DNA of 64,000 nucleotides from Candidatus Melainabacteria bacterium. GTDB taxonomy: Bacteria; Cyanobacteriota; Vampirovibrionia; Obscuribacterales; Obscuribacteraceae. Location of the stretch: positions 1 to 64,000 of the forward strand of contig JACRFZ010000096.1 in assembly GCA_016212515.1 (NCBI GenBank), in the 5' to 3' direction. Numbering within the stretch: the stretch's first letter is position 1; the number at the start of each line of letters is the position of its first letter. Below the pieces are notes generated by a model. It worked only from the letters and a program-made list of their open reading frames with translations. It made no database searches and was not told the DNA's origin. This document shows, in pieces, positions 1 through 64,000 of this stretch. The position numbers and the translations under genes were made by a program.

Positions 1-1157
1 AAAGCTCGATACCGAGCGGAGACCCTGGTTCTGTAGTGGGTCACAGCGGCAGCAGTCAGAACTTCGCTCAAGGCTCGATACCGAGCGGAGACCCTGGTTC
101 TGTAGTGGGTCACAGCGGCAGCAGTCAGAACTTCGCTCAAAGCTCGATGCCGAGCGGAGACCATGGTTCTGTAGTGGGTCACGGCGGCAGCCAGAACTTC
201 GTTCAAAGCTCGATGCCGAGCGGAGATACTGGTTCTGTAGTGGGTCACAGCGGCAGCCAGAACATCGCTCACAGTGCTGAATCCGCCGGTCATGTTGGAG
301 GCGCCCAACAGTTTGCCTACAACCAACCGGTAGACTCCAGCGTCCCGTATCAATACGGTCTGCCTGGCAGCACTGCCGGCAGTACCGTCAGCGGTACGGG
401 TGAGCAGGGTGCGATCCGCCGTGAATCTGATTTCCAACAACATGGCAATCAGCCTCACGACACCGGTAATCGTGACTTCGCGCAGGGTCATCCTTCGCTC
501 GGTAGCCACGGTGAATCGACCGGCTCCACCGGCCATCATGGTCAGCAGTACGCCGATGCCGGCGCCGGTGCACAACCGACCAGCGGCGGCTGGGACCGAG
601 CTGAGCCCAGACCTCAGGAAGGCGGCAATAACTGGCTAGCCAGCAACAACCTGCCGACCGACCACACTGGTCATGGTGCGCAGGGGCAAAACCAAGGGTT
701 CAGTACCGGAGTGTTTGAGCAAGGTCGGGGTCAACAACTAGGCAACGACCGTGGCGAGAACAGACAAGACCCGTCTCAGCAGCGGCAGGTTCAGCCGGGT
801 AGCATCCAGCAAGCTGGTTGGACGCCGCCAGTGATTATTCCTTCCAGCAATGCTGCTCGAATGGATAATCGCCAGCTAGCCAGTAACAACGTTGCCAAAG
901 AGGCTGCTGCTAAGGACGCAGCTGCCAAAGAGGCAGCGAAGGGACAGCAGATGGCTAAAGCTGATGCCGGTGAAACCGGAGCAGAAGGCAAGAGCAACGC
1001 TGACGCGATGAAGATGAGCACCAATCAGAATCGAGTCAGTGGCAAGGACAACACGAAGAGCTTGCGCGATCTGCTTCAAAAAACGCATCCCGATCCTAGG
1101 AAGAAGAAAAAGGAGCAGGACCCGAATGAACCGCCCGATCCCAACAACGTTGGATAG
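1..1157 (+). CDS. Repeat-rich Gly/Ser/His/Gln protein (5' end outside window)
   Basis: The frame is open to the left edge, so the true start lies outside; a GTG at 36 is only an internal codon. The visible N-terminal ~95 residues are tandem copies of a 22-23 residue unit with the pattern VGHSGSSQNFAQ-S-PSGD-GSV (DNA period 66-69 bp). A long hydrophilic region rich in G, S, H, Q and N follows, then an Ala/Lys/Glu helical stretch of the EAAAK type around residue 290, and a basic/proline tail ending in KKKKEQDPNEPPDPNN. No catalytic domain or membrane segment is visible in this part. I do not recognise a family. The composition suggests a disordered surface or scaffold protein. It lies just upstream of a type IV secretion-like set, but the link is only positional. 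Confidence 0.75.
   Translation, partial: SSIPSGDPGSVVGHSGSSQNFAQGSIPSGDPGSVVGHSGSSQNFAQSSMPSGDHGSVVGHGGSQNFVQSSMPSGDTGSVVGHSGSQNIAHSAESAGHVGGAQQFAYNQPVDSSVPYQYGLPGSTAGSTVSGTGEQGAIRRESDFQQHGNQPHDTGNRDFAQGHPSLGSHGESTGSTGHHGQQYADAGAGAQPTSGGWDRAEPRPQEGGNNWLASNNLPTDHTGHGAQGQNQGFSTGVFEQGRGQQLGNDRGENRQDPSQQRQVQPGSIQQAGWTPPVIIPSSNAARMDNRQLASNNVAKEAAAKDAAAKEAAKGQQMAKADAGETGAEGKSNADAMKMSTNQNRVSGKDNTKSLRDLLQKTHPDPRKKKKEQDPNEPPDPNNVG
3..270 (+). repeat. 66-69 bp in-frame coding tandem repeats
   Basis: About four copies of a unit beginning near GTGGGTCACAGCGGCAGC. The first copies differ by only a few bases, and one copy lacks a serine codon, giving 66 instead of 69 bp. The array continues past the left edge, so the copy number is unknown. 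The high nucleotide identity points to recent expansion or homogenisation. Confidence 0.9.
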
Positions 1158-1259
1158 GAAAGGTAATTTGGTTTCTCAAAATCGCAATCATGGAGGACTG
1201 TCCGGCGATTCGAAGTAAATAGCAGAAGGCGCTAGCGCCCAATGCTTGCAATGACAACC

Positions 1260-1294
1260 GGAGGCAGATGCTCTGAGAAGGGGCGTCTGTCTCC
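1260..1294 (+). terminator. Hairpin, possible terminator
   Basis: The arms GGAGGCAGATGC (1260-1271) and GCGTCTGTCTCC (1283-1294) pair over 12 positions with two G-U wobbles. There is no clean U-tract after it (GATTTATTGG follows). It lies about 100 bp after the upstream stop codon. A short perfect palindrome GGCGCTAGCGCC sits at 1229-1240. Confidence 0.4.
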
Positions 1295-1392
1295 GATTTA
1301 TTGGGGGTAAAGGACCTGAGAATGGTTTAGAATGACAGTTCTTCAATTTTCAGCTCGAATCAGAATGCATTAGAATTGCCGGAGCATTAGCC

Positions 1393-2019
1393 TTGGAACT
1401 TGATAACATCGCTGTTCGCTGTCCCGATTGTGGTCTGAAATTTATGACCAGGCAGGTGCGTGAATTCGTCGATACCGGACTGAGAAATAGCGAACTGCGG
1501 CAGCATATCGGTGAGGTGACTCCCTGTTATGAGCCATACGCGATTTGCACTTGCCCCAGTTGTGGGCGAGCTGACTGGTCTTCCGCCTTTGATGCTGTCT
1601 TTGAGGAATGCGCCCTCTTTCAAGCCAGAACTACGCCGCACTTGCAATATCGCGCGGCTGCTCTGCGTGCCGCGCAAAAAGAGCGCAACTATTACGATGC
1701 CGGCATTTTTTATTTGCATGCCGCCTGGTGCGCTGATGACGGAGGCGCGGTGCTACAGTCAAAGGAGTATCGCCGGTTGGCCATTGAAGTTTTCCAGAGG
1801 TCTTTGAGCGATGTTTCCTGTCCGCTTGATAGCCGTATCGATGTTGAATACCTGATTGGAGAATTACTGCGAAGAATCGGTCAGTTTGAGGCCTGCCGCA
1901 GTCACTTTGCTTCGATTATCGGACATTTGCCGCCCAACTATGCCGTAATGGCGCGAAAACTCATGCGCCTGGCTGATCTGCAGAATTCTGAACTTGTGGC
2001 TTTTGACACAGCGGCATGA
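1393..2019 (+). CDS. DUF2225-like zinc-ribbon/TPR protein
   Basis: The 208-aa product starts at TTG, with a GGAGC about 10 nt upstream. The N-terminus has CPDCG near residue 10 and CPSCG near residue 50, separated by a segment with a conserved TPCY-EPYAICTC pattern. This matches the zinc-ribbon layout of DUF2225 proteins found in Firmicutes and other bacteria. The C-terminal half is helical with TPR-like spacing (AAALRAAQKERNYYDAGIFYLHAAWCAD). No signal peptide or membrane span is visible, so it is probably cytoplasmic. The molecular role of the family is unknown. The gene ends about 80 bp before the PrgI-like gene. Confidence 0.65.
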   Translation: MELDNIAVRCPDCGLKFMTRQVREFVDTGLRNSELRQHIGEVTPCYEPYAICTCPSCGRADWSSAFDAVFEECALFQARTTPHLQYRAAALRAAQKERNYYDAGIFYLHAAWCADDGGAVLQSKEYRRLAIEVFQRSLSDVSCPLDSRIDVEYLIGELLRRIGQFEACRSHFASIIGHLPPNYAVMARKLMRLADLQNSELVAFDTAA

Positions 2020-2032
2020 GCGGGCATATATC
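2003..2032 (+). promoter_or_regulatory. Candidate sigma70-type promoter for the PrgI/VirB4 genes
   Basis: TTGACA at 2003-2008 and TATATC at 2027-2032 are separated by 18 bp, inside the end of the preceding gene. A second -10-like TATAAT lies at 2042-2047. The start codon at 2103 follows at a normal leader distance. Confidence 0.4.
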
Positions 2033-2102
2033 TATAACATCTATAATGAAATGGTGGAAAGTCTTGGCTGGTCGAGTAGTTGCTTTGGGGAGCTGAAATT
2101 CT

Positions 2103-2480
2103 ATGTCCAGGGTGCACAAAGTAATCGTGCTCAACAAGCCCTTTAAGCTCTGGGACTTTACAGTGCGCCAGCTTCTAATGCTGGTGGTTTCCATCTGTAT
2201 TTCACTTTATATCCTCTCCAGTGTGCCGCAGCAATGGAAGGTCGGCAATTTGCCAGCAAACATCCTTCTGGCCATCGTGTTCTTCTGTGTTTGCCTGCCG
2301 GCGGTCAAGTTTACCGACCTGAAGCCTATCAACTGGTGGAGGAATTTGCTTCTTTACAAGCTGCGTATAGTGCCTACCACCTTCATTCCCAGACCCGAAC
2401 CGGGGCGCATTTATCCAGATCCGACCATTCAAGAGCCGCGCAAAAAATCCGATGATTTCTACATTGGGTCGGGTAGTTGA
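2103..2480 (+). CDS. PrgI-like membrane protein of a type IV secretion system
   Basis: The 125-aa protein has two hydrophobic segments, about residues 22-40 (LLMLVVSICISLYILS) and 50-68 (NILLAIVFFCVCLPAV). An N-terminal VLNKPFKLWDFTVRQLLML and a cytoplasmic tail with WWRNLLLYKLR and Pro-rich end complete it. This size, two-span layout and position immediately before a VirB4-type ATPase are typical of PrgI-family (VirB3-like) subunits of Gram-positive and cyanobacterial-type conjugation systems. It would sit in the inner membrane and contact the ATPase. The family call rests on layout and context more than on a diagnostic motif. Confidence 0.6.
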   Translation: MSRVHKVIVLNKPFKLWDFTVRQLLMLVVSICISLYILSSVPQQWKVGNLPANILLAIVFFCVCLPAVKFTDLKPINWWRNLLLYKLRIVPTTFIPRPEPGRIYPDPTIQEPRKKSDDFYIGSGS

Positions 2481-2578
2481 GCCGGTCCCGGTGTAAACTT
2501 AACTTAGCCTCACTTTCTCCATAAGAGCCCTATGCAGCCAAGCCCAATTCGAAAGATATGTAATAAGCGGAAGAGCAG

Positions 2579-5449
2579 ATGGTAAGAAGCGATAGCCAGT
2601 ATTCTGCTCTTAGAGGCGGACCCCGCCGCGGGTCTTCCGGAGGTTCCTCAGGTTCCCGGGGATCTTCCAGCGGGCGGGGGGCATCAGGCGGCAAGCGTCC
2701 GCCGCCCGGTCGCGGAGGGCGGGGGCGTCATGATGATGATGATGACGACGATTTCGAAGATGACGATGATGATGGTGAGAGCTATGGTCTTTCAACTCCC
2801 AGTATCAGCGGTAAGCGCATGTCGCTTACTCCTCACGCTTCCTTTCAAAACGTAGTTGCCGGCTTCTATAACGGGCTGCCTGAGAAAGTGCGGGAGCTTT
2901 TGCCCTGGGGTGAGGAAGAGGGGGAAAGCGGCGCCGAAGACGGACCTCCTCCCGATAGGCGCGGCGCCAGCAGTTGGCAGGAAGTTTCTTTCATCCACTC
3001 CATCCCTGGAGAAGATGAGGAAGAAGGGCTTGTAGTGCTGGCGGACGGCAGTTTCCGTAAGTATATTTCCTGCAAGGGCATCAACGCCTTGCTCTTCGAC
3101 GAAGCCGAGCGCGAGATGATGGCTCGCACTTTTGCCAATTTCGCCAATTCATGCGAGTCCGACATTCAGATTATTATCAAGAGCCGCAACTTATCGGTGG
3201 ATGAGTACCTCTCTCGTTATCAGATCTTGCTTAAAACCGATAATGATTACTTGAAGTGGTATGCCGACTACACCGATAAATGGTTTCGCAAAGTTCAGGA
3301 TGTGACCTTCGTTCCTCAGCGTGATTTCTATGTGGTGATAAGCTACCATCCGCCTGATTGCAAGACAGGCAAGAGTTGGAACGGACGGCGCTCCATTCAA
3401 AAGCACGAAGAATACCTTGAGATTTTGAACCGACTCAAGAAGACCGCCTTTGAGCAGTTGCGGGCTTCCAACTTGAGACCGCAAGTACTGACACGCAAAG
3501 ACGTGCGTAACCTGATCTACTCGGATCTCAATCCCTCGCTTTATCAAAAAGATCCGGAAGCGCCGCCTTCTCGTCCGAATATGTCTGAGGCTTCTACACT
3601 TGCCGGTTCTGCCTTGAAGATTACCGACGAGTACGTCTGGCTTGACGGCAAGTACATCGGTACTCAGTACATGTTCGCCACGCCCCACGAGACCTGGATG
3701 GGATGGTTGGTTGACTTGCTTACCATCAGCACCGAATATACCCTGTCCATGTTCATTCACCAGTGCGATCAAGACCGAGTCAGGCGCGAACTCAAGCTCA
3801 AGTACCGCATGGGTCACGTCACCAGTACTCAGCTTGCTACTCCCGACTTGGAAGGACTGGAGTCTACGAGATCGGCTGCTCAGGCCATTCAAGAGTTCTT
3901 GCGCAGTTCCAACAAGGCTTTCGATGTATCTCTTTATTTGACCACTGCCGCTGACACTCCCGAGCATCTGGCTCAGAACATGGATGAAATCAGGCGGGTC
4001 TTCAAAAACCGCGGTGCGCAGATGGACCGCGGGCAGATGCTGCAGCTTGATCTGTGGCAGTCGACCCTCTCAGTGGGAGTAGACAAGCTGGCGGTGGTGC
4101 ACCGCGTCATGTCGCCTATCGTGGGCACCATGTGGCCGTTTTTCACAGCTTCTTGCGGCACCCCTGACGGTGTGCCCTTCGGCTTCGCGCTGGCTTCCAG
4201 AGAACCGGTGCTCTTAAACCCCTTCTTCCGGGGGCAGGGCAAAGACGCGAACAATATGTTCGTAGTAGGAACGACCGGTGCCGGTAAGTCTTTTGCCGTG
4301 TCGATGATGATGCTGCGTCTTTTGCCGCTTGGTACGCGCTTTGTCTTGATTGATAAAACCGTAGACAAATTCGGTGCCTATCGGTTTATCACCGAGCTTC
4401 TCGGACCTGAGCTTTGTGCTTATGTCGACCTTGGTCCATCTTCCGGCTTCGTTCTCAATCCCTTTGACCTGGGTCCTGAAGACAAGCCCGGGGAGCCGTC
4501 TGCCGATAAAGTCAGTACACTGCTTTCCCTGCTTGATTTGATGCTGGCTCCGGAAGGGCGGGAAGAACTTTCCGTGGAAGAAAAATCTCTCCTTGATGGT
4601 TTGATTCGACTGGCATACATGGAAGCCAGTTTCCGTAATCAAGTTCCCACTATGACCGATCTGGCTCAGGTAACGGCTCAGGCTGCGGCAAACGAGGTTG
4701 ATCCTCTGCAGAGAGACAGGCTGCATCAGTTTGCTCGTGGACTTTCTCTCTTCACCAGATCTGGTGCCTTTGGCGGACTTGTGGACGGCTTGACCAATAT
4801 CGAGACCGAAAAGTTGTTCATCGTATTTGATACCAGAGAGGTAAACGAACCTCGCTTGGAAAGAATCGCCGTGTTTATTCTGGCAGAGTTCATCAGGCGC
4901 CGCGCCGCCGATTCCAAGGCGCGCGGACAGCGCTTTGCCGCCATCATAGACGAGGCGGCCACGCTGATGCGGTTTAAGGCCGGAGCCAGGTTGCTTGATG
5001 ACCTTTCGAGAAGAGCCCGTCACTACGGTATGATGCTCGTCAGTATTACGCAGCAGTTAAAAGACTTCTTCCGTCAGGCCGAGCAGGCTGACTCCGTGGT
5101 GAAGAACTCGCACATGAAGATACTCTTGCGGCAAGACCCCAGCGACCTGCGCATGCTTAAAGAGACGCTCCGCTTGACCGACGCCGAAACGGCGGCTATT
5201 GAGCAGTTCTCCCGTGATGAGGAGAAAAGAAAAGACAGCCAGTGTTTGCTTATTGTTGGTGCGGTGCACGGCACCATCCGATTGGTGCCGAGTCCCATGG
5301 ACTATTGGATCTGTACGTCTGAACCGATCAAAGATATTCCTAAGCGCTTGCAGATGATAGAAGATGTGAGACGGCGCAATCCCAAGCTTTCCCACACGGA
5401 TGCTTGCCGGCAGGCAGTCTATTATTTGGGCTTGCAACATGATGGCTGA
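2579..5449 (+). CDS. virB4: VirB4/TraC-type conjugation ATPase with low-complexity N-terminus
   Basis: The 956-aa product is the motor ATPase of a type IV secretion or conjugation machine. The Walker A motif GTTGAGKS spans residues 564-571 (K570), and the Walker B segment AAIIDEAATL includes D791 and E792. Further C-terminal are SITQQLKDFF and the HMKILLRQDPSDL region expected of VirB4/TraC. The N-terminal domain (about 100-500) has the usual CagE/TrbE-like features. Unusual is the first ~66 residues: an Arg/Gly/Ser-rich stretch (11-50) followed by an Asp-rich run (52-66). The start has a GGAAGAG ribosome site. It is followed at 10 nt by a small membrane-protein gene, suggesting one operon. 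No relaxase, coupling protein or VirB6 gene is in view. Confidence 0.88.
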   Translation: MVRSDSQYSALRGGPRRGSSGGSSGSRGSSSGRGASGGKRPPPGRGGRGRHDDDDDDDFEDDDDDGESYGLSTPSISGKRMSLTPHASFQNVVAGFYNGLPEKVRELLPWGEEEGESGAEDGPPPDRRGASSWQEVSFIHSIPGEDEEEGLVVLADGSFRKYISCKGINALLFDEAEREMMARTFANFANSCESDIQIIIKSRNLSVDEYLSRYQILLKTDNDYLKWYADYTDKWFRKVQDVTFVPQRDFYVVISYHPPDCKTGKSWNGRRSIQKHEEYLEILNRLKKTAFEQLRASNLRPQVLTRKDVRNLIYSDLNPSLYQKDPEAPPSRPNMSEASTLAGSALKITDEYVWLDGKYIGTQYMFATPHETWMGWLVDLLTISTEYTLSMFIHQCDQDRVRRELKLKYRMGHVTSTQLATPDLEGLESTRSAAQAIQEFLRSSNKAFDVSLYLTTAADTPEHLAQNMDEIRRVFKNRGAQMDRGQMLQLDLWQSTLSVGVDKLAVVHRVMSPIVGTMWPFFTASCGTPDGVPFGFALASREPVLLNPFFRGQGKDANNMFVVGTTGAGKSFAVSMMMLRLLPLGTRFVLIDKTVDKFGAYRFITELLGPELCAYVDLGPSSGFVLNPFDLGPEDKPGEPSADKVSTLLSLLDLMLAPEGREELSVEEKSLLDGLIRLAYMEASFRNQVPTMTDLAQVTAQAAANEVDPLQRDRLHQFARGLSLFTRSGAFGGLVDGLTNIETEKLFIVFDTREVNEPRLERIAVFILAEFIRRRAADSKARGQRFAAIIDEAATLMRFKAGARLLDDLSRRARHYGMMLVSITQQLKDFFRQAEQADSVVKNSHMKILLRQDPSDLRMLKETLRLTDAETAAIEQFSRDEEKRKDSQCLLIVGAVHGTIRLVPSPMDYWICTSEPIKDIPKRLQMIEDVRRRNPKLSHTDACRQAVYYLGLQHDG

Positions 5450-5459
5450 GGCAAGGTAG

Positions 5460-5810
5460 ATGGACAAGTTCTTCTCTCCCAGTAAATGGTTCGTCGGCTT
5501 TTGCGGGCTGTTTGTCTGCATTTTCTTCGCTCTCAAATACGTGCATGAATGCCACATGCAGGAAATCGCCCGGGTGGTAGCCACCGATATGTTCAGCTAT
5601 AGCTGGCCGACCAGCGGAATCAATATAGTTTGCGATATAAATGAAGCTAAGGTACTTAAGGCGGATACCAATGACGCAGAGGTCATGGTGCAGGGAACCC
5701 AGAAGATAGAGAGGAGTTCTGGCGATACTTCCACATCCAGTTGTCGCGCGCTATTGAAGCTCTACCGCGCCAACAATAAATGGTTTGTGGGCGCGATGGA
5801 GGCGCAGTAA
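5460..5810 (+). CDS. Small single-pass membrane protein in T4SS-like operon
   Basis: A 116-aa protein with one hydrophobic span at about residues 10-28 (KWFVGFCGLFVCIFFALKYV). A ~85-residue probably extracytoplasmic part contains two cysteines (positions near 58 and 95). It starts 10 nt after the VirB4-type gene and ends 2 nt before the next ATG, so it is almost certainly cotranscribed and coupled. I do not recognise a family. The topology would suit a small accessory subunit of the secretion machine. Confidence 0.6.
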   Translation: MDKFFSPSKWFVGFCGLFVCIFFALKYVHECHMQEIARVVATDMFSYSWPTSGINIVCDINEAKVLKADTNDAEVMVQGTQKIERSSGDTSTSSCRALLKLYRANNKWFVGAMEAQ

Positions 5811-5812
5811 GT

Positions 5813-6373
5813 ATGTATTGGAAAGTCCAGAAAATCGGTCCGGAACAATTGGTGAAGCAGTATGGAGTGCACCTCCTCTTAGGGGTGAGCATACTCTTGA
5901 ACGGTTTCCTCTTCCTGACCATGCCCAAGGGCAATAAGATGTCCAGTGAAACCAAGGGCAATATCGAAGGCTTCGTGCGCAACGTCACCATGCACTTGCT
6001 CGACTCAAGCTATATCAATTGCGAAAAGAACAGCGTTGAATTGCGTAAGGAACTGGCTCCCAACATCCTGGCCGGCATGGTGCAGCGCAAAGACCTGCCC
6101 GGCAACGACACCGAGCTCATGGCTCTCATTCGCGATATGTCGGAGCGCAAGCAAATCTGCGCCGTGCGCATTGACCGGGTGGCTACCGGCGACCCTGATG
6201 CCAGGGGGCTTGTCCCTGTGGAAGTGCAGGGCGTTTTTGCCTTCCATTCCTCTCAGGATACCGGTGAAAATCCTTTCAGGTTTCAGTACATGATTGGTCA
6301 GCACTCGGAGACCAAAGCTTATCTAATTGCTGATTTTCGCGATCTGACCCCACAGCAGGCTCCGGCTGAGTAA
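5813..6373 (+). CDS. Single-pass membrane protein, possibly VirB8/TraE-like
   Basis: I chose ATG 5813 because it follows the previous stop by 2 nt and gives MYWKVQKIGPEQL; an upstream GTG at 5780 would overlap the neighbour by 31 nt. The 186-aa protein has a membrane span at about residues 20-40 (VHLLLGVSILLNGFLFLTM). An extracytoplasmic domain with mixed helix/strand character follows (FVRNVTMHLLDSSYINCEKN, then PVEVQGVFAFHSS and FRFQYMIGQ). This is the size and topology of VirB8/TraE periplasmic scaffolds, and the context fits, but no diagnostic motif is visible. It ends 30 nt before ribE. Confidence 0.55.
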   Translation: MYWKVQKIGPEQLVKQYGVHLLLGVSILLNGFLFLTMPKGNKMSSETKGNIEGFVRNVTMHLLDSSYINCEKNSVELRKELAPNILAGMVQRKDLPGNDTELMALIRDMSERKQICAVRIDRVATGDPDARGLVPVEVQGVFAFHSSQDTGENPFRFQYMIGQHSETKAYLIADFRDLTPQQAPAE

Positions 6374-6403
6374 ACTATAGGCTGGTCAACTGTAGAGGTA
6401 ATC

Positions 6404-7060
6404 GTGTTTTCAGGAATCGTGGAAGAAGTCGGGGAGGTCCTTGAGGTAAAGGATACCGAGGGTGGCCGTTGGCTTAAAATTGGTGCGACAGCCATTCTTG
6501 GCGAGGCCATGTTGGGTGAATCAATTTCCGTAAGCGGCACTTGTCTGACCGTAGTCGACTTTGCCCTGGCCCAGAATGGTGAGCCCGGCTGGTTTGCTGT
6601 GGAGGCCGTGAATGAGACCCTGCGTCGCACCCGCTGCGGCGAGCTGGCTCGGGGCTCGAAAGTCAATCTGGAAAAGGCGTTGAAAGTCTCGGATCGCCTC
6701 GGCGGGCATATCGTCACCGGTCATATCGATACGGTGGGCGAAGTGGCTGAGATTGTCGAAGACGGCTTCTCCTGGCAGATTAGCTTTACTCTCGATAAAG
6801 CGTATGCCCCTTTCTTTGTGGAGAAGGGCTCGGTGGCCGTGGATGGTGTTTCGCTTACTGTGGCTGCCTGCGCAGACCCGGGCGATAAACGCTTCGGGGA
6901 TAAATTCTGGTTCAGTGTGGCGCTCATACCTCATACCTTGCAGGTAACCACCATGGGGGCGCTCAAGGTGGGCAGCCGGGTCAACCTGGAGACGGACATT
7001 ATCGCTCGCTATGTCATTCGTCTGGCGCAGTTCGGTATTGGTAGTCTGACAGCCCTCTAA
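6404..7060 (+). CDS. ribE: Riboflavin synthase alpha chain
   Basis: The 218-aa product starts at GTG. It catalyses dismutation of two 6,7-dimethyl-8-ribityllumazine molecules to riboflavin. Two tandem lumazine-binding domains are visible: MFSGIVEEVGEV at the N-terminus with SVSGTCLTVV, and the second beginning at GHIVTGHIDTVGEV with AVDGVSLTVA. Length is normal for the family (about 200-220). It precedes ribBA and ribH in the same direction, so the last steps of riboflavin synthesis are clustered. RibD (deaminase/reductase) is not in the window. Confidence 0.95.
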   Translation: MFSGIVEEVGEVLEVKDTEGGRWLKIGATAILGEAMLGESISVSGTCLTVVDFALAQNGEPGWFAVEAVNETLRRTRCGELARGSKVNLEKALKVSDRLGGHIVTGHIDTVGEVAEIVEDGFSWQISFTLDKAYAPFFVEKGSVAVDGVSLTVAACADPGDKRFGDKFWFSVALIPHTLQVTTMGALKVGSRVNLETDIIARYVIRLAQFGIGSLTAL

Positions 7061-7194
7061 TCTGTACCATTAAAAAGAATGCATGGAAATTATCCTCACT
7101 AAATGTTCCCCTCTATGGCTGCAGGGGCTATGCTTTAGGAGTCCCTTGACATATATGTAGTTGGGACTTTCCTTCGAGGAGCCGTTAGAAGGGT
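7061..7194 (+). other. ribE-ribBA spacer with two small inverted repeats; no FMN riboswitch seen
   Basis: The spacer holds CCCCT...AGGGG (about 7108-7127) and AGTCCC...GGGACT (about 7139-7169). A TTGACA lies inside the second. I looked for the conserved blocks of an FMN riboswitch (GGGGCAGGGTG, CCGGCGGT, AGCCCGCGA) and found none. The spacer may hold a promoter or weak terminator for ribBA. Confidence 0.3.
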
Positions 7195-8463
7195 ATGGAA
7201 GTTATTTTCGACAGCGTGGAAGAGGCCCTGGCCGACATCAAAGCCGGCAAATTCGTGGTCGTCTGTGACGACGAGGGGCGGGAGAATGAGGGCGATCTTA
7301 TAGGGGCGGCCGAGCTTATCACCCCCGAGATGATCAACTTCATGGCTACGGAAGCGAGAGGTTGGATCTGCCTTTCCCTCACCACCGAGAGAGCCCGCGA
7401 ACTGGACTTGCCTCTCATGGTGGACAAGAACACCGAGTCCCAGAGTACGGCCTTCACCGTTACCGTTGATGCTGATACCAGATTTGGTGTGACTACCGGC
7501 ATCAGCGCTTACGACCGAGCTACCACTATCAAAGTTTGCGTCGACGAAATGTCCAAGGCTTCCGACTTGAGAAGACCAGGGCATATATCTCCTCTGGTGG
7601 CTAAACCAGGCGGTGTGCTACAGCGTGCCGGACATACCGAGGCGGCGGTGGATCTCTCTCGTATGGCCGGTCTCAAGAGCGCCGGTGTCATCTGTGAAAT
7701 TATGAATGCCGACGGCACCATGGCTCGGGTGCCGCAGTTGAGAGAGTTTGCCGACAAGCATGGTCTCAAGTTTATCAACATCGCTCAGCTAATTTCTTAC
7801 AGGCTCGGCAAGGAGCGTTTTGTGGTAAGGGAAGCGGAGTGTACCTTGCCTTCAGCTTACGGTGACTTCAAGCTTTATGCCTACCGCAATACCCTTGATG
7901 ATCAAGAGCATCTGGCCGTGGTCAAAGGTGATGTGGCCGGGAAGTCCGATGTGGTTATTCGTGTGCACTCCGAATGTTTGACCGGCGACGTTTTTGCCAG
8001 TCTGCGCTGTGACTGCGGACCGCAATTGGAAGCCGCCATGGCTCTCATTGCCAAAGAAACGGAAGGGGTGCTTGTTTACCTGCGGCAGGAAGGACGCGGC
8101 ATTGGTCTTCTCAATAAGATTAAAGCCTATGCCTTACAGGAAGGCGGCAAAGATACGGTACAGGCCAACGAAGCCCTGGGCTTCAAGCCCGACCTGCGTG
8201 ACTACGGCGTAGGAGCGCAGATTCTCTGCGATCTGGGGCTGACTTCGGTGCGCATCGTCACGAATAATCCAAGAAAAATTGTCGGTCTGGAAGGTTACGG
8301 TCTGAAGGTGACCGGGCGCGTGATGATGCCGCCGGCCTGCAACAGTCACAACATGAATTACTTGCTCACCAAGAAGGAAAAACTTGGGCACTGGCTGGAG
8401 TTGGGCGGCAAGGAAGAGACTGCAGGCGGCACTAAAGAGAAAGTACAAAGCAAAGGGGAATAG
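7195..8463 (+). CDS. ribBA: Bifunctional DHBP synthase / GTP cyclohydrolase II
   Basis: The 422-aa fusion feeds both branches of riboflavin synthesis. The N-terminal ~200 residues form 3,4-dihydroxy-2-butanone-4-phosphate synthase, with [16 protein letters not shown] and [17 protein letters not shown]. The C-terminal domain is GTP cyclohydrolase II, with the zinc site [18 protein letters not shown] and the catalytic [16 protein letters not shown]. Length matches known RibBA (~400). The end has an extra ~25-residue polar tail. ribH starts 3 nt after the stop, so the two are coupled. Confidence 0.96.
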
Positions 8464-8465
8464 GA

Positions 8466-8966
8466 ATGTCCAAGGGCGAACCTGAGATTATTGAAGGCAG
8501 ACTGATTGCCACCGGCTTGAAGTTCGCAGTTGTGGTCAGTCGTTTCAATGACTTCATCACCAAAGAATTACTGGCCGGTGCCACCGAATCGTTGCGTCGC
8601 CACGGTGCTGATTTGTCGTGTGTAGATGTAATCTGGTGCCCGGGAGCATTTGAAATACCTCTGGTGACCAAGCAAGCTGCTCTCACCGGACGCTATGATG
8701 CCGTCATTGCCCTTGGGGCCGTGATCAGAGGTGCTACCGCCCACTTCGATTTTGTGGCTTCCCATAGTGCTTCAGGCCTGGCTTCCGTCGCCCTTGAGAC
8801 GGGTGTGCCGGTGATAAACGGTATCTTGACTGTTGATTCCATCGAACAGGCTATCGAGAGGGCCGGAACCAAGGCCGGCAACAAAGGGGCTGAAGCAGCC
8901 ACTGGTGCCATCGAGATGGCTAATTTGCTCTCGGCTATGAAGTCGAATGCCGCGGTAAAGTCTTAG
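8466..8966 (+). CDS. ribH: 6,7-dimethyl-8-ribityllumazine synthase
   Basis: The 166-aa enzyme condenses 5-amino-6-ribitylaminouracil with DHBP, producing the substrate of RibE. Diagnostic segments are [27 protein letters not shown] and [15 protein letters not shown], the last containing the catalytic histidine region. The protein ends with an Ala-rich helix. The gene begins 3 nt after ribBA. A weak 5-bp inverted repeat CTTCA/TGAAG follows at 8972-8984, between it and the convergent downstream gene. Confidence 0.95.
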
Positions 8967-8999
8967 ACCGCTTCAATCTGAAGTAAATAAAGCAGAATT

Positions 9000-10481
9000 T
9001 CAGTCTTCCTGACTCTTGCTCAAATCTTGCTGTGTAAGGGGAAATTCCTTGAGGAATTTCTCGATGGTGCCGGCTATTTTGAATACCTGCAGCATATTGC
9101 CTTCCACAGTTACTTCTTTCATGAGCAGGGCCTTGGAAAGATGTATTTTCTTTTGAATCAATCCGGCCAGGGTCATGCCGCTGAAGTGGAAGCAGACATC
9201 GGGTTTATCGAAGGCCGGATCAAGTACGCAGATCTGGGGTGTGGAGCCGTCCGGCGCGTTTTTCAATAACCAGCCGGGAAAGCTCGATGCGCGTAGCTTG
9301 AAGCCCACGCTGCTGCCGTTGATTTTGGCGTCGTTGAGGGCGCCCTGGGCTATCTTTTCGGGCACAAAGCGTTCGAAATAAAAGCGCGCTACTTTTTCCG
9401 AGTAGTCTACCTGGCTGCCTTCCGCCGTGCTGGCCGGGGGGTGGGGCTCGCCCCAGTGAACGGATTCGGCGTAGGAAATGAGCTTCTGCAAGTAGTCTTC
9501 ATCGAGGCGAACCGGCAGCAGTTGGTAGCGACCGCTCACTTCGAAGAGATTGCGAGTCTTGACCTGCACATCATCCAGCAAAAGCTTTCTTATGGTGTTG
9601 GAAAGATTGAGGCCGTCCGGTTCCGCTGCCACTATTTCGTCGGCTTTCAAGGCCCTGGCCAGGTGAGAGAGCCATTCTCGGTTGAGGGTGGTCTGGGTGG
9701 AGACTAAATTACATATGCGCGGGCGGTTTTCGTCATCGAGGATGCGCAGGAAGGTATTGACGGCCACGTCTACTGGTAAGAACCAGAGTGTGGAATCGGG
9801 ATTATAAGCCAGCTTGAGCTGGTTGGAGCTTTTAAGGGGCTTGGCTAGAGCTTGCTTCAGCTCTTTGATCAAACTATAGATGCCGGCCATTTTGAGAGTG
9901 GTACCGGTTTTGGTATCACCGCTCAAGAGCGGCAAGCGCACCATATACCAGGGTGATTCGCTGGCGCTGAGATTTTCGAGCAGGCGCTGTTCATACTGCT
10001 GGCAGGTGGTTTCCCACTGGCTCAGCGGCTTACGCCTGGCAAATTCCAGCTCTTCCGGCACCACCCCATCTTTTTGAATGCCGCCCCAGAGAGAGGAAAT
10101 AATGAATGTGGGCACGCCTTTGAAATTCTTGGCCATGGTTCTAAAATCGGCGCCTGTCCATGGCGCTCGTGCTCCCCGCGCTTCATCGAAATTGGGAGGC
10201 AGGGCACTGAATATGATGGCATCATAGTGCTGGTTTTTGACCTCGGAGGGATCAACCAGCTTGAGGCGGTCCTTGAAGGTCCTCGCCTGTTCCTTGCCGC
10301 CCAGGGCTGCATCGAGCAGGGTCTGGGCCTGGGTGGTCAGGTCAAGGGGGGAAAGGCTAAGGAAATTGAGGGAAGACTTACAGGCAAAGTGCACATGCCA
10401 GCCTTTCAGGACCAGACCGGCGGCAAGCGGACCATTAAAAGAGGTGACCGGACCCCAGATATAAGCCGTTTTATGTGTCAT
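9000..10481 (-). CDS. SDR-like NAD(P)-binding protein with SCP2-like C-terminus
   Basis: The 493-aa product has an N-terminal Rossmann-type region. AYIWGPVTSFNGPLAAGLVLKGWHVHFACKS resembles the start of an extended short-chain dehydrogenase, although the glycine motif is degenerate. YDAIIFSALPP and WYMVRLPLLSGDTKTG follow. The C-terminal ~100 residues (VCFHFSGMTLAGLIQKKIHLSKAL then VTVEGNMLQVFKIAGTIEKFLKEF) fit an SCP2 sterol/lipid-carrier fold. A reductase joined to a lipid-binding domain would suit a hydrophobic substrate such as an acyl or polyketide chain; that is inference. It faces away from the RDD gene start and is probably in the same minus-strand unit (gap 51 nt). Confidence 0.6.
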   Translation of the reverse strand: MTHKTAYIWGPVTSFNGPLAAGLVLKGWHVHFACKSSLNFLSLSPLDLTTQAQTLLDAALGGKEQARTFKDRLKLVDPSEVKNQHYDAIIFSALPPNFDEARGARAPWTGADFRTMAKNFKGVPTFIISSLWGGIQKDGVVPEELEFARRKPLSQWETTCQQYEQRLLENLSASESPWYMVRLPLLSGDTKTGTTLKMAGIYSLIKELKQALAKPLKSSNQLKLAYNPDSTLWFLPVDVAVNTFLRILDDENRPRICNLVSTQTTLNREWLSHLARALKADEIVAAEPDGLNLSNTIRKLLLDDVQVKTRNLFEVSGRYQLLPVRLDEDYLQKLISYAESVHWGEPHPPASTAEGSQVDYSEKVARFYFERFVPEKIAQGALNDAKINGSSVGFKLRASSFPGWLLKNAPDGSTPQICVLDPAFDKPDVCFHFSGMTLAGLIQKKIHLSKALLMKEVTVEGNMLQVFKIAGTIEKFLKEFPLTQQDLSKSQED

Positions 10482-10532
10482 TAACTCAGGCCTTCCCCAA
10501 TGGCTTAAGGGCTTCTTTGGCTTTATCCTGCT

Positions 10533-11276
10533 TCATCGCGGCAGCATTTCCGTGAAATTCATGTCGGCATCAACAAGGCAGGTGCCGGCTAGGGCATCGC
10601 CAAGCCTCATACTATCTTCCCTTGAGTAAGACCGGTAGGCTTCGTAGGGGACTATTACCAATACGTAAAGAGAAACTAGGCCGTGAATAGTCCCTTTCAG
10701 AGTTAAGAGGATGGCGTTTACCGTTATTAAATGCAGGAGCGGGTCTACCAACTGGAGGAAAACCAGAGGACCCAGGTAAATCGCATTGCGAATCAAGACC
10801 TGCACGAAGGACGGTGAATGCCCGGTTCTCATGTCAACCACCCGCAGACCCATGAAATTTTTGCCGATGCCCCGACCGCCGAAGAGAAAGTCGCGCATAC
10901 ACATGACAACGGGAATGACAAGCCCCTGGGTGAGGAAGTGCTGCAGGGGTATGAACCCGGCCACCATGGCTATCAGAAAGGCTGCTCCAAAGTCGATACC
11001 CAGGGCAATCAGGCGACGACCCGGCTCTACTTTGATTGGTTGCACCGTGGCGTCGGCCATTTTGCTGTCGACATAGCTGTTGAAACGGTTCAGAAGACCG
11101 CCGGGTTGAGCACTTGACCCGACGGAGCGGGAACCGCGATTAGCTTTGCTGCCGGACCGGTAAGGGCTCAGTTCCTCGTCGTCGTCAGGAGCCGGCCCTC
11201 TTGATGAAGGAGCCGGGCGGCGCACCGACCGGGAGTTTCTGTCCTGGTTTTCTGGATCGGGAAAAGATCTTGACAT
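10533..11276 (-). CDS. RDD-family membrane protein
   Basis: A 247-aa protein with a charged, disordered ~70-residue N-terminus (many R, S, P). An RDD domain follows: RRLIALGIDFGAAFLIAMVAGF, then FGGRGIGKNFMGLRVVDMRTG and a second membrane pair ending VSLYVLVIVPYEAYR. The RLIALGIDF segment is the RDD signature in modified form (R and D kept). RDD proteins are inner-membrane proteins, some linked to ion transport; the substrate here cannot be told. A CAGGAAGC ribosome site precedes ATG 11276. Confidence 0.8.
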   Translation of the reverse strand: MSRSFPDPENQDRNSRSVRRPAPSSRGPAPDDDEELSPYRSGSKANRGSRSVGSSAQPGGLLNRFNSYVDSKMADATVQPIKVEPGRRLIALGIDFGAAFLIAMVAGFIPLQHFLTQGLVIPVVMCMRDFLFGGRGIGKNFMGLRVVDMRTGHSPSFVQVLIRNAIYLGPLVFLQLVDPLLHLITVNAILLTLKGTIHGLVSLYVLVIVPYEAYRSYSREDSMRLGDALAGTCLVDADMNFTEMLPR

Positions 11277-11592
11277 ATGCTTCCTGATATCTATCCTCCA
11301 ATCATAGTCTAAAATCCACGCCTCTCATAGAGTTCAAATTGGGACCGGCGTAAAGCTTGAGGACTTTGCCGGGGCTCTCAAACAGGCTGGCTGACAGGCG
11401 AAAAACATAAAAATAGATGAGCTTAGCGGGCCGCCCGGATTACCTGTTCTAACATTAGGGAGGCGCATTTAGTTCATGGTCTCTTGAAATCCGCCGCTTC
11501 CGGCGTGTTTTTCGCTCATGAGCTTTTGCCCTGTATTGCCGGTAAGGGCAACCCTGTCTGAAGAGTTCTTTTGAAGGTGAAGGAAAATAACC
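11277..11592. other. Intergenic region with small hairpin before thiolase
   Basis: 316 bp between divergent genes; no ORF with coding character was found. CGCCG-CTTC-CGGCG at 11492-11505 is followed by TGTTTTT. This resembles a small intrinsic terminator or attenuator about 80 nt upstream of the thiolase ATG on the plus strand. Confidence 0.4.
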
Positions 11593-12795
11593 ATGAACGA
11601 TAGAGAAACGGTAATTGTGGATGGTCTTAGAACTCCATTCGGCCGCATGGGCGGGGCTCTTGCTCAGCTTAGCGCCGTTAAGTTGGCCACACCTTTGATT
11701 AAAGAGATTGTGGAGCGCAACAAGATCAAGCCTGATTCCATTGATGAGGTGATTGTCGGTCAGGTGGTCCTTGCCGGTTGTGGTCAGATTCCTTCCCGCC
11801 AGGCTTTGTTGGCGGCCGGCCTGCCCAACACCACTGAATCGACGACGGTCAACAAGGTATGCGCCTCCGGTATGCGCGCCGTTACTCTCGCCGACCTGCG
11901 CATTCGGGCCAACGACGCCGATATCATCGTGGCCGGCGGAATGGAATCCATGAGCCAGGCTCCATACATTGTCGAAGCCAATTCCGCTCGTTTCGGTAAG
12001 CGCATGGGTCATGTGGCTTTCCAGGATGCCATGCTCGTGGATGGTCTCGAATGCCCCGTCACCGGCGTGCATATGGCTGTACACGGGGCTAAAGTGGCGG
12101 AAGAGTTTTCCATCGGCCGCGAAGAACAAGACGAGTGGGCGGTTAGAAGCCACAAGAAGGCCGTGGAAGCACAAGAAAAAGGCGCATTCAAGAAGGAAAT
12201 TCTGCCGGTGGAAGTGCCGGCCGGCAAAGGTCAGACCAAGTTAGTCGATAAGGACGAGTCGCCCCGCGCCGATACCAGCAAGGAAGCTCTGGCCAAACTG
12301 AAGCCGGTCTTCTATGACAAGGGCAGCATCACCGCCGGCAATGCGCCGGGAGTCAACGACGGCGCTTGCATGCTCCTGGTTATGAGTGCAGGCAAGGCAA
12401 AAGAGCTTGGTCTCAAGCCGCTGGCTAAAATTGTTTCCCATGCCTCTATCGGTCAGGACGTTCCTTATCTGGCCACAGTGCCTGCCCTGGCCACTGAAAA
12501 AGCCTTGAAGAAAGCCGGTCTGAAGGTCGAAGATCTGGATCTCATGGAAATCAACGAAGCTTTCGCCGCTGTTGCTCTCAAGTCAATCAAAATGCTCGGT
12601 ATCGATCCCGAGAAGGTCAATGTCAATGGTGGTGCCATTGCTCTTGGTCATCCTATTGGTGCCAGCGGTGCCCGCATTCTCCTCACCTTGGCCCGCGAAA
12701 TGGAAAGCCGTGGCGCCAAATATGGTGCAGCTGCCATCTGTTCCGGCACCGCCCAGGGTGATTGCGTCATCTTGAGCCGTGAAGGTCTGGACTAA
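11593..12795 (+). CDS. Acetyl-CoA C-acetyltransferase (thiolase)
   Basis: A 400-aa degradative/biosynthetic thiolase that interconverts two acetyl-CoA and acetoacetyl-CoA, or cleaves 3-ketoacyl-CoA. The nucleophile C90 lies in NKVCASGMRAV. The C-terminal motifs are INEAFA, GGAIALGHPIGASGAR and CSGTAQGDCVI, which carry the His and Cys that complete the active site. Length is standard (~390-400). The gene stands alone on the plus strand. The paaK/crotonase run at 23.5-27.7 kb lacks its own thiolase, so this enzyme could serve that pathway. Confidence 0.93.
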   Translation: MNDRETVIVDGLRTPFGRMGGALAQLSAVKLATPLIKEIVERNKIKPDSIDEVIVGQVVLAGCGQIPSRQALLAAGLPNTTESTTVNKVCASGMRAVTLADLRIRANDADIIVAGGMESMSQAPYIVEANSARFGKRMGHVAFQDAMLVDGLECPVTGVHMAVHGAKVAEEFSIGREEQDEWAVRSHKKAVEAQEKGAFKKEILPVEVPAGKGQTKLVDKDESPRADTSKEALAKLKPVFYDKGSITAGNAPGVNDGACMLLVMSAGKAKELGLKPLAKIVSHASIGQDVPYLATVPALATEKALKKAGLKVEDLDLMEINEAFAAVALKSIKMLGIDPEKVNVNGGAIALGHPIGASGARILLTLAREMESRGAKYGAAAICSGTAQGDCVILSREGLD

Positions 12796-12827
12796 ATTAG
12801 TCGAATTGGCAAACTGACAGGTAGGGC

Positions 12828-12891
12828 GGCGCCGCTTTCCTTTTTCAAAAGTGTTCTTTATGAAAGATGGAACAGGCGCCGCTTTCCTTTT
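12828..12891 (+). repeat. Two direct copies of a 17-bp motif after thiolase
   Basis: GGCGCCGCTTTCCTTTT occurs at 12828-12844 and again at 12875-12891, 47 bp apart, both in the gap before ligA. Each copy starts with the palindrome GGCGCC and ends in a T-rich run. The function is unknown. Confidence 0.75.
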
Positions 12892-12925
12892 ACAGATGAA
12901 ATGGTCTCTGGCGTGTGGTCCCTGA

Positions 12926-16133
<3,208 letters not shown>

Positions 16134-16134
16134 G

Positions 16135-16166
16135 AGTTTAAAAGCCTAAAAGTCTAAGAGTCTAAA
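16135..16166 (+). repeat. Four 8-bp tandem repeats AGTCTAAR
   Basis: AGTTTAAA, AGCCTAAA, AGTCTAAG and AGTCTAAA run without a gap directly after a stop codon that itself reads TTCTAAG. The array ends a few bases before the AAGAAGG ribosome site of the next gene. Slippage expansion is the simplest explanation. Confidence 0.8.
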
Positions 16167-16177
16167 AGAAGGAACAG

Positions 16178-16711
16178 ATGAAGAGTCTCGTTATCAGCGC
16201 TAGTTTGAATCCCGACAGCCGCAGTCGTATCATGGCTCGCCATGTGTTTGAGGCCTTGCCTGCGGCTGAACGCCAGTTCCTTGATCTGCGAGATTATCCA
16301 CTGCCCCTCTGTGATGGTGGTGCCGCCTATGGTGCCGCCAACGTGAAGGAAGTGCATAAGCTCATCGCGGAAGCAGACCTGCTTATTGTCGGCTTTCCTG
16401 TATATAACTTCAGCTATTCGGCTGCTTTGAAGAACCTTGTGGAGTTGACCGGAAAGGCCTGGGAGAACAAGGTGGTGGGTTTTGTTTCGGCTGCCGGCGG
16501 CAAGTCTAGCTATATGTCGGTGATGAGTATAGCCAATGCCTTGATGCTGGATTTTCGCTGTCTGGTTGTGCCGCGTTTTGTTTACTGTGATGGGGATGCC
16601 TTTGCTGGTGACGAGCTGAAAGACGAAGGCGTCGCTCGTCGCTTGCAAGAACTGGCCGGCGCCGCTTCTTTATTGGCGGAGACACAGAGCCGGGCCAACC
16701 GGGTGATCTAA
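16178..16711 (+). CDS. NADPH-dependent FMN reductase-family protein
   Basis: The 177-aa protein has a flavodoxin-like fold. SASLNPDSRSRIMARHV corresponds to the phosphate-binding loop that holds FMN. GFPVYNFSYSAALKNLVE is the second signature of the family, and the AAGGKSSYMS segment is in the expected place. Such enzymes reduce FMN, chromate, quinones or azo compounds with NAD(P)H; the substrate cannot be assigned. Its stop (TAA 16709-16711) overlaps the stop of the convergent minus-strand gene (TAG 16708-16710). Confidence 0.88.
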   Translation: MKSLVISASLNPDSRSRIMARHVFEALPAAERQFLDLRDYPLPLCDGGAAYGAANVKEVHKLIAEADLLIVGFPVYNFSYSAALKNLVELTGKAWENKVVGFVSAAGGKSSYMSVMSIANALMLDFRCLVVPRFVYCDGDAFAGDELKDEGVARRLQELAGAASLLAETQSRANRVI

Positions 16712-17385
16712 ATTCTCGTCTTTTTGTAGCCTTCCGGCGGCAGAAAATCGCGAGCCGGCAAACTGCCTTTCTGGTACTTGAGCAAGCTGGTGGTGACGCC
16801 CGCTCCACGAGCGAAGACCAGGCAACCGGTTTGTTTGGAAAACCAGGCCTCCACTTGCTCGGCATCGGTGAGGGGAAAAGTCGTCAACCAGCCTCTCACC
16901 GGCGTGCCTTCAATGACCGTGTCTTCCAGACGTTTGGCGTCGGAAGACTTGTACATTTCCTCGTCGAAAATGCCCACGCCCAGGTTGGTGAGAGGGCTCT
17001 CCTGGATGGTCTTATCATGTTGAAAGACAATGTATTTTTTGCCCTGCAGGTAGTCGAGCAGGGTGATTCTATCTACGGAGAGGAAGAGATTTTCGGTGCG
17101 CTCGCTGCCGACACTGTTCTTGAAAGGCTGGGAAAATCGCATCACCGATGCCACTTCCTTCAAGCGCACATGACCCTTGCCGTCGGAAGAGAGAATCACT
17201 CGTCCCTCGCCTTTGTCCGACTTCTGATGGAACATCGCTTGATAGGCTTGCCTGGGGTAAGTGGTTTTCAAGTCGCGGGAGAACTTGGGATCGGCTTTGC
17301 GAGATGCCTGGCTGAAGCCGTACATGCCGAGAATGAAGGCAAGTACCAGAATAAGTGGTGCAGAGCGCCCGAAAGATGTGGTCAT
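16708..17385 (-). CDS. Secreted hypothetical protein, LolA/outer-membrane lipoprotein-sorting-like
   Basis: The 225-aa protein has an N-terminal hydrophobic span (residues 9-24, LILVLAFILGMYGFSQA) and a mixed beta-rich domain. Features include VLFLSVDRITLLDYLQ-like strands, a basic KKYIVFQHD, and VIEGTPVRGWLTTFPLTDAEQVEAWFSKQTGC, reminiscent of LolA-type lipid-binding folds. That resemblance is weak. It shares a minus-strand block with the next gene (10-nt gap), so the two are likely cotranscribed. Confidence 0.55.
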   Translation of the reverse strand: MTTSFGRSAPLILVLAFILGMYGFSQASRKADPKFSRDLKTTYPRQAYQAMFHQKSDKGEGRVILSSDGKGHVRLKEVASVMRFSQPFKNSVGSERTENLFLSVDRITLLDYLQGKKYIVFQHDKTIQESPLTNLGVGIFDEEMYKSSDAKRLEDTVIEGTPVRGWLTTFPLTDAEQVEAWFSKQTGCLVFARGAGVTTSLLKYQKGSLPARDFLPPEGYKKTRI

Positions 17386-17395
17386 AGTATTCGGC

Positions 17396-18289
17396 TTACT
17401 TCCTGACTATTTTCGAGATTTTCTGGTGGGTGGCTTCGATGGTATCGGCCATTCTAGCCAGAGTATCGGCTAATTCTTTATCTGCGGTCAAGGGTGTGGA
17501 GCCGGTCATGACCAGGTAAGAGCCTCGACCCAGGTCGATCAGGTAGGCTGTCTGCCAGACATGGAAATCTTTGGTTTCTCCTTCCAGTGAGAGCCTTGCT
17601 CCAGCCTTTTTTTCGCTACCGAGGGTAACCACAAGATTTTCCAGAATTTTTGAAGTTTTCAACTTCTCCTGCATCTGTTTTTCAAGAACCTTGCGAGCTT
17701 TCATGTTAGGTCTGCCGCGGCGCACTTCAAAAACTATCGATTTGTTCAGCTCTCCCGCTTCTTTCACCAGAACATCTGTGGCAACGAAGGGGTTTCTGGT
17801 CAGGGCCCAGCCATTAGGCATCTGGTAGCGGAACCGACCGGCTCCTTCCTGGATAATGGCCCACTTGCCCTGCTTTTTCTCGTCTTTCCCGGATTTTGCG
17901 CTGGTTTCGTCTTCCTTACCGGCTTGCTCTGGTTTTACTTGGGTGCTCTGGTCTACACCTGTAGGGGCGACTTGTGAAGTTTCTTCCTGGTTTATGGGCT
18001 CTCTACCAAAAGTATCCGTCTTTCTACCAAAAGTATCCGGCTCTCTGCCAAAAGTATCCGGCTCTCTGCCAAAAGGAGCGGACTCTCTACCAAAAGTGCC
18101 CGGCTCTCCACCAAAAGGAGCCGGCTCTCTTCCAAAAGTTTCCCCCCGGTCGGCGCCAAAACCCTGAGCTTGAGCTCCCACGGCTAAATTGAGGCTGATT
18201 AAAATGGCCAGAACCATGGCCGGGCCGCGGCTGATTTTAAACTGGGGAAAACCCCCTCTGGTGATCAGGGTGAGTGCAGGAGCGTTCAT
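17396..18289 (-). CDS. Secreted protein with FGREP heptad repeats and PsbP/DcrB-like domain
   Basis: The 297-aa product begins with a signal-type segment (residues 22-42, GPAMVLAILISLNLAVGAQA). Seven consecutive heptapeptides of the form TFGREPD occupy residues 51-99. A low-complexity Lys/Glu/Thr linker follows, then a ~150-residue folded domain from about residue 145 (FRYQMPNGWALTRNPFVATDVLV ... SYLVMTGSTPLTAD). The last part resembles the PsbP/DcrB fold by pattern only. Function is unknown. The start is shared with a divergent ABC-transporter promoter region. Confidence 0.65.
   Translation of the reverse strand: MNAPALTLITRGGFPQFKISRGPAMVLAILISLNLAVGAQAQGFGADRGETFGREPAPFGGEPGTFGRESAPFGREPDTFGREPDTFGRKTDTFGREPINQEETSQVAPTGVDQSTQVKPEQAGKEDETSAKSGKDEKKQGKWAIIQEGAGRFRYQMPNGWALTRNPFVATDVLVKEAGELNKSIVFEVRRGRPNMKARKVLEKQMQEKLKTSKILENLVVTLGSEKKAGARLSLEGETKDFHVWQTAYLIDLGRGSYLVMTGSTPLTADKELADTLARMADTIEATHQKISKIVRK
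17993..18139 (-). repeat. Seven tandem 21-bp coding repeats (FGREP heptads)
   Basis: 147 bp equal to 7 x 21 bp, encoding the peptides TFGREPA, PFGGEPG, TFGRESA, PFGREPD, TFGREPD, TFGRKTD and TFGREPI. The core ACTTTTGG is nearly constant, so expansion is recent. Confidence 0.9.
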
Positions 18290-18451
18290 GCTTCACTTGT
18301 AACATAATCAGGGTGATCCTGGACTAAATTTGGCCTGAACTTAGTTGTTCCTAGTTGTTCTAGCAATTTGCAGCGGGCGACATTAGAATGGAAAGACTAC
18401 CAGTTGACTACCAGGTAACAAGTTTTTACCCTTCCTGCGAGGGCGCAATTC

Positions 18452-19465
18452 TTGAGAGATGTTAATGCTGCCGCCGTACAAGCCGGTGGTTCTACTTGTC
18501 AGCCTGAAAGTACTAGCGGTAGCGGCATTGAGGTTGTAAACCTGTGCAAGACCTATAAGGGCGGCCGGGTTAAGGCCATAGATGGGCTCAGTTTAACCGT
18601 AAGACCCGGAGAAGCCCTTGGTCTGGTGGGGCCAAACGGTGCCGGTAAGACGACTTTGCTTGGCTGTTTAATGGGTTTCCTTAATTATCAAAGCGGCACC
18701 ATCTCCATAGACGGTCTGGCCGTGGATGACCTGGTCACCAGGGCCAATGTAGGCTACTTGCCCGAGCGCCTCACCTTTGACCGCTGGATGACCGGGCGCG
18801 ACTTCCTGCACTACCACCATGAGCTGAGCGGGCGTCCCCACAAACTGCAAGAGGCGGAAACCGAGGAACTCTTGCGTCGGGTCGACCTGGAGCCTTCGGC
18901 CTGGTCCAAGCCGGTGCGCAAGTACTCACGCGGCATGCTGCAGCGCCTTGGCTTTGCCCAGGCCTTGATTGGTAAGCCTCGCTATTTGCTTCTGGATGAA
19001 CCGGCTTCCGGCATGGATCCCCATGGCGTGCTTGTTGTGCAGGAACTTTTGCAGAGTCTGCGGGCGGAAGGCCTGACCTTTTTGCTAAATTCGCACCAGC
19101 TCGACCAGATTGAGCGGAGCTGCGATCGCGTCGCCTTCATTCAGAAAGGCAAAGTGATCAAGGAAGAGAATTTGCGCAACCGGGAAAGCAGCTTGAGCCA
19201 CACCCTCATCGTTAAGTGGCTTTTGGACGGGGCTCCTGTGGAGGCTTCCACCTTTACCAGGGTAACTGCTCTTTGTGGTGCCACCCTTGAACAATTTTCC
19301 CCGGAAGACGGGCTGGCCAGGGTTTTTGTCGACAATGAAGAAGACAGTGCCAGTCTCATTAAGGGTTTAGTGGAAGCCGGCGTGCCGGTGACGAGAGTCT
19401 TGCCTGAATTGTCCAGGTTGCAACGGGTCTTTATTGACGAAATGCGCAGAGGAGAAAAACAGTGA
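18452..19465 (+). CDS. ABC transporter ATP-binding protein
   Basis: The 337-aa ATPase of an ABC-2 type exporter starts at a TTG codon; this start is uncertain, and the domain itself begins near residue 25. Walker A is GPNGAGKTTLLG, the signature is YSRGMLQRLGFAQAL, Walker B is YLLLDEPASGMDP, and the H-loop is LLNSHQLDQIE. A ~100-residue C-terminal extension follows the nucleotide-binding domain, as in NatA/CcmA-type ATPases. The stop overlaps the permease start as GTGA. It would energise export or membrane remodelling of an unidentified substrate. Confidence 0.92.
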   Translation: MRDVNAAAVQAGGSTCQPESTSGSGIEVVNLCKTYKGGRVKAIDGLSLTVRPGEALGLVGPNGAGKTTLLGCLMGFLNYQSGTISIDGLAVDDLVTRANVGYLPERLTFDRWMTGRDFLHYHHELSGRPHKLQEAETEELLRRVDLEPSAWSKPVRKYSRGMLQRLGFAQALIGKPRYLLLDEPASGMDPHGVLVVQELLQSLRAEGLTFLLNSHQLDQIERSCDRVAFIQKGKVIKEENLRNRESSLSHTLIVKWLLDGAPVEASTFTRVTALCGATLEQFSPEDGLARVFVDNEEDSASLIKGLVEAGVPVTRVLPELSRLQRVFIDEMRRGEKQ

Positions 19466-20250
19466 ACCGAGCTATTTGCGTTAATACCTGGCGTCAGTTC
19501 AAGTCAAATAATGTCAGGCTGATTCTACTCACCTTGCTTATATTGGCTCCCCTGGCTCACTTTACCTGGAGGCGCTGTACTTACGAGTACGACCTCATGG
19601 AAGATATGATTTCCTATCCCTTTGTGGCCAGTCTGTTTGCGCTCATCTGGGGTGTCGGCGTCATCAGTTGCGAGAGGCAGCACGGCACCATCTCACTGGT
19701 TCTGGCCAGACCCCTGACCGTCAGTCGCTATGTATTGAGCAAATGGTTCGCGGTGGGTTTTGCTGCTTCCCTTTGTTCTTTGCAGTGCTTGTTTGTGGAG
19801 CATGCCGTTTCCGTAATCTTGTATCCGCCTCTGCTAAGTAACCTCGATTTTGTGGCTAACGGTCTTGAGCGTGTCATCCTTGCTTTTGGCACGGCCAGCA
19901 TGCTCATCTTCTACTCTTCTCTTGTTACCGGTCTGAAAGATCTGGCCTTGATCGTCGGTACTCTCTTTGCCGGCATGGTGGGCATGCAGTTTCTTCGACC
20001 AATACTTATAAGCGAAGTTTGTATGCGAGGCGCGGGAACAAGCGGTCAGCAGTTCATGACTCATCTGACAAATGTTGTCGGCAGTGGCTTCGCTGTGTTT
20101 TTCTTTCCCAACATTCCTGTTTCTGAAATTTTGAACGGCAGCAGCGCCATTTTTACATCCACCATAAATTTCGTTTGTGTGGTGACTGTTTGTCTGTCGC
20201 TAGCCATATTTTTCCTCAGCCGCAAGGAGTTTTCATATGGCCAGGACTAA
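19462..20250 (+). CDS. ABC-2 type transporter permease
   Basis: The 262-aa protein has six hydrophobic spans, including LILLTLLILAPLAHF, FVASLFALIWGVGVISC and VVTVCLSLAIFFLS. The segment ERQHGTISLVLARPLTVSRYVLSKW is typical of ABC-2/NatB-type permeases (the E-x-G-T-x-x-x-L-x-x-x-P signature). GTG start overlaps the ATPase stop by 4 nt, so the two form a coupled exporter. The next gene starts 14 nt before its end. Confidence 0.88.
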   Translation: MNRAICVNTWRQFKSNNVRLILLTLLILAPLAHFTWRRCTYEYDLMEDMISYPFVASLFALIWGVGVISCERQHGTISLVLARPLTVSRYVLSKWFAVGFAASLCSLQCLFVEHAVSVILYPPLLSNLDFVANGLERVILAFGTASMLIFYSSLVTGLKDLALIVGTLFAGMVGMQFLRPILISEVCMRGAGTSGQQFMTHLTNVVGSGFAVFFFPNIPVSEILNGSSAIFTSTINFVCVVTVCLSLAIFFLSRKEFSYGQD

Positions 20251-21319
20251 ATACAAGGGCACTCGCAAGCAGCCTTTATTGCTCTATCTTGTTGCTGGCT
20301 GTTCATTCATGTTGGCTGCTTTTCTCTGCGTAGACAAAGAGTTCGGCTTGAATATTACTTACGATCTCTCTTCACCATTTCGCAAGCAGCCGCCTATTAA
20401 GTGGCGCAGCCGCACCCAGGCAATCAGCGAAGCTAAGCTGACCAGAAAGCCACTTTTGTATGCAGTGCTTTATAAAGGCGATGAATTTGCCTATCGCCTT
20501 GAGTCTGACGGACTTTGCCAGCCGGAAATCTACAACTATGTGAACGAGAATTTCATTCCGGTGAAGGTACCCATATCTGTTCAACCGGTTACCGATGAAA
20601 GTCTGGGTAAGGAATTTAAAGGCTTTACTCATCAAGTGAATATGGACTATCAGCAAAGCGGACTCTATGTAGTGCCGTACCGCCTGCTCGATGCTTCCGG
20701 TCGTGACATAGCGTCCACTGCAAACCTTATAGAACTGGGGGCCACCGACCCTGAGAATGTCAATCCTTATGGCGATAGCTATGGACATCGATTTGAAATG
20801 GGGCGCAGTGGAGCATTTGATAGTCTGGGCGCCCATAAGCCACCGCTCCTGGTTCGCTATCGCGACAAGGAGGATTTGCTGGAATATCTCTACCTGGCTA
20901 AGACCTGGCACACTCTAAGACCCACACGTGGGCTGGTAAAGTGGCAGTCTGATTCGATTCTAAAGGAGAAAACCTCTGTCCGTGCGCAGGTCAAACCCCG
21001 GATGCTATTTCTTTTAGCCGATGCCGGCTATGACTCAGATTATTTCCGGCTCTCTTCCTTGCATTCCAAAAAACTTGCCGCCATCATCAACTCCAAAACC
21101 CGCCCGGTGCTGGTTGAGTATCATCCCTTCCAGCCTGCCCTCGATAAAGATATTGAGTATCTGAAAAAACAATACGGCGTTAACACCTTGCCGGCTGTGA
21201 TTTTGCTCGATACTAAAGACGGCAAGCCGGTTGTACAGAGGGGTAACCTTTACGATGACGGGCTTATCGACTTCATCGAAAGTGGAAGGAATAAATTGGC
21301 GACAGACAGCGAGCAGTAA
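20237..21319 (+). CDS. Membrane-anchored thioredoxin-fold-like protein of the ABC operon
   Basis: The 360-aa protein has one N-terminal span (residues 14-32, LLLYLVAGCSFMLAAFLCV). Two thioredoxin-like segments are visible. One follows the anchor (KWRSRTQAISEAKLTRKPLLYAVLYKGDEF, as in DUF255-type folds). The other is C-terminal (RPVLVEYHPFQPALDKDIEYLKKQYGVNTLPAVILLD), and both lack a CxxC pair. It is therefore unlikely to be a redox enzyme. The 14-nt overlap with the permease implies function with that exporter. ATG 20237 is preceded by a CAAGGAG ribosome site. Confidence 0.6.
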   Translation: MARTKYKGTRKQPLLLYLVAGCSFMLAAFLCVDKEFGLNITYDLSSPFRKQPPIKWRSRTQAISEAKLTRKPLLYAVLYKGDEFAYRLESDGLCQPEIYNYVNENFIPVKVPISVQPVTDESLGKEFKGFTHQVNMDYQQSGLYVVPYRLLDASGRDIASTANLIELGATDPENVNPYGDSYGHRFEMGRSGAFDSLGAHKPPLLVRYRDKEDLLEYLYLAKTWHTLRPTRGLVKWQSDSILKEKTSVRAQVKPRMLFLLADAGYDSDYFRLSSLHSKKLAAIINSKTRPVLVEYHPFQPALDKDIEYLKKQYGVNTLPAVILLDTKDGKPVVQRGNLYDDGLIDFIESGRNKLATDSEQ

Positions 21320-21392
21320 AAAATGCTTTGTCGAGGATGAAAGCAGGAGCTAGCGGTGATTTAACTGGAGCGATCAGCTCTGCGGCTGTTGC

Positions 21393-21725
21393 GTGGTGAT
21401 TGACGTGTCCAAAGAAGGGGTGAAAATCCATCAAACAGTAAGGGTGTTGGTTCTTCTGTGTTTCATCGTGCTCTTGAATATTGGCACGTTTGCTGTTTCT
21501 GCTGTACATCATTCAGTCCTGTACATGTTGGGTATCCCCGTACTCTGCTCGACAGTCCTAGCATTGTTGAAATGCCTTGGTCTTCTTGGGCTTGAAATGC
21601 CAAACAGGTTTTTGAGTAAGCAGAAATTCGGATTGAAAGTCTCGGTCTGGTTGATAATTATCGCGAGCGTATGGTTGGTAGGTAGTTGGTTCATTTGGTC
21701 CTTGATGCAGCTCTTTGGACCGTAA
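21393..21725 (+). CDS. Small multi-pass membrane protein
   Basis: The 110-aa ORF encodes three hydrophobic stretches: VLVLLCFIVLLNIGTFAVSA, LYMLGIPVLCSTVLALLKCL and VSVWLIIIASVWLVGSWFIW. The start is uncertain: GTG 21393 has no clear ribosome site, while GTG 21420 is preceded by AAGAAGGG. The hydrophobic pattern argues for a real gene. No family is recognised. Confidence 0.45.
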   Translation: MVIDVSKEGVKIHQTVRVLVLLCFIVLLNIGTFAVSAVHHSVLYMLGIPVLCSTVLALLKCLGLLGLEMPNRFLSKQKFGLKVSVWLIIIASVWLVGSWFIWSLMQLFGP

Positions 21726-21983
21726 TGGCACTTAAGGGAAACTGTCACTGCTATTGTGGTACAGCGCTAGTTCGTTGACGAGTACTAGGCGTTTCACTTG
21801 GTGTTATTTCGGTCGCTGTGAAGAACGGAATTTCAGTGATTCTGTTACCAAACGATTTTTGGGTCAGTGCGAGGTCGATCCATTCAAAGTTACCGGTGCA
21901 TACTTGGAACTCTGGGAATGTATTAAGCAGATGTGTAAATGTAGAGCGAAAGGAAGAGCTAATAACAAATGACGAGGCCGATC

Positions 21984-22442
21984 ATGAAGCTTAGTATGAT
22001 TTTAGTAGGGATTGTTTTGGCTTTCGTTGCTTTATACCTATCCATATCAGAATGGTCACCCGATGCAATCAGGTACTCGGTGCGCTGTGACACGGAGAAG
22101 CGACTGTTCATATTTTTTGATCAGAACACAGTTAGCTATGAGCAAACCCCCTTTAGCACAATAAGCTTTTCAGAGTTAAGTTCATCTGAGCCGCGACTGA
22201 TCGGAACGATGTGGCAGAACTGGAGAAAGGATCGCTATCTCAAGCACAATTACGATAAGGTTCTTTCTCTGACTTATGGGATTTGCCCGCCAGGATTTGA
22301 AGAACAGGTCGCGCCAAAGCCTCTGATCGCAGGACATTACTATATGCTTGATAATGCGCCTTCGTTTGTGATTATCAAGCGGGTGGACGCCTTTGATTTG
22401 ATTTCCTACAATGACTATGTAAAGCTGGTCTCCCGGAATTGA
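21984..22442 (+). CDS. Hypothetical single-pass membrane protein
   Basis: I prefer ATG 21984 (CGAGG 7 nt upstream) over ATG 21969. The 152-aa product has one N-terminal span (MKLSMILVGIVLAFVALYLSI). A soluble domain follows with FIFFDQNTVSYEQTPFSTISF, a WQNWRKDRYLKHNYDKV stretch and a C-terminal HYYMLDNAPSFVIIKRV. No family is recognised. It lies in a 1.4-kb stretch of weaker coding signal between the ABC operon and dapB. Confidence 0.45.
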   Translation: MKLSMILVGIVLAFVALYLSISEWSPDAIRYSVRCDTEKRLFIFFDQNTVSYEQTPFSTISFSELSSSEPRLIGTMWQNWRKDRYLKHNYDKVLSLTYGICPPGFEEQVAPKPLIAGHYYMLDNAPSFVIIKRVDAFDLISYNDYVKLVSRN

Positions 22443-22728
22443 CAGCTAGAAACAGCCAGCCCCAAAATGTTCCTCGGACTTCCAAATCGATAGGCACCGA
22501 TGTGCGTAGGCTCCCATCTTTTGGGCTGACCGGATTGTTGTCGGGTATTATAGATGGCAATGAGAGTCTGGTGAGGCTCTGATTGGCATTGGCTCGATGT
22601 CCGGGAGATTTCTTCAATCAGCTTGCCCTGTATCTGGTAGTTTAGACGACGGTGGGTTCTCTCCTCATCCTGTGCTGAATACTTTTCTCATTGATTCGTT
22701 TCCCGGCTTGTGACTTCTGGAGTAAATT

Positions 22729-23535
22729 GTGACTTTGAAAATTTGTCTTGGTGGCGTCAGTGGTTGGACCGGTTCAGCCGTAGCTCAGGCGGTTCTTGCT
22801 GCCTCCGATATGGAGCTGGTTTCTTGTGTTTCGCGTAAGTATGCCGGGCAAAAGTTGAGCCAACTGCCCGGCTTTGCTGGGGCATCGTCCACGGTGCCGG
22901 TATACGATACGGTCGAAGCTGCACTTGCTTGTGCACCGACGGTGTATATCGACTACACCAGTGCCGAGGCGGTGAAAGGCAATGTGAAGGCGGCTCTTGC
23001 CCAGGGGGTGCACTGCGTGGTGGGAAGTTCCGGCTTGAGTCAGGAAGCTTATGCCGAGCTTGAGAGTTTGGCTCTGGCTAAGGGCGTGGGTCTGATTGCC
23101 TGCGGTAATTTCTCCATTACGGCAGCCCTTGCTAAGCACTTTTCCCTTCTGGCGGCCAAGTATTTGCCCCACAGAGAGATTATCGACTATTCCCATGCTG
23201 AAAAGCCCGATGCCCCCAGCGGCACTGCCCGAGAATTGGCTGAGGCCCTGGCGGCAGTTGCCGAAAATCAGATGCTCTTTCCTGTCTCTGCCACCGTGGG
23301 GGAGCCTGGGGCTAGAGGGGCGCAGATAAAGGGTACGCCTGTGCATTCGCTGCGGTTGCCCGGTTATGTGCTGGCCTTTGAGTCAATTTTTTCTATGCCG
23401 GAAGAAAGGCTTATCATTAAGCATGAAGCAGGCAAAAGTGCCGCCCCCTATGTGGACGGCACTATGCTGGCTGTCAGGCGCGTCACCTCTATCAAAGGTC
23501 TGGTGAGAGGTCTCGACACATTGCTGTTTTCTTGA
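22729..23535 (+). CDS. dapB: 4-hydroxy-tetrahydrodipicolinate reductase
   Basis: The 268-aa enzyme of lysine/diaminopimelate synthesis reduces hydroxy-tetrahydrodipicolinate with NAD(P)H. The nucleotide-binding loop GGVSGWTGSAVAQAV is at the N-terminus. The family signature is intact: H156, K159 and the DAPSGTARELAEAL loop. IACGNFSI precedes it, as in DapB (GNFS). GTG start. The gene stands alone; no other lysine genes are in the window. Length matches the family (~250-270). Confidence 0.93.
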   Translation: MTLKICLGGVSGWTGSAVAQAVLAASDMELVSCVSRKYAGQKLSQLPGFAGASSTVPVYDTVEAALACAPTVYIDYTSAEAVKGNVKAALAQGVHCVVGSSGLSQEAYAELESLALAKGVGLIACGNFSITAALAKHFSLLAAKYLPHREIIDYSHAEKPDAPSGTARELAEALAAVAENQMLFPVSATVGEPGARGAQIKGTPVHSLRLPGYVLAFESIFSMPEERLIIKHEAGKSAAPYVDGTMLAVRRVTSIKGLVRGLDTLLFS

Positions 23536-23564
23536 GCGCTAAGTCCTGGGCACTTCTCTCAGGA

Positions 23565-24362
23565 TTACTTGCCTGTGTACTGGGGCTGGCGCTTTTCAAT
23601 GAAGGCTTTGACGCCTTCCTGAAAATCGTCGGAGCGTCCGGCTACTTCTTGCAGTCCGGCTTCGTATTCCAAGAGTTCTTCCAGGTCGTCGAAGATGGCT
23701 TTGTTGACGGCTCTTTTTGTGAGACCGAAGGCCTTGGTCGGACCCATGGCCAGCTTCTCGGCAAGAGCCAGGGCTTCTTTCATGAGGTCTTCTTCGGCGA
23801 CGATTTTGTTCACCACGCCGAGGTTCTGAGCTTCCTGGGCGGAGAGTTTGTCTGCGCTCAACATCAGCTCAAAGGCTTTGGTCAGACCAATCAAGCGCGG
23901 CAGAACAAAGGTTGCACCGGAGTCGGGGATGAGACCGACTTTTGTGAAAGACTGAATGAAATTGGTTTTTTCAGTGACGATGCGGAAATCGCAGGCGAAG
24001 GCCACTGAAGCTCCAGCACCGGCAGCGACACCATTGACGGCGGCGATGATGGGTTTTTCAATGCGGCGCAGCTTGATCACGATAGGATTGTAGCGGCGCT
24101 TGATGCTGTCCCCGAGAGAAGGGCGCTGTCCCATTTCCTGGGCGATGGAACGGCTTTGCAGGTCTTGTCCTGAACAAAATCCGCGACCGGCGCCGGTAAT
24201 GACGATGGCTCTTACTTCCTTGTCTTTTTCCATTTCTTTGAGAGCGTCTTGCAATTGAAAGGTCAGCTCGTCATTGAAGGCGTTCAGTTTATCGGGGCGA
24301 TTGAGGGTGATAATTCCGACGCCGTTTTTCTTTTCTGTAAGAAGGATCTTTTCGTCCGACAT
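23565..24362 (-). CDS. Enoyl-CoA hydratase/isomerase, PaaG-like
   Basis: The 265-aa crotonase has ITLNRPDKLNAFND, GFCSGQDLQSRS (oxyanion-hole loop) and GVAAGAGASVAFACDFRIV. TKVGLIPDSGATFVLPRLIG follows, with Asp at the place of the second crotonase glutamate. This D and the first oxyanion loop are typical of PaaG/MenB-like isomerases, in keeping with the ring-1,2-epoxyphenylacetyl-CoA isomerase role. It is the last of four minus-strand genes starting with a PaaK-like ligase. Confidence 0.8.
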   Translation of the reverse strand: MSDEKILLTEKKNGVGIITLNRPDKLNAFNDELTFQLQDALKEMEKDKEVRAIVITGAGRGFCSGQDLQSRSIAQEMGQRPSLGDSIKRRYNPIVIKLRRIEKPIIAAVNGVAAGAGASVAFACDFRIVTEKTNFIQSFTKVGLIPDSGATFVLPRLIGLTKAFELMLSADKLSAQEAQNLGVVNKIVAEEDLMKEALALAEKLAMGPTKAFGLTKRAVNKAIFDDLEELLEYEAGLQEVAGRSDDFQEGVKAFIEKRQPQYTGK

Positions 24363-24408
24363 TTTTTTCTTTTCCTTTTGCTTTGCTGGCGATGAGTGAA
24401 ATTGAGCG

Positions 24409-25206
24409 TTAGCGACCGGTGAAGACGGCTTTGCGTTTTTCCAGGAAGGCTTTCATGCCTTCTTTTTGATCTTCGGAGGAGAAGAGCATATAGAAGTTTT
24501 TGCGCTCAAAGGTGAGACCTTCATCGAGGGTGCCGTCAAAAGATTTTAGTACGGCTTCTTTAGCCAGTCTTACGGCAATGGGAGATTTGGCGGCGATTTC
24601 TCTGGCCATGGCTTTGGCTTCTTCCAGGTAGAGTTCCACCGGCAATACTTTGTTGACCAGACCAAGTTCCAGGGCTTCTTTGGCGCTGAAGGGGCGGCCT
24701 GTGAGGGTCAATTCCATGGCTTTGTACTTGCCCAGTACGCGGGTGAGGCGCTGGGTGCCGCCGGCTCCGGGGATGACGCCGATGTTGATTTCCGGTTGTC
24801 CGAACTGGGCGGTTTCGGAAGCGATGATGATGTCGCACATCATGGAGAGTTCGCAGCCGCCGCCCAAGGCGAAGCCGCTTACGGCAGCAATTATTGGTTT
24901 CTTGATGTTCTTGATTTTGTCCCAGGTGGCCAGTCTGTCCTTGAGCATCATGGACACTGTTGTTTCGTCGCACATTTCCTTGATGTCGGCACCGGCGGCA
25001 AAGGCTCTGTCACTGCCCGTGATGACGATGGCCCGCACAGTTTCGTCCTGGTCGAATTCTTGCAGGGCGGCCACCAGCTCGGTCATCAGTTCATGATTGA
25101 GGGCATTTAGAACACTGGGTCGGTTCAGTGTGGCGATGCCGATGAAAGCCTGTCCGGCTTCTTCTCTGGCGGTGGTGATGTTTTTATAAGTGATTGTCAT
25201 TACCAT
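24409..25206 (-). CDS. Enoyl-CoA hydratase
   Basis: A 265-aa crotonase. The two catalytic glutamates are present: GGGCELSMMCDI and QPEINIGVIPGAGGTQRL. DRAFAAGADIKEM gives the oxyanion hole. It should hydrate trans-2-enoyl-CoA in beta-oxidation or the lower phenylacetate pathway (PaaF role). GGAGAAGAG precedes ATG 25206; a second ATG at 25200 is possible. Gap of 49 nt to the upstream crotonase. Confidence 0.88.
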   Translation of the reverse strand: MVMTITYKNITTAREEAGQAFIGIATLNRPSVLNALNHELMTELVAALQEFDQDETVRAIVITGSDRAFAAGADIKEMCDETTVSMMLKDRLATWDKIKNIKKPIIAAVSGFALGGGCELSMMCDIIIASETAQFGQPEINIGVIPGAGGTQRLTRVLGKYKAMELTLTGRPFSAKEALELGLVNKVLPVELYLEEAKAMAREIAAKSPIAVRLAKEAVLKSFDGTLDEGLTFERKNFYMLFSSEDQKEGMKAFLEKRKAVFTGR

Positions 25207-25255
25207 CTCTTCTCCTGCTTAGATTTCATCTGTTTGGAAGGGTCCAGTGTTTTAC

Positions 25256-26227
25256 CTAGTTTAATTTTTCGCCGCATTGACCGCAAAAGCCGAAGCTGAC
25301 CGGCATTTCTCCGTGGCAAGCCTGGCATGGTCTGGTGTCCATGGCCAGGTTCAGGGCTTCCGCTTGCCCGGCTTCTTTGCAGCGGATTTTGCCGTAATTC
25401 ATGGGTTGTTTTTTGCGGAATGATCTAAGACCTTCAGCCGTTTCAAATTGTCCGGCATGGAGGGTGAGCCAATCTCTTGCGTGGCCTATGGTCATAGACC
25501 AGGAGAAATCTCTCCAGAAGTTTAACTGTTGTTTGGTGTAACGGGTGCACTCGGGCAGTTTGTTGTAGAGCTTTTCTGCCAGTTCGGCTACGGCTTGATC
25601 GAGCATGGATGCCGGTACTACCTGGTTGACGAGACCCCAGTCGAGGGCGGTGTAGGCGTCTATTGGTTCACAGAGGAGCAGCATTTCTCTCGCTCTTCTG
25701 TCGCCTACGATCATAGGCAGCCACTGGGTGGCACCACCGGCGGCGACACTGCCGCGGGCCGCTCCTACTTGTCTGATGATGACATGGTCTGCTGCCACTG
25801 CCAGATCACAAGCCATATTTAGCTCGTTGCCGCCGCCCACGGTCATACCGTTCAGCCTGGCGATGGTTGGTTTGCCGATGTTACGCAGGCGGTCGTGCAT
25901 TTCGATAAACTGATACATCCACTTATGGTAGTTGTTCGGTTTTTTCAGAATTTGCTCTTCTTGCTCTTTCAGATCGGCGCCGGTGCAGAAGGCTTTCTCT
26001 CCGGCACCGGTGATGACCACCACGGCGATCGCGTCGTCGGCCGCAGCGTCCATAAAGGCCTGCCCCAGTTCCTTCAAGGTGAGGGTATCGAAGCAGTTTA
26101 GTACGTCCGGGCGGTTGATGGTGATGGTGGCTACATAGCTTTGTTTGACGTAGATAATCCGTTTGAATCCATAGGCTTCGGCGGGAAGTCCCGTGAAAAC
26201 TGCCTCGGCTGAGTTGGGCTGTGCCAT
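25256..26227 (-). CDS. Crotonase-family protein with C-terminal zinc ribbon
   Basis: The 323-aa protein has a crotonase domain: ITINRPDVLNCFD, KAFCTGADLKEQ and GMTVGGGNELNMACDLAVA. The segment GAARGSVAAGGATQWLPMIVGDRRAREML is the layout of MenB- and 6-oxocyclohexenoyl-CoA hydrolase-like members. The last ~25 residues form a Cys4 zinc ribbon: C301, C304, C315, C318 (CQACH and CGQCG). Crotonases normally end without it. A ribbon of this kind often binds a partner or acyl carrier, as in DUF35 proteins; that is inference. Second gene after the ligase. Confidence 0.75.
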   Translation of the reverse strand: MAQPNSAEAVFTGLPAEAYGFKRIIYVKQSYVATITINRPDVLNCFDTLTLKELGQAFMDAAADDAIAVVVITGAGEKAFCTGADLKEQEEQILKKPNNYHKWMYQFIEMHDRLRNIGKPTIARLNGMTVGGGNELNMACDLAVAADHVIIRQVGAARGSVAAGGATQWLPMIVGDRRAREMLLLCEPIDAYTALDWGLVNQVVPASMLDQAVAELAEKLYNKLPECTRYTKQQLNFWRDFSWSMTIGHARDWLTLHAGQFETAEGLRSFRKKQPMNYGKIRCKEAGQAEALNLAMDTRPCQACHGEMPVSFGFCGQCGEKLN

Positions 26228-26337
26228 TAGTTGTCTTCCTTGCTTTTGCCTGGGATTATCTTTAGCTATCGCCTGCCTTGAGCGGCAATTGCTGCCGCGG
26301 GTATCTTAAATTACGTTTTTCAATAAGCTTTGGTCAT

Positions 26338-27690
26338 TTAAGACTTGATGCGTTTGTCTACCACTCTCACGGCCTTGCCTTCAGAGCGAGGTAGGGAGCG
26401 AGGCTCCATTAGTTTTACATCGGCTGTCAGACCAAGGGAGTCTTTCAGTAAGTTTTGAATGCCTTCGCAAAGTGAGCTCAGTTCCACGTGGCCGTTTTCA
26501 AATTTGCCCCAGCGGCCAATCAGTTCTTCCGTTACTTCTACCTGAACTTCCAGAGTGTCGAGGGCTTTGTGGCGGTCTACCACCAGTTGATAGTGTGGTG
26601 CCAGCTCTTCCATAGAAAGGAGGCATTTCTCGATTTCGGAGGGGTAAAGATTGACGCCTCTGATGATGAGCATGTCGTCAAGACGGGCTTTGATCTTGGT
26701 CATGCGTTTGAAGGTTCTGCCGCAGACGCAGGGCTCGTCCATGAGGCGACAGAGATCGCCTGTGCGATAACGAATAACCGGTATGGCTTCCTTGGTGAGA
26801 GTGGTGAAAACCAGCTCGCCTTCTTCACCGTCTGGTAGCACTTCACCGGTTTTGGGATCGATTATCTCCGGAATGAAAAGGTCTTCCCAGATATGCAGAC
26901 CGTTCTTACCTTCGATGCATTCCATGGAGACGCCCGGACCCATTACTTCCGACAAGCCGTAGATGTCCAGGGCTTGAATTTTAAGCAGACTCTCCAGTTG
27001 AGCGCGCATTTCTTCGGTCCAGGGCTCGGCTCCGAAGATGCCAATTTCTAGTTTGATGGAATCCCTTGGTATACCAAGCTCGAGCATGGTGTAGGCCATA
27101 TTGAGCATGTAAGAAGGAGTGGCGAGAATGATGCGAGCACCGAAGTCTTGCAGCAGCATAATTTGCTGCTGGGTGCGGCCGCCTGAAGCCGGAACCACTG
27201 TGGCTCCTAACCTTTCGGCCCCGTAGTGCATACCAAGACCGCCGGTGAAAAGCCCGTAGCCGTAGCTGTTATGAATGATGTCGCCTGGTCTGCCACCGGC
27301 CGCAGCCAGAGAGCGTGCGCAGGCTTCCGCCCAGTGCTCCAGATCTTGTTTGGTGTAACCCACCACCGTCGGTTTGCCTTTGGTGCCCGAGGAGCAGTGC
27401 AGTCGATTGACTTCTTTCATGGGGCTGGCGAAGAGACCAAAGGGATAGTTGTCCCTCAGGTCGGACTTCTTCATGAAGGGGAAGTTTTTGAGCGCCTCAA
27501 CATCTTGCAAGTTGCTTATGGTTGTTTCATCGATGCCGGCTTCTTGAAAGCGTTTCTTGAGAGTGGGCACATTGTGCCAGACTCTTTCCAATACCTGCTT
27601 CAGTCTTGCCAGTTGCAAGTTCTTCAGGTCTGAGCGGGAGATCGTCTCGCGCTCCCTGTCCCACATATAAGTTTCGGACTTTGTAGCCAC
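26338..27690 (-). CDS. paaK: Phenylacetate-CoA ligase-like enzyme
   Basis: The 450-aa adenylate-forming enzyme activates an aryl-acetate to its CoA thioester with ATP. The family pattern is clear: [19 protein letters not shown] near the N-terminus, the AMP-binding loop [33 protein letters not shown], and [38 protein letters not shown] then [24 protein letters not shown] close it. The PaaK type has no large CoA-domain insertion and 430-450 residues, as here. It starts a minus-strand run with three crotonases. The ring epoxidase (paaABCDE) and paaZ are not in the window, so the substrate could also be another aryl or indole acid. Confidence 0.88.
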
Positions 27691-27912
27691 GGCGAAATCG
27701 GTGCCTCACAAGCACTTGTAACAAAACGTCCATATTACCCTCTCGGCATCTTGTTTGTCGATAATCGTCGGCGGGGCTTGTTGATGGAGTCCGCTACCGG
27801 TGCCACTTCTCGGGGGCATTGGCGGGTAGTCCGGTTGGAAATTTCAGGTTTTGTTAATGTCTGTGAGCCTGGTATTATCAAATCGAACAGTCAAAGAATC
27901 AACGTGAAAGAG

Positions 27913-30900
27913 ATGGAAACCCCGGGGCCTGAAGAAACTGGGAGCAAGCGGGACAGGGTTGCTCTGGTTTTGCTCATTCTTGCTCTTTTGGGTGGGCTTT
28001 TGTACGCCCGGTTGCAAAGCAATGTGTTTCCAACGGCTTCCCTTTCGCTGCCCCTTAGCCGTAGTGAAATTGTGCAGCGAGCTCGCAGTTTTGCCGGTCA
28101 GCAAGGTTACGAAGGACGCCTCTGGCCCCTTGATAAACCGGATGGGGCCAGGAAAAAAGAGATTGAGTCCATAACTTTCACCAGTTTCGACGAGGCTAAA
28201 ACCTTTCTCGAATACGAACTCGGTCTTTCTCAAGCCGGAGCAATCATGCGTGATAAGGTGCCGGTCTGGGCCTGGTCTGTGCGGTTCTGCCGAGAATTTA
28301 CCATTGAGCAATGCCGGGTGTGGCTTTCGCCGGACGGGGCTCTGGTGGGTTATTTGCGCACCCTGGAGGAAGAGCGGCGTCTGCCCAGTCTGAGTCATCA
28401 AGAGGCGCTCTACCTGGCTTCCGATTTCCTCAAGCTGGAAGGGCGAGTACAGGAAGGCACGCTTAAGCTGGTGCGAGACGAGACCAATGCCAGGGTGCAT
28501 CGAACCGATCATTCTTTTACTTTCGAGGATAAGCGGGAGGACTTTCATGGCGGCAAGCTGAGGCATTTCGTGGAAGTCTCAGGCAATATGGTGACCGGCT
28601 ACAACCGCTACTTGTTCGTGCCCGACAGTTGGAGCCGCAAGTACAACAACATGCGTTCATATAATGAACTATTGCAGCGCATAGCCAATATTTTCTACAG
28701 CACTCTCCAGATAATCTCTGCCCTGGTTGTGCCCTGGGCACTTTCCCGCAAGCAAATGCGCTGGCGCTTCGCCGTATTCGGCGGCTTGACCATGGCGCTG
28801 ACGGGCTTTCTTGACTGAGTCAATGAGTTCGTATCTATTCAAGCCGCTTACGACACCACTTCCTCTTATAACGATTACTTGCTCTCCTATTTTGGCCGGT
28901 CGGGGGCCTCTGCTCTCGGTTCCATGCTTTTTGGCGGGCTGCTTTTCGGCGGTGCCGATGTGGTTTACAGGCACTTTTATCCCCAGCGGGTGGCCCTGGA
29001 GAATTTCCTCAAACCGGCCGGTTTTTTCACCAGGGAAGGTTCAAAGGCGCTCTACATAGGCTACCTGGTGGCCCTGGTGCATCTGGGCTGGATTGTTCTC
29101 TATTATCTGCTGGGTGAGAAATTCAATTTCTGGTGCCCGAGCGGCATAGATAGTGTGGAAGTGTTGAGCGCTACGGTGCCGTTTTATTCTGCCGTTTCTC
29201 TGGGGTTGCATGCCGCTTCCCAGGAAGAGACGGTGGCGAGAATTGTGGGCTTGTCCCTGGCCTGGAAAGCCACCGGTCGCTTCTGGCTCGCTAATCTCTT
29301 TCAGGCTGTCATTTGGGCTTTCATGCACAGTTCCTATCCCCAGCAACCTTGCTTTGCCCGCGGAGTTGAGCTGACTGTGGTCGGTCTGTTTTACGGCTTT
29401 GTTTTGCGGCGCTACGGACTGCTGCCTTGCTTCATCGGGCACTACCTCTTAGATGCCTTCCTTGATGTTAAGCCGCTCCTCTCAGTTGGCCCGGGTCAGC
29501 TCTGGCTCTGGCTGTCTTCCTTCATTCCCCTTTTGCCGTTTCTCTTGCTCTTCTTTCTTTCACTCTTCGTCACCAGGTTGCGGGCAGCCGCGCCGCTAGG
29601 GGATGCGGAAACACTGGTAAATGCAGCAGCCGGGGACGCTGCCCTCACCAATGATGCCGTAAGCAAGTCTTTCGGGGCTAATGCAGTGGTGTCCATGCCC
29701 GTTGCCGACAGTGTTCGTGATGTCTACGTGTACAAGGGTTTCTCCAGTCGCTTTCGTTTGATTGCCGGTATTTCCTCCCTGGTTCTTTTGACCATTACTT
29801 TCTTCATTCATTTGCCCACTTGTGGTGATAACGCCCGTTGCCAGATTGGACGGGAGCAGGCTGTAGCAAAGGCGCGGCTCATTTTGCAGAAAGCCGGTGT
29901 GAATGTGAAAAATCACATTGCCGTGCCGGTTCTCTCAGCCAATGTAGCCATGGAAGAGATGCAGTATCTCTTTGAGCAGGTGAAAAGACCCAGAACCCTC
30001 GAACTGAGTCGTTTTACTCAGCCCGGTCTGGTCTGGTCCGTTAGTTTCTTTCGCTTCATGGATCCCACTGAGTACAGGGTCGAGATGAGAGCTGATGGTT
30101 CCGAGTATTCCCTGGATTTGAAAGAAGATGACGATGCCCCCGGCGCCCGGCTTTCCGAGGAGGAAGCTAAGGCTCTGGCTCTTTCTTATATCAGGCGCGT
30201 GCATCCCGAATACAAAGACTTCAAGCTTTCCAGGCTTTCTCGGGAAGATGAGAAGAATCGGCGTGATTACAGCCTGGACTTTGTTGTGCCGTCTTTGAAG
30301 GTAGGGGAAGCCGAGTATAAGTTCTATTTGCAAGTAGTGGGTGATTTGCCCTGCAATTTTGCCCAGGCCTGGACAATACCCGATAGTTGGCGCTACGAGA
30401 GGATCAAAGAAACCAAGCAAGATAAGATATTCGCTACCGTGCGCCTTTACACTAAGGTGATCATTGTCTTGATCTTGCTGTACTGGGTGTTCTGCTTGCT
30501 AAGGGCCGGTGTGATTCGCTGGCGCCTGCCCCTGGTGGTGGCGGCTGTTCTGGCTCTAGTGCCTGTTCTTGAACAGATTAATCACTGGCCTTCATTCATG
30601 GCCCAGTACGAAACTCATTTGACCGAAGCGACATACGTATTCAATCGTTTCTTGCAGCTTGTGCAGCATAGCGCCAGTGTCTTCTGGCAACTATTTCTGG
30701 CGCTGGCCCTATCTCTTGGGGCATTCAAGCTTCTTTCGCCCCGCTCTACTTTTTCTGCCATTTTGACCACTGCGTTTCGGCCAAGGGGATTGGAGGAACG
30801 GCTCTCGCAAAAGGAAATGTGGTTGGACGGTATAGTCGTTGCTCTTTGCGGGGAGGCGCTCAGCCAGCTAAAGGAGACCCTCACCTACTTCCTATATTAT

Positions 30901-31413
30901 CTCTATTCGCCTGAGATACGCGGCGCGCAGATTGATGTCTTATGCAGTCTCAGTGATTATTTCTCGGCGGTCTTTTCCGATGTGCTCGACTTGCCGCAGT
31001 CTTTCTTGCTGGCCATTGCCATTTATTTGATAGGCGCCGGCATGTATATGAAGTTCTGCCGAAACTTCTGGTTCTATATGGGTTTTTGCCTTCTCTACGA
31101 TTTAATCATGTGCAGTGGTGAGAGGCATTGGCAGGACTATTCAATTGCTCTTCTTTCCGGTCTGATCAATAGTGTAATTGTCTGGTTCTTTATTGCAAAA
31201 CTGGCAAAACTGAATCCTGTCGCCTATTTGCTTAAAATTGTGCTGGATGACTGCTTGCCTTTCATTTATGCCATTTATGCCTATGGGCTGCCTGCCTTTG
31301 CTCCGGATATGGTGGCATTCTTGATTTACTTGCTTGCCCCCCTGGCAGTGCTTCTTTATCTAAGCTTGCGCAACCGCAGCCTCACGCGCGAAGCTCCGCA
31401 GCAGGTGCCGTAG
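27913..31413 (+). pseudogene. Large CPBP-type membrane protease gene interrupted by in-frame TGA
   Basis: Two open frames in the same phase are separated by a single TGA at 28816-28818 (codon 302 from ATG 27913). Without it, they read through as ~1,167 codons. The first part has a membrane anchor and an extracytoplasmic domain ending PDSW, then spans. The second part holds a CPBP intramembrane protease core: E438-E439-x3-R443 (EETVAR), H472 in VIWAFMH and H510 in HYLLDAF. A second copy of the anchor/domain follows, again ending in PDSW, then eight or more spans. The repeated architecture aligns across the stop, so one protein was or is made. Whether it is a mutation, a sequencing error or recoding is open. 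Confidence 0.75.
28816..28818 (+). other. In-frame TGA within the CPBP gene
   Basis: The flanking peptides read LTGFLD-stop-VNEFVSIQ. In the second, paralogous half the matching peptide is VLEQINHW, so coding continues across this point. Only a 5-bp stem (28829-28833 with 28849-28853) follows; no GGUCU-type SECIS loop is seen. Confidence 0.9.
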
Positions 31414-31745
31414 TCGTTTGCCACTCTTCCCCCGACCGGGGGAAGGCGAGTACACGAATTTAGAGTAATACTGACTGAAGGGTTTCCTTTTGCAAATAGT
31501 TTTATGCCTGATGGCGGTTAGCCGGTTGACAAGCTGGATGGCTGGGAATAGGCTCAGTATAGGTAGTCTACTTATTGGCTCTGGTTATTGGCTCTGGCGG
31601 TTTGATTTAGATTGGCGCGGCGGCAATATTTTGTCGTTTTCTTTGACGTGTTTTTAGTTGCTGCATTAGGTGGAATCGTTGTTTTGGCGCGTGCAGCTTT
31701 TCGCGGGTTTAGCTATTGGACGGCATTGAAGAGTCGGATAACTGT
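31414..31745 (+). other. Intergenic region upstream of hybrid kinase
   Basis: 332 bp without a convincing gene. It holds the hairpin at 31426-31445, a TTGACA at 31526-31531 with a weak -10, and a perfect tandem duplication of TTATTGGCTCTGG (31572-31584 and 31585-31597). Confidence 0.6.
31426..31445 (+). other. Perfect 8-bp hairpin downstream of CPBP gene
   Basis: CTTCCCCC (31426-31433), loop GACC, GGGGGAAG (31438-31445). It lies 13 nt after the stop. There is no T-run afterwards, so a Rho-independent terminator is only partly supported. Confidence 0.5.
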
Positions 31746-34223
31746 ATGGAAAAACGGTCGGAAGACACCTCACAAATGGAGTCCGCTGTGCGCCGGGCGG
31801 TGGCTTCCTTCACGCAGGAGCGCGTCTTCCTCTGCGATCCGGACGGCATACCGAAGTTTCTGGATAGGGTTTTCCCCGATGACCAGAGGGCCTTGCAGGC
31901 ACCTGATTGGGAAGCCATTGAGGAGAAGGGCTGGATTGCCGTCTGTGAAGAATCCGGCGCTGGACTGTTGGGAGAGAACGGCTGGCGGGCTAATTGCAGC
32001 AAGGGTAAGCCGTTTCAGTTGGAGCTTTCGCTGAAGTGCCTGGACGAGCAGAACCGCTGGTATCGAATATACGCCACTCCGTTTCAGGAAACGGGTGCGA
32101 CCTGTCAATGGTGCGGTACTTGCCGTCTGGTTGATGATGAAAGGAAACTACTTGTGGCTCTGGAGCATGCCCGCAAGGTTAAGTCGGAATTCGTAGCCAA
32201 CGTCTCCCATGAACTGAGAACTCCGCTTAACGGCATACTCGGAATGATTGAATTGCTTCTGCGCGGTGCTCTCAGTGAAGAGGCCCGCGAGCATGTGTTG
32301 ATGATGCAGGAGGCCGGTCGGTCTCTATTGAGTATTGTGAATGAGGTCCTCGATTTCTCCAAAATTGAGGCAGGCAAGTTACTGGTGGAAAAACGAGATT
32401 GCGACATCTTCTCAGTTGTGGAGGCGGTGACGCAGATATTGGCTCCGGCTGCCGCTGCTAAGAATATACTGCTTGTCTCATCGGTATCACGACTGGAGTC
32501 ACAGCGTTTCCATACCGATCCACAGCGCTTGCGCCAGATTTTGCTCAATCTTGTGGGAAATGCAGTCAAATTCACACTTTCCGGTCATATCATTTTGAAG
32601 GTGGAGCCATGCCTACTCAAAAATAGTGACCAGGAATGGTTGAGATTTTCTGTTTGTGATACCGGTGTTGGTATCGACCCCGGGCAGATTGAGAAGTTGT
32701 TTGAGCCCTTTGCACAGTCCTCCGTCAATGGGGGACGCGATAAGTCCGGGACCGGTCTGGGTCTGACGATTTCTAAGCGACTGGCTGAGCTTCTTGGCGG
32801 TATCATTGAGGTGCATAGTGAGCCTGATGTCGGCTCCACATTTTCTTTGCTTCTGCCCCTGGAAGATGAATTGGCCGAGACCGCTCTCAGCGATATCTGG
32901 AGTAAGCCGAGTCGCCCAGTTTCCAGTCCTGTTCGACTGTTATGCCTGGAGCCGACGGTCAATAATACGGCGGTATTGTCCGATGTGTTTGAGAGTTTCG
33001 ATTTGCTTCCTCAGTCTGCAAGTTCAGCGGAAGCTGCCATCCGCATTATCAACCAGGCGGAGCAGGACGGGCGACCGTTTCGTGCCGTGGTACTGGATTT
33101 TGTGCGCAATGATAAGGAATGCCAGTCGATGCTGCAGTATTTGCAGTATACCGGCTTAGATAAGGTTCTCAAGACAGTGGCGGTTTATGGCAGTGAGGCG
33201 GATGCCGGTTCTTATGGGAACGTGCACAGTTTATTTATGCCTCTTCTGCGCAGGCAGGTATTGGAAGTGATTTCTTATATTGCACCCGACTTCGGTAAAG
33301 GCGAATTGCTTACGAAGTCGGCGGAGAACCCCCGTCTCACCAGTCGTATTGTCCTGAGCGGACCAGTTGCTGCCGGCGGTAAGGTGCCGGTGATTTCTGC
33401 CGGTGACCGGCGGCGGGCGCTGGTAGCGGATGATCATGCCATCAATCAGAAAGTGCTGAATCTATTTCTCTCTGATTTGGGTTTTGAAGTAGACGTCACG
33501 GTCGATGGTGTGGATGCCGTGCATGCATTCAAAGAAAAAGCCTACAGTATTGTTTTTCTGGATTGTCAGATGCCCCGCTTGAACGGCTTCGAGGCCGCCA
33601 AAATTATCCGTGAGATCCAGACTCGAAGAGGAGTTTCCGTACCTGTTATAGCCGTAACCGCCAATGCCATGGACGGCGCGCGCGAGGAGTGTTTGCTGGG
33701 CGGAATGGATGATTATCTTAGCAAGCCGGTAGATCCTGCGGCGCTGGAGAAGCTGGTAGAGCATTGGTTGGGACCGGTGACAAGGCGAGTTACACCGGGC
33801 CGTCCGGTTCCCTGTATCACCGCCCGGGCTTTGATGCAGTCCCAGGGGCTGGTGGATTTTGCTTATTTGCGTCGTAGTTTTGAACCTTCCTTATTGCCGA
33901 TGATATGTGAGCTTTTCGACCGGGATTTTTGTGCGCAGCTCGAGCAGATGAAACTGCTGCTGGCGACGGGAGACTTGAATGGTTTGGAATCGAAGCTGGA
34001 AACCATGGTTTCGGCCTATGAGTTGATTAAGGCTCAAAGATTGGTGGATCTCAGCCGCGGCCTGCAGGAAGCGTTCAGGCAGAGACAGTTGGAAAAGGCC
34101 TGCGATGATCTGGATTTGTTGATCAGACTGACGGACAAGCTGGTCAGTGACCTGGAGTATGAGTTTACGGACAAGTCTACGGTAACTCTGCCGACCCTTG
34201 GACCTAATTCACGCACAATGTAA
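31746..34223 (+). CDS. Hybrid sensor histidine kinase/response regulator
   Basis: I chose ATG 31746; a TTG at 31716 is also in frame. The 825-aa protein has an N-terminal sensory region of ~130 residues with no transmembrane span. A HisKA domain follows with H155 (SHELRTPLNG), then an HATPase with LNLVGNAVKF, CDTGVGID and GTGLGLTISKRLAE. A first, degenerate receiver (residues ~400-510) has VVLDFVRND at 448-456. A canonical receiver follows (VADDHAINQKVL, D606 in FLDCQMPRLNG, K in DYLSKPVD). The C-terminal ~110 residues are helical, in the place of an HPt domain, but without the expected HxxKG motif. It is probably cytoplasmic; the output partner is unknown. Confidence 0.88.
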   Translation: MEKRSEDTSQMESAVRRAVASFTQERVFLCDPDGIPKFLDRVFPDDQRALQAPDWEAIEEKGWIAVCEESGAGLLGENGWRANCSKGKPFQLELSLKCLDEQNRWYRIYATPFQETGATCQWCGTCRLVDDERKLLVALEHARKVKSEFVANVSHELRTPLNGILGMIELLLRGALSEEAREHVLMMQEAGRSLLSIVNEVLDFSKIEAGKLLVEKRDCDIFSVVEAVTQILAPAAAAKNILLVSSVSRLESQRFHTDPQRLRQILLNLVGNAVKFTLSGHIILKVEPCLLKNSDQEWLRFSVCDTGVGIDPGQIEKLFEPFAQSSVNGGRDKSGTGLGLTISKRLAELLGGIIEVHSEPDVGSTFSLLLPLEDELAETALSDIWSKPSRPVSSPVRLLCLEPTVNNTAVLSDVFESFDLLPQSASSAEAAIRIINQAEQDGRPFRAVVLDFVRNDKECQSMLQYLQYTGLDKVLKTVAVYGSEADAGSYGNVHSLFMPLLRRQVLEVISYIAPDFGKGELLTKSAENPRLTSRIVLSGPVAAGGKVPVISAGDRRRALVADDHAINQKVLNLFLSDLGFEVDVTVDGVDAVHAFKEKAYSIVFLDCQMPRLNGFEAAKIIREIQTRRGVSVPVIAVTANAMDGAREECLLGGMDDYLSKPVDPAALEKLVEHWLGPVTRRVTPGRPVPCITARALMQSQGLVDFAYLRRSFEPSLLPMICELFDRDFCAQLEQMKLLLATGDLNGLESKLETMVSAYELIKAQRLVDLSRGLQEAFRQRQLEKACDDLDLLIRLTDKLVSDLEYEFTDKSTVTLPTLGPNSRTM

Positions 34224-34245
34224 ATTGTCTGCGCCGGAACTGCTC

Positions 34246-35196
34246 TTAGAGGGCCGCTCCGCTTTTCTCCGCACCGGCATTGTTCTCGTTGAAGACAGGC
34301 GCCAGATAGTTTTTTAGCTTGATTCGCCTGTCGCTACCATCGGCTTGAGGCAAGACTATAACCGGTTCCACCACAAGAAATTGGTAGACGGAATAGGGAA
34401 GGCGCTGGTCACGCCTGACCATGTGGAGCTTGAGCGTGATTCTTTCCAGGCGGGGTAACTTTTGCAGGATCTCCTCTTGAGATAGTTCGCTGCCATCCTG
34501 GCGTTTGACCTTGCCGGCATCGGCCGGATGTAAGTACTTGATATGGTCTTCGCCGAAGAGATTTTTGGCCATTTCTTCTACTTTGTCGTTGGCACCGCTG
34601 ACGGCACGGTCGCGGGAGGCGGAGTCGTTCCCTGGTTTCTCCAGCGCTTTGGCCGCAGCCGGCAAAGCCGTGAGACCGGGGCTTAAGTCAGGTCTGAGGC
34701 GCAGGCAGAACCCTCTCCAGGCTTCGGCATCAGGATTATCGAGAAAGTTCTGCAATTCGTTTTCGGTCATTTCATAACCGTAGGCCATGGCCAGAGGCAG
34801 GAAACGAGGCTGGTATTTGTGGAAGTCAAAACTGATTGGAACATTGACTTCCCAGTCTTCGGGGCGGTCCAGAAAGCTTGTGGGTTTCACTGTCGTGGCG
34901 ATTTGTCTGGCTTGAGGTTCTCCGACCTTGAATTCTTTGCCGAAGAGAAATGCCAGATTCTGTGATTCATTGGAGGCATAGACAAGGTATGAAACCCAGC
35001 CCAGACTGCCGGGGCAGCGGCAGGTATTGGTCCCGAAGCCTTCCACTGCCGCTTTGTAATTGCCGGCCTGGATATTGCTCAGAAATTCCTCGGCTTTGGG
35101 AGCCGGCCCTCTCGTCTTTACCGGCGCGTTCAAGGCCGTATAACCAAGGGTGATGAAGACCCCTAAAAATATAACCATAACCAGTAGACGATTCAT
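34246..35196 (-). CDS. Secreted hypothetical protein
   Basis: The 316-aa protein starts with a hydrophobic signal/anchor (MNRLLVMVIFLGVFITLGYTALNAP). The following domain (EEFLSNIQAGNYKAAVEGF) begins like a DUF4878/NTF2-type ligand-binding fold. It contains an unusual CRCPGSLGWVSYLVYA segment and a C-terminal strand-rich part (PYSVYQFLVVEPVIVLPQADGS). No known family is recognised. A -10-like TATAGC sits ~7 nt before the ATG, so its mRNA could have a very short leader. It is convergent with the hybrid kinase. Confidence 0.6.
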   Translation of the reverse strand: MNRLLVMVIFLGVFITLGYTALNAPVKTRGPAPKAEEFLSNIQAGNYKAAVEGFGTNTCRCPGSLGWVSYLVYASNESQNLAFLFGKEFKVGEPQARQIATTVKPTSFLDRPEDWEVNVPISFDFHKYQPRFLPLAMAYGYEMTENELQNFLDNPDAEAWRGFCLRLRPDLSPGLTALPAAAKALEKPGNDSASRDRAVSGANDKVEEMAKNLFGEDHIKYLHPADAGKVKRQDGSELSQEEILQKLPRLERITLKLHMVRRDQRLPYSVYQFLVVEPVIVLPQADGSDRRIKLKNYLAPVFNENNAGAEKSGAAL

Positions 35197-35367
35197 ATTC
35201 GCTATAATCTAGTGCAATGTTGGTGCGATTTGGGCGTTCCGAGCTTTCTTACGGTGTTTTCGGTAATTACTGCTCCACCTTCGGGTCTGGTCAAGCTTAT
35301 CGGGTTCACCATTGAAGCTAGTTTAATGGACCATATTTGAGTTAGAGTCTAACACGGAGTTAATCTC

Positions 35368-36834
35368 ATGGGGCAAAACGATCTGGCAGGGCTTATGGCA
35401 AACGGCCTGCATCCTGTTCTCTTAGCTCTGTGCCTGGTGGTTTTCCTCTTTGATCTGGTTCGCTCCAAGTTCTGGACTGTGGACTTGAGCCCTCTCAAGA
35501 GCCAGCTCAAGTTGCTTCTGGCAGTAGCCGGTTTTCTCGCGGCTATCTTTGCGGTGGGCTTTTCCTTTCAGTATGATTTTGCCTCTTATTGGCCTTATGC
35601 GGCTCTTGGACTTGCCGGCGTCTATCTCTCCGGCGTCATAGATCCTTCCAAGCATCGTAATATGCGGACAACATTTTTGCTCGGCATAAGTGCTGCCCTC
35701 GTCACTAGTAAACCCGAGCACCTCACCGAGGCGGCCGCTGCCTTCAGTGCCGGCATGTTGGCCTGGAAGGTTATGTCTAACTTTACTTCGCCGCAACTGG
35801 CTCGATTGGATGATGTGGCGGCGTCCTTTGCTTATTTGGCCTCCATGGCCTGTGCCACCTCTACTCTCTCGACCTCAGGTCGAAACGGTGACATCATCGC
35901 CGGTGCCTTTGCCACGGCCGTCTTGCTCAACTTGATGCAGCGACCCTTTATGCATGACGATAAGCTCATCGTCAAAAGGTTGGTTCTGACCATAGCCGGC
36001 GGGCTGGGTATGCTGGTGGTTTTGACCAAGGGGTTGAATGCTCTCACTTTTACTAATCTAGCGGTGCTGGTTGGTGCCGGTTTCGGTTCCATGTATGCCC
36101 TCGATGCTCTCGGGCGGATGGCTCAGGATGAGCGGCTCTCCGACGGAGAGCGGGCCGGCAAGCACATCAAGGCCTTGTTGATAGTCGGCATTTTTACCTT
36201 GCTTTCAACCAGACTCTTCGGCAATTTGGGACTAGCTGTCATTTCAGCTTGTGTTATGGTTTCTGCCTTTACACAACTGCCGGCTTGCGCTGCCATGTTC
36301 TTTGGCGCAAGGCTTATGGAGCAGGCTTTCGCTGCGGCACAGGTATCAAATGTGACCGGCATTAACTTGCAGCATTCCTATGTGAGTGCGGCGCAGTACC
36401 TGGGATTTTTTGTGGTTATGGCTGTGATGGTCATGATCCGCTACAACAAGGAACGGCGCATTGATGCCGCAGCCATTACCTTGCTTGCCACCTTCGGTAC
36501 CGGGCTGGCCAGTTTCTTCCTGCACGCCGAACCGGCTGCTGGTTATCTGGTTGCCCTGGGCGTGGCCGGTGTTGTGGGGGCCGTTCTTTTGCAGACCTTC
36601 TTTGGGCGCAGCCCCGAGGATGAAGCTCGTTGCCTTTCCGTAATTTTGATTCCGTCTCTGGCCGGGTCTTGCGCCGTACTTTCAGGCGGTCTGGTGGCAG
36701 CGGGGCTGACCGCTTCCATGGAGGAGCGCCTCACGACCCTGGGTGTTTTAGCCGGACTGACCGTGGTCTTGCTCCTGCTTTCCCACTTCTTTGGAAAATC
36801 AAGGACCGATACGGTAACAGTCGCGGGAGACTAG
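35368..36834 (+). CDS. Polytopic membrane protein of unknown function
   Basis: The 488-aa protein has about 12-14 hydrophobic spans, starting with HPVLLALCLVVFLFDLV and ending with LGVLAGLTVVLLLLSHFFG. A loop with GRMAQDERLSDGERAGKHIK lies in the middle. There are many small residues (A, G) in the helices. I see no transporter signature. The perfect inverted repeat GTTAGA-G-TCTAAC (35341-35353) lies 15 nt before the ATG, overlapping the likely leader, and could be an operator. The 3' end overlaps the convergent VanW gene by 36 bp. Confidence 0.7.
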   Translation: MGQNDLAGLMANGLHPVLLALCLVVFLFDLVRSKFWTVDLSPLKSQLKLLLAVAGFLAAIFAVGFSFQYDFASYWPYAALGLAGVYLSGVIDPSKHRNMRTTFLLGISAALVTSKPEHLTEAAAAFSAGMLAWKVMSNFTSPQLARLDDVAASFAYLASMACATSTLSTSGRNGDIIAGAFATAVLLNLMQRPFMHDDKLIVKRLVLTIAGGLGMLVVLTKGLNALTFTNLAVLVGAGFGSMYALDALGRMAQDERLSDGERAGKHIKALLIVGIFTLLSTRLFGNLGLAVISACVMVSAFTQLPACAAMFFGARLMEQAFAAAQVSNVTGINLQHSYVSAAQYLGFFVVMAVMVMIRYNKERRIDAAAITLLATFGTGLASFFLHAEPAAGYLVALGVAGVVGAVLLQTFFGRSPEDEARCLSVILIPSLAGSCAVLSGGLVAAGLTASMEERLTTLGVLAGLTVVLLLLSHFFGKSRTDTVTVAGD

Positions 36835-37503
36835 CCGGGTCTCGGGGTTGCCGTTTTCGGTTTCAGAAGAGAGCAAATAAACTTCCACCAGGCAAGTGCG
36901 ATTGTCTCTGGCTATCTCCTTCCTTTCCAGTTGGCGTTTGATTGGTTTCAGTCCAGCCTTTCCCAGCATCTTCATCGAGGCGAAATTGCCTTCCACCTGG
37001 CAGGAAATCTCCACCGGGTAGGGAAGGCTGTTCTTGAGTTTTAAATCCTGACTGCCGTACCAGACCGTGGCGTCGAGACCGGGGGCTACTGAACGGACGG
37101 GTCGCACATGATTGCTTCGTTCTATAACTTCGAGGCCTGAGAGCAAAGCCAGTTGATAGAGATTGGAAGAAATCAGGCAGATGCCGCCGCCGCTGGTGGC
37201 AATGCGATCATTGCCCAGATAGCCCGGGGCCGGTACATAACCGCCCCTGGTGGTACGCTGACCAAGTCTTTGATTGAAGGAAAAGATCTGCCCCGGCTTT
37301 ATGATTGTGCCATCCAGTCGGGAAAGGGCGCTGGCGAAATTCTGGCGATGGGGGCCGGAATAGCCGGAGAGATTGATGCTTCTTCCGGCCAGTTCGGTGG
37401 CGAAGGGGTGCGTGGCCAGGTGAAAGGTCAGAAGAGCGGGAATGAGCAGGGCAAGAAAAATATTGCCCGGCTTCTGCCAACTTTTCCATTGCCCGCCTTT
37501 CAC
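36799..37503 (-). CDS. VanW-family protein
   Basis: The 234-aa protein has an N-terminal membrane anchor (residues ~14-32). The VanW domain is clear: LSRLDGTIIKPGQIFSFNQRLG, TTRGGYVPAPGYLG, GGGICLISSNLYQLALLSGLEVIERSNHVRPV and DATVWYGSQDLKLKNSLPYPVEI. The biochemical role of VanW is unknown; members occur with cell-wall genes, including some vancomycin-resistance clusters. The gene starts 11 nt after the alpha-2-macroglobulin stop, so it is the third gene of that operon. It would be anchored with its domain outside the cytoplasm. Confidence 0.92.
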   Translation of the reverse strand: MKGGQWKSWQKPGNIFLALLIPALLTFHLATHPFATELAGRSINLSGYSGPHRQNFASALSRLDGTIIKPGQIFSFNQRLGQRTTRGGYVPAPGYLGNDRIATSGGGICLISSNLYQLALLSGLEVIERSNHVRPVRSVAPGLDATVWYGSQDLKLKNSLPYPVEISCQVEGNFASMKMLGKAGLKPIKRQLERKEIARDNRTCLVEVYLLSSETENGNPETRLVSRDCYRIGP

Positions 37504-37514
37504 CCCTGCTTACC

Positions 37515-40500
37515 TTATTCGCTGATGGTCAATTGATCGAGATTGGAGAGACCTTTGATGGCGCGACTGTACATGCCTTCCATATTAACGGGAGCCACGT
37601 TCACTTTGCCCGGCAATTCCATGCGCAGAAGGGTTGAGAACTCCGACTTGCCAGCTTTGAGATGGGAGCCGAAGAAGACAATCTTGTCATCAAGGATATC
37701 CTGATGTGTCCACCAGGGCGCTTCCCAATCACCCTGCACGTGATTCTCTTCCTCTACTGCATCTTCTTTGGCGGCGTTTTCCACTACTTCGGCGCCGCTG
37801 GGCAGAGCTGCTTCTACGATGACGTAAGGAAGCGAGCGTGGGGTTTCCACCAGCACCTTCATCAATATGGTTTCCCCTGCCTTAATCTGCCCGCCGGCGA
37901 TTGGTTCCGCTTTCAGGTGGATGGTGCCGTCGGCAGTATTAGCCAGGGGCTTCAACCTGTAGAATTTTCTTTCCATTTTCAGGTCTTGCGGCAAGTTTTC
38001 TACACCGGTCTGGGTCTTGCCCACCAGATTTTTGTAATAGCTGGTCTGGTTGCAATAGTAGAGACGGCTGCCATCATTACGCAAGGTGACTTTACTTGCC
38101 TCTTTCGTGGCCGGCAAGTTGAGCAACTTCTCGGGTCCGTAGCGATTGGAATCGCTCAAACTGATACCGTTCACCAGGCATCTGAAGCCGTTCATGACCT
38201 CAGGGCTGAGAGAGGCGGCTCTATCAGCGGCCCGGGCTTTCAATTCCTCCAGCAGCAGGGCCTTGAACACGGCTGCCGTGGCTTTTGTCGTACCCCAGCC
38301 TTCCTTGCCCCTGGTGAGCAGGAGCCAGTTTTTAACAAGCTCAATCTGTCCGGAAAGTTCCGGCCGCACTTCCACCAGTGCCGTCATTGCCAGAGCTGTG
38401 CTTTCTTCGGGAGTGAAGCGGTAGGGGTAATAGTTCTGCTCCTTGTCCCCGATGAAGGCGGCCAGTCGTTTTGAGTATTCCCAGTCGATGGTAGCCTCTG
38501 TAGTGTTGGCGATTTCTATGAGGCGATTGATGGCGCTGGTGGCATGCTCTCGCTGACCAAGGTTGTTGGCGGCGCGGGCATAGTAGGCGATGGCCTCGAC
38601 AGGCATGGTCTGGAACTGCTCAGGCTCTCGCAGATAGCCGAAGGCTTCCTTGAGCAGCGCTTGAGTATTGGCCTGCTGACTAGCTGCCTTATCCTTGTAC
38701 AAGCTTCTGGCATAGAGCATGTAGGTCATGTCCACCAGGCGGGCTCTGTCCTCATAGGCGTCCTTAAGGCGTTTGGGGTCTCTCAATTGCTTGAGCATCT
38801 CTTTCAAGCTGTTGTCCGTCCACTTGCAGGCTCGCTCCATGGCGGCGGCATCGACGGCATAGCCTGCTTCCGAAAGCAGTTTCATGCCTTCCATAACGTA
38901 GGCGGTCAGATAAGGTCTCGACTCATCACTCTGCCACCAGCCCCAGCCTCCATCGCCGTGCTGGTAGGAAGAGAGCTTTTGCATGGCTTCCTTGTAGACG
39001 GCATCGAAGCGTTTTTTGTCGCTGGCGCTGAGCGGCACCGACAATTGTTTGTTCAGTTGCATCGCCACTGTTGCTGGTACCAGTCTGCTCATGGTCTGTT
39101 CGGTGCAGCCATATGGGTAATCGATGAGAGCGGAGAAATTGCCCAGGACGGGTCCGATGGTTGAGCCGGCTACACCGAAGCTGCGTTTTATGGTTCCGGG
39201 GGCGGCATCCACTGCCTCCGGCACTTCGATTGCTCTTTCGATGTCGTCTTTTGTCATCATGCCGGCTCGCACCAGACTGACTGCTATGCCCATGGGTTTG
39301 ACGCTTACGGTGCGCTCCAGGGCATCGGCGGCTGTCTGCCCGATGGCCGTCAGCTTAATGGTTGTCTCACCGATAGTGACTGCTTCTACGTTCCAGCTGA
39401 AGCGTTTGGCGCCGTCCGGCTCGATGGTCAATGTTTGAGCCAGGGGCAAGGTGGTCTTCAGATTGCTGCCCATGCTCAAATTGATTTTGACGGTCTGCGA
39501 CTTCCTGGTGTAGTTATGGATCACGGCCGTGACCAGGCCCTGGTCGCCCTGGGCGAAGAACCGGGGCAGAGCCAGTCTGGCGATTATGTCCTGGGTGGAG
39601 ATAACCTTGGCAATGGAGGCACCGACATCGCAACCGGCAGTGATACCACGTACAGTGGCCCGCCAGGTGGTCAGGTTGTCCGGCAGTTTGAATTTGACTA
39701 CGGCTTTACCTTCGGCGTCGGTGACCAGGTTGGGGAACCAGGCGGCGGTATCTTTGAAATCTTTGCGCACCCGCGGTTCCAATTTGTCCGGTCCGCCCGA
39801 ATACTGCTCGGGGAAGGAGCAGAGGGTGGTCACCCAGTTGGAAATGCGGCTGTAGAAGAACTTCCGTATGTCTTCAGCGGTTTCCGGGCGGATGGCATAA
39901 ATGCTTTCGTCAACCACGCCCAGGGACACCTCCGCTCCCGCTGCCGGCTTACCATCGGCGGTCAGGGCCCGGATGGTGTATACGGCATCGTCGCCGGGTT
40001 TGTACCTTTCTTTGTCGGTCTCAATGGATAGCTTGAGGAAGTGATTGTCAGGGCTGACCATGACTGGTTCTTCCTGCGAATAGAACTGGCGTTTCTTGCC
40101 TACCACCGACACGGTCACGTAGAAGTTGGGCGCATAATTTGGCTTGATATCCACTTCTACTACCTGGGCCGAAGATGTTAGCGGCACTACCTTCAGCTCA
40201 TGCAGTTTGTAGCCTTCCACGCCCACCAGTGCTTCCATGCCTTCTTTGCCGGTGAACGGTCCGCTTATTACAAGGCGAGCCTTATCGCCGGCTTTGTAGA
40301 CTTTCTTGTCAAGCTTGACGGTGAGGGGTTGTTTGTCTGCTTCTTTCTCGGAGAAGAAGAAAGGTTTCTCGCCGGCAGCTACCCAGATTGAGGTGGTATC
40401 GACGACTTTGTGGTTGCCGTCGTCCTGCGCTTCTGCCACTACATAGTAGCTGTCCGAAGGCAGTTGATTGCCGATGGCTGCTTGTAGATGAGCGCGTCCG

Positions 40501-42584
40501 GCACTATCGGTGGTGACAGTTTGCTCAACCACCACCTGATCCGGTTTGTATTCTTCCTTGATGCGGTCATAGGGAAAGCGCATTACTTTCACCTTGACCG
40601 CTTTGTTGGCAACAGCTTTGCTGTCATAGGTGAGGGCGCGAATGTTCACGGAAAGTGCCTCCCCGGCTCTCACCACCCAGGAGTCCGGATTGACGAGAAG
40701 CACAAAGTTGCCTGATGATTCCGGCACATTGCCGCTGGAAACCACAGAAAGGCGGCTAATATCAGTTACTTCCGCCTCGATTTTCAGTTTCTTGTCCTGG
40801 AAGATCGAACCGATCGGTCCACTGACCGGCATGGTGGGAGCGGTGGTCTCAAATTCAACTATTGCTTCGCCGTTTTCATCGGTAACGGCATAGCCTTCTT
40901 TCAGAAAATCACCGGAAGAGCTTTCGTAGTCGCTGCCTTCCCAATCATCGAAGAAGCCACAGTATTCCGGTCTATCCATGAGCTTGTAGCGCGAGGCCCA
41001 GTCTGTGGATGAATAGATGCTGTACTTGACTCTGGCTCCGGCCACCGGTCCGCCAAAGTAATAAGTGGCTCGCACTTTCGCCCGTCCCTTTTCTCCCATG
41101 ATGATTCGGTCAGATAGAGGTTCTACTTCTACCTGATACTCCGGTTTACGATACTGGGCAACTTCAAAAGACTGATAGCTGGTATGTCCGTCACCGTAGG
41201 CAATTTGTACCTGATAACCGCCGGTCTTGCCGTCTGCCGGAATATCAATTAGTCCCGAGAAAGTACCGTGTTTACTGGTTTTCAGGTTTAGGGTCTGGAT
41301 GGCATTGTTATCGGGATCTTCCACCGTAATGGCCAGGTTCTGTCCAGCTCCGGCATTGCTCAGTCCGTTCTCTCCCATCAATCTGGCGATGCCTTTGAAC
41401 ATAACCGTCTGGCCCAGCCTGTAGACCGGTCTGTCGGTGTAGAAATATGTTTTGTGCAGGTCGCTGTCGGCGCGCCAGTAGTTGTAGCCGCCATAGGCTC
41501 GATGGGCGCCTTTGACGCCGGTGACGATCACATCAAAGCCCAGTTTCTTTCTCAATTCGTCCGTCAGGGGCAGGTGCGCAATGCCGTCCACGCCCGTGCT
41601 GGCCTTTACTCTTTCCTGCGGAGATGTACCTTCCACTCTTTCGAAGAGGGCTACATTTACGCCCGATGTGCCTTTCAGGTTGGTGAGGTCCACTGCTCTC
41701 ACCACGGCTTCACCAGGAGCGTGCTTGATCACCAGTCCGATGTCGCTGACTGAGAACCAGGTAATGGCTTTGGCGCCCTCCTTACCGAAGAGGTCTTTTA
41801 CTTCGCAAACGGTGAAGTAGTCTCCGGGCGGTAAGGTTTTATCGAAGGCGAATTCTGCATGGGAGGAATCGCTCTGGTCTTGCACCAATTTGCGCTTGAA
41901 GACCTTAATCGGCTCGGTGCGGGTACCGGTGCTTGCACTTTCAAAGGGATTTTCAAACTTCTTGGAGGAGTCTACATATAGGGACATGTCGGAAGCGAGA
42001 GAGATGCCCCATTTCTGGCTGGTTTTAGCATCAAGAAGGGCGAGCAGATCGCCTTTGTAGACTTTTACCTCGGCTTCTGCCGCACCAGTGGCGTTCACCC
42101 AGAAATTAGGCTTGTCTTTGGTGGTGAAGACCCTGCTGTTGGAAGCGATATTGACACTGGGAGAAAGGAGGCTCAGTTTAACGGGTTTCGGTAACTTCGC
42201 TACTTTTCCGTCTTCTATATATAAACCCCGCACCAGTTCTCTGGCGAAGCCCGGCGCTCTCACTTCCAGCATGTATTCGCCCACGGGCAGTTGGTCTATG
42301 CGAAAGCTGCCGTCGTCGTTCACCCAGACGCCGCGCTCCACCTGGGGACCGTTACGGGGACCATTTACCAGAGCATAAACTTTGTTTTCTTTCAGGTTGT
42401 AGCTGTAGACACCGAACTGCTTTTTCTCCAGGGCTATAGTGCCGGCGATGGAGCCGGTGGGTGTTTCCAGCATAACGGCGACGAGACCGAGGGCGAGAAT
42501 TTGCAGGATGAGAAACTCCCAAGTAAAGAGAGCTGCCAGTGCAGTATCAAGAAAGTTCTTCACTCTTGGTTCACCTGATGACAT
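37515..42584 (-). CDS. Bacterial alpha-2-macroglobulin with thioester motif
   Basis: The 1,689-aa protein is a membrane-anchored protease trap. An N-terminal span (residues ~13-39) replaces the lipobox usual in these proteins. A carboxypeptidase-regulatory-like domain follows (SIAGTIALEKK, FRIDQLPVGEYMLEVRAPG), then macroglobulin domains with the DRPVYRLGQTV signature. The VVDESIYAI and PDNLTTWRATVRGIT segments belong to the core. The thioester motif is C1160-T-E-Q1163 in YPYGCTEQTMSRLVP, so covalent trapping is possible. A TED and C-terminal receptor-like domain end it. Its start overlaps the AMMECR1-like gene by 14 nt; VanW follows at 11 nt. Known bacterial homologues often sit beside penicillin-binding protein 1C; here a small transpeptidase is divergent. 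Confidence 0.95.
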   Translation of the reverse strand: MSSGEPRVKNFLDTALAALFTWEFLILQILALGLVAVMLETPTGSIAGTIALEKKQFGVYSYNLKENKVYALVNGPRNGPQVERGVWVNDDGSFRIDQLPVGEYMLEVRAPGFARELVRGLYIEDGKVAKLPKPVKLSLLSPSVNIASNSRVFTTKDKPNFWVNATGAAEAEVKVYKGDLLALLDAKTSQKWGISLASDMSLYVDSSKKFENPFESASTGTRTEPIKVFKRKLVQDQSDSSHAEFAFDKTLPPGDYFTVCEVKDLFGKEGAKAITWFSVSDIGLVIKHAPGEAVVRAVDLTNLKGTSGVNVALFERVEGTSPQERVKASTGVDGIAHLPLTDELRKKLGFDVIVTGVKGAHRAYGGYNYWRADSDLHKTYFYTDRPVYRLGQTVMFKGIARLMGENGLSNAGAGQNLAITVEDPDNNAIQTLNLKTSKHGTFSGLIDIPADGKTGGYQVQIAYGDGHTSYQSFEVAQYRKPEYQVEVEPLSDRIIMGEKGRAKVRATYYFGGPVAGARVKYSIYSSTDWASRYKLMDRPEYCGFFDDWEGSDYESSSGDFLKEGYAVTDENGEAIVEFETTAPTMPVSGPIGSIFQDKKLKIEAEVTDISRLSVVSSGNVPESSGNFVLLVNPDSWVVRAGEALSVNIRALTYDSKAVANKAVKVKVMRFPYDRIKEEYKPDQVVVEQTVTTDSAGRAHLQAAIGNQLPSDSYYVVAEAQDDGNHKVVDTTSIWVAAGEKPFFFSEKEADKQPLTVKLDKKVYKAGDKARLVISGPFTGKEGMEALVGVEGYKLHELKVVPLTSSAQVVEVDIKPNYAPNFYVTVSVVGKKRQFYSQEEPVMVSPDNHFLKLSIETDKERYKPGDDAVYTIRALTADGKPAAGAEVSLGVVDESIYAIRPETAEDIRKFFYSRISNWVTTLCSFPEQYSGGPDKLEPRVRKDFKDTAAWFPNLVTDAEGKAVVKFKLPDNLTTWRATVRGITAGCDVGASIAKVISTQDIIARLALPRFFAQGDQGLVTAVIHNYTRKSQTVKINLSMGSNLKTTLPLAQTLTIEPDGAKRFSWNVEAVTIGETTIKLTAIGQTAADALERTVSVKPMGIAVSLVRAGMMTKDDIERAIEVPEAVDAAPGTIKRSFGVAGSTIGPVLGNFSALIDYPYGCTEQTMSRLVPATVAMQLNKQLSVPLSASDKKRFDAVYKEAMQKLSSYQHGDGGWGWWQSDESRPYLTAYVMEGMKLLSEAGYAVDAAAMERACKWTDNSLKEMLKQLRDPKRLKDAYEDRARLVDMTYMLYARSLYKDKAASQQANTQALLKEAFGYLREPEQFQTMPVEAIAYYARAANNLGQREHATSAINRLIEIANTTEATIDWEYSKRLAAFIGDKEQNYYPYRFTPEESTALAMTALVEVRPELSGQIELVKNWLLLTRGKEGWGTTKATAAVFKALLLEELKARAADRAASLSPEVMNGFRCLVNGISLSDSNRYGPEKLLNLPATKEASKVTLRNDGSRLYYCNQTSYYKNLVGKTQTGVENLPQDLKMERKFYRLKPLANTADGTIHLKAEPIAGGQIKAGETILMKVLVETPRSLPYVIVEAALPSGAEVVENAAKEDAVEEENHVQGDWEAPWWTHQDILDDKIVFFGSHLKAGKSEFSTLLRMELPGKVNVAPVNMEGMYSRAIKGLSNLDQLTISE

Positions 42585-43224
42585 GGGCCTTTATCCTGTA
42601 TAACTGGCACGATTCTCTGGGGTTTATACCAGCTTTGAGTTTGCACTGCATTACCTGGTAGTGAGGACAGCTAGCTTCCCCCGGAAGCAATACTGCTCCC
42701 TTTCCACCGCTTCGGACCATGAGCCCGTCCGTGAGGGGATGCAGGGTAGCGCCGCTCCTCACGGGTTCTACCTTTTCCACGATGGTTACCTGGGCCTTCA
42801 AATCCTCCAGTTCAGAGGCTTTCACCGGCGGATAGCGGTATTCTTTAGTGAGGCAGTCAACGGTTGTATAAACCGTGGCGGAAACCAGATCTGCCTGCCT
42901 CGGACTGATTGAGCCCCAGCAGGCGCGGGTTTTGCCATTTTTGTAGAGGGTCACAAATAGTCCTCTGGCAATCTTCTGGTCGGGAGTGATGTCGAATTCT
43001 TTCACCATCTCCGTCAATCTTTTAGGCGAGCTGGAAAAATGATTGAGCATAGTAGCGCGGGCAATCTGGTGAAGGGGTGTCTTTTTTAACTTCTTACTAA
43101 TTAAAGAGTGCTGCTTTTCCTTTTCGGCTGCTTTCGCTGCCATCGGCACCGCAAGTCCAATCCCGGTGCTCGAAAGCGCCAGGGACAGGACTAAAGCGGT
43201 ACTCGCCAGTTTGAATGGATTCAT
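42571..43224 (-). CDS. Secreted AMMECR1-like protein
   Basis: The 217-aa protein starts with a signal peptide (residues 6-32, LASTALVLSLALSSTGIGLAVPMAAKA). The body matches the AMMECR1 layout: GLFVTLYKNGKTRACWGSISPR, then DCLTKEYRYPPVKASELEDL, QVTIVEKVEPV and GLMVRSGGKGAVLLP. Typical members (AMMECR1 in humans and archaea) are cytosolic and lack a signal. Here four or more cysteines are added, including SCPHYQVMQC at the end, which suits an oxidising compartment. It is the first gene of the alpha-2-macroglobulin operon and overlaps it by 14 nt. Its role is unknown. Confidence 0.8.
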   Translation of the reverse strand: MNPFKLASTALVLSLALSSTGIGLAVPMAAKAAEKEKQHSLISKKLKKTPLHQIARATMLNHFSSSPKRLTEMVKEFDITPDQKIARGLFVTLYKNGKTRACWGSISPRQADLVSATVYTTVDCLTKEYRYPPVKASELEDLKAQVTIVEKVEPVRSGATLHPLTDGLMVRSGGKGAVLLPGEASCPHYQVMQCKLKAGINPRESCQLYRIKAHVIR

Positions 43225-43374
43225 CGCCAGGTGGTTATTTCACAGGATTAAGCCTATTATGTCTTTCAATTCAGGCTTTCGTCTCGCCTGAAGTGTGAGA
43301 ATTGGTTTGGACCTTTGTGAGGCGGTTGTCATGGTGGCGTTAACTCGTTTGGATGACTGTCCCGTGAGGGGAAT
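43225..43374. promoter_or_regulatory. Divergent promoter region of the envelope block
   Basis: This 150-bp gap separates the AMMECR1/A2M/VanW operon from the transpeptidase/SpoIID operon. It holds a perfect 7-bp inverted repeat TTCAGGC (43270-43276)/GCCTGAA (43286-43292), which could be an operator or a leader hairpin. No clear -35/-10 pair was identified. Confidence 0.4.
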
Positions 43375-44352
43375 TTGGATGAGGCTCTCGGAATAATGAG
43401 CATATTAAAAGACGAAGCTGAGCCGATAAATAGACGGGGTTTTATTCGCTCGCTCTTTTCTCTGGGAGGCTTGCACGCGGCAACCTCATCTTGTGATGCC
43501 CGGGCAAGGGCGGCATTTGTCTGGTGTGATCTCTTAAACGGCAATGTCGGCTTTCCCACAGGACTGTCAGTACCCACTGAAAAGCCGGGTTCTTTAATGA
43601 AGTTGGTGGCTGCCGCCTGTCTGGTGGAAGAGAACTTACTGAGTCTGAACGAAAAGTTTGAATGCACCGGTACTTTTGCCGTGGGTGGAAGAGTTGCAGG
43701 CAAAAGGGATACCTCGGTGCATTGCCAGTTTTCTCATGGCAAAGTTGATTTAGTACGGGCCCTGGCAGTTTCCTGTAATTGTTTTTTCGCGCAAGCAACC
43801 ACCCGTCTCACCAAGCGTACCTTTCTTGCTAAAGCCAGACAACTGGGTCTGGCTTCTCCAGTAGCCGGCCGACGCGGTGGAGTTTTCCCCGAAAGTGAAG
43901 GCGCTTCAGGGAAGTCATCTCTGCCCTACGTACTTGGCCTGGCTGAAGATTTTAAACCCAGTTGCCTGCAACTGATGCGAATGGCTGCCTTGATTGCGGT
44001 CGGTCCTGAAGGTAAGTTACCGGTCTTGCACAGCAGCGAGAACTTTACTCTCGTAGAGAAAGAGAAACCTTTGAGCGTAGGTCTTACCAGTCAGGCCAGA
44101 GAAGTGCTGGTTGCCGGTATGCGACATTGCGTGTTGGATGGCACGGCTCGCAAATTGGATAGCCAGGACAAGTTGAAGATTGCGGCCAAGACCGGTACGA
44201 CACCGCACGGGAAGACATTTCAATCGCACATTATTGGTTTCTTTCCGTTCGATAAACCGCGCAATGCTTTTTGTTTATTCGCGCCTGCCGGTACTTCGCA
44301 GGATGCGGCCGTACCGGAAGCGCGGGAGATTCTTTTTTCCACGACCTGGTGA
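43375..44352 (+). CDS. Penicillin-binding transpeptidase-like protein with Tat-type signal
   Basis: The 325-aa serine acyltransferase has all three active-site motifs: S73-x-x-K76 in PGSLMK, S133-C-N135 in AVSCNCFFAQ, and K272-T-G-T in AAKTGTTPHG. This is the catalytic core of PBP transpeptidases. The length is short for a PBP, so glycosyltransferase and dimerisation domains are absent. The N-terminus has twin arginines NRRGFIRSLFSLGG and a following cysteine (SSC), which suggest Tat export of a lipoprotein. The start codon is GTG/ATG-type uncertain; I used 43375. The SpoIID gene follows at 8 nt. Confidence 0.82.
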   Translation: MDEALGIMSILKDEAEPINRRGFIRSLFSLGGLHAATSSCDARARAAFVWCDLLNGNVGFPTGLSVPTEKPGSLMKLVAAACLVEENLLSLNEKFECTGTFAVGGRVAGKRDTSVHCQFSHGKVDLVRALAVSCNCFFAQATTRLTKRTFLAKARQLGLASPVAGRRGGVFPESEGASGKSSLPYVLGLAEDFKPSCLQLMRMAALIAVGPEGKLPVLHSSENFTLVEKEKPLSVGLTSQAREVLVAGMRHCVLDGTARKLDSQDKLKIAAKTGTTPHGKTFQSHIIGFFPFDKPRNAFCLFAPAGTSQDAAVPEAREILFSTTW

Positions 44353-44360
44353 GTGCTTGA

Positions 44361-45545
44361 ATGGGCAGTCATTGGCATCTTCTTATTTTGCTACTGGTAG
44401 TGTTTTCCAACTTCCTTTCACCGCCGGTGCTTAGTCTTGATGCCAGAGTGAGGGTGCAGCTCTTCGCCAGTGCCGAGAATGCAGCCTCCAAGGGGTCCGT
44501 TGCCTACACGCTCTCTCCGCCCTTTCGGGTGGTTGCGCCCCTGCCTTTGTCGGTTCTGACTGGCGATGATTGGCGTCTAGTTCTGGATAGTGCTAGTCGT
44601 CAAGTTCGGCTGCTTCCCAGCGCAATAGGCACCCTTGATGACAGGGTGAGACAGGCCGGTTTGAGTGGCGCCGAACTGCAACTGCTTCCGCTGGGCAAAC
44701 CCCTTTCTTTGCATGCCGGTACCGGTGGTGCAGCCAAGAAGACAAGGCTAATCAATGCCAGGGTGTTTCTGCGCTATGCCGGCGGCGGCTTAAAAGTGAT
44801 CGCCGAATTGCCGACGGCGGATTATGTGGCTGGTGTGGTTGGTTCTGAGAGTCCACCGCAGTTTCATCTGGAGGCATTGAAGGCGCAATCGGTGTTGGTG
44901 CAAAATTGGTTGTCTTGTCGTGACTCGAGGAAAGATATTGCCGATGATACCAGCACCATGGCCTACCTGGGGGCGGATTATGCAAGAACTAAATGCCGGG
45001 AGGCTGTGCAAGCCACTCTTGCTACCCAACTTCGGGAGAGTGCCAGCCGGCGCTTGCTCAAACCTTATTTCCATTCCACATGTGCCGGTCGGCTCTCAAC
45101 CTCGCAATTGTTTCAAGGCAAGCCCGGTCCTTCAGCCAGACCGGCTGCCTGTAACACATGTCAGGCTTCTCCCTTCTTCTTGGAGCATCTGGAGAAGTTG
45201 TCTGCTGCCGAAGTGGAAAGGAAGCTGTCTCTGGAACTCCTGCAGGTCAACGAGCGCGACGCTGCGGGGCGTCCGCTGCTGGTGTCTGTGAGGCAGCACG
45301 GTCGTGTCAAGAAAATGAGCGGCTACAATCTGTGGCTTTTGATTGGGCAGAAACTGGGTTGGGGTGTTGTGCCCGGGCTTGCCTTTTCCTTTGAAAAGCA
45401 AGGCGGGACCTACCTCTTTCGGTCGCGCGGTGCCGGTCACGGCATTGGCTACTGCCAGTGGGGTGGACATGGTCTGGCTGAGAAAGGTAAGAACTATGTG
45501 GAAATTTTGCGTTTCTACTTCCCTGATGCGGTGCCTTCTAAATAG
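44361..45545 (+). CDS. SpoIID/LytB domain protein
   Basis: The 394-aa protein has an N-terminal signal (residues 5-24, WHLLILLLVVFSNFLSPPVL). The SpoIID/LytB domain lies at about 130-390: RVFLRYAGGGLKVIAELPTADYVAGVVGSE, EALKAQSVLVQNW, PYFHSTCAGRLSTSQLFQG and GAGHGIGYCQWGGHGLAEKGKN. SpoIID is a lytic transglycosylase of peptidoglycan in sporulation; homologues in non-sporulating bacteria probably also act on denuded glycan. The catalytic glutamate is likely in SESPPQFHLEALKAQ. It follows the transpeptidase-like gene at 8 nt and overlaps the convergent regulator gene at its end. Confidence 0.9.
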   Translation: MGSHWHLLILLLVVFSNFLSPPVLSLDARVRVQLFASAENAASKGSVAYTLSPPFRVVAPLPLSVLTGDDWRLVLDSASRQVRLLPSAIGTLDDRVRQAGLSGAELQLLPLGKPLSLHAGTGGAAKKTRLINARVFLRYAGGGLKVIAELPTADYVAGVVGSESPPQFHLEALKAQSVLVQNWLSCRDSRKDIADDTSTMAYLGADYARTKCREAVQATLATQLRESASRRLLKPYFHSTCAGRLSTSQLFQGKPGPSARPAACNTCQASPFFLEHLEKLSAAEVERKLSLELLQVNERDAAGRPLLVSVRQHGRVKKMSGYNLWLLIGQKLGWGVVPGLAFSFEKQGGTYLFRSRGAGHGIGYCQWGGHGLAEKGKNYVEILRFYFPDAVPSK

Positions 45546-46806
45546 GCAAAGTCTGGATGAATTCTTCTTTTTGCAAAAATGGCAATCTTAAGGGAGTGAT
45601 GAAGTTGAGAAGGTCTTGCAGTCTTATGGGTGCTTGCTGCAGGCATAGGTCTAGAAGCTTGATTGGTTGAGAGTCTTGTCTTATGCCTAAGCGCACATGC
45701 TGAAGGGCTGTGTAAAGCATTAAGTATTTGTGACTGCAACCCTGGTGTATTTCCGCCACGAAGGTGATGAAATCTTCCAGACCGCTTTGCGCCGTTGAAC
45801 TTGATGCGCGCCTCTCATTTTGCCCTAGTCTGCTCTTTGACTGATCATCCGCCCGCGCTGATTCTATTGTTTGAAAGCGATCTCCTGGTAGTCTATAAAT
45901 CCGGTTGTCTAGCTCGAGTAGGGTTAGTGTGGCGCTTACCTCCGGAGCGGATAGCCCCGTCAGCAAGCAGAGTTGTTCGGTTGTCGGGATCTTTAGTGTG
46001 GCGATTGCTTGGTAGATGTATTCATCCCGGTTCTGGGTTTCTTGATTGAGGTCTTGCTTTTGCTTGAGAGTGGTGTCCCGGTCTTGGTTTGAGCTATTGT
46101 GTTCCAGCTCCTGGTCTGGGTTATTGTGTTCCAGCTCCTGGTCTGGATTGTTGTGTTCAAACTCCTGGCTTCCCCCGTCCGCAAGTTTTTCTTCCATCTT
46201 TTGATCCCGGTATTGTTCATACTCTTGCTCGTGGCTGCTCCCGTGCTTCTTTTGCACCTCGTCATTTATGGCATCGACTTCTTCAGTGCTGGGGTGTTTC
46301 CACCGCGCCGTTGCCAGGCTTCTCTTGTTAAAGAGGGGTAGGAAATTTCCAGATTCTGTGACGAAGTCGCTCGGGTCGCATTGAGAGTTTAAAGTCCAGA
46401 ATAGGCTCTTGAAGATGCGCTGAGCTGTTGATTGCGCAACTTGAGCCAGTTGGCTGTATGCAAAGGCGCTTGAAATGTAGCCGTTTTCGAAGAGCCAAAT
46501 GGCTCCCATCCAGGGCCTGATCTTCTTTATCTTATGGAAGAAGGTGCCTGACGTAAACCAGTATGGCTTTCGACACTGAAGACAGCGTCCCACTCTTGCT
46601 CCTTTGATTGACTCTATATTGGTTGAATGGCAGTGCTGGCACATCCACAGTGCAGGATCTGAGAAGTTTTTCTGCAATGCTTCCAGGCACGACTCCTCAG
46701 TTGGATACTGGGTGCAGAACTCAGCCCAGGCTTCCTTCATCATCTGTCTACGATCCTGTCGGCTCATTCCGACTTTGGTACGATTGCTCCAATCCATCAC
46801 GGGCAT
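45538..46806 (-). CDS. IS1595-type zinc-ribbon protein with DprA-like winged helix (transposase-derived regulator?)
   Basis: ATG 46806 was chosen for the GGAGG 10 nt upstream. The 422-aa protein starts with the zinc ribbon of IS1595 transposases: C56-x2-C59, C75-x2-C78, then SGTFFHKIKKIRPWMGAIWLF and a helix-turn-helix (SQLAQVAQSTAQRIF). No DDE nuclease follows. Instead come a linker with 9-residue repeats (HNNPDQELE, about 218-237), a winged helix of the DprA C-terminal type (PTTEQLCLLTGLSAPEVSATLTLLELD ... YRLPG, 264-312), and a helical C-terminal domain. Both DNA-binding parts without a nuclease suggest a domesticated regulator. It overlaps SpoIID by 8 nt at its 3' end. Confidence 0.7.
   Translation of the reverse strand: MPVMDWSNRTKVGMSRQDRRQMMKEAWAEFCTQYPTEESCLEALQKNFSDPALWMCQHCHSTNIESIKGARVGRCLQCRKPYWFTSGTFFHKIKKIRPWMGAIWLFENGYISSAFAYSQLAQVAQSTAQRIFKSLFWTLNSQCDPSDFVTESGNFLPLFNKRSLATARWKHPSTEEVDAINDEVQKKHGSSHEQEYEQYRDQKMEEKLADGGSQEFEHNNPDQELEHNNPDQELEHNSSNQDRDTTLKQKQDLNQETQNRDEYIYQAIATLKIPTTEQLCLLTGLSAPEVSATLTLLELDNRIYRLPGDRFQTIESARADDQSKSRLGQNERRASSSTAQSGLEDFITFVAEIHQGCSHKYLMLYTALQHVRLGIRQDSQPIKLLDLCLQQAPIRLQDLLNFITPLRLPFLQKEEFIQTLPI
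46096..46176 (-). repeat. Three 27-bp coding repeats (HNNPDQELE)
   Basis: Direct repeats with period 27 bp begin at 46096, 46123 and 46150; the first two are nearly identical and the third has diverged. They lie in the linker of the zinc-ribbon protein. Confidence 0.85.
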
Positions 46807-46910
46807 GGCATTTTTTCCTCCAGAACTTACTTTAATAACGTAAGCAAGTGGGAAAAAGTTCAACGCTAAATTTCATGGCTGGCTCGAGCCTCTGGTGAAT
46901 TAACCCGGCC

Positions 46911-47048
46911 AGGTTCGATCGTTGACGATTTAAGAATGCGGCGAAATTCTAGATCTTTGACAATGTAGGAATGCGAGGAAAGGTTCGATCGTTGACGATT
47001 TAAGATTGCGGCGAAAATCTAAAGCGTTGACGATTTAACTTCGAACAA
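46911..47048 (+). repeat. 35-bp tandem repeats with TTGAC at each start
   Basis: TTGAC occurs at 46922, 46957, 46992 and 47027, exactly 35 bp apart. The first, third and fourth copies start TTGACGATTTAA; copies 1 and 3 share a 70-bp higher-order unit (AGGTTCGATC precedes both, at 46911 and 46981). A conserved GCGRSGAAA lies in the middle of copies 1-3. The repeats are contiguous, so there are no CRISPR spacers. They lie between the 86-aa gene and the regulator gene, about 105 bp upstream of the latter's start. Confidence 0.85.
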
Positions 47049-47084
47049 CAAGGTGGGCGGCGCACCATTTTTAGTCTTTGGTTG

Positions 47085-47345
47085 TCAAAGGGTTCCGGGG
47101 CTTGCTTGCAGCCTCGCCATCTCATCAGGGGTCAGGGTTTCGACTCCTGAGTAAGTGTACTTTAGTCTTGCCTCCTCTTTACCAGCCAGACTATAGAAAC
47201 TATAGACTGAGACTTCCAGTTCAGCGCCTGTAGGGAGGAGGAAACAAGGCGGTGGTGCAAGCGGACAGGCAACCGCCAAACCGTCGAAGGGACCGCCCAC
47301 TAGTTCTACTTTTACTTTGGTTTTTGCGCCATTAATGAAGTACAT
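47085..47345 (-). CDS. Small hypothetical protein with GGPFDG motif
   Basis: The 86-aa protein begins VKVELVGGPFDGLAVACPLAPPPCF, a motif seen in many small phage and bacterial proteins of unknown role. The rest is a strand-rich YSFYSLAGKEEARLKYTYSG. AGGAAGAGCG precedes ATG 47345. It lies 9 nt after the flavodoxin stop, so both are probably one transcript. No function can be given. Confidence 0.6.
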   Translation of the reverse strand: MYFINGAKTKVKVELVGGPFDGLAVACPLAPPPCFLLPTGAELEVSVYSFYSLAGKEEARLKYTYSGVETLTPDEMARLQASPGTL

Positions 47346-47354
47346 CGCTCTTCC

Positions 47355-47870
47355 TTATACTATTGCGCCCACGCACTCTCTTACTTTTAAGGCCCACTGT
47401 CTTATACGCTCATCTGTCTTATGCGGCTGATTTACTTCGTCAAGAACCAGACCTATGAACTTGCCGTCCACCAACGACTCCGAATGCTCAAAATCGAATC
47501 CATCTGCACTGATATCGCAGGCAACGATGCGCGCGCCTCGCTCTTTGACTTTGTCGTAGAGTAGTTTCATGGCGCTTACAAAGTTATAGCAGTAGCCGAC
47601 TTGATCTCCCAGACCAAAGAGAGCTACTGTCTTTCCAGTCAAATCGAGGGTGTTTAAGATTGGCCATGAGTCTTGCCAGTCGTCCGTAAGTTCACCGTCT
47701 CCCCATGTAGAACCGCCCAAGATCAGAAGTTCAGCACCAGCAATTTCTTCTTTCTTGACTCCGTAAATATTGCGGCATTCCACTATCAATTCCGGGAGGT
47801 TTTCGCGTATGCGTCTGGCTACGTCCTCGGTGGTCCCGGTTTGGGTGCCATAAAAAAGTTTCCCGATCAT
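47355..47870 (-). CDS. Flavodoxin
   Basis: ATG 47870 is preferred: GGAG lies ~9 nt upstream and it gives MIGKLFYGTQTGTTEDVAR, the flavodoxin FMN-phosphate loop (G-T-x-T-G-x-T). The in-frame start at 47942 would add an unconserved 24 residues. The 171-aa product has STWGDGELTDDW (aromatic FMN stack) and GLGDQVGYCYNFVSAMKLLYD, plus the long-chain insertion. It is a low-potential one-electron carrier that usually replaces ferredoxin when iron is scarce. Fur-like boxes lie 220-345 bp upstream, which fits iron regulation. Confidence 0.9.
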   Translation of the reverse strand: MIGKLFYGTQTGTTEDVARRIRENLPELIVECRNIYGVKKEEIAGAELLILGGSTWGDGELTDDWQDSWPILNTLDLTGKTVALFGLGDQVGYCYNFVSAMKLLYDKVKERGARIVACDISADGFDFEHSESLVDGKFIGLVLDEVNQPHKTDERIRQWALKVRECVGAIV

Positions 47871-48089
47871 TCTTGTTTCTCCATGCTTGAGTCTTTTTCC
47901 CGGCGGCAAAGCTTGACCTGCCCTCAGTCGAGAACATTTCAAATTCGCGAATTTTCTTGCGTCGAGGCAAAGCAGTACAGTGCGCCTGCTTCAATCGACA
48001 GATGCAATTCAGTTGGGCGAGTTAATTGCTTAACTGCCAGGAAGATTGGATTTTTTAAGTGAAATCCATTTTCGATTTTGTTCGACTTA

Positions 48090-48108
48090 ATTGAGAATTA
48101 GTCTCAAT
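48090..48108. promoter_or_regulatory. Fur-box-like inverted repeat
   Basis: ATTGAGA-ATTAG-TCTCAAT is a perfect 7-bp inverted repeat. Its core TGAGAATTAGTCTCA (48092-48106) matches the 7-1-7 Fur pattern TGATAATNATTATCA in layout. It is 220 bp upstream of the flavodoxin start. Confidence 0.5.
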
Positions 48109-48200
48109 AAGCTAAAGCAAGACTACTCCTCTTTGCCGTTAAAATCAAGCCGTGGTTTTTAAAAGATTCATGAGAGAAGCGAGAGTCTATATCGTTGGCA

Positions 48201-48215
48201 TGATTCTCAATTGAG
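48201..48215. promoter_or_regulatory. Second Fur-like site
   Basis: TGATTCTCAATTGAG contains the perfect 10-bp palindrome CTCAATTGAG (48206-48215) and repeats the TTCTCAA half-site of the box at 48090-48108, 110 bp away. Confidence 0.35.
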
Positions 48216-48337
48216 TTCTATTGTTAAAACTAAGTCGCAATAATTGTTTGTGCTTCAGGCCTGTCTGCTCTGCCTGAAGGGCAGTCATAAGTTGTATGAT
48301 CATGAGCCTGTTTAGCCCGGTTTTCTGCGAGGTGTTT

Positions 48338-49516
48338 ATGCAATCTCAGGCGATAAAGTTTGCTTCTGCCAGAGCTAATCTCTTTCAGGAATCGGTGATT
48401 CGCGAAATGTCGAGATTGGCGGCGCAACATAAGGCTGTCAATTTGGCGCAAGGTTTGCCGGATTTTCCCTGTCCGCCGGAGTTAAAGGAAGCGGTAACGA
48501 GAGCCACTCTCGATAATGTCAATCAGTATGCGATTACCTGGGGGGATAAGCTTCTTCGACAGGCAATCGCCGAGAAGGCCCAGCGTTTTAATAGCATCAA
48601 ATCTGACCCGGAAACAGATATTACAGTCTGTTGTGGAGCTACGGAAGCCATGGTTGCCACCATGATGGCGTTAGTAGATCCACTTGAGGAAGTAATCGTA
48701 TTCGAACCCTTCTATGAGAACTATGGTCCGGACGCCATTCTCTCTGGTGCTGTACCGCGCTATGTGCGTATGAATCCTCCTGATTGGAGTTTCGACGAGC
48801 ATGAACTGGCCCGGGCTTTCAACGACAAAACCAGAGCGATTATCATAAATACCCCCCATAATCCCACCGGCAAGGTTTTCAGTCGGGAAGAATTGAATGT
48901 CATAGCCGGTCTCTGTCAGAAATGGGGAGTTCTGGCGCTGACTGATGAAATCTACGAGCACATTCTCTATGACGGCAGGGAGCACATTTCCATCGCCTCC
49001 TTACCTGGAATGGAGGATCTGTCGGTGACGATCAATTCGCTTTCCAAAACTTACAGCGTGACCGGCTGGCGCGTGGGTTGGGCCATAGCCAGACCGGAAT
49101 TGACCCTGCCCATTCGGAAGGTGCATGACTTTCTCACGGTCGGTGCTCCAGCGCCTTTGCAGAGAGCTGGAGTGACGGCGGTAAATATGCCTCAGTCTTA
49201 TTATGATGAACTCAGGCGTGAATACGAAGAGAGACGTCGGTACATGCTAGAGACCCTCGAGCAGATCGGGATTGAATATTACATGCCTCAGGGGGCTTAT
49301 TATGCCTTCTGCGATATCTCTAAGTTCGGTCATAAGAACGATCTGGCTTTCACAAAATACCTGGTTAAGGATATTGGTGTGGCTGTGGTCCCGGGTGGCA
49401 GTTTCTTTGGAGCCGACAATCCACTTAAGCATAAGTATGTGCGCTTCTGTTTCTCCAGGCAGGATGAAACACTTAAAGCCGCTCGGGCACGCTTGCAGGC
49501 TCTGAAGCCTCTCTGA
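48338..49516 (+). CDS. Class I/II PLP-dependent aminotransferase
   Basis: ATG 48338 (GAGGTG upstream) starts MQSQAIKFASARANLFQESVIREM; upstream in-frame starts add 14 unconserved residues. The 392-aa enzyme has AVNLAQGLPDFPCPPELKEAV, a G-A-T-E-A motif for the phosphate, NTPHNPTGKVFSREEL, and DEIYEHILYDG. The PLP lysine is in NSLSKTYSVTGWRVGWAI, and the substrate-binding arginine in KYVRFCFSR. The N-terminal AQGLPDFPCP pattern is shared with kynurenine/methionine-type aminotransferases (YbdL, KAT). Substrate not determined. Confidence 0.92.
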   Translation: MQSQAIKFASARANLFQESVIREMSRLAAQHKAVNLAQGLPDFPCPPELKEAVTRATLDNVNQYAITWGDKLLRQAIAEKAQRFNSIKSDPETDITVCCGATEAMVATMMALVDPLEEVIVFEPFYENYGPDAILSGAVPRYVRMNPPDWSFDEHELARAFNDKTRAIIINTPHNPTGKVFSREELNVIAGLCQKWGVLALTDEIYEHILYDGREHISIASLPGMEDLSVTINSLSKTYSVTGWRVGWAIARPELTLPIRKVHDFLTVGAPAPLQRAGVTAVNMPQSYYDELRREYEERRRYMLETLEQIGIEYYMPQGAYYAFCDISKFGHKNDLAFTKYLVKDIGVAVVPGGSFFGADNPLKHKYVRFCFSRQDETLKAARARLQALKPL

Positions 49517-49536
49517 GGAAACGGTTTCAGTTGTTT

Positions 49537-50976
49537 CTACCTGGACTTTCCGGCCAGTCGCTTGCAGCGTTCCAGATAGAGCTTGTGTTCTGGTACCGCC
49601 GGCAGTGTGTCGTAGAGGCTTTGCCAGCAACGGGTGGCTAGCTCATAATCTTTTAGTTTTTCCAGGCGGCGACCGATGATAAAAAGGGTACTGGCATTTT
49701 TTGCCGGTTCCTCCAGAAGGGTACTCATCCAGAGTTTGTATTGGGCTAAGGCCTGCTCTTTGCTCTTGCTTTCCGTCAGAATGCTCAGATCTTTAAGTCG
49801 ATCGCTCGCCGCGCCTCTCTTTCTGGCTTGTTCAAGAAATCCTTTGGCCTGGTCGCTTTTGTTTGCTTCCAGGGCAATGGATGCCGCCAGGAGCAAGCAG
49901 TCGGTGTCTTGAGCGTTAAGGGCAAGGGCTCGTTCTATGGCTTCATATGCTTTTCCTTTGGTCTCAAGTTCCAGGTGGGTTAAGGCCAGCAAGTAGTTGA
50001 TATCCAGCGGCGTGACAATCCAGTCGTCGAAATAGACGTGGTTGCCTCTGTGCTTACCGGTTTCTGCCGTAAACTTTTTTGCAATCAGCATGCGTCCGCT
50101 TTTCAGTATCTTTTCGTAATCACTGATAGCTGCTGAAGCGGCGCCGTCCAGTCTTTTGGCTTCGGCGTGGAAATAGAGAAGAGTGGCGTTGCCCGGCTCT
50201 CGCTTTAGTAGAATTTCCAGTTCGGTTGCTGCCGGTTTGTACCTGCCAAGATTCAGTAAGATTACGGCTTTTGTAAAACGCGGCGAGGCCCGCTCCGGGT
50301 ATTGCGCCGCCACCAGAGAGGCCACTTGTAGGGCTTCCTTCAGTTTGAGCTGGTCTCTCAGTTCAAGTGCCTCAGTCAGTCGGCGAAGCCCACCGTACTT
50401 CTTCTCCAGGTACTGTTGTTTTGCTTCATTGCAGGCCGTTCGATGCTTGCTGGCAGTAAGAAGGTTGGCGGCATCACTTCCTTCGTCATTATATTGAGGC
50501 TCAATTTTATTCACCTCCAGGCACTTCTCAAGATCGGCCATGGCCGGCTTGAGATTGTTGCTCAGAAGTGCAATGAAGGCTCTGCGGCTGAGGGCTTCCC
50601 GGCATTGCGGCGCTGCCTTCAAGGCTTTTTCCAGATAGTTCTTGGCTGTACCGGGTTGCTTCAGTTCAAAATAGGCTGAGGCTAGATCTGTGAGCAGGGG
50701 GGCTGAATCCGGTGCTTCTTTCAGCGCTAGTTTAAGATAATGCAGTTGTTTGCTTGGCTCATGCAAGTCCACAAATTTCCCGGCCTGGGCATAGTTGCCG
50801 AGCGCGTTCATGGAAGAAATGTCATCAACTCTTGCCTGGGCAGCACCGTTGCTACTTAGGGTGGCGAGAAGCAGCAGCAGCACCGAGCCCCCGCGCCTGG
50901 TTCTGATAAGGCTGCTTGCCTTGTTCCGCCACCGCTTGCATTCCCTGTTGCCGATAGAGAGTCTGTCCTTGCTCAA
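49537..50976 (-). CDS. Secreted TPR-repeat protein
   Basis: The 479-aa protein starts at TTG, overlapping the upstream kinase stop as TTGA. A signal-like segment (residues ~30-48, [19 protein letters not shown]) is followed by TPR-type helices from ~70 to the end ([36 protein letters not shown] and similar). The translational overlap suggests it acts with the histidine kinase, perhaps as a periplasmic partner; that is inference. Confidence 0.75.
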
Positions 50977-52484
50977 CGTTTTCCCGGCTCCAGTTTCGGC
51001 AGGCTGAACCAGAATGTCGAACCTTTGCCTTCCAGACTGTGCACCCCTATTTCACCGCCATGGGCCTCCACCAGGGCTTTGCAAATAGAAAGGCCAAGCC
51101 CACTTCCAGCCAGTTTATCAGCGGTGCTGAGTCGACTATCGCCTTGTCCTTGTCTTATTGCCTTGCGCGGCATGTCATCTTCACTGATCTGTTCAAAGCG
51201 ATCGAAGATGCTTTCTAGAAATTCTTCCTTTATTCCCACACCGGTATCACTGACGGAGACAATATAGCTATCCTCGGTTTCTTCACTTTTCAGTGTAATC
51301 TTGCCCCATTTCGGTGTGAACTTAATGGCGTTGCTCAAGAGGTTTTGCACTACCTGACTCATCCGCTCAAGATCTACTTCCACTTCATAGTCCTGACAGC
51401 GAAAGCTAAGTTCGATTTGCTTTTCATCGGCCAGTTGCTTCAAGGCTTCCACTGCCGGATAGACCACGGACAAAAGACCCACCCTAGTCCTATGCAGTTG
51501 AAAGAGTCCTGCTTCCAGTTTCTCCGTATCGAGCAACTGATTGATCAAATTGAGCAGCCTTTGAATGCTCTTTTCGGCACTGTTGATGCGCTCCTGCCCG
51601 ACGGCGTTGAGATTGCCGTAAGCACCGGTTTGAACCATGGCCAGGGTGATATTGATTGCCGCCAGCGGGCTGCGCAAATCGTGGGAAATCATAGAAGTAA
51701 ATTGTTCCCTTCTGGCCCCGGCTTCCTGCACAGCCCTGGCCATATCCTGAAATTCCCTCTCCAACTCGTAAATTTCGTCCTGCCCGCCACCTTTTGCTTT
51801 TACAGCGGGAAGCTTGCGATTGGTTTTGAAATACTTGGTGTCTTCGGTTATTTTGAGAATGCGTCTGGCAATACTGCCGAAGAAAAACCAGACCATAACC
51901 AGGCTTATTAGCAAACTGCCTATACCGTTTGCCGCCATCCATTGCCAGATATTCTCCAGACTGATGGGGTTCTCCGCGTGGGTGAGGGTTTTCACCCGGT
52001 TTGATAAGCGATCGCAGTCTCTGATGAATTGAACTATCTGGGGCTCCAGTTGATTGCGCATGTCCAGATTGCTGGAGAAAATCGTATTGCCGCCCAGGCT
52101 GTCGCCCGGCCTCAACTGGTAAGACAATTGGGCCGCTAACTTGTCGCTGCGGGCTTTCAGCGCTGCTATGTCGGCTTTCAACTCGGGCAGGGCTTCGGCA
52201 CTGCCGGCCAGAGCTTTTGCCTGCTGCTCCATGGCTTGGAGTGTATCTTTGAAACGTTTCTCTTCGCTGGGACTTTCGTGATAGCGCGAGACAATCAGGT
52301 AAATTGCCGCGTCAGCCATCGAGCGAGACCAGTTGGTCAGAAGCGAGATCATGTCCCGCCCCTGCCCGGCCAGTTGCCGCTCTTTCTCCAGAGTGTTCAA
52401 CTGCCAGGCCAGAGTGGCAATCAAGGAAAGTTCAAACAGTAAGGGAATGAGGGCCAGTGCTATGCCTTTGTGGACAAGTTTCAT
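50973..52484 (-). CDS. Sensor histidine kinase
   Basis: The 503-aa membrane kinase has two spans (residues ~7-28 and ~190-208). A ~160-residue periplasmic sensor of helical type ([27 protein letters not shown]) lies between them. A HAMP-like linker and the HisKA domain with H in [13 protein letters not shown] come next. The ATPase domain has [17 protein letters not shown] and [18 protein letters not shown]. Between the last two, ~25 polar residues ([21 protein letters not shown]) form an unusual insertion. No response regulator is adjacent. A TPR gene overlaps its end. Confidence 0.92.
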
Positions 52485-52556
52485 CTTCTTGACCTTTTAG
52501 TAATTGCATACTTTCTGACACTCGTGCCGCTTGAGAGAATCGGCAGTGTCGTTTGC

Positions 52557-52880
52557 TCAGTTGGGATCAAAAAGTGCTTTGGCTAAAAGCCCCAGTGAGC
52601 CGATACAACACAGGAGCATCAGACCTGCCGGCATTAGCTTTTTGGTTTTGACATAGCGAATTATGAAAACCACGGTCAGGAGCCCGGATACCACAAGGGC
52701 TCCCATCAGTCCCTGTCTGATTTCACTGAGGGAAATTGCGAAACAGGCAGCCAGGGCTATGCCGCTTATGACTCCGGAGATAAGGGAAGCTTTGCTCTTG
52801 GCCTTGACAAAGCCCATGATGCCGCCGGCAAAGACGATGATTGCCAGGGCGAGGACGGATATTTTTGCGACTTCCAGCAC
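52557..52880 (-). CDS. TMEM14-family membrane protein
   Basis: The 107-aa protein has four hydrophobic helices. The TMEM14 pattern is seen in IIVFAGGIMGFVKAKSKASLISGVISGIALAAC (G-x2-G-x3-A-x-S-x2-S-L), then GALVVSGLLTVVFIIRYVKTKKLMPAGLMLLCCIGS (RxxKTxKxMPAGL). In plants the FAX1 member exports fatty acids from plastids, and in animals TMEM14C moves porphyrins. Cyanobacterial homologues exist, so its presence agrees with a cyanobacterial-side lineage. The role here is unknown. Confidence 0.82.
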   Translation of the reverse strand: MLEVAKISVLALAIIVFAGGIMGFVKAKSKASLISGVISGIALAACFAISLSEIRQGLMGALVVSGLLTVVFIIRYVKTKKLMPAGLMLLCCIGSLGLLAKALFDPN

Positions 52881-52974
52881 TTACTTTACCTTCTTATCGC
52901 CAGGTCTGCCTGCAATCGGGCATCTTTCACCACCTGGCTCTGTTTAGCTTACGAGCGAACTCGCTTATTCTACT

Positions 52975-53382
52975 TTATTTGCCGCCGGCTGCTACAAGTT
53001 CCAGTCGGAGGGCGCGAATGGGCCCGGCACTGTCCGAACCTTCGCGGAAGGCTGTCCAGGTGCCACGAGTGTCTATGTGTCCCGGCAGTTCCGCCTTGAT
53101 CCACCAGACCCCCAGAAGGGACTGCCCGTCTTCGCTCATGGCGCCCCGGTATTCAATGGTCTCCAGGCGGGCGTTGCGATACTTCTTGGTGAAACTGATG
53201 GTGGGATAGACGAAGGTGCCTGAAACAAAGGCTTCGCCCAGGGCGCAATCATCCAGCATGCTGCCTTCAATATAGCCGCGACTCTCCAGAAATACAGCCT
53301 CGAAGGTGGCGCCTTCCGTCTCGTCTTCATAACCGTACTTGCCGAACCAGTTGCCGGCAATGCTATGGGAAACTTCGCTCAT
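52975..53382 (-). CDS. Hypothetical beta-rich protein coupled to phosphoesterase
   Basis: The 135-aa product has no signal or membrane span. It is rich in strands (AGNWFGKYGYEDE, FEAVFLESRGYIEGSMLDD, ISFTKKYRNARLETIEYRGAM, WWIKAELPGHIDTRGTWTAFRE), in a lipocalin/calycin-like alternation. Family unknown. Its ATG overlaps the upstream phosphoesterase stop by 4 nt (ATGA), so it is translated with it. Confidence 0.6.
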   Translation of the reverse strand: MSEVSHSIAGNWFGKYGYEDETEGATFEAVFLESRGYIEGSMLDDCALGEAFVSGTFVYPTISFTKKYRNARLETIEYRGAMSEDGQSLLGVWWIKAELPGHIDTRGTWTAFREGSDSAGPIRALRLELVAAGGK

Positions 53383-54938
53383 TTGCTCAACTTGAATTGG
53401 TCGATGACTTCGCCCGTGCCGGTTATCTGTTTGACACTTAAGGTATGTTCACCTATTTCCAGGCTGGTAAAGGAATGCTTGTCCGCCATAAAATGCAACA
53501 TGTAGTCGTTGCCGGCTGATGGATGATAGCTCAGGTCCTTCTTGTAGAGATTGGCTCCCCCGGCTCCTGTGACAATATGAATCAAACCTTTCGGGGCGGT
53601 TGTCCGGGCTCCGTCGAAGTCCATGTCCAGTTTCATTGAGCCATCTACTGTACCGTCGGCGTTCATGATCAACTGAGTCTTTCCGGGCAGTGGCGCAAAG
53701 GTGAGTGGACGGGTACGCTCATAGCAATGGGAGTGTCCGCACAGCACCAGATCCACGCCATAGTCCTGCAAGATGTCCGTTATTAGCCGCATGCGCTGCT
53801 CTTTGCCATGGGGGGCATCGATGCTGAAAGCCGGCTGGTGAAAGGTGACGAACTTCCACATGCCGGCCTTCACCGACTTCAAGTCGTTCTTCAACCAGGC
53901 TCTGATCTTCTCATCCGACCAGTTCATGTAATAGTTGCCGTCCAGCACGGTCCAGTGACTGTTGCCGAAATTGAAAGAGAAGTTTGCCATGACCGGAAAG
54001 GCATCCTGGGCGGATTTGGTAAACAATTTCTGGCGGTTGATGTCGCCTTTCAAGGCCGGGGTGTTGCTACTACCGGTAGTGCTGTCAAAACCATTCAGCG
54101 GGGCCTGCCAGAAAATGAAGTAGGCCAGGGCATCAGGGAAGCGATCAAGATCGGTGCCCCGCCCAGAAAGGGCTATGTCATGGTTTCCCAGGACCGGCAC
54201 AAAGGGAATCGAGCGCATCATGGAAGCCCCTTGCTTCTCTTCATCACTGTTGTAGTAAGGGAAGAAATTTGTCAGATATTCGCTGAACAGACCGCGCTGG
54301 TAGGTGATATCTCCGGGTATTACCACCAGGTCCGGGTTTTCCTTCTGGCAGGCTTTGGCCACCTGGCGCTGACCTTCCGAACCGGCGCCGCAATCGCCGA
54401 AAACGGCAATCTTGGTAATTGCCTTGTCGCCCTGAATTTTGCCGCCGCTGGACTTTTTGCTCTTGGCTTTCGGCTCGCCTTGCGCCGCGGCTTGGGCTCG
54501 ATAGACTTTACCGTCGGCCTGAAAAAGAGGCTGGCCCTCTTTCTCAACCACATAAGAAAAACCTTCGCCGTCCTTCAGTTGGGTGAGGCGAGCACTGTAG
54601 CGAAAACAAGGCTTCAAGGTCGGCAGGGTGATCTCCCTGATACTGAGACTTTCCGCCGGTCTGAATTTCTTCTCACCGGCAGTTTTGTAGCTCAACTTTA
54701 TGTCGCCTTTCTCCCGGCAGAACCAGCAAATGGTATAGCCACCCGCTTCATGACCGAGTTGCAAATAGGGTTTGACCAGAAAGGGCTGCCCTGCTTTTGC
54801 CCCGTCCGACAAGGCATCAAAATCAGGCTTGGCTGCACAACCGCTGGCAAATAAGAGGCTGAACAAGAGGCATAGCAAACCCGAAAGCAAAAGACGGCTG
54901 TTCGTGTCTTTTGAGCGGTTTGAATTTTCCATCAGCAT
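53379..54938 (-). CDS. Purple-acid-type metallophosphoesterase lipoprotein
   Basis: The 519-aa product has an N-terminal lipoprotein signal (LLLSGLLCLLFSLLFASGC). An N-terminal Fn3-like domain precedes the catalytic core, as in purple acid phosphatases. Metal-binding motifs are in order: VFGDCGAGS, VVIPGDITYQRG, VPVLGNHDI, VTFHQP and VDLVLCGHSHCYERTRP. It would hydrolyse phosphomonoesters outside the cytoplasmic membrane, helping phosphate acquisition. The start could be ATG 54932. It ends overlapping the 135-aa gene. Confidence 0.88.
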   Translation of the reverse strand: MLMENSNRSKDTNSRLLLSGLLCLLFSLLFASGCAAKPDFDALSDGAKAGQPFLVKPYLQLGHEAGGYTICWFCREKGDIKLSYKTAGEKKFRPAESLSIREITLPTLKPCFRYSARLTQLKDGEGFSYVVEKEGQPLFQADGKVYRAQAAAQGEPKAKSKKSSGGKIQGDKAITKIAVFGDCGAGSEGQRQVAKACQKENPDLVVIPGDITYQRGLFSEYLTNFFPYYNSDEEKQGASMMRSIPFVPVLGNHDIALSGRGTDLDRFPDALAYFIFWQAPLNGFDSTTGSSNTPALKGDINRQKLFTKSAQDAFPVMANFSFNFGNSHWTVLDGNYYMNWSDEKIRAWLKNDLKSVKAGMWKFVTFHQPAFSIDAPHGKEQRMRLITDILQDYGVDLVLCGHSHCYERTRPLTFAPLPGKTQLIMNADGTVDGSMKLDMDFDGARTTAPKGLIHIVTGAGGANLYKKDLSYHPSAGNDYMLHFMADKHSFTSLEIGEHTLSVKQITGTGEVIDQFKLSK

Positions 54939-55015
54939 TGATAAAGACAGCTTTTATAACGGCGGTTTTGACAACGGCAGCTTTGACAACGGCTTCGGAG
55001 GTGAATTTAAAAATT

Positions 55016-55088
<73 letters not shown>

Positions 55089-55330
55089 ATTTTGCTTGCT
55101 GGGGCACTGTTAATTTGGTTAAACAGCAACCCTGACTGGAGCCTCTAAGATGCTCCAAATCATTACTTAAGGGCGCCGGCCCTTTAGCTTGTTCAATATA
55201 CCACAGGAGGTTTTTGCGCTTGCTCAAGTTGCTGAATTTGCATATTTTCGTTTCAAATAACTTGTCAGAAGAACTCTTGCCGGGTCGGACCACGCCACTG
55301 CCGGTATTCGAATCTTCCTCTTGAAAGTTT

Positions 55331-56020
55331 TTATCGAACCCCGCCGGGATAGGAAATTTCACCGGCTTGGGAATAGAAATTGACAATACGGTAGCCCTGC
55401 GCTTCTTTCTTGACCAGGAAGTTAAGCTCCAGGGGCTGGCTCTTAGGTGGGTAGCCGGTATCTTGCAGAACCAGCACGCCGATGGCTCGAATGGGAATGG
55501 AGCCGTCCGGATTGACTGCCAGAGGGGAAACCATCGAAGTCTGAAAGGAGCCGGTGCGTGCCCCTGACTCTACCTGGGCGGCCAGTTCGTCACTCCAGAA
55601 TAGCTGCACAAATGCCTCCGTGGCCGGCGGTTTCATCCAACTCAAAGCTTCTTTGTGGGCGGCTACGGCGGTTGTCTGCTGGTAGTCCATGGCCTTGGTG
55701 AGCCACCATTTGATGAATTCGCAGGCAATACTGGCGGTTTGCTGCGGTGTTTCTGCCGGTGGGGACGGCCCGCCCTGAGCAGGCTGCGGCTGCCCGCCGG
55801 GTCGCTGTCCCTGACCGGCCCCTGCTTGACCCTGGTGCTGGCCAGGCTTCTGCCCGGAATTAGTCGCCTCTTCTTCCTGGTTGGAGACCAATCTGTCTTT
55901 GCCAGGATCTTTATTGGCACCGGTGACAAAGATGCCCAATATGCCGATGATGATCAAACCCAGAAGGAGTTTGTCCCTCAAAACCCTCTCTAAAATGGCT
56001 CGAATTATATCTACCAGCAT
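55331..56020 (-). CDS. Membrane-anchored hypothetical protein
   Basis: The 229-aa protein has one span (residues ~17-33, LLLGLIIIGILGIFVTG). A disordered Gln/Pro/Gly-rich linker (about 45-90) follows. The C-terminal ~130-residue domain (ACEFIKWWLTKAMDYQQTTAVAAHKEALSWM ... LELNFLVKKEAQGYRIVNFYSQ) has an NTF2-/VirB8-like strand-helix pattern. No family is assigned. It lies upstream of tRNA-Phe on the same strand. Confidence 0.6.
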   Translation of the reverse strand: MLVDIIRAILERVLRDKLLLGLIIIGILGIFVTGANKDPGKDRLVSNQEEEATNSGQKPGQHQGQAGAGQGQRPGGQPQPAQGGPSPPAETPQQTASIACEFIKWWLTKAMDYQQTTAVAAHKEALSWMKPPATEAFVQLFWSDELAAQVESGARTGSFQTSMVSPLAVNPDGSIPIRAIGVLVLQDTGYPPKSQPLELNFLVKKEAQGYRIVNFYSQAGEISYPGGVR

Positions 56021-56200
56021 GAATAGTCTCTATGTCCCATCTCTATAAAAGCCCCTGCGGAAGCAAAAATCAACAGGGAAACTGATGATTCCCCCACGAG
56101 TTCTTCTATTATCGCTTGTCAGTAGACCGTCTTTCCGCGCTTTCACATACAATGTTGTTATTGTTGTTGTCGTATTGCTTTATCGAGTGAGGGCATTTCC

Positions 56201-56725
56201 TTGGATAAAAAGCACGTTGCTCCAGACCTGAAGATAGGAACCGATTCCCACGGCGGCAGTGACGGCAATCCGTTAGATAGGAAGATAAACGAGGAAACCA
56301 GCAAAGCAAATATGGCAAACAGCAATTTTGAGTCGGCGGAGGAAGCCGCACCGGAAGTGGATGAGCGGGATTTCCCCCGAGAGATTATTCCCGGTTTTCA
56401 TCAGATCAAGCCGGAAACCACCAACTCGGCGGTCGGTACCTCAGGCGCCGTCTATGCCTCCGGTTTTACGGCGCGCTCCGGTGCCTCTTCTAAGTACGTA
56501 AGCTATACAATCAAATTGCCGTCCGAGCAACTGGCGGCTCTGCAAAACATCTGGTTGGAACTCAAAAAGCTTTACGGTACTCATTCTCCAGATAAAAGCG
56601 GCATGATCCAGCTAGCTATTCAAGATTGGCTCAAGCGCTGGGACGGCCCTGATAAGCAAAAGCTCCTCAACGAGCTTCTGGAAATTCGTGAGGACACCCG
56701 CCGCCGGCAATACAAAAAGGGCTGA
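56201..56725 (+). CDS. Hypothetical protein with RHH-like C-terminus
   Basis: The 174-aa protein starts at TTG (GAGTGAGGGC upstream). The first ~100 residues are polar and disordered. The C-terminal part reads SYTIKLPSEQLAALQNIWLEL, then KSGMIQLAIQDWLKRW: a strand followed by two helices, resembling a ribbon-helix-helix DNA-binding unit. Such proteins are often antitoxins or partition factors; no partner is adjacent. The terminator hairpin overlaps its stop codon. Confidence 0.55.
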   Translation: MDKKHVAPDLKIGTDSHGGSDGNPLDRKINEETSKANMANSNFESAEEAAPEVDERDFPREIIPGFHQIKPETTNSAVGTSGAVYASGFTARSGASSKYVSYTIKLPSEQLAALQNIWLELKKLYGTHSPDKSGMIQLAIQDWLKRWDGPDKQKLLNELLEIREDTRRRQYKKG

Positions 56726-56737
56726 AGCCAGCCCTTT
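56716..56737. terminator. Bidirectional terminator between convergent genes
   Basis: AAAGGGCT (56716-56723), loop GAAGCC, AGCCCTTT (56730-56737) is an 8-bp perfect stem. Reading on the minus strand it is followed by TTTTTG; on the plus strand by CTTAG. It overlaps the stop codon of the plus gene. Confidence 0.7.
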
Positions 56738-56768
56738 CTTAGTGGCGCGTATTTTTGGCAGAACGGTA

Positions 56769-57440
56769 TTAGTGTTTGAGGTGGCGGTAGAGGTAATATC
56801 CGAAGCCGCCCACGCAGACAATCACAATGACCAGGTCGAATTTATGCCAGATGCTGCGGAAAGTTTCCATGTTTTCGCCGAAATAGACGCCCACCCAGGT
56901 AAGGAAGTAACACCAGATCAGGGAGCCTATGAAGGTGAAGATATTGAACATGAGGAAGTGAGCTTTCAATACACCGGCTGGAAAGGATATGAAAGTTCTT
57001 ACCACCGGCAACATACGGCACACGAAAAAGGTCATGTCGCCCCAGCGATCCACCCACTTTTCAGCCAGCTCAAGCTCTTTTTCTTTGAGGAGAAAGTAGC
57101 GGCCGTACTTGGCCAGAAAGGGACGCCCGCCATACATTCCCAGCAAATAGGAGGGGATGGAGCCGATTACGCAACCGATGGCGCCGGCCAGGGCCGCCAG
57201 GTGGAAATTCATTTTGCCCTGTTGCACAAGAATACCGGCCGTGGGCATGATGGCCTCTGAAGGCAGGGGAATGTTGGCCGATTCAATAGCCATCATGATG
57301 ACAACGGCCAGGTAGCCTCCCTGGGCGACTGAATCTTTGATCCACATTAGAATCGGATCGATAAGTTGATGTAGCACTTTGTATATCCCCGCGCCGTCCG
57401 GCGCATACTGAGCAGGTCTTGGGCTCTCATTTTCAGCCAA
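56769..57440 (-). CDS. DedA-family membrane protein
   Basis: The 223-aa protein has about five hydrophobic segments. DedA signatures are visible: ESANIPLPSEAIMPTAGIL, GSIPSYLLGMYGGRPFLAKYGRYF and FFVCRMLPVVRTFISFPAGVLK (F-x-x-R-x-x-P-x-x-R-x-x-x-x-x-x-A-G). DedA/TVP38 proteins are thought to flip lipids such as undecaprenyl phosphate or phosphatidylethanolamine and to affect cell division. The protein is divergent from selB. Confidence 0.9.
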   Translation of the reverse strand: MAENESPRPAQYAPDGAGIYKVLHQLIDPILMWIKDSVAQGGYLAVVIMMAIESANIPLPSEAIMPTAGILVQQGKMNFHLAALAGAIGCVIGSIPSYLLGMYGGRPFLAKYGRYFLLKEKELELAEKWVDRWGDMTFFVCRMLPVVRTFISFPAGVLKAHFLMFNIFTFIGSLIWCYFLTWVGVYFGENMETFRSIWHKFDLVIVIVCVGGFGYYLYRHLKH

Positions 57441-57500
57441 AGCGGCTGGTTCGATAGGTCAAGATCTGGTGATTCTAGCGCTTTAGTGAAACTTTCCCTT

Positions 57501-57531
57501 TAGACAGCTCTTAGCAAGAGGGGAATATAAT
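57501..57531 (+). promoter_or_regulatory. Promoter directly abutting the selB start codon
   Basis: TAGACA (57501-57506), a 19-bp spacer and a consensus TATAAT (57526-57531). The ATG at 57539 would be at or near +1, so the transcript may be leaderless. No properly spaced ribosome site is seen. Confidence 0.5.
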
Positions 57532-57538
57532 CTAAGCT

Positions 57539-59608
57539 ATGACAAAGTACTTCACTATCGCCACCGCCGGTCATGTGGACCATGGTAAGACCAGCCTGCT
57601 GAAAGCGCTCACCGGCGTCAATCCCGACCGCTTGAAGGAAGAGCGAGAAAGGGAGATGACCACGGATCTCGGCTTTGCGCCCCTTTTTATTAAAGCGGCG
57701 GCAGATTCTCAGCAGCCTGCCGAAGATATTGTGGTGGGCTTCATTGATGTTCCCGGGCATGGTAAGTTTCTCAAAAATATGTTGGCCGGTGTAGGCGGTC
57801 TGCATCTGGCACTGCTAGTGGTGGCGGCTGATGAAGGCATCATGCCCCAGACCTTGCAGCACATTAAAATTCTCAGCCTCCTTGGTGTGCGGCAAGTGCT
57901 ACTGGCCATCAGCAAAATAGATCTGGCTCCGGAACAAGTGCACACGGTCAGACAGTCTGTCGAAGCCCTGCTGACCATCTACAATATGCAGGCCCTGGCC
58001 GTGCAGCCTGTCTCGGCCTTGAGCCTGACCGGCATCGAAGCCCTCAGCGATACTCTTGCCGGTTTGCTACTGCACTTGCACCGCAACAGCCCGGCAAAAG
58101 CGGAGCTGGCTGCATATTTGCCGGTGGATAGGGTCTTCAACAAAAGCGGTTACGGCAAAGTAGTCACCGGTACTCTGGTGGAGGGTTCCATCAAGGTCGG
58201 AGACAATCTTATTCTCAGCCCCGGCGCCGTTCCGGCTCGTGTGCGCGGGCTCGAGACCTTCGGGCGCAAGTTGGAAGCAGCCCATGCCGGTCAACGCCTG
58301 GCTGTCAATCTGGCTTTTAAAGATGAGCCCAAGCTCAGTCGCGGTAGCGTCCTCAGCCCTTTGCCCTGTGCGCCGGCTTTCACCTTGCTTGTCACCATTG
58401 AAGATCTGGGCGGTCTTGAGTATTTTGGCGAAGAGGGTGGTGGTGCGACCGGTGCCTACCTTGATCCGGCGCGTGGCTCCTCGACCGTTCCCAGGCTCAA
58501 ACCACAGCCCATCAAGCTCTATCATGGCACCGCCGAGTATCCTGGCTACCTGCGCTGGCTGGAGCCCGCTGCCTGTGCCGCCGATTCTTCCCGAGATGAA
58601 GAAGATCTCCCGGCTCAGAAAGGCAACGCTCTCTATTTCGCCCAGATTGCCCTGGATGAGCCGGGCTCAGTGCGGGCAGGCGATCGCTTTGTTTTGCGCT
58701 ATGGCGACCATGGTATTGCCGGTGGTTCTATACTCGGCGCCGACCGTCCGCACTGGTTCAAGCGAGCCGACATACAACCATTTCTTTCCCTGCTCTCGGC
58801 AGGGCAGTATGCCGGAGCCGTTCGCTTCGTCTTACAGAAGCACCCCCAGTTGGCCCTGAAAGCAGAGCAAATGTCCTGGTTCCTGCCCCAGAGCCAAGCT
58901 TCGGCTGCCCTGGCGGCTGCGCTGGAAGGTGGCGAAAATCCATCGCCAGCGGAAGATAGGGGCTTGAATGTGGCAGCTAAAAAGCTCGGGGAATACTTCT
59001 ATCACCCCCTTCCCATGGCCCGGCTGGAGAAGAAAGTCTCTGCTTATGTGCTCTCCAACCTCGCTCAGGACAGCCAGGCTTCCTCTTCCCTTTCCCTTGA
59101 ATCACTGCGGCAGAAACTCTGCCCCTTCCTGGACCGCAGTTTCCTGCCTCTTCTCACCACCGAAGTACTGGCCGGCAATCTTGTGCAGCGCCAGGGCGAC
59201 AAGCTTGTGCCGGCAGCACGGGCTTCCCGCGGGGCTGGAGCGGACAAGGGACGGCAAGTGCTCTCCATACTGGAAGCACAACCGGTGCTGGAATTGAGCG
59301 AGCTGGCTAAACAATGCGGGTTATGCGAGCGAGACTTAAAAGAAATCATGGAAGAGCTTTCCACTGCCGGAGCAGCGGAGATCGTTTCCTATGAATTTGC
59401 AGCCAGCCGTAAGACCATAGAAGCCGGTCACCGCCACCTGGGTAAGCTCTGGCAGGCACGTCGCGATATTTCCCCTTCGGAGTTTCGGGAAGCCATGCAG
59501 GTGAGCCGCAAGTACACCATGGCCCTGCTTGCCTATTACGACGACCACCAGATTACTCGCCGGGTCGGTAATGGCCGCATGCTGCTAAAGGCGCCGCCTA
59601 AACAATAA
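57539..59608 (+). CDS. selB: Selenocysteine-specific elongation factor
   Basis: The 689-aa GTPase delivers Sec-tRNA to UGA codons marked by a SECIS hairpin. The G1 loop is GHVDHGKTSLL (11-21), switch I EREMTTDLGFAPL, and G3 DVPGHGKFL. G4 reads SKID instead of NKxD. EF-Tu-like beta barrels follow, with DRVFNKSGYGKVVTGTL. A ~50-residue insertion (YFGEEGGGATGAYL onward) precedes the C-terminal winged helices, which end ISPSEFREAMQVSRKYTMALLAYYDD-x-TRRVGNGRML, the SelB SECIS-binding domain. No selA, selC, selD or selenoprotein gene was identified in the window. Confidence 0.92.
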   Translation: MTKYFTIATAGHVDHGKTSLLKALTGVNPDRLKEEREREMTTDLGFAPLFIKAAADSQQPAEDIVVGFIDVPGHGKFLKNMLAGVGGLHLALLVVAADEGIMPQTLQHIKILSLLGVRQVLLAISKIDLAPEQVHTVRQSVEALLTIYNMQALAVQPVSALSLTGIEALSDTLAGLLLHLHRNSPAKAELAAYLPVDRVFNKSGYGKVVTGTLVEGSIKVGDNLILSPGAVPARVRGLETFGRKLEAAHAGQRLAVNLAFKDEPKLSRGSVLSPLPCAPAFTLLVTIEDLGGLEYFGEEGGGATGAYLDPARGSSTVPRLKPQPIKLYHGTAEYPGYLRWLEPAACAADSSRDEEDLPAQKGNALYFAQIALDEPGSVRAGDRFVLRYGDHGIAGGSILGADRPHWFKRADIQPFLSLLSAGQYAGAVRFVLQKHPQLALKAEQMSWFLPQSQASAALAAALEGGENPSPAEDRGLNVAAKKLGEYFYHPLPMARLEKKVSAYVLSNLAQDSQASSSLSLESLRQKLCPFLDRSFLPLLTTEVLAGNLVQRQGDKLVPAARASRGAGADKGRQVLSILEAQPVLELSELAKQCGLCERDLKEIMEELSTAGAAEIVSYEFAASRKTIEAGHRHLGKLWQARRDISPSEFREAMQVSRKYTMALLAYYDDHQITRRVGNGRMLLKAPPKQ

Positions 59609-59634
59609 GTCTTTCTCTATCTGGCCGGTTGCCT

Positions 59635-62148
59635 TTAATCGCGGGCGATAACAATATGGTCGCTTGCCTGACCGAAGCATTTGCCGTGGCTGTCTTTGGC
59701 CCAGAGGCGCATCTGGTAAATGCCCAGAGCCGGGAACATGTCGGCCGTCAATTTGATCTGACCTTTGCGCCGGGGCAATTCTATGGTGCGCCCTCTTACT
59801 TTCGAGGGCTCGGTGCTGTTCTGTTCTTCGAAGAGTAGATTGGCTCTGGTTATTTCAGCCATGGCGGCGGTGGCATTTTCTATATTGGAGACATCGTAGT
59901 CTACCGTGGCGCCCTTGCCCACATGCAAATAGCCCTTGCTGCCCAGGTAACCGCCACCCGGGAAGTGTATCTGCGGCAAAATTTGTTGAGGTTTTATCAC
60001 TTCCACACTGGTGAGGGTAGCCTTCATGTCATGGGGCAGTTTCAAAACAAAACCATGGCTGTCCCCACCAAGAGACCATTCCGGCAAACTGCGCAGAGGC
60101 AGAATTACTCGCAACTCTTGATTGGCCAGACTGCCGTCACTGAGGGTGGTGGCAGGCAGGTGGGCATGGGTGCGGCAACGTAGTTCGTAATTCGGCACAA
60201 GGTCATTGGTATAAAGAAGGTCCAGCCCCTCTTTTACCACTCCCGGTTCGCTCACCTTCAGGGTTACCGCCACAAACTCCAGGGCAAAGCAAGGTTGTTT
60301 GGGCAGGTTTAACTTAATCTCCGGTCTACCCCAGCGCCCGCCACTGCCTTCGCTGAAGAGTCCTTCCGCCGTCCATTCATACTTGACGGCACCGCCCCTG
60401 GACTCACCGGCAGCGGCAATTTCCCTTAAATCGGCGCCAGTGAAACTTGTCTTTCTTTCCGGGGTGGAATTTTCCGCTTGTGGATACTGCCCGATCCTGC
60501 CGAGATCTACGGGTTGGAAACAACTGCCGGCACGGTCGAAACGAAAGATCTTGATTTTGTCTCGGTCCTGGAAGAGGGATTCCTTTACGTAAGCGAAAGG
60601 AAAAATGGGTTCGAAGCGATCAACCATGATGGCGTTCAATACATCCCGCTCAAGTTGCGGGGTGCGGGTCATACCTGGCAGGGCGTTGCGGCAGATATAG
60701 GCGCCGTGCTCCTGATCGGGCAGTCCCACAAAGAGAACCTGGGGATCCCCTTCAACCTTACGGTAAAGCTCTGAGAGGGCCTGGCGAATGGCGTTGGCCG
60801 TTTTTCCGCCTTCCACCCAGGCCTGGTTGTTGAGATTGAGCAGAACAAAGGCCGTGGCGCAGAAAATACCGGCATGAATGAGGCGAAAACCTTTGTCCAG
60901 AGGCTTGCGTCTTTTGCCCAGCCCGATTACCCCCAGGCAGAGAAGCATGGCTAGCGGTACGGTGGCCAGATAAGCGAGGCGGCTGCCCTGCAGGTCGTCG
61001 GCAATGGCAAAAACTTTGTAGACCGGTAGCAGGCTCAAGACGAGCCAGCCGGCAAGAAAAACATAGAGTCTGGTGAGTGGGCGGAAAAAGAGCAAATTAC
61101 CCAGGGCAAGAAGGGCTGCCATGGCCAGGCTCAAGTCCCAGAGTTTGACGGGCCAGGATCGCACGCTGACCAACTCCCGGTTGAAGGGCTCGATGAACAG
61201 TCGCAGTCCGCAAATCCAGACATAAATGAAGTTCTTCAAGTCGGAAATGAAGAAGAGCGAATCGTCATAACCCCCCACGAAAGTGCCAAGGGCCAGAAGA
61301 CGCACGACAAAGTAGACGACAATCACCAAAAGGAAGGGCGCTGTGGGAGCCAGGGCATCCGTCACTCTTCGCAGCAGGGCGCGACTGGAGAGTCCTCTGG
61401 CACTGAGGCGCACCGGGAAGAAAAATTCGAAGAGAATGAACACCGCCGGTAGTGTTATGGCCATTTCTTTGGAGAGCAAGGCCAGCACCAGAAAGACGTA
61501 GCACAGGCTTTGAACCAGGATATTCTTGCTGCGGCGGCTGGCCAGATAGCACCAGAAAGAGAGGGTAATGAAGGCTGTCACTACTGCATCCACTCGTCCT
61601 GTGATCCAGGAGACGGCTTCCGGATGCAAGGGATAAAGTCCAAACATGAGGGCCGCGCAGAAAGGCCAGAGCCTCTGAAAACTGGCATCGGGTATGGCCC
61701 CTTCCAGAGCCGCACCGTCAGCTCCCTTTGCCAGGCGCATGGTTTCCGAAGCTAGATGGGAGGCAATGAAAAAGATCGCCACCGTGGAAGCCAGGTGAAA
61801 GAGCAGATTGGTGATGTGAAAGCCCAGTCCATCTTTATTGAATAAGACATAGTCGGAAACCATAAAGACTGAAATGAGGGGGCGGTAGAACTTGGTGGTG
61901 GTACCGTCCAGCCAGGAACTGTGGAAGTTCCTCCAGATAAGCTCATGGTTGACTAAGGCGTCCTTGAGCCAGATCAGGTGTACAAAGTCATCGCCGGCAA
62001 AAAAATTGAAGAGGACGCTTTTGTAAGCCAGGCTGGTGAGCACAATTAGAGCCAGTACAAGAACAAGCACAGGTAAGGATTTCTCCTCCTGTGCTCGACC
62101 CGGGACTTGACTGTCCCTGTTTTTTTCCTTTGTATTGGCGGCAGTCAC
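59635..62148 (-). CDS. PMT/TMTC-like polytopic membrane protein
   Basis: The 837-aa protein has a first span (residues ~25-45) and ~10 further spans up to ~430, as in GT-C glycosyltransferases. The loop FAGDDFVHLIWLKDALVNHELIW carries an acidic pair after the first span (the D-D/E-x motif of this fold). FGLYPLHPEAVSWITGRVDAVVT resembles TMTC/PMT proteins. The C-terminal ~350 residues are soluble and strand-rich, probably extracytoplasmic. It likely transfers a sugar from a lipid carrier. The DegT aminotransferase next to it (17-nt gap) may supply an amino sugar. Confidence 0.72.
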   Translation of the reverse strand: MTAANTKEKNRDSQVPGRAQEEKSLPVLVLVLALIVLTSLAYKSVLFNFFAGDDFVHLIWLKDALVNHELIWRNFHSSWLDGTTTKFYRPLISVFMVSDYVLFNKDGLGFHITNLLFHLASTVAIFFIASHLASETMRLAKGADGAALEGAIPDASFQRLWPFCAALMFGLYPLHPEAVSWITGRVDAVVTAFITLSFWCYLASRRSKNILVQSLCYVFLVLALLSKEMAITLPAVFILFEFFFPVRLSARGLSSRALLRRVTDALAPTAPFLLVIVVYFVVRLLALGTFVGGYDDSLFFISDLKNFIYVWICGLRLFIEPFNRELVSVRSWPVKLWDLSLAMAALLALGNLLFFRPLTRLYVFLAGWLVLSLLPVYKVFAIADDLQGSRLAYLATVPLAMLLCLGVIGLGKRRKPLDKGFRLIHAGIFCATAFVLLNLNNQAWVEGGKTANAIRQALSELYRKVEGDPQVLFVGLPDQEHGAYICRNALPGMTRTPQLERDVLNAIMVDRFEPIFPFAYVKESLFQDRDKIKIFRFDRAGSCFQPVDLGRIGQYPQAENSTPERKTSFTGADLREIAAAGESRGGAVKYEWTAEGLFSEGSGGRWGRPEIKLNLPKQPCFALEFVAVTLKVSEPGVVKEGLDLLYTNDLVPNYELRCRTHAHLPATTLSDGSLANQELRVILPLRSLPEWSLGGDSHGFVLKLPHDMKATLTSVEVIKPQQILPQIHFPGGGYLGSKGYLHVGKGATVDYDVSNIENATAAMAEITRANLLFEEQNSTEPSKVRGRTIELPRRKGQIKLTADMFPALGIYQMRLWAKDSHGKCFGQASDHIVIARD

Positions 62149-62165
62149 TGCTTGCTAATTAAGCC

Positions 62166-63395
62166 CTAAATCGAACTAAGGGCCGTGGACACCGGCATGG
62201 TCACAGGGCTGGCAGCCACTTTCGCCATGTGCGACTTGATGCAATCAGCTACATAAATGACTTGCTCATTGGTCAGCTCCGGATACATGGGCAAGGAAAG
62301 CACTTCCCTTGAGAGTCTTTCGGAGATGGGGAATTGACCCATACTCGCTCCCACTTGCTGGAAGGCTTGCTGAACATGCAGCGGTACCGGGTAATAGCAC
62401 ATGGAGCCGACATTGGCTTTGGAAAGTTCTGCTATCAACTCGTCCCGTCTGGGATTCTCCAGGGTGCCGCTAGTGCCGGCATCGCTTAGAACACGGATGG
62501 TGTACTGGTGATAGACATGCTGTACTTCCCCTCTGGCAGTGCCGGCTTTCTGCCCGGCCAGGCTGACGGTGGGGGTGATGATGCCGGGGCAGCCGCTCAG
62601 GTGTTTTGTATAGAGGTCGGCAATTTCTGCCCGGCGAGCATTCCAACCAGCCAGATAAGGCAACTTGACTGAGAGCACGGCCGCTTGCAGTTCGTCGAGA
62701 CGGCTGTTGACGCCGAGTTCGTCGTGGTAGTAGCGTTTGCGCATGCCGTGGGCGCGAATGGCCTTTAGTCGTTCCGCCAGTTTTTCATCGCTTGTCACAA
62801 TCATACCGGCGTCTCCGGCCGCACCGAGGTTTTTGGTGGGATAGAAACTGGTGCAGGCCAGGTCGCCCATACTGCCGGTGGGACGACCTTTGTAGGTGGC
62901 GCCGATGCCCTGGGCATTGTCTTCGATTACTCTCAGTCCGTGGCGCTTTGCTATTTCACAAATGGGTTCCATGTGGGACGGCAAACCATAAAGATGCACC
63001 GGCATAATGGCCTTGGTGCGGGGCGTGATTGCCCGTTCAATTTGCTCGGGGTCAATGTTGTAGCTGTGCTCGTCGATATCAATGAAAACCGGTTTGGCAC
63101 CCCGCAGGGCGATGGCTTCCACTGTGGCGGCGAATGTAAAGGGAGTGGTGATGACCTCGTCTCCCGGCCCGATGTCCAGACACCAGAGCGCCAGGAGCAG
63201 GGCGTCCGTGCCGTTTGCTACGCCGATGCCGTACTTGGCGCCGCAAAGGGCTGCTATTTTTTCTTCCAGGCTCTGTACATATTTGCCCAGAATATAGTTA
63301 CCGCTGCGAAGAACTTCCAGTATGGTGGCCTCTAGTTCGGTCTGAATGGTTTCGTACTGAGCTTTGAGGTTAAGAATGGGTACCGAATTACTCAT
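62166..63395 (-). CDS. DegT/DnrJ/EryC1/StrS sugar aminotransferase
   Basis: ATG 63395 starts MSNSVPILNLKAQYETIQTELEATI; the longer frame to 63461 begins with an unconserved stretch. The 409-aa PLP enzyme has VANGTDALLLALWCLDIGPGDEVITTPFTFAAT, FIDIDEHSYNIDP, HLYGLPSHM, and VIEDNAQGIGA. The PLP lysine is in SFYPTKNLGAAGDAG, followed by RAHGMRKRYYHDELGVNSRLDELQAAVL. It transfers an amino group to a nucleotide-linked ketosugar, as in WbpE or PglE. Located upstream of the GT-C-like gene in the same direction. Confidence 0.93.
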   Translation of the reverse strand: MSNSVPILNLKAQYETIQTELEATILEVLRSGNYILGKYVQSLEEKIAALCGAKYGIGVANGTDALLLALWCLDIGPGDEVITTPFTFAATVEAIALRGAKPVFIDIDEHSYNIDPEQIERAITPRTKAIMPVHLYGLPSHMEPICEIAKRHGLRVIEDNAQGIGATYKGRPTGSMGDLACTSFYPTKNLGAAGDAGMIVTSDEKLAERLKAIRAHGMRKRYYHDELGVNSRLDELQAAVLSVKLPYLAGWNARRAEIADLYTKHLSGCPGIITPTVSLAGQKAGTARGEVQHVYHQYTIRVLSDAGTSGTLENPRRDELIAELSKANVGSMCYYPVPLHVQQAFQQVGASMGQFPISERLSREVLSLPMYPELTNEQVIYVADCIKSHMAKVAASPVTMPVSTALSSI

Positions 63396-63748
63396 GGTTT
63401 CTCTTTGTTGTCCTGGAATGGTGACGGGAAATCTAACTCTTTGAACAATAGCTTGCGTCAAACTATGCCAGTTTATCGGTTAGTGGTCAGGATTCAAAGG
63501 TAACCTTGATAAGCTTCAGCTTGACTTTCTGAGGACTGGTTAATCTTTGAGGAGGGGGTTGCCCTTCCTTCTTCTTCATTTCCCTTCGGTGCTTGGCTCA
63601 ACTTTGCCCACTTTCGCTATTTATCAGACGGAAAATCCGTGAGAAGCAGAGGTAGCCTTGCCTTATCTCTAATATTAGAAATTTTGAATAGTGAAAGGAA
63701 AAGGGAGGACCACCGGTCCTCCCTTTTCCTGAAGCACTGATTTATTGC
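63396..63748. other. Intergenic region with strong hairpin
   Basis: 353 bp between minus-strand genes. Apart from the hairpin at 63696-63730 I see no gene. TTGACG (63456-63461, minus strand) may be part of the aminotransferase promoter. Confidence 0.5.
63696..63730 (-). terminator. Perfect 16-bp hairpin, terminator
   Basis: AGGAAAAGGGAGGACC (63696-63711), loop ACC, GGTCCTCCCTTTTCCT (63715-63730) without mismatch. It lies 19 nt after the minus-strand stop at 63749. The T content after it is modest (TTTCAC). Confidence 0.7.
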
Positions 63749-64000
63749 TTATCTTTTCTTGCCGGGCAGAGCCACGGTTCTGGAAAGAGCATTGGTGACG
63801 AAGAGGTTGAGGCTGACGCCTTCTTTCTCGGCTCTGTCTACCAGGGCTTTGTGCAGCGACTTGGGAAGACGGACCGTGAATTTGCCTGAGAACTTCATGT
63901 ACTCATCATCGCCGCCGCGGGAAGCGCTGGGGGATTTGGCTTTGGTTGTGTGTTTGGTCGGGGCTTTGCGACCAAGTTTACGACCACCACCAAGTCTTTT
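63749..64000 (-). CDS. HicB-like ribbon-helix-helix protein (5' end outside window)
   Basis: This frame ends at TAA 63749-63751 and is open to the right edge; the 83 visible residues are the C-terminus. A basic Lys/Gly/Arg/Thr-rich start (GGGRKLGRKAPTKH) is followed by SGKFTVRLPKSLHKALVDRAEKEGVSLNLFVTNALSR. That is the HicB C-terminal ribbon-helix-helix pattern (S-G-K-x-x-x-R-L-P-x-x-L-H-x-x-L). In HicAB this domain is the DNA-binding antitoxin part, but HicB-like orphans are common. Whether a HicA partner lies beyond the edge cannot be seen. Confidence 0.78.
   Translation of the reverse strand, partial: KRLGGGRKLGRKAPTKHTTKAKSPSASRGGDDEYMKFSGKFTVRLPKSLHKALVDRAEKEGVSLNLFVTNALSRTVALPGKKR

Follow-up and report, generated by a model that had tools for sequence, protein, structure and literature searches.

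The 64,000-nucleotide stretch of a Candidatus Melainabacteria genome analysed here (the window) contains a long reading frame that is interrupted by one TGA and shares the window with selB, the gene of the selenocysteine-specific elongation factor, which raises the question of whether this UGA breaks a single gene, separates two genes or is read as an amino acid. A sequence-only reading had proposed one TGA splitting one frame for a duplicated CPBP-type membrane protease, and offered three options: the gene became a pseudogene recently, the base is an error of sequencing or assembly, or the codon is recoded. Read across 27913–31413 on the plus strand, the interrupted frame has 1,167 codons, and the TGA at 28816–28818 (codon 302) is indeed the sole stop between the ATG at 27913 and the terminal TAG at 31411–31413, with no second break or frameshift. 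The 5′ part (27913–28818, plus strand, ending in the TGA) encodes an N-terminal transmembrane segment, a YcdB-like (DUF4901) domain and the first transmembrane segments of a first repeat; the 3′ part (28819–31413, plus strand, ending in the TAG) encodes the remainder of that repeat, including CPBP/Rce1-like protease motifs, followed by a second repeat.

The relatives carry this gene in one piece. We searched 40 genomes, 24 from the same family (that of the window included) and 16 from outside it, and found matches in 21 of the former and in none of the latter. Full-length homologues are single frames of 1,126–1,219 codons; some copies are shorter, several of these lying at contig ends. An internal stop occurs in none of the matches from the 20 other family genomes that have them. 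In both same-genus genomes, positions 27913–28815 and 28819–31410 of the window match adjoining stretches of a single open frame of 1,165 codons, as expected from the earlier claim that the two open reading frames are one gene, at 63–64% identity before the stop and 62% after it, and the gene neighbourhood is syntenic with that of one of them, G002. No second genome of the same species was found among those searched. The protein belongs to a family-restricted group of large membrane proteins (L002–L030 and window 27913–31413) with several paralogues per genome and up to seven matches. Both same-genus genomes, G001 and G002, possess a second, more distant paralogue (27–28% identity, 1,140 codons), which was not found in the 90.6%-complete assembly of the window's own genome, G000.

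The architecture of the protein likewise runs across the TGA. A profile–profile comparison recovers an internal duplication over nearly the whole length (probability 100%, E = 1.6e-43, 513 columns) that aligns straight across the stop, and each repeat unit has its YcdB-like domain (PF16244) between a transmembrane segment and a polytopic membrane domain. The duplication proposed from the sequence therefore stands, but the proposed duplication of the protease does not: the motifs EExxxR, FMHS and HxxxD occur in the first repeat only, downstream of the stop, and the second copy, a YcdB-like domain with a motif-less membrane domain within 28819–31413 (plus strand), has lost all of them, so that these are not two working proteases. 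In the window copy the motifs read EETVAR (29224–29241, plus strand), FMHS and HYLLD, at columns that are nearly invariant in the homologue alignment. The CPBP profile PF02517 gives no match to the window copy at E ≤ 1; in relatives it scores between 3.5e-9 and 5e-12 over the same region, exceeding the cut-off in L004, L005, L006 and L009. PF16244 matches the window copy weakly (E = 0.01) but reaches significance in L002, an intact orthologue (1.6e-11; 44.9 bits), where it exceeds its cut-off, as it does in L004 (33.1 bits), with two copies per protein. The protein thus shares its three motifs, present in relatives and window copy alike, with the CPBP/Rce1-like family, and its two YcdB-like copies with proteins of the DUF4901 YcdB/YcdC repeated domain. 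Unlike the former, it embeds the protease-like domain in a duplicated protein of 1,100–1,200 residues with YcdB-like domains and a motif-less second copy, and unlike the latter, it has a polytopic membrane domain after each YcdB-like copy. We found no relevant literature.

As the frame downstream of the TGA runs on unbroken for 864 codons and retains every CPBP motif, the locus could in principle now make two functional proteins, translation restarting after the stop to yield a separate CPBP-domain protein. Two in-frame start codons, TTG at 28879 and ATG at 28924, are available for such a restart, and the product would keep the protease motifs. By eye, however, neither codon is preceded by a recognisable Shine–Dalgarno sequence, no promoter-like site was found nearby, and the ATG at 28823 lies in another frame. 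In addition, two separate genes at this locus were seen in no relative among the family genomes with matches. We consider a functional restart highly improbable.

What the TGA replaces is best judged from the alignment column in which it falls. Each of the 27 homologues extending to this column has a sense codon there, and the codon varies: Ser in 13, Thr in three, Arg, Ala and Gln in two each, and Asn, Trp, Tyr, Cys and Gly once each. Both closest orthologues, those of the same genus, have Arg, and elsewhere the residue is mostly Ser. The column is unconserved; it closes a transmembrane segment outside the protease motifs, and a nearly invariant Asn follows two residues later. The comparison of orthologues at codon 302 proposed in the sequence-only reading thus favours a nonsense mutation or an error, since Cys is not conserved and the two closest relatives have Arg.

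Selenocysteine insertion at UGA 28816, giving a full-length selenoprotein, deserves attention here since the genome has the complete machinery. The selB noticed in the window is genuine (57539–59608, plus strand; TIGR00475, 279.7 bits against a cut-off of 242.25), and the host genome also contains selA (SelA match, 528 bits), selD (SelD match, 347 bits) and a tRNA-Sec with anticodon UCA (71.3 bits; L031, G000:C77:96958-97052). The loci given for selA and selD in the host genome are L039 (G000:C26:16506-17867) and L088 (G000:C117:12181-13125). With all four components present, the host can decode UGA as selenocysteine, which counts against a plain nonsense codon. Bacterial selenocysteine sites are expected to show Cys or selenocysteine in homologues and a SECIS hairpin directly after the UGA. 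At codon 302, only one of the 27 homologues, a distant paralogue, has Cys, against the Arg and Ser of the others, and the site is the end of a transmembrane segment away from the protease motifs. The RNA 3′ of the UGA contains no SECIS-like fold, in line with the earlier impression that a hairpin was missing, and its folding energies equal those of shuffled sequences (z between -0.28 and 0.12). Because the column is unconserved and the downstream fold is no better than shuffles, the TGA is not a selenocysteine site, and we regard insertion there as having next to no probability; the selenocysteine system, complete as it is, is irrelevant to codon 302. Despite this machinery, we identified no true selenoprotein in the host genome: none of its formate dehydrogenase matches has a UGA in frame, and UGA codons conserved between it and G002 in all frames amounted to antisense and alternate-frame noise, with no selenoprotein positive control.

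A further possibility is a general decoding change, with UGA reassigned or efficiently read through across the host. For a census of stops, we compared by alignment about 461 kb of the host genome with reading frames taken from 400 kb of G002; the best segments, chosen so as not to overlap, cover 46,073 aligned codons, and the hits with stops all come from one contig of 224 kb (C78) of the about 461 kb. Of 14 stops in total, 13 fall within 26 columns of an alignment start, in the extension ahead of a start codon, and the only mid-gene stop is the TGA at 28816–28818. No gene of the census shows a split alignment of the frameshift kind. With a lone mid-gene stop and no such splits, the assembly is clean in the census sample and UGA is a normal stop. 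The census excludes general reassignment: codon 302 itself is all that speaks for such a change, against which stands this single case in 46,073 codons, and we give the idea practically no credence.

The locus is very probably a single gene that is not recoded but interrupted by a nonsense codon, which either arose by recent mutation or reflects an error of sequencing, assembly or population consensus; of the options first raised, mutation and error gain from the Arg in the closest relatives, and recoding loses with no SECIS-like fold, no conserved Cys or selenocysteine and no other mid-gene UGA. The age of the change bears on this interpretation. For the part before the stop, Tajima tests of this lineage against G002, with L004, L005 and L006 as outgroups, gave 18 versus 24, 20 versus 27 and 20 versus 16 changes, with no excess in this lineage, and branch lengths are similar (0.288 against about 0.34). 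Differences by codon position and GC3 are alike before and after the stop, and in this comparison the window copy is 65% identical to the same-genus orthologue before the stop and 63% after it. Because the part before the stop has not evolved faster, the change is probably recent or an assembly or consensus error. These comparisons suggest that normal constraint on the gene either lasted to the very recent past or continues, the latter being expected of an erroneous stop; in a single consensus sequence, a mutation and an error would look alike.

The nonsense-interrupted gene would encode one integral membrane protein of about 1,166 residues with duplicated YcdB-like and CPBP/Rce1-like domains, in which the premature UGA at codon 302 may have arisen by recent mutation in the sequenced lineage or may be an erroneous assembled base. 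If the UGA is real, ordinary translation would end after 301 residues, leaving a fragment that lacks the protease motifs, and the gene would therefore be a young pseudogene that has presumably lost its function. Natural leakiness of UGA could still yield a trace of full-length protein. A leaky UGA stop that is real, retained and specific to this lineage, giving a short YcdB-domain membrane protein and a little full-length protease, seems very unlikely. A gene in decay would in time acquire another break or a frameshift, and the lack of either here counts against nonsense interruption. With young pseudogenes, or with single-base assembly errors, the locus shares a lone stop in a conserved, syntenic gene that is open apart from it, a variable column and no decay yet, and we noted no difference from them.

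Orthologues, RNA fold and stop census together settle the recoding question for the TGA at 28816–28818, which makes it a clean example of why a UGA cannot be taken as recoded just because a genuine selenocysteine system lies beside it. The uncharacterised family of duplicated YcdB-like plus CPBP-like membrane proteins, present in 21 of the 24 family genomes and in none of the 16 others searched, is mildly interesting in its own right.
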